Assembly (NCBI GenBank): GCA_902632545.1
Contig: CACPCX010000002.1
Coordinates: forward strand, 1 to 64,000
Source: an uncultured Pelagibacteraceae bacterium
GTDB lineage: Bacteria > Pseudomonadota > Alphaproteobacteria > Pelagibacterales > Pelagibacteraceae
DNA length: 64,000 nt
Reading direction: 5' to 3'
The notes below the pieces were generated by a model. It worked only from the letters and a program-made list of their open reading frames with translations. It had not been told where the DNA came from and did no database searches. Both the position numbers and the translations under genes were made by a program. Of this stretch, positions 1 to 64,000 are shown one piece after another. Every line of letters starts with the position of its first letter. The first letter of the stretch is position 1.

Positions 1-828
1 AGCATCAAATTTATTTTTTTTAAAATTATAAAGTTTAAAACACAATATATTATAATATATGGTCAAAATTAATGATGGAATCAAAAATGCAAGACCAACA
101 AATCCAAGAGCGTAAGGTAAAATTACAACAGGTAACATCAATAATGAATAAATTAATATATTCAATTTTGTACTTTCAATGCCGTTGGTTAATGGAAGCA
201 TTGGCACTTTTGCTTTTTTATAATCATCAGATTTATACAAACTTAATGCCCAAAAATGAGATGGAGTCCAAAAAAATATAATCAGAAAAAATGTTAGAGA
301 CTCAATAGATAACGAATTTGTTGCAATGGTCCATCCTATAACTGGTGGCAAGGCTCCTGATGCGCCTCCAATAACTATATTCTGAGGAGTTTTTCTCTTT
401 AGCCAAATTGTATAAACAAAAACGTAAAATAAGATTGTAAACAACAATAATCCCGCTGATAGTCTGTTTGCAAAATAATCAAGTGCTATAACTGAAAATA
501 TTGATAACGAAATACCAAATACTAACGCCTGATTTTTATTTATTTTACCTGTTGGTATTGGTCTTAAACAAGTTCTTGTCATTAAAGCATCAAGATCAGA
601 CTCATACCACATATTTAATGCGCCTGCAGCTCCTGCCCCAATTGAAACAAGCAAAATTGCAACAATGGCATCTTTTGTAGGAACAGCGTTTGGTGCCATT
701 AGCAATCCAACTGCACAAGTAAAAATTACCAAAGACATGACTCTTGGCTTCATTAATTTAAATAATTCTGATAGATTAAAAACGTCTTCTTGACTTAAAT
801 TTCTTAATTTTAATTTCGACTTAATCAT
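1..828 (-). CDS. ctaB: Protoheme IX farnesyltransferase (heme O synthase), C-terminus cut by window edge
   Basis: Not in the ORF track because it runs off the window. Reverse strand from ATG at 828 reads MIKSKLKLRNLSQEDVFNLSELFKLMKPRVM... and later GAGAAGALNMWYESDLDALMTRTCLRPIPTGKI, the UbiA/CtaB motif; lies directly downstream of coxA. Confidence 0.9.
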   Translation of the reverse strand, partial: MIKSKLKLRNLSQEDVFNLSELFKLMKPRVMSLVIFTCAVGLLMAPNAVPTKDAIVAILLVSIGAGAAGALNMWYESDLDALMTRTCLRPIPTGKINKNQALVFGISLSIFSVIALDYFANRLSAGLLLFTILFYVFVYTIWLKRKTPQNIVIGGASGALPPVIGWTIATNSLSIESLTFFLIIFFWTPSHFWALSLYKSDDYKKAKVPMLPLTNGIESTKLNILIYSLLMLPVVILPYALGFVGLAFLIPSLILTIYYNILCFKLYNFKKNKFDA

Positions 829-852
829 TTTTATTTTAAAAAATCTTAATTA

Positions 853-3305
<2,453 letters not shown>

Positions 3306-3366
3306 TTTTTTACTCTATATAGAGCGTCTTTTAAAAAAATACACTTTTACTTTTAGCGACAAAATA

Positions 3367-4065
3367 TCAAAAAATCGCGTAATTAATGATCGATAGAGCA
3401 GAAATTACAGCCGTTTCAGACCTCAAAATGTTTTCATTAATTTTGATTGGCTGAACACCATTAAACTTAAGAATCTCTATCCTTTCGTCTTCAGAAAAAT
3501 CTCCCTCCGGCCCTATTATTACGCAAGTTGGTTTTGCTGTTAATTTTTTTAAATTTATTTTTGTATTATTGGTATTGATGTCTGTAAATATTAAATCCAT
3601 TTCTTTGTTAAGAAAATTTTTCAGTTTTTGAGGTTCCTCAATTATTGGTACATTAATTCTATTTGATTGTTCGGCAGCTTCTATAATTACTTTTTCTAAT
3701 CTTTCTTTATTTATTTTTCTAACGATTGTTCGATTAAAAATAATTGGCAAAAATTTTGTTACACCAAGTTCTGTAGCCTTTTGAATCATAAAATTAAAAT
3801 AATTTGATTTAATCGGAGAAAAAGCTAACCAGAGTTCTTTGTTATTTTCTTTTTGTCTTAATTGCTTTGTAACATTAAATTCAACGATACTTTTTGAGAT
3901 ATTTAAAATTTTTGCTTCCCATTCACCACTATTATTAAATAAAGAAAAAACTTCATTCTCTTTAACTCTCATAACTTTCCAAACATAGTGAGATTGAGAT
4001 TTGTCAAGTTTGTCGGTCAAATTAAGAGATAAACTTTTCGGAAAAAATAATCTAATGTTACTCAT
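3367..4065 (-). CDS. rsmE: 16S rRNA (uracil1498-N3)-methyltransferase
   Basis: RsmE motifs: QKATELGVTKFLPI, EAAEQSNR, IGPEGDFSEDE, LRSETAVISAL. Confidence 0.93.
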   Translation of the reverse strand: MSNIRLFFPKSLSLNLTDKLDKSQSHYVWKVMRVKENEVFSLFNNSGEWEAKILNISKSIVEFNVTKQLRQKENNKELWLAFSPIKSNYFNFMIQKATELGVTKFLPIIFNRTIVRKINKERLEKVIIEAAEQSNRINVPIIEEPQKLKNFLNKEMDLIFTDINTNNTKINLKKLTAKPTCVIIGPEGDFSEDERIEILKFNGVQPIKINENILRSETAVISALSIINYAIF

Positions 4066-4081
4066 TAAGATAGTTTTAATT

Positions 4082-4744
4082 ATGAAAAATATTAAAGCAA
4101 TAATTTTTGATGCATACGGAACTTTATTTGATGTAAATTCAGCTGCTGAAAAGTGTAAAGATAAAATTGGTGATAAGTGGGAAGGTTTTGCTAATTATTG
4201 GAGAACCACTCAATTAGAATACACTTGGCTTAGAAGTTTAATGAAACGCCATAAAGATTTTTGGCAAGTTACAGAGGATAGTTTAGATAAATCAATGAAA
4301 GCCTATGAAATAGATTCTTCGATGAGAAATGAGTTGTTGGATCTTTATAAAATTCTTTCACCATTCAAAGAAGTGCCAGAAGTCTTAAAATCATTAAAAG
4401 ATAAAGATTTAAAACTTGCAATTCTTTCTAATGGTACTCCTGATCTTCTTGAACAATTAGTTAAAAATAATAATTTAGAAAATTTATTTGATAATATTTT
4501 TTCTATTGAAGAGGTTGGTATTTATAAACCAAATTATAAAGTTTATGATATCCCAATTAAAGAATATCAAATTAACAAAAATGAAGTTGTTTTTTTAAGC
4601 TCTAATACTTGGGACGTGTCTGGTGGAGGAAATTATGGTTATAATTCTATTTGGGTAAATAGAAATCAAAATATTTTTGATAATTTAGATTACAATCCTA
4701 GGTATAAAATAAAAAATTTATTAGAGCTATTGCAGTTATTTTGA
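4082..4744 (+). CDS. Haloacid dehalogenase type II (HAD superfamily)
   Basis: IFDAYGTLFDVNSAAEK, WRTTQLEYTWLRSLM, LSNGTPDLLE; ATG at 4082 preferred over the upstream ORF start that overlaps rsmE. Confidence 0.88.
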   Translation: MKNIKAIIFDAYGTLFDVNSAAEKCKDKIGDKWEGFANYWRTTQLEYTWLRSLMKRHKDFWQVTEDSLDKSMKAYEIDSSMRNELLDLYKILSPFKEVPEVLKSLKDKDLKLAILSNGTPDLLEQLVKNNNLENLFDNIFSIEEVGIYKPNYKVYDIPIKEYQINKNEVVFLSSNTWDVSGGGNYGYNSIWVNRNQNIFDNLDYNPRYKIKNLLELLQLF

Positions 4745-4808
4745 GGCGATCATTTAGCTCATGTCATAAGATTATTTAAAATATATCTTTCATTTAAAAG
4801 GAATAAAT

Positions 4809-4997
4809 ATGAGTGAAAAAAAAGAAATATCTTTTGAAATATATTCTGACTCAGAGAAAATGTTAGAACAAATAGTTGATAAATATGATCTACCAGACAC
4901 GTCAAAGGCATTAAGATGCTTAATGGATTACGTTGAGGAAAAAGAAGACGATTGGGATGATATTTTTGCAACAATTCGTTGTAATAGATGTGGTTAG
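4809..4997 (+). CDS. Small acidic conserved-looking protein with C-terminal CNRCG
   Basis: 62 aa ORF with upstream aaaagga; helix-rich body and C-terminal CxxC; the antisense ORF at 4759..5022 looks less protein-like. Confidence 0.65.
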   Translation: MSEKKEISFEIYSDSEKMLEQIVDKYDLPDTSKALRCLMDYVEEKEDDWDDIFATIRCNRCG

Positions 4998-5015
4998 GAG
5001 TTAAATTAAGTTTTA

Positions 5016-5384
5016 ATGACAAATATTATAGATTTAGTAGGTAGAATATTTATATCGGTATTGTTTTTTATAAACGGAATTTTCAAAATTAATAATTATG
5101 ACGGTACTATTGAATGGATGGATAGCTACGGCTTGCCCGGCATTATGATCATACCGGCAATTATTATTGAAATAGTTGCCCCTTTACTTATCGTAATTGG
5201 ATATAAAACAAAAATTGCTGCAGCATTATTATTTTTATTTTGTATTTCTACTGCTTTTATTTTTCATAATGATTTTAGCGATCAAATGCAATTAACAGCC
5301 TTCCTTAAAAATATTGCATTAGCTGGTGGCTTTATGTTCCTAATTGCAAATGGAGCAAGAGCTTATAGTTTAGATAAAAAATAA
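5016..5384 (+). CDS. DoxX family membrane protein
   Basis: 122 aa, four TM segments, LVGRIFISVLFFINGIFKI and AAALLFLFCISTAFIFHNDF typical of DoxX. Confidence 0.85.
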   Translation: MTNIIDLVGRIFISVLFFINGIFKINNYDGTIEWMDSYGLPGIMIIPAIIIEIVAPLLIVIGYKTKIAAALLFLFCISTAFIFHNDFSDQMQLTAFLKNIALAGGFMFLIANGARAYSLDKK

Positions 5385-5422
5385 TATTGATTTATAAAAT
5401 ATAATTACTATTTCTTTAAATT

Positions 5423-6259
5423 ATGAAAACAATTGAAGTAAGCAAAATTATAAAACCCATTCAGGCATCAGATGGTGCTGGTGTAAAACTTAAGAGGAGT
5501 ATTGGTGTTGAGCCAAATTATTTTGATCCTTTTTTAATGTTAGATGAGTTTGGATCTGAAAATAGTGAAGATTACATTGCGGGCTTTCCACCGCACCCAC
5601 ACAGAGGAATTGAGACAGTTACTTATATGTTAGCTGGGGACTTCGAGCATGAAGATAGTACTGGAGGAAAGGGAACAATGACCTCCGGAGATGTACAATG
5701 GATGAAAACAGGAAGTGGAATAATTCACTCTGAAATGCCTGCAATGAAAGAAGGTAGGCTTCACGGTTTTCAATTATGGATAAATATGCCTGCTAAACTA
5801 AAAATGAGCAAACCTGAGTATATTTATATTGATGCAGATAAAATGAGTGTTCATAAAGACGATAACAAGCAAGTTAAAGTAATAGCTGGTAAATTTGAAA
5901 ATGCAGAAGGCCCTGTTAAAGGTCATAACGTTGAGCCTATTTATTTTGATGTCGAATTAAATAAAGATAAAAAATTCAATTTTAAATTACCATCTACTCA
6001 TAATACTTTTATTTATTTGATTAATGGTGAAATTGAAATTGGCAAAAATAAACACGACAATGTTAAAGATAGTACTTTAATATTATTAAAAAAAGGTGAA
6101 GATTTAACTGTAAAAGCTATGACGGATACTAAATTTTTACTTATTTCGGGAAAACCAATCAATGAAGAAATTGCTAGAGGTGGACCATTTGTAATGAATA
6201 CAAAAGCAGAAATCTTGCAAGCGGTTCAAGATTATCATAATGATAAATTTGTAAAATAA
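5423..6259 (+). CDS. Pirin family protein
   Basis: DPFLMLDEFG, GFPPHPHRGIETVTYMLAGDFEHEDSTGGKGTM, GDVQWMKTGSGIIHSEMP. Confidence 0.95.
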   Translation: MKTIEVSKIIKPIQASDGAGVKLKRSIGVEPNYFDPFLMLDEFGSENSEDYIAGFPPHPHRGIETVTYMLAGDFEHEDSTGGKGTMTSGDVQWMKTGSGIIHSEMPAMKEGRLHGFQLWINMPAKLKMSKPEYIYIDADKMSVHKDDNKQVKVIAGKFENAEGPVKGHNVEPIYFDVELNKDKKFNFKLPSTHNTFIYLINGEIEIGKNKHDNVKDSTLILLKKGEDLTVKAMTDTKFLLISGKPINEEIARGGPFVMNTKAEILQAVQDYHNDKFVK

Positions 6260-7237
6260 ATGATGAAAGCTGTAGAAATTAATAAAACTGGTGGACCTGA
6301 AGTTTTAGAAGTTAAGGATATTTCTTTAGATAAGCCTGGCCCTGATCAAGTAACAATTGAACAAAAAGCAATTGGTCTTAACTATATTGATACTTACCAT
6401 AGGTCAGGTCTATATCCTTTAAAACTACCTATAGGTTTAGGTTTAGAAGGTGCTGGAGTTATCACTGATCTTGGAGATAATGTAAAAGACTTTCAAATTG
6501 GTGATAAAATTTCTTATGCTGGTATTCCTTTAGGTTCTTATTGTTCACACAGAAACTATCCAACGAGGAATTTAGTAAAAGTACCGGATGGTATCGATCT
6601 AGAGATTGCAGCAACTTTAATGACAAAAGGATTAACAACTTTTTATCTTTTACACAAAACTTATCCGGTTAAACCAGGAGAAACAATTTTATTTCACGCA
6701 GCTGCTGGTGGTGTTGGTCAGATTTTTGGACAATGGGCAAAAAGCTTAGGTTGTACTGTAATAGGCACCGTTGGATCAGATGAAAAAGTAAACATAGCAA
6801 AAGAAAATGGTTATAATTATGTAATTAACTATAACAAAGAGGACTTTGCTAAAAAAGTTTTAGAAATTACAAATGGTAAAGGTGTCCCTGTTGTTTATGA
6901 TGGAGTTGGTAAAGACACACTAGATGGATCAATTGAATGTTTAGCAGTAAGAGGAATGATGGTCTCATTTGGAAATGCATCTGGACCATTGTCAGATATT
7001 AATGTACCAAAAGTTATTCAACCTAAGGGCCTATATCTTGTAAGACCGTCGATGCAACAATATCTTTCAACAAGAGAAGAATTAGATGAAGCTTCAAGAA
7101 CAATGTTTGAAAAAATTAGCTCTGGTAAAATAAAAATTAAAATTTTTAAAAAGTATAAATTAGAAGAAATTATTGATGCTCATCAAGACCTTGAAGGCAG
7201 AAAAATTTTAGGTCCAGCTGTAATAGTTCCTAATTAA
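6260..7237 (+). CDS. NADPH:quinone oxidoreductase (zinc-independent MDR family)
   Basis: GLNYIDTYHRSGLYP, HAAAGGVGQIFGQWAKSLGC. Confidence 0.93.
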   Translation: MMKAVEINKTGGPEVLEVKDISLDKPGPDQVTIEQKAIGLNYIDTYHRSGLYPLKLPIGLGLEGAGVITDLGDNVKDFQIGDKISYAGIPLGSYCSHRNYPTRNLVKVPDGIDLEIAATLMTKGLTTFYLLHKTYPVKPGETILFHAAAGGVGQIFGQWAKSLGCTVIGTVGSDEKVNIAKENGYNYVINYNKEDFAKKVLEITNGKGVPVVYDGVGKDTLDGSIECLAVRGMMVSFGNASGPLSDINVPKVIQPKGLYLVRPSMQQYLSTREELDEASRTMFEKISSGKIKIKIFKKYKLEEIIDAHQDLEGRKILGPAVIVPN

Positions 7238-7634
7238 CATCAACATCCATATCAGACATATGGAGCTTAAGTGCATTTGTTGAAATTTGAATTTCTCTAA
7301 TAAAAAAGATTATAGATATAATCATTGATAAACAGCATGACCCAAAAATTATTCTTGCTAAAAGAACTTCATCTAAATAAAGCGCAAATACTGTAAGCAT
7401 ATTAAATAAAAATCCAAATGCAGCAAATAATATTGTCCATCTTAAAAGTGTTATTCTGCCACTAAGGTTGATGAACTGCTTCTTCCATTCTGGAGGTATG
7501 TGTTTTTCATAAACATGTTCATCATGAAGCTGACGAATTAAAATACTAAGTGAATGAAATCTATTGCTATATACACCCATTAATAAAGGAATTGCTGGAA
7601 ACATAAGTGCTGTGACTGTGTAGTCTATATTCAT
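7230..7634 (-). CDS. DUF2721-like membrane protein
   Basis: MNIDYTVTALMFPAIPLLMGVYSNRFHSLSILIRQLHD; ATG at 7634 chosen over the alternative TTG upstream. Confidence 0.75.
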   Translation of the reverse strand: MNIDYTVTALMFPAIPLLMGVYSNRFHSLSILIRQLHDEHVYEKHIPPEWKKQFINLSGRITLLRWTILFAAFGFLFNMLTVFALYLDEVLLARIIFGSCCLSMIISIIFFIREIQISTNALKLHMSDMDVDVN

Positions 7635-7686
7635 ACGAATCAATTTGATTATGAAACTAGCCTTTGTTATTTACAAGTAAAATATT

Positions 7687-8550
7687 ATGAACCAATTAAA
7701 ACTTTTCATTGAATTAACCAGATTAAATAAACCAATTGGTTTTATGCTTTTATTTTGGCCATGTGCTTGGGGCTTAACAATAGCTTATGATTTTAATTCA
7801 AGTTTAAATACTTATTTCTTTTATTTGACTCTATTTTTTTTAGGTTCTGTTTTTATGAGATCAGCTGGCTGCATAGTAAATGACATCTTAGATAAAGAAT
7901 TTGACTCTAAGGTATTTCGTACAAAAAATCGACCAATCGCATCAGGGAATGTTACGGTTAAACTTGCAATTATTTATTCACTTGTATTGTGTTTTTTAGC
8001 ATTGCTAATTTTATTAAATTTTAATTTTTTTACAATTATTCTTGCTTTAGGCTCTATGCCACTTGCATTCACGTATCCTCTAATGAAAAGATTTACTTAT
8101 TGGCCGCAGTTATTTTTAGGTATTACATTTAACTACGGTCTAATTCTAGGTTGGACATCTATACATTCAGAATTTAATTTAGCTCCTCTTATATTTTATC
8201 TAGGAGCCATATTTTGGACATTAGGTTATGACACAATTTACGGATATCAAGATATTAAAGATGATGAAATAATAGGACTAAAATCAACATCAATTAAATT
8301 TAAAAATAAACCATATACTTTTTTGTTTATATGTTATTTTGTTTATTTACTTAGTTTGTTGGTTTCTGGTTATTTATTAAATTTTAATAAAATTAGTTTA
8401 TTAATATTCATTTTAATTTTAATACACATGCTTTATTTTCAATTAAAAAAATTAAAAATAGATAATTCAATAAATTGTCTTAAAATATTTAAATCAAATA
8501 ATATTTTAGGTTTAATTGTGCTTATAGGTTTGATTATTGGTAAATTATAA
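7687..8550 (+). CDS. ubiA: 4-hydroxybenzoate polyprenyltransferase
   Basis: RLNKPIGFMLLFWPCAWGL, RSAGCIVNDILDKEFDSKVFRTKNRPIASG, GYDTIYGYQDIKDDEIIGLKSTSI. Confidence 0.95.
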   Translation: MNQLKLFIELTRLNKPIGFMLLFWPCAWGLTIAYDFNSSLNTYFFYLTLFFLGSVFMRSAGCIVNDILDKEFDSKVFRTKNRPIASGNVTVKLAIIYSLVLCFLALLILLNFNFFTIILALGSMPLAFTYPLMKRFTYWPQLFLGITFNYGLILGWTSIHSEFNLAPLIFYLGAIFWTLGYDTIYGYQDIKDDEIIGLKSTSIKFKNKPYTFLFICYFVYLLSLLVSGYLLNFNKISLLIFILILIHMLYFQLKKLKIDNSINCLKIFKSNNILGLIVLIGLIIGKL

Positions 8551-8551
8551 A

Positions 8552-10291
8552 ATGAACAAAATAGAAATAACCAAACGTTTATATGCAACTTATACAAAAA
8601 AATATTTAAAAAATATTTTTATTGCATTTTTTTTTTCTATACTTCTTGCTGGAAGTACATCCTCAGTTGCATATTTGTTGGACCCAGCAATAAAAAAATT
8701 GTTTATTGAGCAAAATCAATCATTAATACTTATTATACCTTTTGCGATTGTTTTGGCATTTGCGATAAAAGGTGCTTCATTATATTTAGCGAGAGTTATA
8801 ATGATTGGGGTATCTGAGGAAGTAAAAAAAGATATTCAAAATGATATTTTTGAATCTTTACTAAAAGCAGATACCAGAATAATTGATGAAAAACATTCTG
8901 GAAAATTTATCGCAAATTTAACAAATGATGTTCACATGATAACGCAATTACTTAGTACGGTAGTATTAAATTTATTTAAAGACTCCTTAACCCTGCTTGG
9001 ATTATTATCTGTTATGTTTTATCAAAATTGGAAACTATCTTTGATAGCAATAATAATGATACCATTAGCAAGTTTTGCCGCAAAGTCTTTAGGTAAAAGA
9101 ATTAGTAAAGTTGCTACTCAACAAATGAATAGAGCCGGAATATTAACTTCTTACTTAATGGAAATGTTTAAAAATCATAAATTAATTAAAATTTTTCAAA
9201 GAGAAAAATATGAAAAGCAAAGAGCTTTTGAATTTATAAATAATCTCAAAGAATCAGCAAAAAAAATTGCTATAGTTTATGTTAGGGCTTCTCCTATTAT
9301 GGAGTTCTTGACAGGAATTATGATTGCCTTTTTAATTTTTTTTGCTGCAAAATTAATTATTAAAGAAGAACTTGAGGTAAATAATTTTTTCTCATTTCTT
9401 GCAGCTATGATGCTAGCATACCAACCTGTAAGATCCTTGGCTACTTTAAATATAGCAATTCAACAGGGTATTTCTGGTGCAAATAGAGTTTTACCGATAA
9501 TTGACGATGTTCCTGAGGTAAGTGAAAAGAAAAATGCCGAAAATTTGAAGATCGGTAAAGGTAAAATTGAATTTAAAAACATTTATTTTAAATATCCAAA
9601 TACTGAAAAAGAAATTTTAAAGTCTATAAATTTAAATTTTTCAGGAGGAAAAATGACTGCTTTAGTTGGTCATAGTGGAGCTGGTAAATCAACAATATTG
9701 AATTTAATCCCTAGATTTTATGATTCTAACAAAGGGGACATCAAAATTGATGAACAATCAGTTTATAATTCAACTATTTTTTCTCTTAGACAAAATATAT
9801 CTTTAGTTAGCCAAGATACCACTTTATTTGATGATACAATTCAAAATAACATAGCATATGCAAACGCGAAAGCATCTCAAGACGAAATTGAAGAAGCAGC
9901 AAGATTATCATTCGCTTATGAATTTATAGAAAAATTACCAAATAAATATGAAACATTAATTGGCGAAAATGGTATTCGATTATCTGGAGGAGAAAAACAA
10001 AGGCTTTCGATTGCTAGAGCAATTCTAAAAAAAAGCCCTATAATTTTATTAGATGAAGCAACTTCTTCTTTAGATGCCGAAACTGAGGATAAAATTCAAA
10101 AAGCTATTAATTTTCTTACAAAAGGGAGAACTACAATTGTTATTGCGCATAGATTATCTACCATATTAAATTCTGATAAAATATATGTAATAGATCAAGG
10201 AGTTGTAAATGGAGAAGGAACTCACAATGAATTATTAGAAACTTCTATCGTTTATAAAAACTTTTATCAAAAACAGATAAAAAAATCTTAA
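8552..10291 (+). CDS. msbA: Lipid A export ABC transporter, permease/ATP-binding protein (MsbA-like)
   Basis: TM domain plus Walker A GHSGAGKST, signature LSGGEKQR, Walker B IILLDEATSSLD; precedes waaA/lpxK. ATG at 8552. Confidence 0.88.
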   Translation: MNKIEITKRLYATYTKKYLKNIFIAFFFSILLAGSTSSVAYLLDPAIKKLFIEQNQSLILIIPFAIVLAFAIKGASLYLARVIMIGVSEEVKKDIQNDIFESLLKADTRIIDEKHSGKFIANLTNDVHMITQLLSTVVLNLFKDSLTLLGLLSVMFYQNWKLSLIAIIMIPLASFAAKSLGKRISKVATQQMNRAGILTSYLMEMFKNHKLIKIFQREKYEKQRAFEFINNLKESAKKIAIVYVRASPIMEFLTGIMIAFLIFFAAKLIIKEELEVNNFFSFLAAMMLAYQPVRSLATLNIAIQQGISGANRVLPIIDDVPEVSEKKNAENLKIGKGKIEFKNIYFKYPNTEKEILKSINLNFSGGKMTALVGHSGAGKSTILNLIPRFYDSNKGDIKIDEQSVYNSTIFSLRQNISLVSQDTTLFDDTIQNNIAYANAKASQDEIEEAARLSFAYEFIEKLPNKYETLIGENGIRLSGGEKQRLSIARAILKKSPIILLDEATSSLDAETEDKIQKAINFLTKGRTTIVIAHRLSTILNSDKIYVIDQGVVNGEGTHNELLETSIVYKNFYQKQIKKS

Positions 10292-11544
10292 TGATCATTG
10301 CTTACAGATTATTAATTAACTTAGTTCTTATTTTATCACCAATTATATTAATTTTTAGATTTTTAAAAAAAAAAGAACACACTAAAAGATTTAAAGAAAA
10401 ATTTTGTTTTTTTACAAAAAAAAGAGGTGAAGGAAAACTTTTATGGTTTCATGGCGCAAGTGTTGGTGAACTTCAAAGTATTATTCCCTTAATTGAGAAA
10501 ATAGAAAAAAAAAAAAATATTAAGAAAATATTAATTACAACAAATACATTAAGCTCAATGAAAGTAATTGATAAATTAAATTTAAAAAAAACTATTCATC
10601 AATTTTTTCCTATTGATACAAACTATCATTCAAATAAATTTTTAAATTATTGGAAACCATCAGCTGTTTTTTTTATTGATTCAGAAATTTGGCCTAACAC
10701 TATAATAAATTTAAATAAAAAAAAAATTCCCATCACAATTTTAAATGGACGTATAACAAAAAAGACATTTAATCGATGGTGTTATTTTCCTAATTTCTCG
10801 AATTTAATTTTTAAAAAAATTAATCTTGGTTTATCTTCTAGCAAGATCTCATCATTTTATTTGAAAAAATTGGGAGTAAAAAAAGTAAAATATTTTGGAA
10901 ATTTAAAATTTTCACAATCAGAAAATGAAAAACTAATTAAATTTAACCATTTAAGTAAATTAATTAATAATAAAAAAGTTTGGTGTGCATCAAGCACGCA
11001 TTATAATGAAGAATTAATATGTGGATTGGCTCACTTAGAGTTAAAAAAAAAGTTTAAAAATATTTTTACAATTGTAATCCCAAGACATGTAGAAAGAACA
11101 CAATCAATAAAAAAAGAATTACAAAAATTAAATTTAAATGTGTACACACATGGGTCTCATGTAAAACCTGATAAAAAAATTGAAGTATATATTGTTGACT
11201 CATATGGAAAAACAAAATCAATATATAAATATTGTAAAAATATATTTTTAGGTGGATCTCTAGTTAGACATGGAGGACAAAATCCACTAGAGGCAACAAG
11301 ATACGGCTGTAAAATATTGCATGGACCTCATGTAGAAAACTTTAAAGAAATTTATGATTATCTAGGAAAACTTAAAGTATCCACCAAGATAAAAGATCAT
11401 TCACAATTATCAATTAAACTGGATAAGCTTTTATCTCAAAAAAATAACTCAAAAAAAATTCAAAATAAACTTAACAAAATTGGAGATAAAATTTTAAATG
11501 ATACTTATAATGAAATTTTTAAATTCATAAAAAATGAGAATTAA
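10291..11544 (+). CDS. waaA: 3-deoxy-D-manno-octulosonic acid (Kdo) transferase
   Basis: LLWFHGASVGELQSIIPLI, FIDSEIWPNTI, LGGSLVRHGGQNPLEATRYGCKILHGPHVENF. Confidence 0.95.
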   Translation: MIIAYRLLINLVLILSPIILIFRFLKKKEHTKRFKEKFCFFTKKRGEGKLLWFHGASVGELQSIIPLIEKIEKKKNIKKILITTNTLSSMKVIDKLNLKKTIHQFFPIDTNYHSNKFLNYWKPSAVFFIDSEIWPNTIINLNKKKIPITILNGRITKKTFNRWCYFPNFSNLIFKKINLGLSSSKISSFYLKKLGVKKVKYFGNLKFSQSENEKLIKFNHLSKLINNKKVWCASSTHYNEELICGLAHLELKKKFKNIFTIVIPRHVERTQSIKKELQKLNLNVYTHGSHVKPDKKIEVYIVDSYGKTKSIYKYCKNIFLGGSLVRHGGQNPLEATRYGCKILHGPHVENFKEIYDYLGKLKVSTKIKDHSQLSIKLDKLLSQKNNSKKIQNKLNKIGDKILNDTYNEIFKFIKNEN

Positions 11545-12469
11545 AAAACCAAAATTTTGGGATAATAAACAAAAAACATTAATATCTATTTTACTAATTC
11601 CAATTTCTAAACTTTATCTATTATTTTTTTTAGTAAATAAAATATTTGTTAATTCTAAAACTTACAAGAAACCAATTATACCTATAATTTGTGTTGGTAA
11701 TATTTATCTTGGTGGAACAGGAAAAACACCTTTAGTTAGGGAAATTTATAAAATTTTAAAATCATTTGGTAAAAACCCAGCAATTATTAAGAAATATTAC
11801 GATTATCTTTCAGACGAAATTAAGATGCTAGAAAAAACTGGAAAGACTTACACAAGCCGTAAAAGAAATACAGCAATATTCTTATCTGCTTCAAATAATC
11901 ATGACGTTGCAATATTGGATGATGGATTTCAAGATTTCTCAATTTCACCAAGTCTGTCAATCTTATGTTTTAATTCAAAACAAATGATTGGAAATGGTCA
12001 AATAATACCCTCTGGGCCCTTAAGAGAAAGTTTAAATGCAATCCAAAGAGCTGACTGTATAATAATTAATGGAGATAAAAATTTAGAATTTGAAGAAAAA
12101 ATTTTCAAATCTAAAGGAAATAAAAAACTACATATATTTTATTCAAAATATAAAATTAAAAATATTGAAAAATTTAAAGATAAGGCAATTACTGCTTTTG
12201 CAGGAATAGGAAATCCTTCAAATTTTTTTGATCTATTAAGAAAAAACAATTTAAATTTAATTAAGACACATACTTTTCCGGATCACTATAATTATTCTAC
12301 AAAAGATTTTGATGTCTTAAATGAAGACAAATCAAATGTATTAGTAACAACAGAAAAAGACTATTATAGACTTAATGATAATCAAAAAAAGATTTGCCAA
12401 TGTATAGAAGTCGATTTAGAAATTGAAAACCAAGAATTATTTGAAGATATAATTAGATCTAATTTATGA
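11534..12469 (+). CDS. lpxK: Tetraacyldisaccharide 4'-kinase
   Basis: VGNIYLGGTGKTPLVREI Walker A, LDDGFQDFS, VTTEKDYYRL. Confidence 0.94.
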   Translation: MRIKKPKFWDNKQKTLISILLIPISKLYLLFFLVNKIFVNSKTYKKPIIPIICVGNIYLGGTGKTPLVREIYKILKSFGKNPAIIKKYYDYLSDEIKMLEKTGKTYTSRKRNTAIFLSASNNHDVAILDDGFQDFSISPSLSILCFNSKQMIGNGQIIPSGPLRESLNAIQRADCIIINGDKNLEFEEKIFKSKGNKKLHIFYSKYKIKNIEKFKDKAITAFAGIGNPSNFFDLLRKNNLNLIKTHTFPDHYNYSTKDFDVLNEDKSNVLVTTEKDYYRLNDNQKKICQCIEVDLEIENQELFEDIIRSNL

Positions 12470-13326
12470 AAATAATAAAATATTTTTTTGAATTTTTATT
12501 TATTATTATTTTTTTTTCTATTTTTAAAATAATTGGTTATAAAAATGCATCAAATTTAGGAGAAAAAATTGGAAGAATTATTGGTCCAATATTTAGATCT
12601 AGTCATATAGTTCTCAAAAACTTTAAAAATTTAAACGATAGTTATTCACACAATGAAATAAAAAATATCATAAAAAATATGTGGGGTAATTACGGAAGAA
12701 TATTTGCAGAATACATGTATCTCGATAAATTTAGAAATGATGTTCTTTCAAGTAATATTGAAATAAATGGTCAAAAAATTTTAGATGAAATAAAAAGAGA
12801 AAAAGAACCTGTGATATTTGTATCTGGACATTTTAATAATTTTGAATTGATGGCTATGCATTTAGAAAAATCTGGAATTAATCTTGCTGCAATATATAGA
12901 CCTTTAAATAATAAATTTTTGAATCCATTAATGGAAAAAATTAGAAAAAATTATATCTGCACAAAACAGATAAAAAAAGGTATTGCTGGTACAAAGGAAA
13001 TTTTAAAGTATTTTAAGGAAGGCACATCAATTGCATTAATGATTGACCAAAGAGTTTCGGAGGGAATAAGGTGTGATTTTTTCAACAAGCAAGCTCTAAC
13101 AACAACTATCCCAGCTCAATTTGTTAAAAAATTTAACTGTAAAATTGTTCCTTTATATATTCATAGAATTCAAGGACATAAATTTAAGTTAGAGGTTCTT
13201 GATCCATTAATTTTTTCAAAAGATGAAAAAATAGAGGTAATTACTCATAAATTGAATGAAATACTTGAGGAGATGATTAGAAGAAATCCAGAACAGTGGA
13301 TTTGGACACACAACAGATGGAAGTAA
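12466..13326 (+). CDS. Lipid A late acyltransferase (LpxL/HtrB family)
   Basis: VSGHFNNFELMAMHLEKSG, AAIYRPLNN, ALMIDQRVSEGIRCDFFNKQA, PEQWIWTHNRWK. Confidence 0.9.
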   Translation: MKIIKYFFEFLFIIIFFSIFKIIGYKNASNLGEKIGRIIGPIFRSSHIVLKNFKNLNDSYSHNEIKNIIKNMWGNYGRIFAEYMYLDKFRNDVLSSNIEINGQKILDEIKREKEPVIFVSGHFNNFELMAMHLEKSGINLAAIYRPLNNKFLNPLMEKIRKNYICTKQIKKGIAGTKEILKYFKEGTSIALMIDQRVSEGIRCDFFNKQALTTTIPAQFVKKFNCKIVPLYIHRIQGHKFKLEVLDPLIFSKDEKIEVITHKLNEILEEMIRRNPEQWIWTHNRWK

Positions 13327-13328
13327 TT

Positions 13329-13511
13329 TTATTTTCTTTTTTTTGATGCCTCTATATAAGAAAAATACGGCTCTTGAAGCTCTACATTCCAATAAGTAAG
13401 TTCATTAAGAGAAATTTTTTTTCCACTAACTGAGCAAATAACATAATCACCATTTTCTATAACTTCAAAATTATTTGGTAAATATTTTATTTTTGCTAAT
13501 TTTTTATACAT
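13329..13511 (-). CDS. Small DUF2093-like protein
   Basis: 60 aa; KIKYLPNNFEVIENGDYVICSVSGKKISLNELTYWNVELQEPY resembles alphaproteobacterial DUF2093. Confidence 0.7.
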   Translation of the reverse strand: MYKKLAKIKYLPNNFEVIENGDYVICSVSGKKISLNELTYWNVELQEPYFSYIEASKKRK

Positions 13512-13532
13512 TATTGGTTTATATATTATTAT

Positions 13533-14795
13533 ATGAATGTTTTAATAATTGGAAGTGGTGGAAGAGAACATGCTTTATGTACATCGTGTAAAAAATCAGA
13601 AAATATAAATAAAATCTTTTGTGCCCCGGGAAATGCAGGCACAGATCTAATAGCTAAGAATATTTATATAGATATTAATGATTTTCAGGAAATAACAAAT
13701 TTTGTAAACAAAAATGAAATCGAAATTGTTATTGTAGGTCCAGAAAAACCACTTGTTGATGGCATTGTAGATTATCTAGAAAAAAACAATATTAAAACTT
13801 TTGGGCCAAGCAAATTAGCTTCCAAACTTGAGGGCTCTAAAATATTTACCAAAGAATTATGTGATAAATATAATATTCCAACAGCAAAATTTGGAATTTT
13901 TAAAAATTCTAATGATGCAAATAATTTTGTAGAAAAATGTGATCTACCAATTGTAGTAAAAGCAGATGGATTAGCCTCTGGTAAGGGGGTTTATATTTGT
14001 AATAAAAGAGATGAGGCAGAGATTGCTATTAAAGAAATTTTTAATGGAAAATTTGGACTAACAAATGAAATACTAATTGAGGAATTTCTTGATGGAGAAG
14101 AAATGAGTTTTTTTATAATTTCAGATGGTGAAACTTATTTTCCTTTTGGTACTGCTCAAGACCACAAAAGAGTTTTTGAAGGTGACAAAGGTAAAAATAC
14201 TGGAGGCATGGGCGCCTATTCTCCTTCAAGATTAGAAAATGATGAACTAAATAATAAAATTATAAAAAAAATTATAAACCCTACTCTTAAAGCGCTTAAA
14301 GATTTAAATACAAGTTTCAAAGGATTTCTTTATGCAGGTCTTATGATTATAAAAAATGAACCATTTTTGATAGAATACAACGTAAGAATGGGTGATCCAG
14401 AATGTCAAACAATTTTGCCTAAACTGAAAACTGATTTTGTAAAATTAATAAGCGCTTGTGTAAATAAAAATTTGAATTCAATAAATCTAGAGTGGCACAA
14501 TGACAAGAGTTTATGTGTTGTATTGTGCTCAAAAGGTTACCCTGAAAGTTACGAGAATAATATTGAAATTCAAAATTTAAATAAAGTTAAATTGAAAAAA
14601 AATGAATATATTTTTCATGCAGGCACAAAAAAAGAGAAAGATAAAATTTTATCAAATGGCGGGAGGGTACTCAATTTTGTTATCAGATCAAATAATTTTA
14701 AAAATAATAGAGAAACAGCAATAAACCTTATTAATGAGATAAATTGGGAAAACGGATTTTTTAGAGGTGATATTGGATATAAAGTCATTGATTGA
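13533..14795 (+). CDS. purD: Phosphoribosylamine-glycine ligase
   Basis: MNVLIIGSGGREHAL, GPEKPLVDGI, VVKADGLASGKGVYIC, FLYAGLMI, EYNVRMGDPECQ. Confidence 0.97.
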   Translation: MNVLIIGSGGREHALCTSCKKSENINKIFCAPGNAGTDLIAKNIYIDINDFQEITNFVNKNEIEIVIVGPEKPLVDGIVDYLEKNNIKTFGPSKLASKLEGSKIFTKELCDKYNIPTAKFGIFKNSNDANNFVEKCDLPIVVKADGLASGKGVYICNKRDEAEIAIKEIFNGKFGLTNEILIEEFLDGEEMSFFIISDGETYFPFGTAQDHKRVFEGDKGKNTGGMGAYSPSRLENDELNNKIIKKIINPTLKALKDLNTSFKGFLYAGLMIIKNEPFLIEYNVRMGDPECQTILPKLKTDFVKLISACVNKNLNSINLEWHNDKSLCVVLCSKGYPESYENNIEIQNLNKVKLKKNEYIFHAGTKKEKDKILSNGGRVLNFVIRSNNFKNNRETAINLINEINWENGFFRGDIGYKVID

Positions 14796-15355
14796 TGAGA
14801 ATAATTGGAGGAAAAAATAAAGGTAAAAAGATTAACTTACCAATTGATAAAAATACAAGACCACTTAGAGACCTGGTTAAAGAGTCTATCTTTAATCTTA
14901 TAGAGCACTCAAATAAGTTTAATGCATCTATTTTAAATTCTGTTGTTTTAGATTTATTCTCAGGTACAGGTTCTTTCGGTCTGGAATGTTTTTCAAGAGG
15001 TGCGAAGTTTATTACGTTTGTTGAAAATTATCCTAATATTCTAAATATACTGAAAAAAAATATATCACAGATGAATGCATCATCATCTTCTGAGATAATT
15101 GAAAATAACTGTTTTGAATTAATGAAAAACAATAAAAAATTTTCCAAAAGATTTGATATAATATTTATAGATCCGCCATATAGAGATAAAAATATTAATA
15201 TTTTAATTGATCAAATAATTGATCAAAAAATTTTAAAAAAAAATGGTATTGTTTTAATTCATAGACATAAAAAAGATGATATTAAGATCACATCTAAGCT
15301 AAATATCTTAGATACTAGAAAATATGGAATTTCAAAAATAATTATTGGAAATTAA
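14795..15355 (+). CDS. rsmD: 16S rRNA (guanine966-N2)-methyltransferase
   Basis: MRIIGGKNKGKKINLP, TRPLRDLVKESIFNLIE, VLDLFSGTGSFGLECFSRGA, IFIDPPY; ATG at 14795 overlaps the purD stop by 1 nt. Confidence 0.92.
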   Translation: MRIIGGKNKGKKINLPIDKNTRPLRDLVKESIFNLIEHSNKFNASILNSVVLDLFSGTGSFGLECFSRGAKFITFVENYPNILNILKKNISQMNASSSSEIIENNCFELMKNNKKFSKRFDIIFIDPPYRDKNINILIDQIIDQKILKKNGIVLIHRHKKDDIKITSKLNILDTRKYGISKIIIGN

Positions 15356-16518
15356 CTTCTAATTAATCTTTTTTTAGTCTCTTTTTTAATAAGTTCTACA
15401 GAAGGTTGGTCATAAGGATTTATTTTTAAAGCTTTACCCAATAAAATTGTCTCAAGTATAAAATAAGTAAATAATGTTCCTAGTGTACTTTCGTCTCTTT
15501 TTTCAATTATAAAACTTCTGAAAGGAATATTTTTCTTTTTGAATACTTTTTGAGTTGCGAGGAATTGATCATAAAAAACATGCTGTAAATTTTTGTTTTT
15601 TAAGTAATTTCTTGAACTCAATAGTCCTTCACTTTTAATTTTTTGAGAAAAAATTTCTTTAGTAAAAAAAAAAGTATAAAAATTATTCTTTTTACCATCC
15701 AAATAAAATTGCATTAGACTATGATTGTCTTGAGGCATTTTTGAAACTATTGGCAAAATTCCCTTACTTTTTTTCCCTAAACTCTCAGCAACAAGTTGTT
15801 GATACCAATAAAATAAATCTAGTGACTTTTCGTCATAATTAAGAATTACTGAATTAAATTTATTTTTTTTGATCAAGCTTAATGTATTTGAAACACTATT
15901 AATTATTGAATTCAAAAAAAACTTATTTTTTACTAGATCATTAAATTTTCTAAATTTATCTATTTTTAAACCCATTAACATTGCTGGGAGCATTCCAACC
16001 TCAGATAAAACCGAATATCTACCACCAATAAAATTGTTGTGATCAATCACATCTGACTTTAATTTTGTAGCTATAGACCTGAGATAATTTGTATTATTTT
16101 CGGTTATAAAAATATTTTTTACTTTTTTATTAATAATTACATTAGAGTTTACAATTGTTTCTAAAGTATTTCCAGATTTTGAGATTATTAAATTTAATTT
16201 ATTTTTTTTTTTTATATTTCTAATTTTATCATTTTCAAAATTATCAAGAAAAAAAAAATTTTTTTTTATTTTATTTTTTAAAAAACTATAAATAGATTTC
16301 GATCCCATTATAGATCCACCCATACCAATCAATGTGATATTAGAAAGTTTTTTATATTTTTGAATTTTTTTTAAATCCCATGAATCTTTATAAGTATTTT
16401 TCAAAGATTTAATAATATGATTATCTTCTTGAATTAATTCATTTAATAAACTTTTTAAGTTTTTATGGGGTTTTGCTTTATTAAAATTTTTAATTTTAAT
16501 ATTTTCAATTTGAATCAT
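15352..16518 (-). CDS. pgi: Glucose-6-phosphate isomerase
   Basis: SKSGNTLETIVN, GGRYSVLSEVGMLPA, QLVAESLGKKSKGILPI, NPYDQPSVELIK. Confidence 0.88.
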   Translation of the reverse strand: MIQIENIKIKNFNKAKPHKNLKSLLNELIQEDNHIIKSLKNTYKDSWDLKKIQKYKKLSNITLIGMGGSIMGSKSIYSFLKNKIKKNFFFLDNFENDKIRNIKKKNKLNLIISKSGNTLETIVNSNVIINKKVKNIFITENNTNYLRSIATKLKSDVIDHNNFIGGRYSVLSEVGMLPAMLMGLKIDKFRKFNDLVKNKFFLNSIINSVSNTLSLIKKNKFNSVILNYDEKSLDLFYWYQQLVAESLGKKSKGILPIVSKMPQDNHSLMQFYLDGKKNNFYTFFFTKEIFSQKIKSEGLLSSRNYLKNKNLQHVFYDQFLATQKVFKKKNIPFRSFIIEKRDESTLGTLFTYFILETILLGKALKINPYDQPSVELIKKETKKRLIRS

Positions 16519-16825
16519 TTTTCTTGATATTTTTTAATATCAATTCCTCTGTTGAATTAATAGCTATATTATCTTCTTGATTTTCATTTTTTTTGCCATC
16601 GTTTAAAATTTTTTCTTCAAAAGACTTCTCAGTATTTTCATTAGATATTTCGGTTTTACCTGGTTCTGGAAGTTCATTAAAATTTGGTGGCAAAACTAAA
16701 GGATTTTTCTTTTCTACTAAAAATTCATCTCCTGTATTACCTTTTTTCAACTTAAACCCTTCAGAAACTGAACTACAGCTTTGTAAAAAATTAAATATTA
16801 AAATAAATAAAATATATTTTTTCAT
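16505..16825 (-). CDS. DUF3035/BamF-like lipoprotein
   Basis: Lipobox-like LQSCSSVSEG; GDEFLVEKKNPLVLPPNFNELPEPG matches the DUF3035 pattern; adjacent to lspA. Confidence 0.7.
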   Translation of the reverse strand: MKKYILFILIFNFLQSCSSVSEGFKLKKGNTGDEFLVEKKNPLVLPPNFNELPEPGKTEISNENTEKSFEEKILNDGKKNENQEDNIAINSTEELILKNIKKNDSN

Positions 16826-17292
16826 CAAATTTTTTTATTTTTTAAAAATACTTCAGTATATATTAATAGTATAACTCCTGAAGTTATAAATATATCAGCT
16901 ACATTAAATATAAACCAATGAAAATTTTGATAATGAATATCTATAAAGTCTGGTACCGCTGAATATAGAAATCTATCAAAAACATTACCTAAGGCCCCTC
17001 CAAGAATTGCTATAAAACTATATTTTTCAATTCCTCTCGTTTTCCTAATAAAATAAATCAATGTTAGTATAACTATAATTATAAATCCTGTTATCAAATT
17101 GTAAAAAGATTTATCATCGAATGCAAATAATCCAAAAGCTACTCCCTCATTCCAAATTAGCTGGATGTTAATAAATTTTGAAGTAATGATTTTAGAATTT
17201 AATAATATTTCATCTAAATGAATTACATAAATTTTAGAAATTCTATCTAATAAAAAAATTAATGAAACTATAATAATATCTTTTAACCTCAT
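16825..17292 (-). CDS. lspA: Lipoprotein signal peptidase
   Basis: WNEGVAFGLFA, GGALGNVFDRFLYSAVPDFIDIHY, FNVADIFITSGVILL. Confidence 0.95.
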   Translation of the reverse strand: MRLKDIIIVSLIFLLDRISKIYVIHLDEILLNSKIITSKFINIQLIWNEGVAFGLFAFDDKSFYNLITGFIIIVILTLIYFIRKTRGIEKYSFIAILGGALGNVFDRFLYSAVPDFIDIHYQNFHWFIFNVADIFITSGVILLIYTEVFLKNKKI

Positions 17293-20006
17293 TATGGATG
17301 TCTAGGACAAGAACTTTCGTTAATTTTCCAACACACAGGACACTTTGATCCTTGAGCTTTATTAGTTTTAACTGAAACTTCTAAATCATCTTTATAAATC
17401 ACCTCAGCCTTAGATGTAATGCATAATTCTGAAAAATCTATATTATCGATTTTATCTTTTAGGTTTTTATTTAATTCAATTTTTAATTCTGCTTCAAGAC
17501 TAGATCCAATTTCTTTTGCTGCTCTTTTCTCCTCGATGCTAATATTGCAAATATTTCTAATTTTAATTAATTCTGTCCATTTTCCATTTAAATTTTCATT
17601 TTTAAATTTTAGTGGATATTTTTTAAATTTTTCTAAATGAATACTTTTGTTGTTATTTAACAATAATTTATAAATTTCTTCAGTTGTAAATGATAATATA
17701 GGGGCAAACCATTTAAGCAATGAATCTAGAATTATATTCAATAAAATAATTGTTGATTTTCTTTTTTGTGAGTCGATAGGATCACAGTACAGAGTATCTT
17801 TTCTAATATCAAAATAAAAAGCAGAAAGATCAACGGTACAAAAATTTAATAACTCTTTATACAAATTATGAAAATCATATATTTTAAAATATTTTTCAAA
17901 ATTATTATTTAAGTTATAAATTTTGTGAAGCATAAATTGCTCTAATTCTGGCAATTCATTTATATTTATTTTATTTAAATCTAATATTTCAAATTTATCA
18001 TTTATGTTTCCTAATAAATATCTGAATGTATTCCTTATTTTTCTATATGAATCCGCGTGCTGATCTAAAATAGAATAATCAATTCTTAAATCCTCAGAAT
18101 AATTAGATGAAGCTACCCAAATTCTTAAAATATCAGCACCATATTTCTTTAGAATATCCTCAGGGGCAATTACATTTCCTAAGGATTTAGACATTTTTAA
18201 ACCTTTGCCATCTACAACAAAACCATGGGACAAGATAGATTCGAAAGGTGCTCTACCTCTTGTTCCACAAGACTCTAACAAAGAAGAATGAAACCAACCT
18301 CTGTGCTGATCTGATCCCTCTAAATACATAGAAGCTGGCCACTTTAAATCATCTCTTTTTTCCAGTACAAACGAATGTGTCGAGCCACTATCAAACCAAA
18401 CCTCAACAATATCGCTTAATTTTTCATATTCATTTGCTTTATATTTTTTTCCTAAAAATCTTTGAGGATCATCTGAAAACCAACCGTCAGATCCTTCTTT
18501 TTCATAAATTGATGCAATATTTTCTATTACTTCATCATCAACTAAAATTTCTTTTGTTTTTTTATTTACGAAAATTGGAAGTGGAACTCCCCAAACTCTT
18601 TGTCTTGAGACACACCAATCAGGCCTTGTTTCTATCATTGATTTTAATCTTTCTTTACCTTTGCTTGGATAAAAAGTTGTTTCATCAATAGCCTTTAATG
18701 CTTTATCTCTTAATTTATGGCTTTCCATAGAAATAAACCATTGTGGTGTGGCTCTATGTACAAGTGGTGCTTTTGATCTCCATGAATGTGGGTAAGAATG
18801 AACTAGCTCTCCATTGAATAGTAAATTTTTTTGTTCTTTTAGCTTTTCAATTACAACAGGATTTGCTTTAAAAATATGCATCCCTTCAAACAATTTCACA
18901 TTGTTTGTGTATTTTCCATCTCCATCTACAGTTTCAATTGCTTTAATTCCATTATTTAAACATAAATTAAAATCATCCGGTCCATGACTAGGTGCGCAGT
19001 GAACTATTCCAGTTCCTTGTTCGGTTGTTACAAATCTAGCTTCAAGCATTGGGATATCATGATCATAACCAAGATTAAAAAAAGGGTGACTACAAATAGT
19101 ATTATTAAATTCTTTTCCTTTAAAGGCATGAATTTTTTTATAATTAATTAGTTCACACTCTTTAACAACTGATTCTAGTAGAGCATCTGCAATAATGATT
19201 TTTCTATTTTTAAAGTTACCTTCGTCATTAATTTCTAATATTATATAATCAAGAGACTCGTTATATGCTAGAGCTTTATTGGCAGGTATTGTCCACGGAG
19301 TTGTTGTCCAAATAACTATTTCACTTCCAACTAAATCTTTTAAATTAGATGATTTAACTTTAAACGAAGTGTAAATTGTATCTGATTTATGATCTTGGTA
19401 TTCTACCTCAGCATCTGCAAGCGCGGTTTTTTCAACTGTTGACCATAATACAGGTTTAAAACCTTTATATAAGCTTCCTTCTTTTAAAAATTTACCAAGC
19501 TCCCTAACTATTTGAGCTTCTGCATTAAAACTCATTGTTGAGTAATAATTTTCCCAATCCCCTACAACACCTAATCTTTTAAATTGATTTTTGTGAACTT
19601 CAATCCACTTCTCAGCAAATGTTCTACATTCTTTTCTAAACTCAACTATTGGAACTTCATTTTTATTTTTTTTATTTTTTTTATACTGTTCTTCAATTTT
19701 CCATTCTATTGGCAAACCATGACAATCCCAGCCTGGAACATAAATAGAGTCTTTACCATCCATTTGATGAAATTTTACAATTATGTCTTTAAGAATTTTG
19801 TTTAGAGCTGTACCCATGTGAATATTTCCGTTTGCATACGGAGGACCATCATGTAAGACGAATTTTTCTCTTCCTTTACTTTGATTTCTTAATTCGTTGT
19901 AAAGATTTATTTTTTTCCAATATTCAAGAATTTCTGGTTCTCTAGTAGGCAGGTTAGCTTTCATGGAAAAAGCTGTTTTTGGAAGATTTATTTGTGATTT
20001 AGTCAT
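17292..20006 (-). CDS. ileS: Isoleucyl-tRNA synthetase
   Basis: 904 aa; PYANGNIHMGTALNKILKD (HIGH), KMSKSLGN (KMSKS), DWCVSRQRVWGVPLPIF. Confidence 0.98.
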   Translation of the reverse strand: MTKSQINLPKTAFSMKANLPTREPEILEYWKKINLYNELRNQSKGREKFVLHDGPPYANGNIHMGTALNKILKDIIVKFHQMDGKDSIYVPGWDCHGLPIEWKIEEQYKKNKKNKNEVPIVEFRKECRTFAEKWIEVHKNQFKRLGVVGDWENYYSTMSFNAEAQIVRELGKFLKEGSLYKGFKPVLWSTVEKTALADAEVEYQDHKSDTIYTSFKVKSSNLKDLVGSEIVIWTTTPWTIPANKALAYNESLDYIILEINDEGNFKNRKIIIADALLESVVKECELINYKKIHAFKGKEFNNTICSHPFFNLGYDHDIPMLEARFVTTEQGTGIVHCAPSHGPDDFNLCLNNGIKAIETVDGDGKYTNNVKLFEGMHIFKANPVVIEKLKEQKNLLFNGELVHSYPHSWRSKAPLVHRATPQWFISMESHKLRDKALKAIDETTFYPSKGKERLKSMIETRPDWCVSRQRVWGVPLPIFVNKKTKEILVDDEVIENIASIYEKEGSDGWFSDDPQRFLGKKYKANEYEKLSDIVEVWFDSGSTHSFVLEKRDDLKWPASMYLEGSDQHRGWFHSSLLESCGTRGRAPFESILSHGFVVDGKGLKMSKSLGNVIAPEDILKKYGADILRIWVASSNYSEDLRIDYSILDQHADSYRKIRNTFRYLLGNINDKFEILDLNKININELPELEQFMLHKIYNLNNNFEKYFKIYDFHNLYKELLNFCTVDLSAFYFDIRKDTLYCDPIDSQKRKSTIILLNIILDSLLKWFAPILSFTTEEIYKLLLNNNKSIHLEKFKKYPLKFKNENLNGKWTELIKIRNICNISIEEKRAAKEIGSSLEAELKIELNKNLKDKIDNIDFSELCITSKAEVIYKDDLEVSVKTNKAQGSKCPVCWKINESSCPRHP

Positions 20007-20926
20007 TTAGTTTTTTTTGCAATATTTAAATCTTTTTTTATTTGAGCTTTTAATTGATTAACATTAATAAATTTTTTTTCCTTTCTTATAAACTTTAAAA
20101 ACTCTACTGATAAAAGTTTATTATAAAGATTTCCAGAAAAATTAAATAAATGAACTTCTAATAATATTTTTTTTTGATTAAAAGTTGGTCTGTATCCAAG
20201 ATTAGCAATTCCTTTAAGATATTTATCATTATTTTTTCTCAAAACCCTGACAGCATAAACTCCCGGTTTTGCTAAAACATAATCATCGATATCTATGTTG
20301 CAAGTTGGAAAACCAATTTTTTTTCCTACTTGTCTCCCCTTTTTGACTACTCCTTGTATAGCCCAGTTTCTTTTTAAAAGATTATTAGCTTTGTCTAAAA
20401 GACCCTTTTCTAAAAGATTTCTTATTAAAGATGATGATACAATCTTTTTACTTTTTACTAATGGTTCTGGTTTAACAACTTTATAATTAAGCAATTGTTC
20501 GTATTTTTTTAATAACTTAACATTTCCTTCTCTTTTATTTCCAAATCTAAAATTATTGCTAACAAATATAAATTTAGAAATTAATTTTTTATTTAAAATC
20601 TGACTAATAAAGTTAAACGCTTTAGTTTTTGAAAATTTTTTATCAAATTTTTTTGTAATAACAAAGTCTACTTTTAAATTTCTAAGTAATTTAATTTTTT
20701 GATCAATATTAGTAAGTCTAAAATTTTTTAATTTTTTATTGAAAAACATTTTTGGCATTGGATCAAAACTTACAACACCAATCTTTAAGTTATATTTTTT
20801 CTTATATGATTTGGCTAATTGAAATAATTTTTGATGTCCTATATGCAAACCATCAAAATTACCTATTAGAATAATTGATCCTTTGTGTAATTTTTTAATA
20901 TTAAAATTTCTATAATGTTTTACCAT
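20003..20926 (-). CDS. ribF: Bifunctional riboflavin kinase/FAD synthetase
   Basis: IGNFDGLHIGHQKL, SSLIRNLLEKG, GRQVGKKIGFPTCNI, GIANLGYRPTF. Confidence 0.94.
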   Translation of the reverse strand: MVKHYRNFNIKKLHKGSIILIGNFDGLHIGHQKLFQLAKSYKKKYNLKIGVVSFDPMPKMFFNKKLKNFRLTNIDQKIKLLRNLKVDFVITKKFDKKFSKTKAFNFISQILNKKLISKFIFVSNNFRFGNKREGNVKLLKKYEQLLNYKVVKPEPLVKSKKIVSSSLIRNLLEKGLLDKANNLLKRNWAIQGVVKKGRQVGKKIGFPTCNIDIDDYVLAKPGVYAVRVLRKNNDKYLKGIANLGYRPTFNQKKILLEVHLFNFSGNLYNKLLSVEFLKFIRKEKKFINVNQLKAQIKKDLNIAKKTK

Positions 20927-21738
20927 TTTAAATCTGATTGAATAAAATTGACTATCGCTTCATACTCTTTTGAAACATCTTGGATGCCTTTATTTTTTAT
21001 TTCATTTCTATGTATTCCGTTACTAATTAATAAAGAATCATAATTTAAAAGATTTGCACCTTTGATATCTGTATTTAAATTATCACCAATTGCTAATATT
21101 TTTTTATTTTTATTATCAATTGACTGATTATAAACCTCTGGATGTGGTTTTCCAAAATATACAACTTCCCCACCCATTTTTTCAAAAACCATTGCGACAG
21201 AACCTGCACATAACTCTCTAACTTCGCCACGATCAACGATTAAATCTGGATTTGTACAAATCATTTTTTTAGTAATATGTCTTTCAAGTAAATCTTTATA
21301 AAATTTTAAATCCTTGTCATGATCATCAAACAACCCTGTACACAATAAATATTCACTATCACTAATATCTTCACACTTATTTTTCTCAAATAAATAAAAT
21401 AAATCAAAATCCCTTGGGGGACCTATGTGGTAAAACTTTTTTGTTAGAAAAGATTTTTTCAAATAATTTAAAGCTGCCTCTCCTGAGGTAAATACATGAT
21501 CTCTAAGTACTTTATCCATACCCATCTTTTCTAGAAAGTTTTGGACCGTTTTATTTGGTCTGGGAGCGTTTGTTAAAAGTACAAGCATTTTCTTTTTTTT
21601 TAAAAGTTCCTTTAAAACATAAATTGCCTGTTCATGAAGATTAACCCCATTATGAACAACACCCCATAAATCTATATAAAAAAGATCGTAATTATCAGCT
21701 ATTGATTGTAGGCCATTTAAATCTAAATTTTTGCTCAT
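20920..21738 (-). CDS. HAD-IIA family hydrolase (TIGR01459-like)
   Basis: FYIDLWGVVHNGVNLHEQAI, LLTNAPRPN, YFGKPHPEVYN, LAIGDNLNTDIKGA. Confidence 0.88.
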   Translation of the reverse strand: MSKNLDLNGLQSIADNYDLFYIDLWGVVHNGVNLHEQAIYVLKELLKKKKMLVLLTNAPRPNKTVQNFLEKMGMDKVLRDHVFTSGEAALNYLKKSFLTKKFYHIGPPRDFDLFYLFEKNKCEDISDSEYLLCTGLFDDHDKDLKFYKDLLERHITKKMICTNPDLIVDRGEVRELCAGSVAMVFEKMGGEVVYFGKPHPEVYNQSIDNKNKKILAIGDNLNTDIKGANLLNYDSLLISNGIHRNEIKNKGIQDVSKEYEAIVNFIQSDLKW

Positions 21739-21805
21739 ATTTTAAGGTATAAACCATAAAATCCAGAATTTACTAGCAATATTAACATCCAAATGAGTTT
21801 CCCAT

Positions 21806-21835
21806 CTTGAAATAGTCGACGAAATATCTATATGA
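21806..21835 (+). promoter_or_regulatory. Putative RpoH (heat-shock sigma factor) promoter of groESL
   Basis: CTTGAAA (21806-21812), 14-nt spacer, TCTATATGA (21827-21835); fits the alphaproteobacterial heat-shock pattern CTTG-N17/18-CYTATNT. No CIRCE element seen. Confidence 0.65.
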
Positions 21836-21870
21836 AGCTCTTATTTATAAAGATTTATAAAGGAGAATTT

Positions 21871-22161
21871 ATGAAGTTTAAACCGTTACATGACAGAGTT
21901 TTAATCGAAGTATTGGACAGTAGTGAAAAAACTGCTGGTGGAATAATTATTCCAGATACAGCTCAAGAAAAACCCCAAGAGGGTAAAGTTGTTGCTGTGG
22001 GTGGTGGAGCAAAAACTGAAGATGGAAAAATAATTCCAATGGATGTTAAAGTTGGTGACAAAGTTTTATTTGGCAAATGGTCAGGAACTGAAGTCAAAAT
22101 TAACGGCAAAGAGTACAGCATAATGAAAGAGTCTGACATTATGGGAATTTCAAGTAAGTAA
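21871..22161 (+). CDS. groES: Co-chaperonin GroES
   Basis: [47 protein letters not shown] at 21871 after AAAGGAG. Confidence 0.98.
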
Positions 22162-22171
22162 TTTAATTTAA

Positions 22172-23845
<1,674 letters not shown>

Positions 23846-23870
23846 TCCCTCATTTTCTTGAATTAATTCT

Positions 23871-23902
23871 AAAAAGGCCATCTCAAGATGGCCTTTTTTT
23901 TA
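23871..23902 (+). terminator. Rho-independent terminator after groEL
   Basis: AAAAAGGCCATCT-CA-AGATGGCCTTTTTTTT, perfect stem with T-tract. Confidence 0.92.
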
Positions 23903-23916
23903 TGTGAAGTTTAATC

Positions 23917-24033
23917 ATGTCAAAAAGATATAGTGGCAAATCATTTAAAGACTCTAGTGTTAAAAAAAAACCTAAATTAAGCTTTAAAGAAAAAAGAAAA
24001 CTTAAAAAAGATAAGCAAAAAAAGTCAAATTAA
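23917..24033 (+). CDS. Very small, highly basic protein (38 aa)
   Basis: Below the ORF-track cutoff; reads MSKRYSGKSFKDSSVKKKPKLSFKEKRKLKKDKQKKSN* between the groEL terminator and typA. Confidence 0.5.
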   Translation: MSKRYSGKSFKDSSVKKKPKLSFKEKRKLKKDKQKKSN

Positions 24034-24118
24034 TCTTGAATTTTGAAAATTATTCAAGCCAGTTATGAGTTTTTTTGAGTTTTAATATCCTTTTAAATAT
24101 GTATAAGAGCCAGAATTT

Positions 24119-25945
24119 ATGAGCAATAATATCAGAAACATCACAATCATAGCCCATGTTGATCATGGCAAAACTACTCTAATTGATAATTTAATGAAAC
24201 AAAGTGGTTCATTTAGAGATAATGAAGTTGTTGATGAAAGATTAATGGACTCAGGTGAGCTTGAAAAAGAGAGAGGAATTACAATTTTAGCTAAACCTGC
24301 TTCAATCAATTGGAACAAATCAAGAATAAATATAATCGATACTCCAGGCCACAGAGATTTTGCTGCAGAAGTTGAAAGAGTTTTAAGTATGGCAGACGGA
24401 GCACTGTTATTAATTGACTCTGCAGAAGGTGTTATGCCTCAGACAAAATTTGTATTATCAAAAGCACTTAAACAAGGATTAAAGCCAATTGTTGTAATAA
24501 ATAAACTAGACAAAGCTGATCAAAGAGCTAATGAGGTTTTAGATGAAACATTTGACTTATTTGTTAGCTTGGATGCAAATGAAGAACAATTAGACTTTCC
24601 AGTTCTCTATGCAAGTGGAAGATCAGGTTGGGCTGATCATGAAGTTGATGGTCCAAAAGAAAATTTAAATCCTTTATTAGATTTGATTGTTGATCATGTA
24701 AAACCTGCTGAACTTGATAAAACTAAACCTTTTGCAATGTTATCAACACTACTTTATGCAGATAGTTTTTTAGGAAGAAGTTTAGTTGGAAGAATTACAC
24801 AAGGTACCGCGAAATCTAATCAATCTATAAAAGCAATCAATTTAAAAGGTGAAAAAGTTGATGAAGGAAAGTTAACAAAAATTTTTAGATATGAAGGAAC
24901 AAAAAAAGTTCCAATAGATGTTGGCGAGGCTGGAGATATTGTTGTTGTTGCTGGGTTAGAAAAAGCAAACGTTGCTGATACAATATGTGACCTAGAGGTA
25001 AATGAACCAATCCCTGCTACACCGATAGATCCTCCGACAATGTCAATTACAATTACTGTAAATACTTCACCTTTAGCTGGAACTGAAGGTAAAAAATTAA
25101 CCAGCACCCAAATTCGAGATAGATTAGTTCAAGAGGCACAAAACAATGTTGGTATTACATTTTCAGAAAACGAGGGAAAAGACTCTTTTGTTGTTAGTGG
25201 TAGAGGTGAGCTAATGTTAGAAATCCTTTTAACTCAAATGAGAAGAGAAGGTTTTGAAATGACAGTTAGCCCTCCAAAAGTTTTATACAAAAATGATGAA
25301 AGTGGAAATAAACTTGAGCCGATTGAAGAAATTACTATGGACATTGATGAAGAACATTCATCAAAAGTAATTGATTCAATGAACAGAAGAAAAGGGAAAC
25401 TAATAGAATTAAAAGATACAGGAATTAACAAAAAAAGATTAATTTTTCACGCACCTACTAGAGGCCTAATGGGATATACAAGTAGATTTCTTACGCTTAC
25501 AAAAGGAAATGGAGTGATCAACAGAATATTCCATAACTATGGTCCTTTTGAAGGAGAAATGGAAGGTAGAAGAAATGGAGCGTTAATCTCAATGGAACAA
25601 GGAAAAGCTGTTGCTTTCGCAATCTTCAACTTACAGGCTAGAGGAGAAATGTTTGTTACACATAATGACTCTGTTTATCCTGGAATGATTGTTGGTCTTT
25701 CGCCTAAACCAGGAGACATGATCATTAATGTAATGAAGGGTAAAAAATTGACCAATATGAGAACTCAAGGCACTGATGAGAATGTTGTACTTACACCTGT
25801 AAGAAAAATGTCAATTGCAGAACAATTAAGCATGCTTAATACTGATGAAGCTTTAGAGATAACTCCAGACTCATGCAGATTGAGAAAAGCAATTCTAGAT
25901 CCACACGAAAGAAAGAAAAGCGAAAAAGCTATAGCTGCAGCTTAA
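24119..25945 (+). CDS. typA: Translational GTPase TypA/BipA
   Basis: IAHVDHGKTTLIDNLMKQSG, ERGITILAKPASI, DTPGHRDFAAEVERVL, NKLDKADQR. Confidence 0.97.
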   Translation: MSNNIRNITIIAHVDHGKTTLIDNLMKQSGSFRDNEVVDERLMDSGELEKERGITILAKPASINWNKSRINIIDTPGHRDFAAEVERVLSMADGALLLIDSAEGVMPQTKFVLSKALKQGLKPIVVINKLDKADQRANEVLDETFDLFVSLDANEEQLDFPVLYASGRSGWADHEVDGPKENLNPLLDLIVDHVKPAELDKTKPFAMLSTLLYADSFLGRSLVGRITQGTAKSNQSIKAINLKGEKVDEGKLTKIFRYEGTKKVPIDVGEAGDIVVVAGLEKANVADTICDLEVNEPIPATPIDPPTMSITITVNTSPLAGTEGKKLTSTQIRDRLVQEAQNNVGITFSENEGKDSFVVSGRGELMLEILLTQMRREGFEMTVSPPKVLYKNDESGNKLEPIEEITMDIDEEHSSKVIDSMNRRKGKLIELKDTGINKKRLIFHAPTRGLMGYTSRFLTLTKGNGVINRIFHNYGPFEGEMEGRRNGALISMEQGKAVAFAIFNLQARGEMFVTHNDSVYPGMIVGLSPKPGDMIINVMKGKKLTNMRTQGTDENVVLTPVRKMSIAEQLSMLNTDEALEITPDSCRLRKAILDPHERKKSEKAIAAA

Positions 25946-26589
25946 TCAAAAGTTTTATCAACTAAATAAAGTCCTAAGGCAACACAAGGACCTATGCCAA
26001 ATGCGAACAATAAAGTTCCAATCCCCACTGTCCCTCCTAAATACCATCCAATACTAACAACTGAAATTTCTAATGTTCCTCTTACAACAGCTATAGGAAA
26101 ATTAGTTAATTTTTGTAGCCCTATCATAAGCCCATCTCTAGGACCGGCTCCTAAATTTGATACTAAATAAATACCCCCACCTATTCCAACTATGATTACA
26201 GAAATCATAGCTAAAATTAATTGATGTATATAATTTGATGGTGTTGGAACATATTTGATACAAAGATCAATCATCATTGCAATTATCAAAGCATTAAATA
26301 TTGTACCCATTCCTGGTTTTTGACCAAGAGGAATCCATAAAATTAAAACAGCAATACTTATTAATAACGTGATAGTTCCAATACTTAAATTAACATTTAA
26401 AGAAATACCTTGAGCTAAAACACTCCAAGGAGAGGCTCCTGTGAATGAAACAATTAACAATCCTTCACCTAATCCAAATAGAGATAAACCAAAACATAAG
26501 AAAAAAAATGTAGAAAACTTTGGCTTAAAATTAAAAGGTTTTTCTGAGCTCCATTTGACTTTTGGAATTTTTTTTATTTTTAAAAACAT
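25942..26589 (-). CDS. YczE/YitT-like integral membrane protein
   Basis: 215 aa, multiple TM; GASPWSVLAQGISLNVNLSIGTI, NLGAGPRDGLMIGLQKLTNFPIAVVRGTLE. Confidence 0.75.
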   Translation of the reverse strand: MFLKIKKIPKVKWSSEKPFNFKPKFSTFFFLCFGLSLFGLGEGLLIVSFTGASPWSVLAQGISLNVNLSIGTITLLISIAVLILWIPLGQKPGMGTIFNALIIAMMIDLCIKYVPTPSNYIHQLILAMISVIIVGIGGGIYLVSNLGAGPRDGLMIGLQKLTNFPIAVVRGTLEISVVSIGWYLGGTVGIGTLLFAFGIGPCVALGLYLVDKTFD

Positions 26590-26642
26590 AATTATAATAA
26601 ACTATATCTATTAATGAAAAATTCTAATATTGTAACCATTAA

Positions 26643-27323
26643 ATGAAAAAGTTTGCGGTTATTCTAATTGTTTTATTTTTCTCATCAATTTCTTTAGCTC
26701 ATATAGGTCATTATAACAAATTTGACAAAATAGAAATGGAGATCTTGAGAAATGATGAAGTAATTGGGTACAATAATTATTTTTTTAAAAGAGATGGTGA
26801 AAAAACGATAGTAAAAAATCAATATAAATTTGAAGTAAAATTACTATCTGCAACAATATTTAAAGTAGAGGGATATGGAGAAGAAATTTATTTAAAAGAT
26901 AATTTATTATCTTTTCAATCAAAGACACTTCAAAATAAAAAAGAAAAATTTGTAAACTTAAAATTTAATAAAAATAATAAAAAGTTTGACATTAAAGGAT
27001 CTTCATATTCAGGTGAAGCTTCTGTGAATAATGTGATTGGAAACTGGTGGAGTCATAGAATTTTACAGGCAGAAAGCCAAATAAGTCCTATTTCTGGAAG
27101 TATAAAAGAACAAATAGTTACTTTTATTGGCAAGGAAAATATTTCAATTGATGGCAAAAAATACGAAACAGATCATTTCAAACTTACATCTAAAGATATG
27201 TCTCTTCCTGAAGATAAAAAATTAAATTTTGACATTTGGCTTGATAAAAAAACTTCAGTTATTGTTAAAATTACATACGCGAGAATGGGAAATTGGGAAT
27301 ATCGTTTAAAAAATCTTGAATAA
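26643..27323 (+). CDS. Secreted DUF6134-like protein
   Basis: Signal peptide; EILRNDEVIGYNNYFFKRDGEKTIVKNQYKFEVKLL; LDIW-type C-terminus. Confidence 0.6.
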   Translation: MKKFAVILIVLFFSSISLAHIGHYNKFDKIEMEILRNDEVIGYNNYFFKRDGEKTIVKNQYKFEVKLLSATIFKVEGYGEEIYLKDNLLSFQSKTLQNKKEKFVNLKFNKNNKKFDIKGSSYSGEASVNNVIGNWWSHRILQAESQISPISGSIKEQIVTFIGKENISIDGKKYETDHFKLTSKDMSLPEDKKLNFDIWLDKKTSVIVKITYARMGNWEYRLKNLE

Positions 27324-27324
27324 A

Positions 27325-28296
27325 TTATTTATTTATTTTTTTAAAGAGATCGTTTGCACTTATCCATCCAGCTTCTACTCTTGGACCTACAAACCAATCT
27401 GCACAAACTCCAAAATTTAATTTATTATTCCAATAACTTTTAACCTTTAATGGTCTTGAGTTTGAAGAATATTTCCAACCATGATTTAATGAGGTTAATA
27501 TTTTTGTTTTTTTAATTCCTGTAAGTTTAAAAAATTTATCAATTAATATCTTTGAGTTTTTTTCTTTATTTTCTCTATTTTTATTTATTTTTTTGTTTGC
27601 CCATAGGTTTGTACTTTGTAAAGTCCATAAATCATTATTACTTTTAAATCTTTTTTTACTATTTTCTTTAGCAGCCCATCCTAAAATTTTATCGTTAAAT
27701 AAATAACTTGATACATTTTTATTAGTTTTTTTAATTTCAATCATGACTGTAATATTTGCATCCATTTTAATTTTTTGTTTGATGAACGGATTTTTTATAA
27801 ATTTTTTTGATAATTTTTTTAATTGTGGAAATGGACAAGTTAATATTAATTTATCATAATATTTTGTTTGGTTGTTTTTAAAATCTAATTTCCATTTATT
27901 TTTAATATATTTAATCTTCTCTAACTCACTTTGAAAATTACAATTTATATTCTTTATTAAATGTTTGCTAATATCGTTGTTGCCTTGGCAGCCAATTATT
28001 TTAACATGATTTTTATTTTCTTTTTTTAATCTGTTTAAAAAAATATGTTTGCCAGTCCATTTTTTTATAATTTTTTTTTTACTTAAATCTGTAATAAATT
28101 TTTTAAATTGAATTGATTTTGGAGAAATATATTGTACACCATGGTCAAATCCTTTTGACTTATTTAATCTTTTAAAAGAAGATCTTCCACCTGGACCTCG
28201 AGCTTTGTCATAAATGTGTACAGAATTTTTTTTACTTAATAAATTAGCTATTGTTGCTCCAGAAATTCCAGAGCCAATGACACAATAACTGCTCAT
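27325..28296 (-). CDS. FAD-dependent oxidoreductase (renalase-like amine oxidase fold)
   Basis: CVIGSGISGATIANLLSKKNSVHIYDKARGPGGRSS dinucleotide-binding motif; FGVCADWFVGPRVEAGWISANDL. Confidence 0.85.
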   Translation of the reverse strand: MSSYCVIGSGISGATIANLLSKKNSVHIYDKARGPGGRSSFKRLNKSKGFDHGVQYISPKSIQFKKFITDLSKKKIIKKWTGKHIFLNRLKKENKNHVKIIGCQGNNDISKHLIKNINCNFQSELEKIKYIKNKWKLDFKNNQTKYYDKLILTCPFPQLKKLSKKFIKNPFIKQKIKMDANITVMIEIKKTNKNVSSYLFNDKILGWAAKENSKKRFKSNNDLWTLQSTNLWANKKINKNRENKEKNSKILIDKFFKLTGIKKTKILTSLNHGWKYSSNSRPLKVKSYWNNKLNFGVCADWFVGPRVEAGWISANDLFKKINK

Positions 28297-29609
28297 TTTC
28301 CCGCAACTGTCATTCCTTCTATCATCATAGTAGGTGAATTGATCGAATATTCAAATTCTAAATCATTAGCTAAAATTATATTTTTAAACATATCCTTAAA
28401 GTTACCAGCAATTGTTATTTCATTTACTGGATATTTAAATTCTCCGTTTTCAACTAAAAAACCAGTGGCACCTACTGAATAATCTCCTGTTACTAGGTTA
28501 GATCCGTGACCAATAGTTTCAGTAATATAAAGGCATCTTGAATTTTTTTTTAGAAGATCTTTGTAACTTATATTTCCGTTTTCAAAGTAAAGATTGGTGG
28601 TTCCACCACTTCTTCCATTTGATTTTAAATTCAATTTTTTTCCATTGTATGTGTCCACAAGATAGTTTTTAAGTATTCCATTTTCTATAAGTTGTAATGT
28701 GTTTGAGTTTACACCCTCTGAATCAAAATTTTGAGAACCCATTCCTTTAATTATGTCTGGTTTGTCAATTACATTTATTGAATTTGCAAAAACCTGTTGA
28801 TCAATTTTATCTTTTAAAAATGAAGTGCCTCTTGAAATTGCAGATGCAGATATTGCACTTGCAAAAGCACTTAACATTCCTTTTGAAATTCTTTTATCAA
28901 AAATTATGCTTATCTTCTCGCTTCCAATTTTGTTAGGACTCAATTTTCTTATAGTTTCATTAGCTGCCTTATTGCCAAGATCTGTTGCTTGCTTAATATC
29001 AGATAAATGACGTTTACTAGAGAATTCGTAATCTCTTTCCATGCTATTTTCATCTTTTGCAACTGTTACGCAAGAAGCGGTAAACGATGAAGTTTTATAG
29101 CCGTCACAAAAACCCTCACTATTAGCTAGGATAAAATTAGATTTATTTTCAGTAAAACTAGATTCTGTATTTATGATTTGATTATCTGATGATGCAGATT
29201 CCTCTAAATCTTTTAAATATTTTATTTTTTTTTCATTTTCAAATCTTGTCTCATCATACAAATTAAGGTTGCTAATTTGTTTTGCTAATAAATTTTTATC
29301 AGGCAAAGAATTAAATTCGTCCTCTGGTGTAATTTTTGTAGTTTCAAAGCACTTTTCTATTAAAGTTTTTATGTTTTCATCTAGTAAATTTGAAGATGAA
29401 ATTGAAGATCTTCTTTTACCTAAATAAGTCTCTATACTTAATGCCAATCCATCTGATCTATCTGAGGCATCTAAGGATTTGTTTCTAAAATTAACTGTTT
29501 CTGAAATTGAGTGACCTACTGTAACACTTGCATCAGTTGCTCCCATTTTTTTTGCTAAATCTAAACAGTATGAAGCTTTCGATTTTAGAAATTCTTGATC
29601 CTTAATCAT
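28293..29609 (-). CDS. pmbA: TldE/PmbA family metallopeptidase subunit
   Basis: 438 aa; GATDASVTVGHSISETVNFRNKSLDASDRSD; GDYSVGATGFLVENGEFKYPVNEITIAGN. Confidence 0.93.
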   Translation of the reverse strand: MIKDQEFLKSKASYCLDLAKKMGATDASVTVGHSISETVNFRNKSLDASDRSDGLALSIETYLGKRRSSISSSNLLDENIKTLIEKCFETTKITPEDEFNSLPDKNLLAKQISNLNLYDETRFENEKKIKYLKDLEESASSDNQIINTESSFTENKSNFILANSEGFCDGYKTSSFTASCVTVAKDENSMERDYEFSSKRHLSDIKQATDLGNKAANETIRKLSPNKIGSEKISIIFDKRISKGMLSAFASAISASAISRGTSFLKDKIDQQVFANSINVIDKPDIIKGMGSQNFDSEGVNSNTLQLIENGILKNYLVDTYNGKKLNLKSNGRSGGTTNLYFENGNISYKDLLKKNSRCLYITETIGHGSNLVTGDYSVGATGFLVENGEFKYPVNEITIAGNFKDMFKNIILANDLEFEYSINSPTMMIEGMTVAGK

Positions 29610-29615
29610 AGTACT

Positions 29616-31028
29616 TTAAAGTTTTGTTCCACCAACAGTCATTTTATCGATTAAAATTGAAGGTTGAGCTACTCCTACGGGAACTCCCTGCCCTGCTTTT
29701 CCACAAGTTCCTATACCAGGATCCATCATCATATCGTTTCCAACCATTGAAACTTCTTTAAGTATTGATGGTCCATCACCAATTAGAGTTGCTCCCTTAA
29801 TTGGAGAACCAATTTTACCATTATTTATTTCGTAGGCTTCTGTGCAATTAAATACAAATTTTCCAGAAGTAATATCTACCTGCCCTCCTCCAAAACTTAC
29901 TGCAAAGATACCTTTATCAACAGATTTTATCATTTCATCTTGAGTTTGATTGCCACTTAACATCATTGTGTTTCTCATTCTTGGTAAAACAATATGTCTA
30001 TAATTTTCTCTTCTCCCAGAACCAGTTGATTTTGTATTCATTAATCGAGCATTATGTCTGTCTTGCATAAAACCTTTAAGAATACCTTTTTCAATTAAAA
30101 CTGTTCTTTCAGTTGGGGTTCCTTCATCGTCAATAGTTAAACTTCCTCTTCTATTATCTATTGTTCCATCATCTACAATTGTTACTCCTTCACTAGCAAC
30201 TTTTTGACCCATAAGATTATGAAATGCTGAAGTTTTTTTTCTATTAAAATCTCCTTCAAGACCATGGCCGATCGCTTCATGAATTAGAATTGCTGGCCAA
30301 CCAGGTCCTAAGACCACCTTCATTTCCCCAGCAGGTGCGGGTTTACTTTCTAAATTAACTGACGCTATTCTTAGAGCTTCCTCACAAACATTTTTCCAAT
30401 TATCATTTTTTAAATAATCATCATAAGATTGTCTACCACCAATACCATAAACACCTGTTTCTTTTCTGCCATTTTTTTCCAACATTACAGATACATTAAA
30501 TCTAATTAATGGACGCACATCAGTGATCACTTCTCCACCTGATCTTATAATTTCTATCGATTTTTGCTCACCAGCAAAACTAGCTGTAACTTGTTTTACT
30601 GACCCATCTTTTTTTCTTAAAAAATCATTTACTTTATTTAAAATCTCTAATTTTGACTTCAAAGTTTTTTGTTCAATTGGATTAATATCCTCGTACAATT
30701 TCTTGTTTGTTTTTGGTATTTCATGATTATAAGTACCTTTAATTGATTTCAGAGTTGACTTAAGATTTTCTGATGAACTTTTTAATGAGTCTTTTGATAT
30801 TTCATTTGAATATGAATAAGCAACAACCTCGTCCGAAATAGCTCTAAATCCAAATCCTAAATCAGAACTATAATTTGAACTCTTAATTTTGTTATCATCA
30901 AGTAGAATTGACTCCGATTTAGATTCCTCTAAATACAACTCACCATCATCACAATTTTTTAGGGTTTCAGATACTATTTTATCTGTATCTTGTCTTGTTA
31001 AATCAGATTTATTAAAGAAATTACTCAT
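29616..31028 (-). CDS. tldD: Metalloprotease TldD
   Basis: 470 aa; HEAIGHGLEGDFNRKKTSAF catalytic motif; GFGFRAISDEVVAYSY. Confidence 0.95.
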   Translation of the reverse strand: MSNFFNKSDLTRQDTDKIVSETLKNCDDGELYLEESKSESILLDDNKIKSSNYSSDLGFGFRAISDEVVAYSYSNEISKDSLKSSSENLKSTLKSIKGTYNHEIPKTNKKLYEDINPIEQKTLKSKLEILNKVNDFLRKKDGSVKQVTASFAGEQKSIEIIRSGGEVITDVRPLIRFNVSVMLEKNGRKETGVYGIGGRQSYDDYLKNDNWKNVCEEALRIASVNLESKPAPAGEMKVVLGPGWPAILIHEAIGHGLEGDFNRKKTSAFHNLMGQKVASEGVTIVDDGTIDNRRGSLTIDDEGTPTERTVLIEKGILKGFMQDRHNARLMNTKSTGSGRRENYRHIVLPRMRNTMMLSGNQTQDEMIKSVDKGIFAVSFGGGQVDITSGKFVFNCTEAYEINNGKIGSPIKGATLIGDGPSILKEVSMVGNDMMMDPGIGTCGKAGQGVPVGVAQPSILIDKMTVGGTKL

Positions 31029-31113
31029 ACATCCTAAATAGTGGTTTGTTGATAATTTTCAACTGATCATTTTACGCATGTACAATTTCTTACTAAAAGT
31101 TAATTATTGTTAA

Positions 31114-31461
31114 ATGAGGGTATATTTTAATAATTCTTGTAAAATCTGTAGATCAGAAATTAACTTATATAAAAAAGAAAATATCAAAGATATTGACTGG
31201 ATAGATATAACTAATAATTCAGACGCTGAAAAAGAGACATCTAGAAATGATAAAGAATTGTTAAGAAGACTACATGTTAAAGAAAATGGTAAAATTATTC
31301 AGGGCGCAGAAGCATTTCTTTATGTTTGGAAAAAAATTCCAAAATATAAATTTTTATATAAATTTTTTAAATTACCAATAATTTTCACAATCTTTAAATA
31401 TGGGTATGAAATGATTGCCTTTTTTTTATATTTAAAAAATAAAAAGCAACTCAAAAACTAA
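31114..31461 (+). CDS. DCC family thiol-disulfide oxidoreductase-like (DUF393)
   Basis: FNNSCKICRSEINLYKK; GAEAFLYVWKKIPKYKFLY. Confidence 0.8.
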   Translation: MRVYFNNSCKICRSEINLYKKENIKDIDWIDITNNSDAEKETSRNDKELLRRLHVKENGKIIQGAEAFLYVWKKIPKYKFLYKFFKLPIIFTIFKYGYEMIAFFLYLKNKKQLKN

Positions 31462-31751
31462 GTTAAGAAAAATATTAAAAATTCGCTAAGTAAAGACATA
31501 GATAGCAAAAACATTATTAATAAGATTGAGTACATCAGAGTTATAACTCTATTTCTTTTTCTCCTCAATCTAACAAAAGTTTTATCATCAAGATCTGAGA
31601 TATCTCTTTCACCTATAACTGGATAATCATAACTCCATCGCCATGTAGACTGACCTAACCTAGAGTCAAGACTATTAAAATATCTTATCCATGCTAGGAC
31701 ATATCTAAATATTAAATACAAAATGATCATTAATACAGATGAAAATAACAT
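31458..31751 (-). CDS. Hypothetical membrane protein
   Basis: 97 aa, two TM segments flanking SLDSRLGQSTWRWSYDYPVIGERDISDLDDKTFVRLRRKRNR. Confidence 0.6.
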   Translation of the reverse strand: MLFSSVLMIILYLIFRYVLAWIRYFNSLDSRLGQSTWRWSYDYPVIGERDISDLDDKTFVRLRRKRNRVITLMYSILLIMFLLSMSLLSEFLIFFLT

Positions 31752-31781
31752 CTTAAATGATACTTAATTATTTAAGATAAT

Positions 31782-33008
31782 TTAATTGATATTTTTGGCT
31801 CTTTTTCTTCCAATTAGTTGAGTAAGTGCGTCAACCATAGTATCTGAAGCCTTAAATATTTCATTATTTTTAAACTCATGAGAAATATTTTTTTCTGGAT
31901 TGGTTTTATCTTCAATAACTATTCCTTCATCTGGTGAATTATTTTTTATATAAATTAATAAAAGCCATTCATCATCTGAAGCTTCATCCCATTTAACAAA
32001 TATTTCTCCTGTTTCAAATCTTCTGTCTATACATCTAAAGATAGACATATGTCTTGTTATGTGTCTTTTGTTTAATTGAAATACTAAACTGCTAGCACTT
32101 CTATAAAAGCTTTCAAGAGCAAACTCAATTTTCTGTCTAGCTAAAGTATATTCTTTTTCTTTTTGTAAAAGTGTTTCTCTATCTTCATCTCCTTGAATTT
32201 TAACTCCTAAAGCCTCTACTCTTTCTCTAATTTTTTGATCTCTTATAATTCGATATTTTTCTTTTAATTTTTCTATTCTTTGTTGTAAGCCAGCATAATC
32301 CTCTCTTTTTTCTCTTAAGGAAATTTTTTCCAATTTCTCTAATTCTTTAACCTCTCTAACTCTAAACTTTTCAATTTGCTTATCTAATTTTAATTGTTGT
32401 AAAAATTGCTTTTGTTTTTCTGCTTGTTCAATTCTTAAAAGGGCTTGTTCTTTTCTTAAGAATAATTTTATTTCTTTTGTTCTTTGTTTTTCTATTCTAA
32501 TCTCATCTTTTAAAGCTTGTTCTTTTAATTTAACTTTTAATTCAGCTTCTTTTTGCTTTTCTTTTGCAGTTTCAATCTTTTCTAATCGTTCTTTTTCTTG
32601 TTTTTCTAATTTTAACCTCCTAGCTTCATCTTTTTTTAAAATTTTATACTGTGTAATTGTGTCTGCTATTTTATCAAAAAATGCCTGGATATATTTTTCG
32701 AAACCAAAATTTAATCTAAACTTAAATTCGGGCTTTAGAGAATTTTGAAAGTTAACTACCTTTAAAAGAAAATCTGGTTTCTTTAGTATAGTAGATTTAA
32801 ACTTTTTTGAAATCTTTCTTGATTGTTTTAGTTTTTTTGATTTTTTTTGTTTTTTATTTTTTTGTTTTCTACGATTATTATTTTTTTTTACAGATTTGTT
32901 TTTAATCTTAAATTTATTTGACTTTTTAGATGTTTTTTTAACTTTTTTTTTAGTTTTTCTTTGATTTTTAGAAGTACTTTTTTTTAATTTTTTTTTCTTT
33001 TTTTTCAT
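31782..33008 (-). CDS. Lysine-rich coiled-coil protein with C-terminal globular domain, unknown function
   Basis: Poly-Lys N-terminus (MKKKKKKLKKSTSKNQRKTKKKVKK...), long charged coiled coil, C-terminus FRCIDRRFETGEIFVKWDEASDDEWLLLIYI. First ATG is at 33008; the ORF-track start is an upstream TTG. Confidence 0.75.
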   Translation of the reverse strand: MKKKKKKLKKSTSKNQRKTKKKVKKTSKKSNKFKIKNKSVKKNNNRRKQKNKKQKKSKKLKQSRKISKKFKSTILKKPDFLLKVVNFQNSLKPEFKFRLNFGFEKYIQAFFDKIADTITQYKILKKDEARRLKLEKQEKERLEKIETAKEKQKEAELKVKLKEQALKDEIRIEKQRTKEIKLFLRKEQALLRIEQAEKQKQFLQQLKLDKQIEKFRVREVKELEKLEKISLREKREDYAGLQQRIEKLKEKYRIIRDQKIRERVEALGVKIQGDEDRETLLQKEKEYTLARQKIEFALESFYRSASSLVFQLNKRHITRHMSIFRCIDRRFETGEIFVKWDEASDDEWLLLIYIKNNSPDEGIVIEDKTNPEKNISHEFKNNEIFKASDTMVDALTQLIGRKRAKNIN

Positions 33009-33036
33009 TTTAAGGAAATTGATTTCTACCAATTAT

Positions 33037-34227
33037 TTATTGATAAATATAGTCTCTTGTAACAGGTGTAGAAGAATAATTCTTTGTTAATTGAAATTGG
33101 TATACAACTTGATCACCCCATTTAAATGCCATCTCACAACCAGCAAGATAAAATTCCCACATTCTAAAAAATCTTTCATCAAACATTTCAATTATTTTGT
33201 CTTTATTTCGAATGCAATTTTCTTTCCAGTGTCTTAGTGTATGTGAGTAATGAAGTCTTAAAACCTCAATATCTGCAACGATTAAGCCTGCTTTTTCAAT
33301 TGGTGTTGTTACCTCACTTAAACTTGGAGTATATCCTCCTGGAAAGATATACTTAGTGATCCATGGATGTGGATCTCTTGGTGGATTTACTGATCCTATA
33401 GTATGAATTAATGATACTCCATCATCTTTTAAAAGTTTTTCAACTTGTGAAAAAAATGTTTTATAAAATTTTCTTCCTACATGTTCAAACATCCCAACAC
33501 TGACTATTCGATCAAATTTTTCATTGAGCTCTCTATAATCCATTAACTTAAAGTCTAATTGATTTTCTAAATTAAGTTCTTTTGCTCTTTTCTTGCAGTA
33601 ATTAAATTGATTTTCTGAAAGTGTAATACCTGTTACTTCACAATTAACACTTTTTGCAATATCTATTGCTAGAGAACCCCATCCACATCCAATATCTAAA
33701 ACTTTTTGATTAGGCTTTATGTTAAGTTTTTTTATTATATGTTGAATTTTATTATTTTGAGCAGTTTCCAATGTATCTGTTGCATTTTTAAAATATGCGC
33801 ATGAGTATTGTCTTTTAGGATCTAAAAATAAGTCATAAAGATCATCTGAAATATCATAGTGATGTGAAACATTCATCTTTGATTTTTTTATAAAATTAAA
33901 ATTAGTTAAATATCTATAAGACCCTCTTAATCTATTAATTAAATAACTAAAAAAATTTAAATCACCTCTTCCAAAATTCATTAAAGAAAGATCCAAGAAA
34001 TCACTAAGTGTTCCATTTTCAATAGTTATTTCACCATTTGTATAAGCTTCACCAAAATATAAATCAGGATGAATTAGTAACTTAAAATGAAGATTTTTAT
34101 TTAAAATTTTAAGTTTTATTGGGTTTTCACTTTTTGGATTACCAATAATGTAACTTTTTGAATTTGCATCGACTAATATAAATCCATCTTTTTTAAAAAC
34201 ATTATTTAAAAATCTAGCAAGTTGCAT
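33037..34227 (-). CDS. cfa: Cyclopropane-fatty-acyl-phospholipid synthase family methyltransferase
   Basis: VSHHYDISDDLYDLFLDPKRQYSCAYF, VLDIGCGWGSLAIDIAK, VSVGMFEHVGRKFY, YIFPGGYTPSL. Confidence 0.93.
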   Translation of the reverse strand: MQLARFLNNVFKKDGFILVDANSKSYIIGNPKSENPIKLKILNKNLHFKLLIHPDLYFGEAYTNGEITIENGTLSDFLDLSLMNFGRGDLNFFSYLINRLRGSYRYLTNFNFIKKSKMNVSHHYDISDDLYDLFLDPKRQYSCAYFKNATDTLETAQNNKIQHIIKKLNIKPNQKVLDIGCGWGSLAIDIAKSVNCEVTGITLSENQFNYCKKRAKELNLENQLDFKLMDYRELNEKFDRIVSVGMFEHVGRKFYKTFFSQVEKLLKDDGVSLIHTIGSVNPPRDPHPWITKYIFPGGYTPSLSEVTTPIEKAGLIVADIEVLRLHYSHTLRHWKENCIRNKDKIIEMFDERFFRMWEFYLAGCEMAFKWGDQVVYQFQLTKNYSSTPVTRDYIYQ

Positions 34228-35111
34228 CAGGCTGCCTTAGTATTTTTTAATGAAAAGTTTAATTTATCTAAATTATTTATTAAATCAGACTCATCTTTAG
34301 AATTTAAAATGCTAAGTGGTGGTAAAAGATTTTTATAATATATTTCTTTTTTAGTAAAATAAGTATGTAAACTTGAAATCAGATTATATTTTTCGAATTC
34401 AGCTCTTACATCGCAAAGATTTTGATTTACTGTCTGGTCTTTTCCATTATTAAAATCATCATATACTTTTCTAGCCAGTGAAGAGGTAGCATTACACGTA
34501 GCTGTAATAATTCCTGAACAACCTAATTGAAGTCCTTTAAATAATTTAGACTCTGATCCAGGTAAGACTGAAAAATTATCAATTTTTAACTTTTCAAAAA
34601 GATTATAAGAACTATCTTTTACTCCAATAATATTTTTTGGATATTTTTTTACCAAATCCTCAATACATTCAATACTGAACTTATAGCCACATAGTTTTTC
34701 AAAATTATACAGTACTATTTCACAATCAGAGATTACCTCTACTATTTTACTATAAAATTCAATTACCTCTTTATCTCCATATTTATAATATGCAGGTGGC
34801 ATAATTAAGAATCTATTAAAACCTAAAGATTTAGAAACTCTCATTAAATTAATTGTTTCACCTAAAGAATTTAAACCAGTACCAATAATATACTTTTCTT
34901 TATGCTTGCTTAAAGTCAGATGATTTAACAAATTAATTTTTTCAGAGACAGGTATAAGTTGAGCTTGCCCTGTACTTCCAAATATAGCTGCTCCGTGACA
35001 GCCATTGTCTATTACCATTTCTGCGTGTAGAATGGTTTGTTTAATATCAAGCGTTAAATCATCATTTAAGATAGACATTGAGGCCGCATAAATGCCTTTA
35101 ATTTTACTCAT
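34227..35111 (-). CDS. Dihydrodipicolinate synthase (DapA) family aldolase/lyase
   Basis: HAEMVIDNGCHGAAIFGSTGQAQLIPVSEK, VLYNFEKLCGYKFS, IIGVKDSSYNL (Schiff-base Lys). Confidence 0.85.
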   Translation of the reverse strand: MSKIKGIYAASMSILNDDLTLDIKQTILHAEMVIDNGCHGAAIFGSTGQAQLIPVSEKINLLNHLTLSKHKEKYIIGTGLNSLGETINLMRVSKSLGFNRFLIMPPAYYKYGDKEVIEFYSKIVEVISDCEIVLYNFEKLCGYKFSIECIEDLVKKYPKNIIGVKDSSYNLFEKLKIDNFSVLPGSESKLFKGLQLGCSGIITATCNATSSLARKVYDDFNNGKDQTVNQNLCDVRAEFEKYNLISSLHTYFTKKEIYYKNLLPPLSILNSKDESDLINNLDKLNFSLKNTKAA

Positions 35112-35160
35112 AATAAAAATTTATATAAAAATATAAATTAGTAAAGTTTATAAATTAATT

Positions 35161-36123
35161 ATGAAAATATTAGCTATTCAAAATAGAATGGGCATCGGTG
35201 ATACCGTAATTTTTCTTCCTTTTATTAAGGCTATATCAAAAAAATTCAATTCACCTGTAAGTTTATTGGTAAAAGAGAACTCGAAGGCAAATGAATTTTT
35301 AAATTATACAGATTATATTGATAATATTATTTACCTGAAAAGAGATAACAAAAAAAATGAAAGACATGATGGAATATTAGGTTTCTTCAAGATAATAAAT
35401 GATATCAAAAAATATAATTTTGAAAAAGTATTTATATTTAATTCCTCTCTAAGATTTAATTTAATCGCAAGGTTGGCAGGCATTAAAGAAATAAATCAAT
35501 ACCCATTATTTGAGAAACAAAAACAACATATTACTAAACCAGCTAAAAAATTAATTAAAGATAAATTAGATATCGAAGCTAATGACAATCCTGAAATTCA
35601 ACTAGAAAATAATACAATTTATCAGTCAATGATTAAATATAAAATTAGTAAAGATGATATAAATATTTTACTAGGCATAGGTGGCTCTGGTCCTACAAAA
35701 AGAATTCCCTCTAGTACATTTCTTAAAGTTATGGAAAAAATTGAGAAACAAAATAAATGTAAATTCTTTTTAGCTACTGGTAAAAATGAAGAAGAACAAA
35801 AAATTCTGAGTGAAATATACAATTCAAGTTTTAAAGAAAAATGTTATCCTTTAGATAATTTAACTATTGCAGAAACTTTACCAATAATAAAAAATTGTAA
35901 TATTTCTATATGCAATGATACTGGATTTGCACATCTATCCTCAGCACTAGGTGTAAAAACAATTACTTTAATGGCAGATACACCCTTAATTTATGGATCT
36001 TATAGTTCAAATATGCATCCAATAATACCAGATGGCGAAACTACGGTTACTCATGACACTCTTGGAAAAGATAAAATTAATCCAGAAAAAATTTTCAATA
36101 AGTTTGTTTCATTAATTAATTAA
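35161..36123 (+). CDS. Glycosyltransferase family 9 (heptosyltransferase-like)
   Basis: MKILAIQNRMGIGDTVIFLPFIKAI, GIGGSGPTKRIPSSTF, ICNDTGFAHLSSALGVKTITL. Confidence 0.85.
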   Translation: MKILAIQNRMGIGDTVIFLPFIKAISKKFNSPVSLLVKENSKANEFLNYTDYIDNIIYLKRDNKKNERHDGILGFFKIINDIKKYNFEKVFIFNSSLRFNLIARLAGIKEINQYPLFEKQKQHITKPAKKLIKDKLDIEANDNPEIQLENNTIYQSMIKYKISKDDINILLGIGGSGPTKRIPSSTFLKVMEKIEKQNKCKFFLATGKNEEEQKILSEIYNSSFKEKCYPLDNLTIAETLPIIKNCNISICNDTGFAHLSSALGVKTITLMADTPLIYGSYSSNMHPIIPDGETTVTHDTLGKDKINPEKIFNKFVSLIN

Positions 36124-36623
36124 GAAATATCTTTTAAAACTATTTCTTTTGCCTCATTAACAATAGCTGATAATCTTGTCGTTTCTGGAGACACATCTGG
36201 ATGTATTTTTTTTTGAATTTTCTGATAAGCTTGATTAACTATTTCTTTGTTTGGTTTTTTGTTAATATCTAAATTTAAAATTTTATATGCTTCAGAGACA
36301 GATAAATTGCCTGAATTGTTATTTTGTGAAGGATTAAATGAAAATCTTCCACTATTTCTAAGTGTCTGAATAAGCCGATATAATGAAATCAATTGAATCA
36401 AAGACAAGCCTTTCAATTTTACTAATGCTAAGCTTGCTAAAGTCAGTGGTAATGTTAATAAAAATTTTCCACCTACAGCGAACAAAACTGCAAGAACTGC
36501 CAATAAAAATATTGTAATTAGTCTAACACTTTTTGACATTTTCTTTGGAGAAATGCTGGACCACCACCTTAATAAAAAATATAAGATAATTAAAATTATG
36601 AGTGTATAAATTATAATATTCAT
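36120..36623 (-). CDS. Membrane-anchored J-domain protein
   Basis: N-terminal TM segments, C-terminal SVSEAYKILNLDINKKPNKEIVNQAYQKIQKKIHPDVSPET with HPD; ATG at 36623 preceded by AGGAAATAT. Confidence 0.8.
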   Translation of the reverse strand: MNIIIYTLIILIILYFLLRWWSSISPKKMSKSVRLITIFLLAVLAVLFAVGGKFLLTLPLTLASLALVKLKGLSLIQLISLYRLIQTLRNSGRFSFNPSQNNNSGNLSVSEAYKILNLDINKKPNKEIVNQAYQKIQKKIHPDVSPETTRLSAIVNEAKEIVLKDIS

Positions 36624-36638
36624 ATATTTCCTGTTAAA

Positions 36639-38714
36639 ATGAAAGTACCACAACTTAAAAAAAAACTAGAGATAAAATCTTGTCACAATATTGAATGGGA
36701 AGATAATTATAGCTGGATTCATCAAAAAGATATTTTGGAAGTTCTAAAAGATAAATCTAAACTTGATCCTGAAGTTAAGAAGTACCTAGAGGAAGAGAAT
36801 ACTTATACAGACTTTCACTTGAAGAATACAAAAAATATTCAAAAAAAATTATTTAATGAAATTAAAGGTAGAATAAAATTGGATGATGAGTCTTTACCTT
36901 TCCAAGATCATACTTATGAATACTGGACAAAAACAACGGCTAAAGGAAATTATTCTATAAAACTGAGAAAAAAAATAGGTTCAAAAGAAATAGAGGAAAT
37001 ATGGAATGGTGATAAAGAAAAAGAAAAACTACAAACAGAGTATTTTGGTGTTGGAGATTTAGAGGTAAGTAATAACGATAAATATCTAGGATATTCTTTA
37101 GATATTAAAGGTTCTGAATATTATACAATTTATATAAGAGATATAAAATCAAACAAAATTATTTCAAAAGAAATTACAGAAACATCAGGTGGTATTACTT
37201 TTAGTTTAGATGATAAATATATATTTTATTCAAAACTTGATGAAAATCATAGAGCAAGAAAAATTTATAGACACAAAATAGGAAATTTTAATGATGAAGA
37301 TGAATTAATCTTTGAGGAAAAAAGTGAGGCTTTTACAGTTGGGATAGGAATAAGCTCAGATGAAAAGTATTATTTTATAAATAGTTCTGATCATAATACC
37401 TCAGAACAATATTATTTTGAGTCAAATGAAGAAAATCCATCTCCTAAACTTATTATTAAAAGAGAAAGAGGTGTTCTTTATTCTGTCAGCTCATGGGATG
37501 GTAAATTTTATAATCATACAAACAAAAATGCTGAAGACTTTAAAATAGATATTTGTGAAAATTTAGAAGTACAGGATTGGAAACCATTTATATTAGCTAA
37601 AGATGAGGTTTTAATTGGTGGATTAACATTTCTTAAAAATTGGATAATTCGTGGCGAAACTTCAGAAGCTTTAGATAAACTGTTTGTTAAAAATATTTCT
37701 ACGAATTTAGAAGAAGAATTAACTTTTTCTGATGAAACAGTTTATGTGCCAGGAGTTACATTAATTCAAAAAGACAGAAATACGGATGAAGTCTATTTAG
37801 GATATTCATCACCCAAAACTCCTTCTAGAGTATACAAGTACAATTTAGCAACAAAGTCTAAAGAACTTGTCAAAGAGCAAGAAATTCCTTCTGGTCATAA
37901 TAAAGATGACTATATTGTTGAGAGAGTTGAGTTTAAATCTCATGATGGAAGAATGGTTCCATTAACAATCACAAGACACAAAAAAACAAAAATTGATGGG
38001 TCTGCAAATGTTTTATTATATGGATATGGGTCTTATGGAAATTCCATGTCCCCAAGTTTTTCTTCCACAAGATTAAGTCTTATAAATAGAGATATAATTT
38101 GGGCCACAGCTCATATCAGAGGTGGAATGGAAAAAGGTATGAAATGGTGGAAGGAGGGAAAATTAACAAATAAAAAAAATACTTTTGAAGATTATATTTA
38201 TGCAGCAAAATATCTAATCGAAAAAAATTATACCTCAAAAGGAAGTATTATTGGAATGGGTGGATCGGCTGGAGGATTGTTAATGGGAGCTGCAGTCAAT
38301 CAGTCTCCTGAATTATTTTTAGGAATTATCATGGCTGTTCCTTTTGTAGATTCTTTAACAACAAATCTTGATCATTCTTTACCTTTAACTGTGGGAGAAT
38401 TTGACGAATTTGGAAATGCAAAAGAGAATAAAGAACACTTTGATTATATTTTTTCATATGCACCCTACAACAATATTAAAAAAATGGATTATCCACATAT
38501 TTTTATTACAACAAGTTTAAGTGATAATAGAGTTTTATTTGATGAACCTGCAAAGTTCACAGCAAAACTAAGAGATTACAAAACAGATAATAATTTACTT
38601 CTTTTAAAAACTGAAATGAATGCTGGTCATGGTGGAAAATCTGGAAGAGATGGCGCAATAGAAGAAATTGCTATTGACTATGCATTTGCACTTAAAATTA
38701 CAGAAAAACTTTAA
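36639..38714 (+). CDS. ptrB: S9 prolyl oligopeptidase / oligopeptidase B
   Basis: 691 aa; GYGSYGNSMSPSFSSTRLSLINRDIIWATAHIRGG, GMGGSAGGLLMGAAVNQSPELF (Ser nucleophile), MNAGHGGKSGRDGAIEE (His). Confidence 0.93.
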   Translation: MKVPQLKKKLEIKSCHNIEWEDNYSWIHQKDILEVLKDKSKLDPEVKKYLEEENTYTDFHLKNTKNIQKKLFNEIKGRIKLDDESLPFQDHTYEYWTKTTAKGNYSIKLRKKIGSKEIEEIWNGDKEKEKLQTEYFGVGDLEVSNNDKYLGYSLDIKGSEYYTIYIRDIKSNKIISKEITETSGGITFSLDDKYIFYSKLDENHRARKIYRHKIGNFNDEDELIFEEKSEAFTVGIGISSDEKYYFINSSDHNTSEQYYFESNEENPSPKLIIKRERGVLYSVSSWDGKFYNHTNKNAEDFKIDICENLEVQDWKPFILAKDEVLIGGLTFLKNWIIRGETSEALDKLFVKNISTNLEEELTFSDETVYVPGVTLIQKDRNTDEVYLGYSSPKTPSRVYKYNLATKSKELVKEQEIPSGHNKDDYIVERVEFKSHDGRMVPLTITRHKKTKIDGSANVLLYGYGSYGNSMSPSFSSTRLSLINRDIIWATAHIRGGMEKGMKWWKEGKLTNKKNTFEDYIYAAKYLIEKNYTSKGSIIGMGGSAGGLLMGAAVNQSPELFLGIIMAVPFVDSLTTNLDHSLPLTVGEFDEFGNAKENKEHFDYIFSYAPYNNIKKMDYPHIFITTSLSDNRVLFDEPAKFTAKLRDYKTDNNLLLLKTEMNAGHGGKSGRDGAIEEIAIDYAFALKITEKL

Positions 38715-41281
38715 TCCCCTTTTGGATCAATATATTTGCATCCCAAACAAGTTGCAGCAGTTGGATCATTTTCTATTCTTGGAGCATTTGGATCAGATCC
38801 ACCTGCATCAGCATCGTTTGCTGCAGCCAGTGCTTGTCCAGCTTCAGCTGCTGCATCTCTAGCTGCTTCCTGAGCAGCAGATAAAATTTCAGGGTCAGCC
38901 ATAACTTCACCAAAAATATTTAATTGTTTAAGATCACCTCCAATTATTGCTATCGTATTACCCAAAGCACCCGTAGCCTCTTTGAATTCATCAAAATCTT
39001 CTTTGGAAATTCCTGCATCAGCTAAGGCTTCAGCTGAAATACCAACCTCATCTTTTAAAATAACTTGTTCAGTTACATTTTCTTTAAGTTTATCAAGTTT
39101 ATCAAGTTTATCAGTATTTACATCTCCTAAAACTTGTAATTTTTTTTGTTTTTCCCCCATTTGGATTTTTTCTTCCAAGGTAAGTGGTCTTACAACGACT
39201 GTTATATTACCCTCGTCATCTTCAACTATTTCTATGTTCCAATTATTTTCATTACTTGTCCAATAATCATTGTATCTGCTTTGATTAAACCAGCTTTCTA
39301 CTTCTTGATCTGCTTCTTCAGAAGAATAGCCTTCATAAATTTTTTCTTGATAAACAAAAGTTCCTTCCATCCATGTATCTATATAAGCGTTTCTATTATT
39401 TATTTGTATTACTCTTGCTTGCTCTTCAGTTAATCCTATTTCAATTGCTCTATCATAAAAAGCCTGGGAAACTTGATCTGCTTCACTAAACACATCGCCT
39501 TCCCATTCAAGGGTATCTGTATTGTAATTCAAATTTTCATAAACTTTCATACTTACTTCAATATCTTTTCTAATTTCAGAGGGATTTCTAAGTTCTATAG
39601 TGGTTCCTATTAAACTATCCAAATAAGCTCCGTATGTATTTGGATCTGGCATCCAATCTTTTTCTGGATCAGCATCCTCTCCCCATCTTTCAAACCATTC
39701 GTTATAGCCATGCTCATCTGAAACAGCCCATCTTTCAACAGCCTGATCTGCTTCAGCGTATGAAAGACCTGCCGCTAGTGCTTTTTCCATAACATATGTT
39801 CCATCTAACCAAATATCTAAATAAGTTGATGCAGCATTTTTGCCAAGTATATCTGCTTGTTCATTTGTAAATCCTTTATCCAAAGCTAGGTTCCTAACAA
39901 AATCATTTACTTCATCCGCCTCAGTATAAGGGTCACCTTCTCCATCACCTTGGCCTGTCATAAAATCTTGAGTTAAATAACTAACAGTTCGTGCCATTGC
40001 TTCTTTATCTAATCTGTCTTTAGACAACTCGTAAGAGTCTATTGGACCATCACCTATTTTTGCAAACCAATCTTTTAATGCGTCAGGATTTGGTAAATAC
40101 TCATCCTCATCACCCTCATCAACTTTATAAAAATTTAAAGCCCACTCGTTGTATCTGTTATTTGGATCCAGTAGCCATTTTTCCAAAGCCTCATCAGCTT
40201 CTTCCCAAGATCCACCAGCAGCTCTTGTTTGTTCAGCAATTTCAGATCCATGAAACCACATATCATAGTAAGCAGAATATGCATTATTTGCTAACTTATT
40301 GGCTCTATCTTCAGAAAATCCAAAATTTATAGCTTCATCATAAACTGATTGTTGTACCTCTAAAGCTTCATCAACTGGTCTTCCAACTGAAATTCTATAA
40401 TCATTTTTTTCCCAGCTATAATCGTAATTTTGTAAAGTCCTAAGAGTTGCAAAGTCTCTTAGACGATCTGTATTTGGATCTAGATCTTGATATGGAGGTA
40501 ATTCCGCTGGCGGCTGTGGTACAATTGGATCAATTGGATCTGGTGTTGGGAGCACTGGGCCAGGATCATCAATTGGAGGTAATTCCACTGGTGGCTCTGG
40601 TCTAACAACAGGTGGGTCTATTATTTTGACCAAATCCTCATCTTTAAGTCCTCCAGTTTTTAAATTATCGATTGTTTCTTTTCTATCACCTTCATTTAAA
40701 ATTGCATTTTCTGAATTTAAAGCTGCATTAATCTCATTTAAACCAATCGTAGAAACATCTAAATCAGTTAATTTTTGGTTTACTGAATAAATATTCAAAC
40801 CATTCTCTTCCAGATTATTCATAGAAATCAAAATGTCTGAAGTTTTTTTTGCTCTCTTTGACTTCATCGATGTTCCAATATTAGTCATTACTTTTAATGT
40901 ATTTTCATCAATATTTTCATTGTCCTCTTCTGATGCCGTTTTAGAAAATTCATTTGGAATAACTTTAGAAATATCACCGAGATATTTATCTATAACTTTT
41001 AGAGAATCTAATAATTGTTCTTGCTTACTTAAATCTAGATTTTTTTCTGTGAATGATAATAACTGAGTTAGCTCAGATAAACTTTGATCAATTATTTTTG
41101 CTTCATTTAAATCTTGCTGTTTCAATTTATCAATTCTATTTTTGAATTTTTCAAGGCCCTCTTTGTAATTTTCAAATTCTTTTTCAATGCCTTCATTTAT
41201 AGTTTTGTCTATATCAGCAAAACAACTGCTGAAGAAAAAAAGATTAAAAAATAAAATTAAAATAAATTTTTTCATGTTCAT
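38711..41281 (-). CDS. Secreted/surface protein of unknown function with three tandem ~148-aa repeats
   Basis: 856 aa; signal peptide, coiled-coil N-third, Pro-rich linker (PPVVRPEPPVELPPIDDPGPVLPTPDPIDPIVPQPPAELPP), three internal repeats, Ala-rich tail, terminal CLGC. Confidence 0.85.
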   Translation of the reverse strand: MNMKKFILILFFNLFFFSSCFADIDKTINEGIEKEFENYKEGLEKFKNRIDKLKQQDLNEAKIIDQSLSELTQLLSFTEKNLDLSKQEQLLDSLKVIDKYLGDISKVIPNEFSKTASEEDNENIDENTLKVMTNIGTSMKSKRAKKTSDILISMNNLEENGLNIYSVNQKLTDLDVSTIGLNEINAALNSENAILNEGDRKETIDNLKTGGLKDEDLVKIIDPPVVRPEPPVELPPIDDPGPVLPTPDPIDPIVPQPPAELPPYQDLDPNTDRLRDFATLRTLQNYDYSWEKNDYRISVGRPVDEALEVQQSVYDEAINFGFSEDRANKLANNAYSAYYDMWFHGSEIAEQTRAAGGSWEEADEALEKWLLDPNNRYNEWALNFYKVDEGDEDEYLPNPDALKDWFAKIGDGPIDSYELSKDRLDKEAMARTVSYLTQDFMTGQGDGEGDPYTEADEVNDFVRNLALDKGFTNEQADILGKNAASTYLDIWLDGTYVMEKALAAGLSYAEADQAVERWAVSDEHGYNEWFERWGEDADPEKDWMPDPNTYGAYLDSLIGTTIELRNPSEIRKDIEVSMKVYENLNYNTDTLEWEGDVFSEADQVSQAFYDRAIEIGLTEEQARVIQINNRNAYIDTWMEGTFVYQEKIYEGYSSEEADQEVESWFNQSRYNDYWTSNENNWNIEIVEDDEGNITVVVRPLTLEEKIQMGEKQKKLQVLGDVNTDKLDKLDKLKENVTEQVILKDEVGISAEALADAGISKEDFDEFKEATGALGNTIAIIGGDLKQLNIFGEVMADPEILSAAQEAARDAAAEAGQALAAANDADAGGSDPNAPRIENDPTAATCLGCKYIDPKGD

Positions 41282-41922
41282 CCCTGTAAATACTCTACAA
41301 TTCTAGCAAGTTCTTGTTTTTCTATTTTTCTTTTTAATTGACCTAAAGAATTTTTAAAATCTGAAATTATTCGTTGACGTTTTTTTAATGATTTATCAAC
41401 TTTTACTTTTTCTACATTTCCTTTTTGCAAAAAATCTGCCAAAGTCCAATAGATATTTATTGCCTCCTCTGGAGAAGCTTTAATGTCAATTCCAAGTGCT
41501 GCTCGCATCGTTTTTCTACTTTCATTAGTTTTAATGAGTGATGCGATTTTTTTTCCTCTAACAATTTTTTCAGGCCATTCTGCTTTAAATTTTTTTAAAC
41601 TAGATTGATTTTTTTTTAATTTATTTTGATAAAATATCTCAAAATAAGCCATTCCATAAATTTGATTGCCAGGATTTCTTTGATTATAAGAATCTGATCT
41701 TTTAAAAATTTTTCCCATTTCTGTTGCACTTTTATCTGATATACACTTCCAACTTATGCAACCAGTCATATGCATTTCTTCAAAACCTTTTGGATAATTT
41801 TTTGGTTTTTGAAATTCACCTAATTCACTAAGCTTTGTATTTATTAAATTTATTATATCTTGATTGGCAAAGGATAATGTTGGAATAAAAACAATTATAA
41901 AAATTAAAATAATTTTTTTCAC
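41278..41922 (-). CDS. Secreted protein of unknown function
   Basis: 214 aa; signal peptide MKKIILIFIIVFIPTLSFA; MHMTGCISWKCIS Cys pair; stop overlaps the start of the 856-aa gene by 4 nt. Confidence 0.75.
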   Translation of the reverse strand: MKKIILIFIIVFIPTLSFANQDIINLINTKLSELGEFQKPKNYPKGFEEMHMTGCISWKCISDKSATEMGKIFKRSDSYNQRNPGNQIYGMAYFEIFYQNKLKKNQSSLKKFKAEWPEKIVRGKKIASLIKTNESRKTMRAALGIDIKASPEEAINIYWTLADFLQKGNVEKVKVDKSLKKRQRIISDFKNSLGQLKRKIEKQELARIVEYLQG

Positions 41923-41966
41923 AATAAAAATTAAAGAAAAAAAACTTAAATTTCAAGCATTTGGAT

Positions 41967-41996
41967 CTTGAAAATAATTGATTAATACCCACATAC
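41967..41996 (+). promoter_or_regulatory. Putative RpoH promoter of hsp20
   Basis: CTTGAAA (41967-41973), 14-nt spacer, CCCACATAC (41988-41996); same layout as upstream of groES. Confidence 0.6.
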
Positions 41997-42003
41997 TATT
42001 GGT

Positions 42004-42051
42004 AAGTCGCCTAATGGGGCTTGCAAAAATAAACTTGCTTAACAAAGGAGA
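42004..42051 (+). promoter_or_regulatory. Candidate ROSE-like RNA thermometer in hsp20 5' UTR
   Basis: Hairpin 1 AAGTCGCC-UAAU-GGGGCUU (one bulge); hairpin 2 CUUGCUU-AACA-AAGGAG, where UUGCUU pairs with the Shine-Dalgarno AAGGAG around a central G.G mismatch, 5 nt before ATG. Confidence 0.5.
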
Positions 42052-42056
42052 ATATT

Positions 42057-42503
42057 ATGACAAGTAAGGATCTATCTATATTTAACTCACTTAGACCTTT
42101 TTCAATTGGTTTTGATGATATGTTCGACCAATTTGAAAATATGCTAGGTAATGGAAATTTGACAATGCAGTCAAATTACCCACCATATAACATCCGAAAG
42201 ACTGGTAAGGACAATTATGCTATCGAAGTAGCATTAGCCGGTTTTAGTAAAAAAGATGTTGAGGTTGAGTTCGAAGATAATTTATTAACTGTTAGAACTA
42301 GACAAGTTGATAAATCTGAGGACAGTGACGTTAATGGAGAAATTATTCATAAAGGTATTTCTCAAAGACAATTTGCAAGATCATTCACTATAGCTGACGA
42401 TGTAAAAGTAAATGGTGCTGAACTTAAAGACGGTCTTTTAACAATATCTTGTGAAAGAATAATTCCAGAACATAAAAAAAAGAAGCTTATAGAAATTAAA
42501 TAA
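42057..42503 (+). CDS. Small heat shock protein Hsp20 (IbpA family)
   Basis: YPPYNIRKTGKDNYAIEVALAGFSKKDVEVEFEDNLLTV; RQFARSFTIADDVKVNGAELKDGLLTI. Confidence 0.96.
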   Translation: MTSKDLSIFNSLRPFSIGFDDMFDQFENMLGNGNLTMQSNYPPYNIRKTGKDNYAIEVALAGFSKKDVEVEFEDNLLTVRTRQVDKSEDSDVNGEIIHKGISQRQFARSFTIADDVKVNGAELKDGLLTISCERIIPEHKKKKLIEIK

Positions 42504-42516
42504 GTATTAAACCTTG

Positions 42517-42540
42517 CTTGTGGGGATTTCTCCCCACAAG
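42517..42540. terminator. GC-rich hairpin between convergent hsp20 and NCS2 permease genes
   Basis: CTTGTGGGGA-TTTC-TCCCCACAAG, perfect 10-bp stem, no adjacent T-tract on either strand. Confidence 0.5.
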
Positions 42541-42550
42541 TTAAAATTAA

Positions 42551-43873
42551 TTATTTCTTTGCCATTATAGCATTCAAAGCAAATGCTAATAATCCAGCAG
42601 GTATAAGTCCCGTTGTTAACAGTAGTTTTAAACTTATTCCAAAATCTGGAATATTTTTCACAAAGTCTGGTAACAATGACATCCCAATTCCAAAAGACAA
42701 AGAAAGAGCTAAGATTAATAAATTTCTTTGATCCATTTCTGCCCTTGAAATCAATTTAATACCAGCAGCTACAATCATACCAAACATAATGATTGCTGCT
42801 CCACCTATCACTGACTCTGGCATTGCAGCAATTATTCCACCTAATTTTGGAAATAGTCCCATAAGAACTAAAACTATTCCAGCTATAGTTCCAACATGTC
42901 TACTTACAACTCCTGTAAACGCAACTAATCCAGCATTTTGTGAATAAGATGTATTTGGCATCGCATTAAATATTGCACCAAATGCAGTACCAACACCATC
43001 TGCCATAATTCCACCTGATATTTCCTTATCAGTTGCTTCTCGTTTAGCACCACCCATTGTCGTAGCACTTATATCTCCAATTGTTTCAATTGTTGTAACA
43101 ATTGACATAAACAACATTAGAATTATTGCACCAGGTACAAAATCTATTCCATATTGAAGTGGCATTGGAAATGCAAACCATGCTGCAGATGCAATTTTAC
43201 CATAGTTAACCATTCCTAGTGCTGCCGCAACTATGAAGCCGGCTACTATTCCAATTAAAATTGAAGCTGCAGAAGCCATTCCTTTGCCTCTAAGATTAAA
43301 AAAGATAGCAACTATAAACACTGAAGCAGCAACTGTTAAGTGATTTGCATTTGCAAAGATTTCAGGTTTATTGTTCATTAACCATCCACCTCCACCAGCA
43401 TACATAAAACCAACTTTAAGCAAACTAAATCCAATCATTAGCACAACTATACCAGTGACTAATGGTGGGAATAGATGCCTTATTGGTTTTAAAACTTTTC
43501 CAATAAAAATTTGAAAAATTCCTCCAATGAATGCAGCTGTAAATACTGCACCTAATCCTGCTGCTTTAAATGGCAGCATAATAGGTATAAATGCAAAACT
43601 TGTTCCTTGAACAATAGGGAGTCGTGCACCAATTTCTTTATATCCAACGGTTTGGATGATTGTTGCAACTCCCGCTACAAACAAAGCCATTTGAATCAAA
43701 AATATTTTTTGTTCAGGCGTTTGACCAAAAACTCCAGCCACAATTATAGGAACAGTTATATTACCGGCAAACATTGCTAGTACATGCTGAATTCCTAAAG
43801 GTATGGATTTATTTAATGGAAGTTTTCTATCTGGACTGTTTGTAGAGCCCGCTTTTGTTTTTCTTGAAGCCAT
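42551..43873 (-). CDS. NCS2 family nucleobase:cation symporter (uracil-xanthine permease type)
   Basis: QHVLAMFAGNITVPIIVAGVFG, LPIVQGTSFAFIPIM, AMPNTSYSQNAGLVAFTGVVSRHVG. Confidence 0.92.
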   Translation of the reverse strand: MASRKTKAGSTNSPDRKLPLNKSIPLGIQHVLAMFAGNITVPIIVAGVFGQTPEQKIFLIQMALFVAGVATIIQTVGYKEIGARLPIVQGTSFAFIPIMLPFKAAGLGAVFTAAFIGGIFQIFIGKVLKPIRHLFPPLVTGIVVLMIGFSLLKVGFMYAGGGGWLMNNKPEIFANANHLTVAASVFIVAIFFNLRGKGMASAASILIGIVAGFIVAAALGMVNYGKIASAAWFAFPMPLQYGIDFVPGAIILMLFMSIVTTIETIGDISATTMGGAKREATDKEISGGIMADGVGTAFGAIFNAMPNTSYSQNAGLVAFTGVVSRHVGTIAGIVLVLMGLFPKLGGIIAAMPESVIGGAAIIMFGMIVAAGIKLISRAEMDQRNLLILALSLSFGIGMSLLPDFVKNIPDFGISLKLLLTTGLIPAGLLAFALNAIMAKK

Positions 43874-44007
43874 TTACCCTCCTTATTAAAAAGACGTTAC
43901 ATTATTAATTATGAATTAATATAAAAAACTATTTATAATCAAATATTGTTATATTTATTAAGATAAAAAAAACCTATAATGAGCAGATTCAATTCAATCA
44001 ATGGAAT

Positions 44008-44313
44008 TTAAAAACAACCGTTAGATACAAAGCCCACAACTATATTTTCTGAATTAATTTCAAATCTGCGTTCACAAGGTACAAGGTATTTTTTACTATT
44101 ATAAACTAGCTCAAAATTCCCTTTCGCATTTTTAAAATCTTCGTCTGGTTTTCCAAGCTCCATCTGAAGTTTGCTGGATGATTTTCCAAGAAATTTACTT
44201 AATTTTTCGTTTTCTTTTTCTACAATAGCATCAGTTTTTTCTTTAACTGTTTGGCATCCTGATAAAAAAATTACGACTATTATAAGACTTATGGCTGATT
44301 TAAATTTTAACAT
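44008..44313 (-). CDS. Small lipoprotein
   Basis: Lipobox IFLSGCQT; SSSKLQMELGKPDEDFKNAKGNFELVYNSKKYLVPCERRFEI (SmpA/OmlA-like flavour). Confidence 0.6.
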   Translation of the reverse strand: MLKFKSAISLIIVVIFLSGCQTVKEKTDAIVEKENEKLSKFLGKSSSKLQMELGKPDEDFKNAKGNFELVYNSKKYLVPCERRFEINSENIVVGFVSNGCF

Positions 44314-44438
44314 AAGTTTAAACAAACATTTTTTCTTAAAAAATTATTAACTTTAAAGTTGTATAAATAATTTATTTATTATTACTTTTAAGTTTAATTA
44401 TAGTAACAATTGTGTTCTTTATTTGATTGTTCAAGCAT

Positions 44439-45029
44439 ATGAATGAAAAAGCCTTAGAAAAGATACTAAATATATTTTTAAAGGAAGTTTTACCTCTCAC
44501 TGAGAGTGGTGTTGCTAAAGGTAGTAAAATATTTGGGGCTGCCATAATTAAAAAGAAAGATTTGTCACTTGTAATTGCCGAAACAAATAATGAAATAGAA
44601 AATCCATTATGGCATGGTGAGATGCATGCTCTTAAAAAGTTTTATGAATTAGAAGCAAAAACGAGACCCAATGAAAAAGATTGTATATTTTTAAGTTCAC
44701 ATGAACCTTGTAGCATGTGCTTAAGTGCAATCACTTTTTCTGGATTTGATAATTTTTATTATCTATTTCCATATGCAGCCACAAATGATGATTTTAATAT
44801 TCCACATGATTTAAATATATTAAAGGAAGTATTTAAAATTAATGATGGAGAATATAATAAAGAAAATTACTATTGGAAAAGTCAAAATATAAATTTACTT
44901 ATTGGAAATTTACCTCAATTAGAAAAAGAAAAAAAATTGAATCAATTAAACGAAATTAAAAAAAAATATCAAACTTTATCAAATCAATATCAGAAAAATA
45001 AAGATGGAAATTCTATACCATTAAATTAA
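44439..45029 (+). CDS. Nucleoside/nucleobase deaminase-like protein (CDA/tadA fold)
   Basis: NPLWHGEMHALKKF and SSHEPCSMCLSAITFSG zinc motifs; first gene before the BMP-type ABC importer; ATG at 44439 rather than the upstream TTG. Confidence 0.82.
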   Translation: MNEKALEKILNIFLKEVLPLTESGVAKGSKIFGAAIIKKKDLSLVIAETNNEIENPLWHGEMHALKKFYELEAKTRPNEKDCIFLSSHEPCSMCLSAITFSGFDNFYYLFPYAATNDDFNIPHDLNILKEVFKINDGEYNKENYYWKSQNINLLIGNLPQLEKEKKLNQLNEIKKKYQTLSNQYQKNKDGNSIPLN

Positions 45030-45032
45030 TCA

Positions 45033-46523
45033 ATGAATACAAATCTTAAAATTTCAAATGTAACCAAAATATATCCTGGATGTGTTGCAAACGATAATGT
45101 GTCACTCGAATTTAATAGTGGCAAAATTTATGCTCTTCTTGGAGAAAATGGTGCTGGTAAATCTACCCTGGTTAAAATTCTATCAGGCGTCATCATACCT
45201 GACGAAGGTAAAATTTATTTAAATGAAAATAATCTAAAGCTTAATTCACCATTAGATGCAAAAAAAAATGATATTGGGATGGTCTTCCAGCATTTTAACC
45301 TTTTCGAAACTTTGTCTGTATTTGAAAACTTAATAATAGACTCAGGCGAACAAAAAGAAGGTTTAAGAGAAAAAATTGATTCAATTATGAGAAAATACAA
45401 TTTTTCAATTGATCTTGATATACCTGTTTTAAATCTTTCGGCAGGTCAAAAACAGAAAGTAGAGATAATTAGATGTCTAATAAGGAGTCCAAAAGTTTTA
45501 ATTATGGATGAACCAACATCTGTATTAACAGAGCAAGAAACAAGTGAATTATTTCTATCTTTGAAAAAATTTTCAGAAGAAGGGATTTTAATTATTTATA
45601 TTACTCATAAACTTAAGGAAGTTATGGAACTTTGCGATGAAGTTGCTGTAATGAGGAGAGGAAAGCTAGTTTCTGTAAGTGAGATAAAGAATGAAAATAT
45701 TGAATCACTCGCTAACAAAATGGTGGGTCAAAACTTAAAAACTATCAAGAAGAAAAAAGAAAAAAATTCATCAGATAAATTAATAAATATCACAAATCTT
45801 AATTTTATAAGCGAAGATCCATTTGAAACAAATTTGAGTGATATTAATTTTTCTGTTAATCGAGGCGAATGTTTGGGAATTGCTGGTATATCAGGAAACG
45901 GCCAAAGTGAATTATTTCAAGTATTAAGTGGTGAAATAATATCAGATAAGAATTCTATAGAATTTGATAAAAATTATATTGGAGATTTAAATCCTCAAGA
46001 GAGAAGAGAATATTTAATGGCCTTTTCTCCAGAAGATAGACTTGAGCAAGCTGCTATACCACAAATGGCAATTTTTGAAAATGTAGCTCTAAATAATTAT
46101 AAATCCTCAAACTTTTTTAATAATGGGTTAATCAATGAAAATAAAATTAAAGAGCATTCAAAAAAAATAATTTCGGACTTTAATGTTAACACAGACAACA
46201 TAGAGTTAAAAAGCCAATTTTTATCTGGAGGTAATCTGCAGAAATTAATTATAGGAAGAGAATTAATCACCTCTCCAGATTTATTAATTTGTTTTAATCC
46301 AACTTGGGGGCTAGATGTTGGAGCAATAAATTATATCCATGAAACATTGATTAAAATTAATGAACAAAATAAATCAATCATATTAATATCTACAGATACT
46401 GATGAATTATTAAAATTAAGCGATAAAATTTCAGTAATTCATAAAGGGAAATTATCAAAAATTATGGATGCTGATGAGGTTACCTCTGAAAAACTTGGGA
46501 TATTAATGGGAGGAGGAAATTGA
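45033..46523 (+). CDS. ABC transporter ATP-binding protein, two nucleotide-binding domains (BMP/nucleoside type)
   Basis: GENGAGKSTLVKILSG, LSAGQKQKVEIIR, second domain GISGNGQSELFQVLSG, LSGGNLQKLIIGRE. Confidence 0.92.
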   Translation: MNTNLKISNVTKIYPGCVANDNVSLEFNSGKIYALLGENGAGKSTLVKILSGVIIPDEGKIYLNENNLKLNSPLDAKKNDIGMVFQHFNLFETLSVFENLIIDSGEQKEGLREKIDSIMRKYNFSIDLDIPVLNLSAGQKQKVEIIRCLIRSPKVLIMDEPTSVLTEQETSELFLSLKKFSEEGILIIYITHKLKEVMELCDEVAVMRRGKLVSVSEIKNENIESLANKMVGQNLKTIKKKKEKNSSDKLINITNLNFISEDPFETNLSDINFSVNRGECLGIAGISGNGQSELFQVLSGEIISDKNSIEFDKNYIGDLNPQERREYLMAFSPEDRLEQAAIPQMAIFENVALNNYKSSNFFNNGLINENKIKEHSKKIISDFNVNTDNIELKSQFLSGGNLQKLIIGRELITSPDLLICFNPTWGLDVGAINYIHETLIKINEQNKSIILISTDTDELLKLSDKISVIHKGKLSKIMDADEVTSEKLGILMGGGN

Positions 46524-47590
46524 TTAAAATTGTTAAAAGAGATGAACCTTCAAGAGCTATATTTTTCCTTACACCTGTTTTAGCAATTTTTTTAACCTTG
46601 GTAGCAGGAGGTTTAATTTTTTATATTCTAGGTTTTAAACCTTTTGAAGCCCTAAAGTTTTTTTTCATAGTTCCAATTGCAGATAAGTACGGATTCAGTG
46701 AATTACTATTAAAAGCCACTCCACTTTGTTTAATAGCAATTGGTTTATCTTTTTGTTTTAAAAGTAATAATTGGAATATTGGAGCAGAAGGTCAATTAAC
46801 TTTTGGAGCCATAGTTTCAGGGGGTGTCGCATTATTATTTTATGAACAAGAAGGATTTTATATTCTACCAATAGTTATTTTAGCTGGCGCAATTGGTGGT
46901 ATGCTATATGCGTCTATACCTGCAATTTTAAAAACTTACTTTAATACAAATGAAATTTTAGTAAGTCTTATGTTAGTATATGTTTCAAAATTAATTTTAG
47001 ATTATCTTGTTGTTGGCCCTTGGAGTAATCCAGAAGGATTTAATTTTCCTGAAACAAGACAGTTCAGTGACTCTGCAAGACTTCCGTTATTATTTGAAGG
47101 ACTAAGAATTCACGGAGGTATATTTCTAGCTTTAGCTGCAGTAGTTATGAGTTGGTTTATTTTTTATAAAACATATTTGGGGTTCCAAATGAAGGTTTCA
47201 GGTTTTAGTTTAAAGACAGCAAAATATGCTGGGTACAAAGGTAAAAAAATGATTATCCTCGTTTTTTTAATAAGTGGTGCTTGTGCAGGTTTAGCAGGAG
47301 TTGGGGAAATAACTGGACCTATTGGACAGCTTCATAGAGAAGTATCTCCAGATTATGGTTTTACTGCAATAATTGTAGCGTTTTTGGGTCGTTTACATCC
47401 TGTTGGAATAATTTTTGCATCTCTAGTTGTTGCAATTACTTATCTAGGTGCAGAAACAGCACAAATATTTATGCAAATTCCAAAATATACCGGTCAGGTT
47501 TTTCAAGGAATGATTTTATTTTTTCTTCTTGCTTCTGACTATTTACTTTTTTTTAAATTTAAATTTATAGGTTCAAAAAATGATTATTGA
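46520..47590 (+). CDS. ABC transporter permease (BMP/nucleoside type)
   Basis: FKSNNWNIGAEGQLTFGAI, TNEILVSLMLVYVSKLILDYLV; BPD_transp_2-like. Confidence 0.9.
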   Translation: MIKIVKRDEPSRAIFFLTPVLAIFLTLVAGGLIFYILGFKPFEALKFFFIVPIADKYGFSELLLKATPLCLIAIGLSFCFKSNNWNIGAEGQLTFGAIVSGGVALLFYEQEGFYILPIVILAGAIGGMLYASIPAILKTYFNTNEILVSLMLVYVSKLILDYLVVGPWSNPEGFNFPETRQFSDSARLPLLFEGLRIHGGIFLALAAVVMSWFIFYKTYLGFQMKVSGFSLKTAKYAGYKGKKMIILVFLISGACAGLAGVGEITGPIGQLHREVSPDYGFTAIIVAFLGRLHPVGIIFASLVVAITYLGAETAQIFMQIPKYTGQVFQGMILFFLLASDYLLFFKFKFIGSKNDY

Positions 47591-48512
47591 TGTAAATTTT
47601 GTTGGACTAATAATTGCATCAATAATGGCATCTGCTGTTCCTTTGATCCTAGCGTCTTGTGGTGAACTTATTACAGAAAGATCTGGTGTTCTAAACCTTG
47701 GTGTTGAAGGAATGATGATCATCGGTGCTATTTCAGGCTTTGCACTAATGACCGTTACTGGAAGTTTAATTATCGCAGTTTTTGGGGCAATGTTAGCAGG
47801 TGTTTTAATTTCAACAATTTTTGCATTTCTTACCCAAACATTAATTACAAATCATGTGGCAACTGGTTTAGCTCTTACTATTTTTGGAATAGGAATTTCT
47901 GCAATGATTGGAAAAAACTTTGTTGGTATTCCTGGAAAAGAGTTTCCTATTATATTTGAAGGTTTAAAGGATACAATACCACTTTTAAGTCCAATATTGT
48001 TTGGACATTCAATAGTTTTTTATTTTGCTTTTGCCCTGCCCTTCATAACTAGCTATTTTTTAAAAAAAACAAAAATTGGATTAATTGTGAGAGCTGTAGG
48101 AGACTCTCCCGAGTCTGCATCTAACCAAGGTATAAATGTAAAGTTAGTTCGTTACGCTTGTATATTATATGGTGGAGCTATGTGTGGGCTTGCAGGTGCT
48201 TATTTATCAATGATCTATACTCCACAATGGATTGAAAATATGACAGGTGGTAGGGGTTGGATTGCTTTAGCACTAGTTGTTTTTTCTACATGGAACCCAA
48301 TTAAAATTTTAATAGGAGCAATGATTTTTGGTGGATTAACAATTATTCAATTTCATATGCAAGCGATAGGTGTGAGAATTCCTGTTCAATTCTTAACTGC
48401 CCTGCCCTATATTGTAACAATAATAGTATTAGTTGTAATTTCTCGTGATAGTAGAAAAATTAGGTTAAGTACTCCGAGTTCACTGGGTAAATCGTTTTAT
48501 AAAGACAATTAA
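47580..48512 (+). CDS. ABC transporter permease (BMP/nucleoside type)
   Basis: LASCGELITERSGVLNLGVEGMMIIGAISGF, VRAVGDSPESASNQGINV. Confidence 0.9.
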   Translation: MIIDVNFVGLIIASIMASAVPLILASCGELITERSGVLNLGVEGMMIIGAISGFALMTVTGSLIIAVFGAMLAGVLISTIFAFLTQTLITNHVATGLALTIFGIGISAMIGKNFVGIPGKEFPIIFEGLKDTIPLLSPILFGHSIVFYFAFALPFITSYFLKKTKIGLIVRAVGDSPESASNQGINVKLVRYACILYGGAMCGLAGAYLSMIYTPQWIENMTGGRGWIALALVVFSTWNPIKILIGAMIFGGLTIIQFHMQAIGVRIPVQFLTALPYIVTIIVLVVISRDSRKIRLSTPSSLGKSFYKDN

Positions 48513-48591
48513 TTATAAAATAATTATTTTTTTTTAATTTATTTAATTTAAGCTTCATCTAATTAAAAAATTAAATAGAGGAAATAAATTT

Positions 48592-49662
48592 ATGCATAAA
48601 TTATTTATTCGTTCTTTCGTCTCTTCTTTAGTTTTTTTGTTTACATTAACTGTAGCTGCAGTAGCAAAAGATGTTAAAGCAGCATTCGTTTATATTGGTC
48701 CAACTGGTGACCATGGATGGACGTACCAACATGATGTAGGTAGAAAAGCTGTAGAAGCTGCCGGATTTAAAACAACTTACGTAGAGGGTGTCCCAGAAAG
48801 TGCTGATGCTGAAAGAGTACTTAGACAATTAGCAAATTCTGGTCATGATGTTATTTTTACAACTAGTTTTGGATACATGAATCCAACAAACAAAGTTGCA
48901 AAAGAGTTTCCAAACGTTAAATTTGAACATGCAACAGGGTACAAAAGAGAGCATCCAAATGTTGCAACATATGCTGCTAGATTCTACGAAGGTAGAGCAA
49001 TCTTGGGGACAATAGCCGGTTCAATGACAAAATCTAATGTTATCGGTTATGTAGCGTCTTTTCCAATTCCAGAAGTAATAAGAGGAATTAATTCATTTAC
49101 TTTAGCTGCTCAAAAAGTAAATCCAAATATCAAAACTAAGATTGTTTGGGCATTTACTTGGTATGATCCTGGTAAAGAGGCTGAAGCTGCTAAAGCTTTA
49201 ATTGATCAAGGTGCAGATATAATTGCCCAGCATACTGACAGTACTGCGATTGTTCAGATTGCTGAAAAAGCAGGCGTCTATGCATTTGGTCAAGCAAGTG
49301 ACATGGATAAGTTTGCACCTAAAGCAGTATTGACTTCAGTTGAAAATAATTGGGGACCTTACTATGTAGAAAGAGTTAAAGCTGTAGCAAATGGAACATG
49401 GAATCAAAAAGATACATGGCATGGTATCGGTGACGGTATGGTTGTTATATCTGATCTTGACCCTTCCATTCCTAGCAATGTTCGATCAAAAGTTAAAAAA
49501 CTTCAAGCTGATTTGGCATCAGGTAAAGTTCATGCTTTTACTGGACCTATTTACGACCAAAAAGGAAATTTAATGGTTGCCGAAGGTAAAACTGCTGATG
49601 ATGGAATGCTTGCGGGAATGATGACTTATGTAAAAGGTGTTGAGGGCGATATACCTAAATAA
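48592..49662 (+). CDS. BMP family ABC transporter substrate-binding protein
   Basis: Signal peptide; VKAAFVYIGPTGDHGWTYQHDVGRKAVE, DVIFTTSFGYMNPTNKVAKEFP; strong RBS GAGGAAAT. Confidence 0.93.
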   Translation: MHKLFIRSFVSSLVFLFTLTVAAVAKDVKAAFVYIGPTGDHGWTYQHDVGRKAVEAAGFKTTYVEGVPESADAERVLRQLANSGHDVIFTTSFGYMNPTNKVAKEFPNVKFEHATGYKREHPNVATYAARFYEGRAILGTIAGSMTKSNVIGYVASFPIPEVIRGINSFTLAAQKVNPNIKTKIVWAFTWYDPGKEAEAAKALIDQGADIIAQHTDSTAIVQIAEKAGVYAFGQASDMDKFAPKAVLTSVENNWGPYYVERVKAVANGTWNQKDTWHGIGDGMVVISDLDPSIPSNVRSKVKKLQADLASGKVHAFTGPIYDQKGNLMVAEGKTADDGMLAGMMTYVKGVEGDIPK

Positions 49663-49682
49663 GTTAAAAAATCTAAAATTTT

Positions 49683-49712
49683 AAAAGGCCGGTTTCATAA
49701 CTGGCCTTTTTT
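49683..49712 (+). terminator. Rho-independent terminator after the BMP operon
   Basis: AAAAGGCCGGTT-TCAT-AACTGGCCTTTTTT; 12-bp stem with one G-T pair plus T-tract. Confidence 0.9.
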
Positions 49713-50235
49713 ATTTATGGTGTCTTTTTTTTATTTCTTCAATCCTAAGCTCTTCGTAAATCTCAAAAGGCTGTACAATCCAAGGATCTCCTGAAAGTTT
49801 GTTTGCACAAAAATCTGGTTCAAATGTTGATTTCTTTTTTTTAAACAAAGTAGCAGTTTTTATATCCTCAATCTTATCTTTAATAGGTTCATATTTTCTT
49901 AACCAATCTATACTTTTATTAAATGTAATTCCTGTGTCTGACAAATCATCACATAAAAGTATTCTGCCACCCATATTAGGTGCGATAGAGCTCATTTCTC
50001 TTGAAAACACAATATCACCTTGTTCATCCTCTACGCCCTTACCACTATATGACTCGACAGCTAAATAGGCACATTTCAATTTGAAAATTCTACTTAAAAC
50101 ATCTATCATTGGTGCTGCTCCTCGCATAATACCAACTAAAATTGTAGGTTCATATCCACTTTCATGAATTTGAATTGCTAGTTTTTCAACCGTCTGATTG
50201 TATTCATTCCAACTAACAATTAATTTTTCTGTCAT
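49711..50235 (-). CDS. Purine phosphoribosyltransferase (xanthine/guanine type)
   Basis: SWNEYNQTVEKLAIQIHESGYEPTILVGIMRGAAPMIDVLS; ILLCDDLSDTGITF PRPP motif; purine-catabolic neighbourhood. Confidence 0.8.
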   Translation of the reverse strand: MTEKLIVSWNEYNQTVEKLAIQIHESGYEPTILVGIMRGAAPMIDVLSRIFKLKCAYLAVESYSGKGVEDEQGDIVFSREMSSIAPNMGGRILLCDDLSDTGITFNKSIDWLRKYEPIKDKIEDIKTATLFKKKKSTFEPDFCANKLSGDPWIVQPFEIYEELRIEEIKKRHHK

Positions 50236-50250
50236 AATTTTTATATTTAA

Positions 50251-51159
50251 TTATTTAAATAATAAAACCAAAACTGCAAGAAGGATAAGTGCGATTATTG
50301 AGGAAATTAAGAAATACAACTTATGAATGTTTCTTCCTCTTAAATTGAAATAATGTCTAGCGACTGCTGTAATTACTCCTATTGCAACTAAAATTAACCA
50401 GTTATACTTATGATAGACCAAAAAACTTGAATGCCCCGAAAGCATTATAAATAGAACCAAAAAAGTTGAGTAATTGTTGTGAATGGATCTTTGTTTAGCT
50501 GCTAAAGATAAGCTCATATCAAATTTTTCACCTCTCTCACTACTGCTAATAATATTCATTTGATTAGGTATAATTACTGTAAAAACATTTCCAAACATAT
50601 TAGTACCTATAATCAATCCAACACTTAAAATTGCAAATTTTGGACCAAATAATTTAGTCAAACCAAAAGAAACAGCAGTCAGTAAAATAATTGCTATAGA
50701 AATAAATAATAAATTATTTTCGATCAATTTAGATTTACACAAACGATCATAAATAAACCATGCAACAATCAATGATAAAAGTGAAATAATAATTGCATAA
50801 CTAGGAGGCATTAACAAAACACGTTTATCAACCATTAATACACCTGCATTATAATAATAAATTACAGCTAACAGCAACATTCCAGTTACAAAAGTTAAAT
50901 AACTTTGCCATTTAAAGATTACCAGTCTATTTAAATAATCCTGTGGTGGTGATGTTTTTAATCTTGATAACTTGTAAAAAAAACCAGAATGCATCAGATA
51001 TCCTTCACCATCGACATCATCACTTGTTATATTTTTATTTAAATTATTGTCTAAGTAATTAAATAAAAAACTATTACCTACCCATAAAATAGCGAACACT
51101 ACATGGCCCCATCTTAAAATTACTTCTAACCATTTAATAGTATAAGGTAAAAATTCCAT
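50251..51159 (-). CDS. puuD: Urate hydroxylase PuuD, membrane domain only
   Basis: WLEVILRWGHVVFAILWVGNSFLFNYLD, FGNVFTVIIPNQMNII, LAAKQRSIHNNYSTFLVLFIMLSGH; multi-TM, ends at 302 aa without a CxxCH domain. Confidence 0.85.
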   Translation of the reverse strand: MEFLPYTIKWLEVILRWGHVVFAILWVGNSFLFNYLDNNLNKNITSDDVDGEGYLMHSGFFYKLSRLKTSPPQDYLNRLVIFKWQSYLTFVTGMLLLAVIYYYNAGVLMVDKRVLLMPPSYAIIISLLSLIVAWFIYDRLCKSKLIENNLLFISIAIILLTAVSFGLTKLFGPKFAILSVGLIIGTNMFGNVFTVIIPNQMNIISSSERGEKFDMSLSLAAKQRSIHNNYSTFLVLFIMLSGHSSFLVYHKYNWLILVAIGVITAVARHYFNLRGRNIHKLYFLISSIIALILLAVLVLLFK

Positions 51160-51629
51160 CAGTATTTTATTTTATCTACTTTTTTATCCCAAATTTCAAA
51201 TGCTTTTAGAGCGTCATCTCTAAGCATTTGTGTCATTTTTATTTTTCTATCATCTATTTTTTTAGGAATCTCTAAATAAATAAATGAGTCATCAAAATCT
51301 ATTTTTTTTGCATCTTCTCTTGTATTTGCATAATATATTTTATCTAATCTTGACCAATAAATTGCCGAAAGACACATTGGACAAGGTTCGCAAGATGTAT
51401 AAATCTCGCAACCTGATAGATCAAAAGTATTTAATTTTTTACAAGCTTCTCGAATTGCTACAATTTCACCATGAGCAGTAGGGTCATTTGAAGAAGTTAC
51501 TTTATTAGAACCTTCTGCAATAATCTCATTATCCTTGACTATTACACTTCCAAAAGGCCCACCAATTGTATTTGCACTATTTATGGAGAGTTCAATGGCT
51601 TTTGCCATAAATTTTTTTTTATCTTCCAT
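51159..51629 (-). CDS. guaD: Guanine deaminase
   Basis: SNDPTAHGEIVAIREACKKLNTFDLSGCEIYTSCEPCPMCLSAIYWSRLDKIYYAN; downstream of xdhB. Confidence 0.87.
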   Translation of the reverse strand: MEDKKKFMAKAIELSINSANTIGGPFGSVIVKDNEIIAEGSNKVTSSNDPTAHGEIVAIREACKKLNTFDLSGCEIYTSCEPCPMCLSAIYWSRLDKIYYANTREDAKKIDFDDSFIYLEIPKKIDDRKIKMTQMLRDDALKAFEIWDKKVDKIKY

Positions 51630-53934
51630 TTAGATTTTTTAATTTTTGTTTAATTTTATTAACACTCATTAAGATTCTCTCAGGAGTTGCTGGCGCATTA
51701 AGTTCGGGTGCAATTTGGTAATTTCCAATTGAAGCAATTGCATCTTTAATTGCATAAAAAACACTCATTGCTAGCATCAGTGGTGGTTCACCAGTGGTCT
51801 TGGCTTTATTAACAACGTTTTCTTTATTTATACCTTCTTTGTAAATCTCCACATTAAATTTTTTTGGGATATCGCTAACTGCTGGTATTTTGTATGTTGA
51901 TGGAGAAAATGTTGTAATTTGTCCATTTGATTTCCAATTGAGTTCCTCGATTGTCAACCAGCCTTGTCCTTGTACAAACCCACCTTCAATCTGACCTAAT
52001 TCAAGTGCTGGATTTATTGGTTTTCCAGCATCATGCAAAATATCAACTCTTTCTAATACATTTTCACCAGTTAGAGTGTCTATACTTACTTCTGAAACAG
52101 CTGCACCATAACAAAAATAGTAAAATGGCCTACCTCTAAATTTTTTTTTATCAAAATTAATTTTTGGTGTTGAATAAAAACCTGATGATGAAAGAGAAAT
52201 TCTATTTAAATATGCCTCTTGAATAATACTTTTAAATTCAAATTGCCTATTTCCAAATATTATATGTTGATCTTTATAAACTGCTTCCTGATTATAAATT
52301 TTATATTTTTTCTTTATAAATTTTTCTAAATTTAATTTAATTTTTGCTACTGCATTTAGCGCTGCTGCTCCATTTAAATCAGTGGTTGATGAGGCTGCAC
52401 TTGCTGATGTGTTTGGAACTTTAGATGTAGTGGTAGATGAAATATGAACTAAATCATAGGGCAATCCTAATGAATTTGCTACCAATTGAGCTATTTTCGT
52501 ATGTGTTCCTTGACCCATTTCTATACCTCCATGGTTCAAATATATACTTCCATCTGTATAAATATGGACAAGTGCTCCAGCTTGATTTAAGTGAATTGTT
52601 GTAAACGAAATACCAAATTTTAATGGTGTAATGGCAATGCCTCTCTTTTTAAATTTATTTACTTCATTAAATTTTTTTATATCAGAATATCTTTTCTTGT
52701 AATTTGATTTATTTTCTAAATTTTTGAATAATTCATTAATAACATTATCCTCGATAGTCATTCCATAATGAGTTACATTCTTTTTATCTTTTTGATAAAA
52801 ATTGTTCTTTCTTACTTCGAGGGGATCTTTTTTTAAATACCTTGAAATATTATCTACAACATTCTCTATTGCCATCATTCCTTGGTTTCCACCAAATCCC
52901 CTAAATGCAGTTGAGGTTGGAATATTTGTCTTACATAGATTGTTTACCACCTCAATATCTGAAATATAATATGCATTATCTATATGAAGCAAGGCTCGTT
53001 CATTTATTGCAGCTGATAAATCAGGCGACATTCCACAATTTGAGGATAAATTTATTTTTAATCCTTCTATAATTCCTTCATCATTAAAACCAACTTCATA
53101 CTCAGAAAAAAACTCATGTCTTTTGCCAGTTAAAATTATATCATCATCTCTATCTAATCTTAATTTCACAGGTTGTCCTGATTTATTAGCCAATAACGCA
53201 CAAATACAAGCTGTCATGAAATTTGTTTCTTTACCACCGAATCCACCTCCTATTCTTCTTACTTCAACATTAATTGAATTACTTTTTTGATTAAACATTT
53301 TTGCAATTAATTGTTGTGTCTCTGAGGGGTGTTGTGTTGAGCTGTAAACTAAAAAATTATCATCCTCTTTAGGAATTACAAAAGCTGCCTGACCTTCTAA
53401 ATAAAAATGTTCTTGACTTCCTGTTGTAAAGCTACCTTTTAAAATATTTTTAGATATTTTTATTTTCTTTGAAGCATTACCTCTTTTTATTTTTCTAGGC
53501 TTGAATAGAAACTGTTTTTTATTCAAAGCTTCTTTTATTGTAATTATAGGTTTTAAATCTTTATAGGTAACCTTGGCTTTTAAAACTGCTTTTCTAGCTA
53601 ATTCTGTTGTTTCAGCTGCAACTGCAAATAAGGGTTGACCATAAAACTCAACTTTTTTTGTTGGAAAAATAGGGTCTCCATCAAAAACAGGCCCAACATC
53701 ATTTCTACCAGGAATATCACTTTGTGTAACTACTGAAATAACACCTTTGCTATTTTTTACTTCGGTTAGATCAATTTTTTTAATTATAGCGTGTGCTTTT
53801 TTACTCAAACCAATTGCACCATAAATTGTATTTTTTGGTTCTACAATATCATCGGTATACTCAGCATATCCACTTACATGTTTGTAAGCACTATCGTGTG
53901 GTCTTATATCTCCAATAATATTATCTTTACTCAT
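51619..53934 (-). CDS. xdhB: Xanthine dehydrogenase, molybdopterin-binding subunit
   Basis: HDSAYKHVSGYAEYTDDI, GSQEHFYLEGQAA, RIGGGFGGKE, TTGEPPLMLAMSVFYAIKDAI. Confidence 0.96.
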   Translation of the reverse strand: MSKDNIIGDIRPHDSAYKHVSGYAEYTDDIVEPKNTIYGAIGLSKKAHAIIKKIDLTEVKNSKGVISVVTQSDIPGRNDVGPVFDGDPIFPTKKVEFYGQPLFAVAAETTELARKAVLKAKVTYKDLKPIITIKEALNKKQFLFKPRKIKRGNASKKIKISKNILKGSFTTGSQEHFYLEGQAAFVIPKEDDNFLVYSSTQHPSETQQLIAKMFNQKSNSINVEVRRIGGGFGGKETNFMTACICALLANKSGQPVKLRLDRDDDIILTGKRHEFFSEYEVGFNDEGIIEGLKINLSSNCGMSPDLSAAINERALLHIDNAYYISDIEVVNNLCKTNIPTSTAFRGFGGNQGMMAIENVVDNISRYLKKDPLEVRKNNFYQKDKKNVTHYGMTIEDNVINELFKNLENKSNYKKRYSDIKKFNEVNKFKKRGIAITPLKFGISFTTIHLNQAGALVHIYTDGSIYLNHGGIEMGQGTHTKIAQLVANSLGLPYDLVHISSTTTSKVPNTSASAASSTTDLNGAAALNAVAKIKLNLEKFIKKKYKIYNQEAVYKDQHIIFGNRQFEFKSIIQEAYLNRISLSSSGFYSTPKINFDKKKFRGRPFYYFCYGAAVSEVSIDTLTGENVLERVDILHDAGKPINPALELGQIEGGFVQGQGWLTIEELNWKSNGQITTFSPSTYKIPAVSDIPKKFNVEIYKEGINKENVVNKAKTTGEPPLMLAMSVFYAIKDAIASIGNYQIAPELNAPATPERILMSVNKIKQKLKNLNGR

Positions 53935-55371
53935 TCAATTAACTCTAGTTAACTTATTGGAATTTATTTCTATAAAACATTTCATTAACAAATTTTTAGC
54001 TATCTCTAACCTATATTCTTTACTTGCTCTCATATCTCCAATAGGACTTAAATCTTCCTCAAGATAATTTTTTGCATGGTCAAAAGTATTAATATTAAGA
54101 GGCATATTTTTAAGAACTTTTTCACATGCCTTGGCTCTTTTTGGCACTGCAGCCATACCTCCATATGCAATATATGCCTCTTTAATTTGATTATTATTAA
54201 TTTCAAAATTAAAAGAGCCACAAACAGAAGAAATATCATCATCAAATCTTTTTGAAATTTTAAAGGCTTTAAATATATTTTTTTTAAATAATGGGATTTT
54301 AATTGATCTTATAAATTCTGTTTTTTTTAGTTTAGTTTTCCTATAATCTAAAAAAAAATTATTTATTGGTATAACTTTTCTTTTATTAAAACTCTCAATT
54401 AAAATCTCAGCATTTAAAGACAATAAAATTGGTAATGAATCTCCAATTGGAGATGCTGTAGCAATATTACCTCCTATGGTACCTACATTTCTGATTTGAA
54501 CAGAACCATATCTTTTCAATACAGAATAAAAATCTGGATAATATTTCTTTATTTCATTTTCAAACTTAATTAAAGGAGTGGCTGCACCAATTTCTAAATA
54601 ATTTTTATTTACTTTAATAAAATCTAATTCTTTTATCTCTTTTAAATCTATTATAAACGGAATTTCTTTTCTTTCTTTTGTAACTGTTAAAGATAAATCT
54701 GTTCCACCTGCAAGAAAATTAAAATTAGAGTTATTTTTAATTATATTTTTTAATTCTTTGATATTTTTAGGAGAGAAGTAAACTTTATCATCTTTTTTAA
54801 TAAAAATATTATTTGGTTTGATGGTTTTTAATAATTTTATAGTTTTATTTTTATTTTTACTAAACTCATCTGTCTTATTTATCTTATTTAAACTTTTAGC
54901 AGCATCAATAATAGGTCTATAGCCAGTGCAACGACATAAATTTCCTGAAATAGAGTCTGTTATTAATTCGCTATTGTAGCTTTTATTATTCTTAAACATT
55001 GAAAACAAAGACATAACAAACCCTGGAGTACAAAATCCACATTGTGAACCGTGAAATTTCACCATTGCCTCTTGTACTGGATGAAGTTTCCCATCTTTAG
55101 AAACCAAATCCTCTACAATCAAAAGTTGTTTACCATTTAAAGATGGTACGAAAGAAATACAAGAATTAATTGAACTATATTTAACGTCATTGCTTACTAG
55201 CTCACCTAAAACAATGGTACATGCACCACAGCCACCTTCGGAGCATCCCTCCTTAGTTCCAGTTTTTTTTAATTCAGTCCTAATATAATTCAGAATTGTT
55301 TGATTAGGATCTGGGTTTTTAATTTCTAAAATTTTATCGTTCAAAAGGAACTTAACTGAATTTGATATCAC
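53935..55371 (-). CDS. xdhA: Xanthine dehydrogenase, [2Fe-2S]/FAD subunit
   Basis: EGCSEGGCGACTIVLGE, CGFCTPGFVMSL, GNLCRCTGYRPIIDA, FAD motif GGTDLSL and GTIGGNIATASPIGDSLP. Confidence 0.96.
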   Translation of the reverse strand: MISNSVKFLLNDKILEIKNPDPNQTILNYIRTELKKTGTKEGCSEGGCGACTIVLGELVSNDVKYSSINSCISFVPSLNGKQLLIVEDLVSKDGKLHPVQEAMVKFHGSQCGFCTPGFVMSLFSMFKNNKSYNSELITDSISGNLCRCTGYRPIIDAAKSLNKINKTDEFSKNKNKTIKLLKTIKPNNIFIKKDDKVYFSPKNIKELKNIIKNNSNFNFLAGGTDLSLTVTKERKEIPFIIDLKEIKELDFIKVNKNYLEIGAATPLIKFENEIKKYYPDFYSVLKRYGSVQIRNVGTIGGNIATASPIGDSLPILLSLNAEILIESFNKRKVIPINNFFLDYRKTKLKKTEFIRSIKIPLFKKNIFKAFKISKRFDDDISSVCGSFNFEINNNQIKEAYIAYGGMAAVPKRAKACEKVLKNMPLNINTFDHAKNYLEEDLSPIGDMRASKEYRLEIAKNLLMKCFIEINSNKLTRVN

Positions 55372-55722
55372 TTAACTGCCTCTATAAGTAGAATAGCTCC
55401 ATGGAGATACCAATAAAGGTACATGATAATGTTGTGAAGGATCTGAAATACCAAATCTAATAATTACATCATCCAAGAATGGTACATCACTTACTGATGA
55501 CGTATCTTTAAAATATTCACCAATGTAAAAAACTAATTCGTATTTACCCTTAACAAAAATATCTCCCTCTGCTAATGGAGAACTCGCTCTACCATCATCA
55601 TTGAGTTTTATTGAAGTTATTTTTTTTCTTTCTGAATTATTTAAATAAAACAACTCAACTAAGATACCTTTTCCAGGTTTACCTGAATATACATCTAAAA
55701 CATGAGTTGTGAGCTTTGTCAT
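55372..55722 (-). CDS. hiuH: 5-hydroxyisourate hydrolase
   Basis: LTTHVLDVYSGKPGKGILVEL, HYHVPLLVSPWSYSTYRGS (C-terminal YRGS hallmark). Confidence 0.96.
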   Translation of the reverse strand: MTKLTTHVLDVYSGKPGKGILVELFYLNNSERKKITSIKLNDDGRASSPLAEGDIFVKGKYELVFYIGEYFKDTSSVSDVPFLDDVIIRFGISDPSQHYHVPLLVSPWSYSTYRGS

Positions 55723-55736
55723 AAAATTATAGTATC

Positions 55737-55757
55737 ATTTAAATTTCAAACTTAAAT
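55737..55757. promoter_or_regulatory. Near-perfect 21-bp inverted repeat between divergent hiuH and uraD
   Basis: ATTTAAATTT-c-AAACTTAAAT, arms match at 9 of 10 positions, centred in a 48-bp divergent intergenic region. Confidence 0.4.
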
Positions 55758-55770
55758 TATTTAAAATTAT

Positions 55771-56268
55771 ATGAGAACAATAGATAACATTAACGATCTT
55801 AACAAGTCTGATTTTTTGTCAATATTTGGTAATGTTTTTGAAAAGACTGAATCTGTGGCTTTAGAGGCTTTTGAGTCTAAACCATTTAAAAATTTTGAAG
55901 ATATTGTGCTTAAAATGTTAAATATTTATGAAAATTATGAAAAAAATAAAATTTTAGAAATTTTAAACGCACATCCAGAACTTGCAGTAGCAAAAAAAAT
56001 GACTTCAGAATCTATATCGGAACAAGCTTCAGCAAAATTGAACCAATGTTCTGACGATGAATATGAGGAATTTAAAAAGCTAAATTTAGAATATAAAAAA
56101 AAGTTTAATTTTCCTTTTATAATTGCGGTAAAAGGTAAAGATAAAAATGAAATTTTGAATAATTTTAGACAAAGAATACAAAGTGATGTAGAAAGTGAAT
56201 TCTTTGAAGCAAAAAAACAAGTAAAAAAAATTGCAACCTTTCGTTTAAATGAAATAAATAAAAAATGA
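55771..56268 (+). CDS. uraD: 2-oxo-4-hydroxy-4-carboxy-5-ureidoimidazoline (OHCU) decarboxylase
   Basis: LNAHPELAVAKKMTSESISEQASAKLNQCSDDEYEEFKKLNLEYKKKFNFPFIIAVKGK. Confidence 0.95.
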   Translation: MRTIDNINDLNKSDFLSIFGNVFEKTESVALEAFESKPFKNFEDIVLKMLNIYENYEKNKILEILNAHPELAVAKKMTSESISEQASAKLNQCSDDEYEEFKKLNLEYKKKFNFPFIIAVKGKDKNEILNNFRQRIQSDVESEFFEAKKQVKKIATFRLNEINKK

Positions 56269-57251
56269 AAAAATTTATAAGTGCGAAAATGATTAATTTA
56301 GCAGATCCTAGGATTGGATCTAAAATTATATACAAGACTGATGATTTTTTTGCAGCTGCTCATAGAATATTAAAAATTGATCCTCCAGTTTTTAAAGATG
56401 GATTATTCGACAAACATGGAAAATGGATGGATGGATGGGAAACTAGAAGAAGAAGATTAAAAGGTTTCGATTATTTAATTTTAAAACTAGGAAAGCCTGG
56501 AAAGATATTTGATATAGATATTGATACAACTCACTTCAATGGAAACCAACCTACCCATGCTTCTGTAGAGGGTTGTTTCAGTAAGAATAAACCAAGCAAA
56601 AAAACAAAATGGCTTCAATTACTTGGAAAAAAAAGACTTGGGGCAAACAAAAACCATAGTTTTAAATCACAAAATAAATCAGTTTTTAATTATATAAAAT
56701 TGAACATTTTTCCAGATGGTGGAGTTGCAAGACTTAGACTTTATGGAAAAATTGAAATGGAAAAAAACATTTTGAAAAATAAAAATATTAACCTAACATC
56801 TGTCTTAACTGGTGCTTCAATTGTTGGTTGTAATAATGAACACTTTGGCAGAGCTGAAAATGTTATAGCTCCTGGTAAAGGAAAAAATATGGGAGATGGT
56901 TGGGAAACACGAAGAAGTAGAGGTAAAAACTTTGATTGGCTCATAATCAAATTTGGAAAACCAGGCTTAATTAAAAGATTGGAGATAGACACTCATCATT
57001 TTAAAGGGAATTACCCCGATACTTGCTCAATTCAAACTGCAAATATTTCAAAAGATCTATCTAATAAATCAATTGTCAATAATTCAAAGAATTGGAAAAT
57101 TATTGTAAATAAATCCAAACTATCTGCTCATAAAAAACATATTTTTAAAAAGTTCTTAATTAAAAGAAATAAGGAAAATTATCTTAGAATAAATATCTTT
57201 CCAGATGGAGGAATTTCAAGAATAAGAGCATTCGGAAATTTTGTAAAATGA
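56265..57251 (+). CDS. alc: Allantoicase
   Basis: Two homologous halves: DGWETRRRRLKGFDYLILKLGKPG...DTTHFNGNQP and DGWETRRSRGKNFDWLIIKFGKPG...DTHHFKGNYP. Confidence 0.96.
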   Translation: MKKFISAKMINLADPRIGSKIIYKTDDFFAAAHRILKIDPPVFKDGLFDKHGKWMDGWETRRRRLKGFDYLILKLGKPGKIFDIDIDTTHFNGNQPTHASVEGCFSKNKPSKKTKWLQLLGKKRLGANKNHSFKSQNKSVFNYIKLNIFPDGGVARLRLYGKIEMEKNILKNKNINLTSVLTGASIVGCNNEHFGRAENVIAPGKGKNMGDGWETRRSRGKNFDWLIIKFGKPGLIKRLEIDTHHFKGNYPDTCSIQTANISKDLSNKSIVNNSKNWKIIVNKSKLSAHKKHIFKKFLIKRNKENYLRINIFPDGGISRIRAFGNFVK

Positions 57252-57739
57252 ACGTAATAAAAGCAAAAAAAATAACTAAAAAAAATTTTTCTAAATTCGG
57301 TCAATTAATAGATACTTCTAAAAAAAATCCTATAAATATTAATGATGGGTATGCAAAACGATTTGATAATTTAATAAATATAAATACCTCTAAAAAAAAG
57401 GGAAAAGCAATCGTTAGTATTTTTAAAGCAAAAAAAAGAAAGTTTCCAATGAAGATTAATATGATGGAAAAACACCCTCTAGGAAGCCAAGCCTTTATAC
57501 CAATGGAGGATACTAAATTTTTAGTATTTGTAGCGCCAAGAGGAAATAAACCAGATATAAATAAAATCAAATCCTTTGTTGTCCCTAAACAAACTGGAGT
57601 TAATTACAATGCTGGTATTTGGCACTTTCCGCTTATTTCTATGAAAAATATGAATTTTCTTATTGTTGATAGAAAAGGAAAAGGAAACAATCTTGTTATT
57701 TATAAATTTAAAAAAGATAAAATTATTTTAAAAAAATGA
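57248..57739 (+). CDS. allA: Ureidoglycolate lyase
   Basis: MEKHPLGSQAFIPMEDTKFLVFVAP, GVNYNAGIWHFPLISMKNMNFLIVDRKGKGNNL. Confidence 0.93.
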   Translation: MNVIKAKKITKKNFSKFGQLIDTSKKNPININDGYAKRFDNLININTSKKKGKAIVSIFKAKKRKFPMKINMMEKHPLGSQAFIPMEDTKFLVFVAPRGNKPDINKIKSFVVPKQTGVNYNAGIWHFPLISMKNMNFLIVDRKGKGNNLVIYKFKKDKIILKK

Positions 57740-58635
57740 AAAAAAAATATCCAAGAGATTTAGTGGGATATGGCTCCAAAAAAGTTAATGTAAGGTGGCC
57801 TGGTAATGCTAAGTTAGCTTTGCAATTTGTGCTAAATTATGAGGAAGGGGCAGAGAATTGTACTCTTCATGGTGACAAAACTTCAGAAGTATTTTTATCA
57901 GAAATTATAGGAGCAAAACCAATTAAAGGGCGACACTTAAATATGGAATCGATTTATGAATATGGATCACGAAGAGGGTTTTGGAGAATTCATGATCTAT
58001 TTAATAAAAAAAAAATTCCACTAACTATTTTTGGAGTTGGTATGGCATTAGAAAGAAATAAAGAAGTTTGTTCAGCTATAAAAAAAGCAAATTATGAAGT
58101 TGCTAGTCATGGGTGGAGATGGATTGATTATCAAAATGTACCAAAGAAAAAAGAAAAGAATGATATGAAACTTGCAGTAAAATCTATAAAAAAGATTTTT
58201 GGTACCCAACCTGCTGGTTGGTACACTGGTAGGTGTAGTACAAATACTCTGGATTTAGTAATTGATAATGGTAATTTTTTATACTGTAGCGATACATACA
58301 GTGATGATCTCCCTTATTGGTTAAAAAAAGGTAATAAAAAACAACTCATGATTCCTTATACACTTGATAACAATGATATGAGATTTGCAACCAATCAAGG
58401 ATTTAATTCAGGTGAACAATTTTATAATTATTTAAAAGATAGTTTCGATGCTCTTTATGAGGAAGGAAAAACTTCGCCAAAGATGATGTCAGTTGGCTTG
58501 CATTGTAGATTAATTGGAAGGCCCGGTAGAATACAGTCCCTTAAAAAATTTATAAATTATATCATAAAATTTAAGGATATTTGGATTTGCAAAAGAGAAG
58601 ATATAGCTAAACATTGGATAAAAAATTATAGTTAA
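57736..58635 (+). CDS. puuE: PuuE-type (polysaccharide-deacetylase-like) allantoinase
   Basis: YPRDLVGYGSKKVNVRWPGNAKLALQFVLNYEEGAENC, ASHGWRWIDYQNV, MSVGLHCRLIGRPGR. Confidence 0.94.
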   Translation: MKKKYPRDLVGYGSKKVNVRWPGNAKLALQFVLNYEEGAENCTLHGDKTSEVFLSEIIGAKPIKGRHLNMESIYEYGSRRGFWRIHDLFNKKKIPLTIFGVGMALERNKEVCSAIKKANYEVASHGWRWIDYQNVPKKKEKNDMKLAVKSIKKIFGTQPAGWYTGRCSTNTLDLVIDNGNFLYCSDTYSDDLPYWLKKGNKKQLMIPYTLDNNDMRFATNQGFNSGEQFYNYLKDSFDALYEEGKTSPKMMSVGLHCRLIGRPGRIQSLKKFINYIIKFKDIWICKREDIAKHWIKNYS

Positions 58636-58639
58636 TTTA

Positions 58640-58960
58640 TTATTGTTCCGCTGCTATAGAAGTATAGTGAGCAACAGCTTCTATTTCGTCATTAGTTAGT
58701 ATGCCCTCCATTGCTGGCATTACCCCTATGCCATTTCTTACAGCCATTATAATTCTTTGTATATCGGGTCTGATTTCATTTAAATTTGGACCGACCATCG
58801 CGTTAGATCCAGCATCAGAGAGAGTATGACACGCAACACAATTTCCTGTACCCAAAAAAACTTCTTTTCCTATATTAAATAATTCATCTGCATTAACTTG
58901 ATTAATTGATGCAAATATTAAAAATAATGTACAAAATAAATTTAAAAATAATTTTTTCAT
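58640..58960 (-). CDS. Small periplasmic c-type cytochrome
   Basis: Signal peptide; GTGNCVACHTLSDAGSNAMVGPNLNEIRPDIQRIIMAVRNGIGVMPAMEG (CVACH plus candidate axial Met). Confidence 0.9.
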   Translation of the reverse strand: MKKLFLNLFCTLFLIFASINQVNADELFNIGKEVFLGTGNCVACHTLSDAGSNAMVGPNLNEIRPDIQRIIMAVRNGIGVMPAMEGILTNDEIEAVAHYTSIAAEQ

Positions 58961-59005
58961 TACAAATTTGGTATCATAAATTAAAAAATTAAAAAGAAGA
59001 ATTAA

Positions 59006-59335
59006 ATGGAAAATTTACACGAATTAGAAATTACAGAGAAAGCGATTTCTTGGATAAAATTTAATAAAAAAGTAGTTCTGGCAACAGTTATAAGTACTTG
59101 GGGATCATCCCCGTTCAGAACAGGAACAAAAATGATAATTAATGAGGAAGGCGATTTTTTAGGCTCGGTATCTGGGGGGTGTGTTGAGGCTAATGTAATT
59201 GAAGAAAGTATTGAATTATTGAAAAATAATTACCAATTCAAAAAACTAGAATTTAATGTTTCGGACGAAAATGCTTGGAACTTGGGTCTTGCATGCGGAG
59301 GAAACATATCAGTATACATTGAGAAAATTAATTAA
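59006..59335 (+). CDS. XdhC family protein, N-terminal XdhC/CoxI domain only
   Basis: VLATVISTWGSSPFRTGTKMIINEEGDFLGSVSGGCVEANVIEES; ends at 109 aa. Confidence 0.88.
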   Translation: MENLHELEITEKAISWIKFNKKVVLATVISTWGSSPFRTGTKMIINEEGDFLGSVSGGCVEANVIEESIELLKNNYQFKKLEFNVSDENAWNLGLACGGNISVYIEKIN

Positions 59336-60021
59336 TGAAAATAGAAATACTTCAAGAAATTGTCAAAAAAAAATCCTCAAAAAAACGATTTGCAGTTTTA
59401 AAAAATTTAACGAATGGTAAAAGTGAATTATTTGAAGTTGGTAGTCCACTAAGTGATGAATTAAATGTTCACAAAAAAGATATAGAAAATTATTATAATC
59501 TTCAAAAAAACGGTATAATAAATGAAACTAATATATTTATTGAAAATTATACAAAACCTATTGAAGTTATTATAGTAGGTGCAGTTCATATTGCTCAATA
59601 TTTAATTGATTTCTCAAAAAATCTTAATTTAATGATTACCATTATTGATCCCAGAGAATATTTTACAAAGAAACAAACATTTAAAAATGTTAAGATTATA
59701 AATGAATGGCCTGAAAAAATTCTAGAACAATTACAATCTAATAATAATAGTGCATTAATTACCCTAACCCATGATCCAAAAATAGATGATCCGGCATTAC
59801 AATTTGCGTTAAAAAATAAATTTTTTTATATTGGAGCACTAGGAAGTAAAAAAACTCATGAAAAAAGATGTCAAAGACTAAAAGATTCTGGTCACACCAA
59901 AGAACAAATTGATTCTATTCATGGACCAATAGGATTAAAACTTGGTGGAAAATCTGCTACAGAAATAGCTTTATCAATAATTGCTCAGTTAGTTTTAGAA
60001 ATTAATAAATTGAAAATTTAA
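59335..60021 (+). CDS. XdhC family protein, C-terminal Rossmann domain
   Basis: VIIVGAVHIAQYLIDFSK, LTHDPKIDDPALQFAL, IGALGSKKTHEKRCQRL, HGPIGLKLGGKSATEIALSIIAQLV. Confidence 0.88.
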   Translation: MKIEILQEIVKKKSSKKRFAVLKNLTNGKSELFEVGSPLSDELNVHKKDIENYYNLQKNGIINETNIFIENYTKPIEVIIVGAVHIAQYLIDFSKNLNLMITIIDPREYFTKKQTFKNVKIINEWPEKILEQLQSNNNSALITLTHDPKIDDPALQFALKNKFFYIGALGSKKTHEKRCQRLKDSGHTKEQIDSIHGPIGLKLGGKSATEIALSIIAQLVLEINKLKI

Positions 60022-60073
60022 CTTTTTTTAATTTGGTAATAAGTTATTTTTCATAGAAAATTTAAAAAAAAAT

Positions 60074-60964
60074 ATGAAAATATTTGATTGTTTTATGTAT
60101 TTTGATGAAGAGATTATTTTAGATCTTAGATTAAATATTCTTAATCCATACATCGATTATTTTATCATAGTTGAGAGTTCATATACTCATAAAGGAGACA
60201 AAAGAAATTTAAAATTTGATATAAATAAATTTGATAAGTTTAAAGAAAAAATTATTTATCTAACTTATGATGAAATACCAGGCGAAATCGAAGAAGTATT
60301 TGAAAACGACAGTGAGGATGAAAAATCAAGAAAATTTATATTAAATGCTGCTCACAGAGAAAATGGGCAAAGAAACTATATTTCTAAAGGTTTAAAAAAT
60401 GCTAAAGATGAAGATTTGATTTTAATATCAGATGTTGATGAAATTCCTAATTTACAAAGTTTAAACTTTAAAGAAATTAAGAGTGAAATCATCCTATTCA
60501 AACAAGATATGTTTTATTATAAGTTAAATTTAAAAATGCCAGACATGGTATGGTCTGGTACTAAAGGATGCAAAAAAAAGAATTTTAAAAACCCACAGTG
60601 GCTAAGAAATATTAAAGATAAAAAATATCCTATTTACAGATTAGATACCCTTTTTTCAGAAAAAAAATATATCAATTTAAAATTTATAGATAACGGTGGC
60701 TGGCATTTTTCTAATATAAAAACACCAGAAGAAATTGAGCATAAACTAAAATCATATCTTCATCATAGAGAGTTTGATGTTAATCCAATATCACTAGATG
60801 AAATAAAAAATATAATAAAAAATAAACAAGCAATTTATGATTTAAAAGTTGACAAAAAAGTGAACAAAATAGGAAATGGAAGTGACTTAGAAGAGTATCC
60901 GTTATCAAAATTACCTCCTTACTTGCAAAAGAATAAAGAAAAATATAATTTGTGGTTAGATTGA
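60074..60964 (+). CDS. Glycosyltransferase family 17-like protein
   Basis: MKIFDCFMYFDEEIILDLRLNILNPYIDYFIIVESSYTHKGDKR; LISDVDEIPN; GGWHFSNI. Confidence 0.85.
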   Translation: MKIFDCFMYFDEEIILDLRLNILNPYIDYFIIVESSYTHKGDKRNLKFDINKFDKFKEKIIYLTYDEIPGEIEEVFENDSEDEKSRKFILNAAHRENGQRNYISKGLKNAKDEDLILISDVDEIPNLQSLNFKEIKSEIILFKQDMFYYKLNLKMPDMVWSGTKGCKKKNFKNPQWLRNIKDKKYPIYRLDTLFSEKKYINLKFIDNGGWHFSNIKTPEEIEHKLKSYLHHREFDVNPISLDEIKNIIKNKQAIYDLKVDKKVNKIGNGSDLEEYPLSKLPPYLQKNKEKYNLWLD

Positions 60965-60965
60965 A

Positions 60966-61256
60966 ATGAAAAAAGCTTATTGGATTGCGAATTATACTGA
61001 AATAAAAGACGACGAACGACTTAAAAAATATGCCGTTAAAGCTAAAGAAGCGGTTGAAAAATATTCTGGTAAAATAATAGCAAGAAGTGCAAATAATGTA
61101 ACTTTAGAAGGCAGAGAAATGATAAGAGTAGCTCTTGCAGAATTTCCAAATATTGAAACAGCAAAAAATTGTTACAATTCTAAAGAGTATGTTGAGGCTA
61201 GAAAACATTTAGAAAATAATGCTACTAGAGAACACATAATTTTTGAGGGAATGTAG
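60966..61256 (+). CDS. DUF1330 family protein
   Basis: MKKAYWIANYTEIKDDERLKKYAVKAKEAVEKYSGKIIARS; PNIETAKNCYNSKEYVEA. Confidence 0.88.
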   Translation: MKKAYWIANYTEIKDDERLKKYAVKAKEAVEKYSGKIIARSANNVTLEGREMIRVALAEFPNIETAKNCYNSKEYVEARKHLENNATREHIIFEGM

Positions 61257-61268
61257 GCTAATGAAGAA

Positions 61269-61904
61269 TTAATATTGAATAGGTTCGGGATCTATACTTC
61301 TCCATAAATACCAAGTTGCAACAGAGCAGTAAGGGGAAAACTTTTTGTTTAAATATTTCACATAACTTTCTGGTGGTAGATAATTTTTATTAAAATTTTT
61401 TGAAATAGCTCTTAACAAACCAATATCTTGGATTGGCCAAATATTAGGACGATTATAAGTAAATAATAAAATCATTTCTGCTGACCATCTTCCAATTTGT
61501 CTTAATTGAGACAGATAAATTATGGCATCTTCATCAGACATTTTTGAAATAAGTCTTGGGTTAAACTCTTTACTTAATATTTTTTGGGCTAAACTTTTTA
61601 TTCCTTTCACTTTCTGTCTACTTAGGCCACAACTTTTGAGCTGAATAGTAGATAACTTGCTTACTGTTTTTGCGTTAATTTTATTTTTGCATTTTTTCTT
61701 AAATTTTAAAAAAACTGAATTAGCAGCAGCTACACTAATTTGTTGACCAATTATACTTTTACAAAGAGAGAAAAAAACATCTTTTCTAGTCGTCAAAATA
61801 GTTTCTGAAGGTGACTTATACTTTTTTATTAATGAAGACATAATTTTGTCCTTTTTAGACAAATATTTTTTTGCTTTATTCCAATATAATGGAGTTTTAC
61901 TCAT
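61269..61904 (-). CDS. DNA-3-methyladenine glycosylase II (AlkA-like HhH-GPD)
   Basis: SLCKSIIGQQISVAAANSVFLKF, LSQLRQIGRWSAEMILLFTYNRPNIWPIQDIGL. Confidence 0.9.
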   Translation of the reverse strand: MSKTPLYWNKAKKYLSKKDKIMSSLIKKYKSPSETILTTRKDVFFSLCKSIIGQQISVAAANSVFLKFKKKCKNKINAKTVSKLSTIQLKSCGLSRQKVKGIKSLAQKILSKEFNPRLISKMSDEDAIIYLSQLRQIGRWSAEMILLFTYNRPNIWPIQDIGLLRAISKNFNKNYLPPESYVKYLNKKFSPYCSVATWYLWRSIDPEPIQY

Positions 61905-62778
61905 GACGTGGAACAGATAGATTTTTTTTCAAATACATCTCTCTTCTAAATATAATAATAGATGAAAAAATAACTAATAATGCACCTAATAAAGTTTTAG
62001 AAGTTGGTATCTCATTCCAAATAAAATATCCAAATATTATCGCAAAAACTAGTGCGAGATATTTTAAGGGAGAAACCAAACTCACTTCTGAATATTTATA
62101 AGATTGTGATAACCATAAATTAGCAAGACCACCTAATATACCAACCATAGATAACAAAAATAAATCAATTAAACTTGGCATCATCCATCCTTGATAAAAA
62201 GAAAGAAAACTTAGAAGCATTATTGAGAATGAAAAGAAAAAACTTATTAACCAAGCGGGCTCAGTTGAGGATAATTTTCTTATAGCAATAGCAACATAAG
62301 ATAAACCTAAGCAAAAAATTATTGGATAGATATAATATATATTTAATGAATTAAAACCTGTTTCGGTTATGAAAATTATTCCAACAAATCCAACTAAAAC
62401 AGCTAACCATCTGTAAACTCCAACTTTTTCTTTTAATAAAAAAATTGAAAATATCGTAATAAATATTGGTGCAGCAAAAGAAATACTTACAACAGTTGCC
62501 AAAGGTAAATTTCTTAATGCTATGAATATAGAAACTAAAGCAATTAATCCTGCAAAACATCTTTTAAAATGAAGAAAGGGTCTGGTTGTTTTATAAAAAT
62601 CTAAATATCTGCCTTTAGGAATAAGAAATAAAATAGGAATTATTCCACAAAATCCTCTAAAAAATAACACTTGTCCAACAGGATAATCATCAGACCATTT
62701 AACAATTACATCCATAAGTGAAAATGCACATACCGATATGAACATGTAAAAAAAGCCTAATTGATTTTTTGATAGCAT
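61897..62778 (-). CDS. DMT superfamily (EamA) transporter
   Basis: 293 aa, ten predicted TM; VLFFRGFCGIIPILFLIPKGR, RWLAVLVGFVGIIFI. Confidence 0.88.
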   Translation of the reverse strand: MLSKNQLGFFYMFISVCAFSLMDVIVKWSDDYPVGQVLFFRGFCGIIPILFLIPKGRYLDFYKTTRPFLHFKRCFAGLIALVSIFIALRNLPLATVVSISFAAPIFITIFSIFLLKEKVGVYRWLAVLVGFVGIIFITETGFNSLNIYYIYPIIFCLGLSYVAIAIRKLSSTEPAWLISFFFSFSIMLLSFLSFYQGWMMPSLIDLFLLSMVGILGGLANLWLSQSYKYSEVSLVSPLKYLALVFAIIFGYFIWNEIPTSKTLLGALLVIFSSIIIFRREMYLKKNLSVPRHE

Positions 62779-62812
62779 ATGATTAACTTTAGATTAATTA
62801 AGTTAATTATCA

Positions 62813-63256
62813 ATGGAAATAGCAATTTTAGGTTTAGGATGTTTTTGGGGACCAGAAATTAAGTTTAGCAAACTTGATGGAGTTATAAAAACAGAAGTAG
62901 GTTATTGTGGAGGTCACAATGCTGAAACAAATTACAAAGAAGTATGCACAGGTACAACAAATCATGCAGAAGTAGTGAAATTAGATTTTGATCCTAAGGT
63001 AATATCTTACGAGAAAATTCTTGAATATTTTTTTGAAATTCACGATCCAACAACCTTAAATTCTCAAGGACCAGATTTTGGAACCCAATATAGAAGTGAA
63101 ATATTTTATTTAAATGATCAGCAGAAAATTATTGCTGAGAAAATGATAGAAAAAGAAAACCTCAAATTATCAGGAAAAGTTGTAACAAAAATTTCTTTAG
63201 TCAAAAATTATTGCCCAGCTGAAGAGTATCATCAAAGATATTTGGAAAAAAGATAA
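62813..63256 (+). CDS. msrA: Peptide-methionine (S)-S-oxide reductase
   Basis: LGLGCFWGPEIKFSKLDGVIKTEVGYCGGH, GTQYRSEIFYL, AEEYHQRYLEK. Confidence 0.95.
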   Translation: MEIAILGLGCFWGPEIKFSKLDGVIKTEVGYCGGHNAETNYKEVCTGTTNHAEVVKLDFDPKVISYEKILEYFFEIHDPTTLNSQGPDFGTQYRSEIFYLNDQQKIIAEKMIEKENLKLSGKVVTKISLVKNYCPAEEYHQRYLEKR

Positions 63257-63257
63257 A

Positions 63258-64000
63258 ATGTCTTTGGTTGATACAAGTTGGTTAGAAAATAATATTGATA
63301 AAGTAAAAATTATTGATTGCTCATGGCATATGCCTCAAACTCAAAGAAATGGTTTTGAGGAATATGAAAAAGAACATATTCCAAATGCCATTTTTTTTGA
63401 TTTAGATAAAAATTCTAAATTAGACACTAATTTACCTCATATGATTACTGATCCTAAATCTTGGGAAAAAATAATTGGCAACATGGGAATAGAAAATAAT
63501 GATCAAATAGTAGTTTACGATAACTCTGATGTAATTAGTTCTTGTAGATGTTGGTATAATTTAATTTATTACGGACATAATCCAAAACTAGTTCATGTAT
63601 TAGATGGTGGATTAAGAAAATGGAAAAAAGAAAACAAGGCTACAGATAACAAAAAAGTGAACCATAAAACTTCTACATATTCATGCAAAGAAAATAAAGA
63701 ACTTGTTAAAAATAAAAAACAAATTGATGAAAATATTGAAAAAAAAGAATTTATTGTAGTTGATGCAAGAAGCAGAGAAAGGTTTGAGGGAAAAGTTGCT
63801 GAACCTAGAAAAGGTTTAAGAAGTGGCTCAATTAAAAATTCTTTTTGCCTTCCTTTTTTTGAATTAATTAATGAAGACCACACCTTTGTAAGTAAAAATA
63901 AAATTCAAGATAAATTTGAGTCACTTAATTTTGACATTGAAAAAAAGTTAGTATTTTCCTGTGGTTCAGGCGTAACAGCAAGCGTATTGGCTCTGGCTTA
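63258..64000 (+). CDS. Thiosulfate/3-mercaptopyruvate sulfurtransferase, truncated by window end
   Basis: Not in the ORF track (no stop in window). ATG at 63258: MSLVDTSWLENNIDKVKIIDCSWHMPQTQRNGFEEYEKEHIPNAIFFDLD...; ends in CGSGVTASVLALA (active-site CGSGVTA). Confidence 0.92.
   Translation, partial: MSLVDTSWLENNIDKVKIIDCSWHMPQTQRNGFEEYEKEHIPNAIFFDLDKNSKLDTNLPHMITDPKSWEKIIGNMGIENNDQIVVYDNSDVISSCRCWYNLIYYGHNPKLVHVLDGGLRKWKKENKATDNKKVNHKTSTYSCKENKELVKNKKQIDENIEKKEFIVVDARSRERFEGKVAEPRKGLRSGSIKNSFCLPFFELINEDHTFVSKNKIQDKFESLNFDIEKKLVFSCGSGVTASVLALA

Follow-up and report, generated by a model that had tools for sequence, protein, structure and literature searches.

Introduction

The closest described systems to the element reported here are the ROSE elements of Pseudomonas ibpA leaders, which have been probed and reporter-tested: on warming only hairpin II melts, temperature sensing resides in that hairpin alone, and regulation is lost when stabilising mutations take out the bulged G (PMC3669281). 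Classical multi-hairpin ROSE elements, such as Bradyrhizobium ROSE1 and that of E. coli ibpA, have three to four hairpins (PMC3669281), with a U(U/C)GCU motif and a bulged G in the 3' hairpin, and precede small heat-shock genes. An early list, as cited in PMC3669281, names over 40 candidate ROSE elements from alpha- and gamma-proteobacteria. ROSE-G carries a CUGCU motif and belongs to ABC transporter genes (PMC12857270). The fHbp thermosensor is reported to have anti-RBS sequences within the ORF (PMC4999090).

Here we analyse the hsp20 leader in a 64,000-nucleotide stretch of DNA, referred to as the window. The original prediction, made from the letters of the window, read this leader as a compact ROSE-like RNA thermometer.

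Results

A sole small heat-shock gene with a strong Shine-Dalgarno sequence

The host of the window belongs to SAR11 (Pelagibacteraceae), its closest protein matches being uncultured Pelagibacteraceae and Candidatus Pelagibacter ubique genomes. The leader precedes an IbpA-type small heat-shock gene (Table 1), whose product gives an E value of 1.7e-29 against the NCBIfam IbpA model, under the model's cut-off. It is the sole small heat-shock gene found in the 1.05-Mb assembly, which is estimated to be 78% complete. Of 147 genomes sampled from the order, 130 have an Hsp20 gene (PF00011), each with a single match. Separately, genome G388, flagged as 8% contaminated, contains a second, divergent hsp20 (L292, MTRDFFAEMFD...) with a like leader. 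Downstream of hsp20 in the window, a perfect 10-bp hairpin, CTTGTGGGGA-TTTC-TCCCCACAAG (42517-42540), lies between the converging hsp20 and permease genes and is probably a two-way terminator.

The start codon AUG at 42057 follows a leader of 57 nt that contains the Shine-Dalgarno (SD) sequence AAGGAG. An SD-like motif (AGGA, GGAG or GAGG) precedes only 32 of 461 SAR11 ORFs, counted from first-ATG starts in the window and in a 400-kb portion (L172-L191) of a related complete genome; an SD as strong as that of hsp20 thus seems uncommon in this clade.

Upstream of the leader, CTTGAAA-N14-CCCACATA resembles the sigma-32 consensus. The pattern CTTGAA-N12-18-C[CT]A[ATC]AT precedes 95 of 119 family hsp20 leaders, with identical spacing in 94, whereas the two strands of a 400-kb portion of a related genome together contain 9 such sites. 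Additionally, RpoH is encoded in the genome. Judged from the promoter position, the transcript would start near 42000-42002, so that the mRNA would begin with hairpin I, as in Pseudomonas.

Table 1. Positions of the hsp20 leader and gene features in the window; bases in the leader are numbered by their last two digits.
Feature	Position	Strand	Details	Basis
Putative sigma-32 promoter	41967..41995	+	CTTGAAA (41967-41973), 14-nt spacer, CCCACATA (41988-41995)	motif match
Hairpin I	42002..42024	+	loop UAAU, bulged G09; G02-C24, U03-G23, A04-U22, A05-U21, G06-C20, U07-G19, C08-G18, C10-G17, C11-G16	minimum-energy fold; covariation
Outer stem lengthening hairpin II	42028..42056	+	AAUA/UAUU, 42028-42031 with 42053-42056	minimum-energy fold, 5-37 °C
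Hairpin II (ROSE hairpin)	42034..42050	+	anti-SD C34 U35 U36 [G37] C38 U39 U40, loop 42041-42044, SD A45-G50; C34-G50, U35-A49, U36.G48, G37 out, C38-G47, U39-A46, U40-A45	minimum-energy fold
Shine-Dalgarno sequence	42045..42050	+	AAGGAG	read directly
hsp20	42057..42503	+	IbpA-type small heat-shock protein, 148 aa	PF00011, E 9.2e-17
Complement of the anti-SD in codons 2-4	42062..42068	+	AAGUAAG with anti-SD CUUGCUU 42034-42040 (7 pairs, one G.U)	predicted pairing

Two predicted hairpins, one of which pairs the Shine-Dalgarno sequence

The minimum-energy structure of 42000-42059 has both hairpins from 5 to 37 °C (ViennaRNA). The original prediction had placed an upstream hairpin, AAGUCGCC-UAAU-GGGGCUU, at 42004-42022; these coordinates are right, and the stem extends beyond them to 42002-42024, with G42009 bulged. 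It had also located UUGCUU (42035-42040) and AAGGAG (42045-42050) correctly, and UUGCUU is predicted to pair with the SD, but in a different register. Specifically, the proposed G.G register, with U36-A49 and U35.G50, is replaced by one in which G37 is bulged and C34-G50 forms a clamp: neither C34 nor its G partner varies among 74 aligned leaders, UCGCU variants can pair only in the bulged-G register, and this register is both that of Rfam ROSE_3 itself and that of the predicted fold. The outer AAUA/UAUU stem of hairpin II, present here, is absent from some relatives' leaders.

In the 74 aligned leaders, 98.8% of cells are standard pairs, 9 of the 15 pairs change on both sides, and the covariation score reaches 0.329, compared with 0.170 ± 0.008 for shuffled and at most 0.088 for slid controls. 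In hairpin I, 8 of the 9 pairs have undergone compensatory change, and none of 500 shuffles reaches its score; typical versions are GUAAGUCGCC..GGGGCUUAC, GUCGGUUGCC..GGGGCUGAC, GUUGAUUGCC..GGGAUCAAC and AGUGUUGCC..GGGACACU. Because this alignment was fitted to the structure, we added an anchor-defined count, in which the pairs are counted outward from the conserved loop anchor with no structure fitting. By this count 425 of 456 cells of hairpin I are paired, against a mean of 363 and a maximum of 388 in 5000 shuffles. The shuffles ignore relatedness, yet a given position shows many kinds of pair among the leaders. The single bulged G of hairpin I (42009 and its counterparts in relatives) sits in a Y[G]CC/GGG context, like that of the ROSE anti-SD motif.

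Hairpin II is nearly invariant, four of its six pairs never varying among the 74 leaders, so covariation says little about it. Pairing holds in 99.3% of its cells; the base at position 36 varies between U and C, and either pairs with G48. Such near-invariance would be expected if both strands are constrained, the SD by the ribosome and the anti-SD by the SD. The anchor-defined and model-fitted counts were used because RNAalifold, run on MAFFT alignments, put hairpin II in the wrong place in CCUUGCUAAC variants. The two-hairpin leader with its pairing to the SD is confirmed as real and well above chance.

Conservation of the leader within and beyond Pelagibacteraceae

The original prediction had staked itself on conservation of the UUGCU/AGGA pairing in related hsp20 leaders, and U[UC]GCU together with an SD is kept in all 146 family leaders, comprising 119 from Pelagibacteraceae and 27 from further family sampling that added new genera. 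By comparison, among the 461 ORFs described above, including the 32 with an SD-like motif, U[UC]GCU-N3-8-AGGA occurs at hsp20 only. A covariance model built from SAR11 hsp20 leaders (R1) matches 77 of 118 Pelagibacteraceae genomes at E<1e-6 and finds a single strong site in the assembly, at the hsp20 leader (E 1.1e-20; next best E 0.42). Its matches elsewhere in the assembly (L154-L158), as well as L167, L168, L170 and L171, were rejected as chance, having wrong or missing genes and no motif.

UCGCU and an SD also occur in the sister family of the order, although its Hsp20 is only about 42-45% identical, and UAAUCGCUUAAGGAGGAUUA lies there with the SD in a bulged-G hairpin; two further upstream hairpins are predicted there, giving three in total, compared with two in Pelagibacteraceae. 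In other families of the class, R1 matches at E<0.001 precede hsp20 in L161, L162, L163, L164 and L166, and the weaker match L169 (E 0.0044) also precedes hsp20, the identity of Hsp20 in all six being read from translated N-terminal parts.

One further R1 match at E<0.001, in another alphaproteobacterial family (L165, 1501-1565, minus strand), marks a two-hairpin ROSE-like leader in front of rpoH (sigma-32), with UUGCUUAAUGAAAGGAUGU carrying a bulged G and a hairpin I of UGAGC[G]CUU..AAGGCUCA. This leader would place the heat-shock sigma factor under a ROSE thermometer. The RpoH gene of the window's genome has no such ROSE-like leader.

Relation to known ROSE elements

The best match in Rfam is ROSE_3 (RF02523), the type with two hairpins known from Pseudomonas ibpA. 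It matches 42001-42062 end to end (model positions 1-69) with 22.2 bits and an E value of 0.015 for 301 nt, below the gathering score of 43 bits, which the relatives (23-28.6 bits) do not reach either. The original prediction had pointed to the Rfam models ROSE (RF00435) and ROSE_2 (RF01832), neither of which matches at E<=10 over 41900-42200. Over 142 genomes of the class, ROSE_3 gave one sub-threshold match, not before hsp20, and is therefore useless for finding relatives.

The features that define the class are nonetheless present as far as they can be tested. In particular, U(U/C)GCU pairs with the SD in the 3'-proximal hairpin (42035-42039 with 42046-42050), G42037 is bulged within the U[UC]GCU found in all leaders, the element stands in the 5' UTR of a small heat-shock gene (PF00011 and NCBIfam matches), and at least one more 5' hairpin, hairpin I, is structurally conserved. 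Since these features are found but the gathering score is not reached, the leader is described here as ROSE-like in anatomy and probable function and not as a member of Rfam ROSE_3. It shares with ROSE_3 a GC-rich hairpin I, whose Y[G]CC-loop-GGG core with one bulged G is common to SAR11, several leaders of other families and the ROSE_3 consensus, and a hairpin II composed of the U[UC]GCU anti-SD, a bulged G and the SD, with the AUG just after; the AT-rich linker and the loops are shorter in SAR11.

The Pseudomonas ibpA elements (PMC3669281) resemble the SAR11 leader in having two hairpins, a similar length, a sigma-32 promoter, a small heat-shock gene and a G-C clamp below the anti-SD/SD core, and the earlier view that the SAR11 element is unusually small does not hold beside these published leaders of about the same length. 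In SAR11, however, U-A replaces the upper G-C clamp of hairpin II, so that this hairpin is probably weaker than its Pseudomonas counterpart, fitting a cold-water organism, and in the MTSKD type of SAR11 hsp20 codons 2-4 are complementary to the anti-SD. With the classical multi-hairpin elements the leader shares the U(U/C)GCU motif, the bulged G of the 3' hairpin and the kind of gene, but it has two hairpins. A possible G opposite G in the SD stem recalls ROSE-G, whereas the motif (UUGCU/UCGCU) and the gene (hsp20) differ. As in fHbp, coding sequence may join in thermoregulation; in SAR11 it would pair with the anti-SD, unlike the anti-RBS sequences of that ORF.

Predicted temperature response and the invariant codons 2-4

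For 42000-42059, the unpaired probability of the SD is predicted to rise gradually from 0.09 at 5 °C to 0.31 at 37 °C (ViennaRNA), and hairpin I is predicted to stay formed up to 42 °C. We put at roughly 85% the probability that the hsp20 leader is a ROSE-like two-hairpin thermometer that opens the SD on warming. At cool growth temperature, the anti-SD CUUGCUU would pair with the SD AAGGAG around the bulged G and hide the ribosome-binding site. Warming would melt the weak hairpin II and spare hairpin I, the stable, covarying 5' hairpin, whereupon the ribosome could bind and Hsp20 would be made. Transcription probably starts from the sigma-32 promoter, in which case heat would act twice, through more mRNA and through more translation per mRNA. 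From the fold and the known systems, we infer that melting falls within the physiological range and that the gene is repressed when cold.

Conservation extends into the gene. In MTSKD-type hsp20, codons 2-4 (42060-42068) read ACA AGU AAG with no exception in 33 non-redundant genes, or in 41 when new genera are included, and they are the only invariant ones among 120 (33 genes) or 112 (41 genes) conserved degenerate codons; AGT and AAG are minority codons. Codon 4 is AGA in L279 (MTSRD), a leader that the strict MTSKD filter excludes; the g212 genus encodes MTGKD, its GGU still able to pair by G.U. This conservation is a real and unexplained observation. Codon 6, CTA, is also over-conserved (79-88%), which anti-SD pairing does not explain.

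The strongest rival to simple melting, possible although we hold it to be clearly the less probable course, gives the anti-SD CUUGCUU two mutually exclusive partners, the SD in the cold and AAGUAAG of codons 2-4 in the warm, with a hand-over that leaves the SD and the AUG in a loop. Besides the invariance of codons 2-4, alone among degenerate codons in MTSKD-type hsp20 although two of them are minority codons, it draws on folding: in one example of averages taken across 86-100 sequences folded with 24-60 nt of coding sequence, warming lowers the predicted SD pairing from 0.51 to 0.37 and raises that of codon 3 from 0.16 to 0.29, and synonymous codons cut the predicted heat gain in SD exposure. 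However, the energies vary strongly with the length of coding sequence folded. When coding sequence is included, some folds join the anti-SD to codons 2-4 and not to the SD; this is strongest for the sequence of the window itself, where codon pairing predominates at all temperatures. Constrained folding likewise puts codon pairing first at every temperature, but no weight is given to it here as it contradicts unconstrained folding. Invariant minority codons at positions 2-4 are not seen in groES, atpE, the other hsp20 type or the sister family. Against the switch, it is absent from the other hsp20 type and from outside the family. Furthermore, covariation is impossible with both partners invariant, and in the close set (94% identical), where the test has little power, the start codons of a permease gene are invariant as well. 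We therefore offer only tentatively the idea that in most Pelagibacteraceae the ROSE element reaches into the gene, with codons 2-4 fixed to capture the anti-SD when hairpin II opens. If true, the element would be a two-state thermo-switch and not a melting zipper, tuned to life at low temperature.

Less likely still, the leader might serve mainly as a binding site through which Hsp20 represses its own translation until aggregates titrate it away, possibly in addition to a thermometer. E. coli IbpA binds its own 5' UTR, with R93 and Y34 essential for mRNA binding (PMC10474464). These residues align with R104 and Y41 of SAR11 Hsp20, and the IbpA R97 equivalent is present as R108 (E. coli residue numbering checked against PMC10474464); the strongly conserved structure of hairpin I, with its constant bulged G, would also suit a protein-binding site. 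Against this, the residue at the position of K98, where substitution by alanine removes self-repression in E. coli, is S (S109) in nearly all SAR11 proteins, and in E. coli self-repression coexists with a ROSE thermometer and is hence no alternative to one.

The reading that hairpin I merely protects the mRNA 5' end, a stabilising role of the kind suggested for Pseudomonas (PMC3669281), and that UUGCUU pairs with AAGGAG only as a side effect of the SD being strong is very improbable and, as far as sequence conservation speaks, is already contradicted, since an SD alone leaves the invariant U[UC]GCU of 146 leaders unexplained, the motif recurs in other families of the class, and none of the other SD-bearing ORFs examined has it.

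Discussion

The full-length ROSE_3 match, the motif and SD kept in 146/146 leaders, and the covariation of hairpin I support the thermometer reading of the original prediction. By analogy with Pseudomonas, the leader most likely works as a zipper-type thermometer, transcribed from a heat-shock promoter. Two-hairpin ROSE elements of such size are already published; the finding on codons 2-4 is new here. In the searchable literature, which leaves the older list of ROSE candidates uncovered and priority hence not certain, we found no report of an RNA thermometer in SAR11 or Pelagibacter, and a 2009 search for structured RNAs in P. ubique makes no mention of thermometers, hsp20 or heat shock.

SAR11 bacteria, which possess few regulators, rank with the most numerous cells in the sea. 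A thermometer on what is apparently their only small heat-shock gene would connect chaperone synthesis to sea temperature directly, with no protein in between. Because the Rfam models miss the SAR11 leader, ROSE elements are probably under-counted in AT-rich Alphaproteobacteria. Finally, the fixed codons 2-4 raise the specific idea that coding sequence may form part of a ROSE switch.
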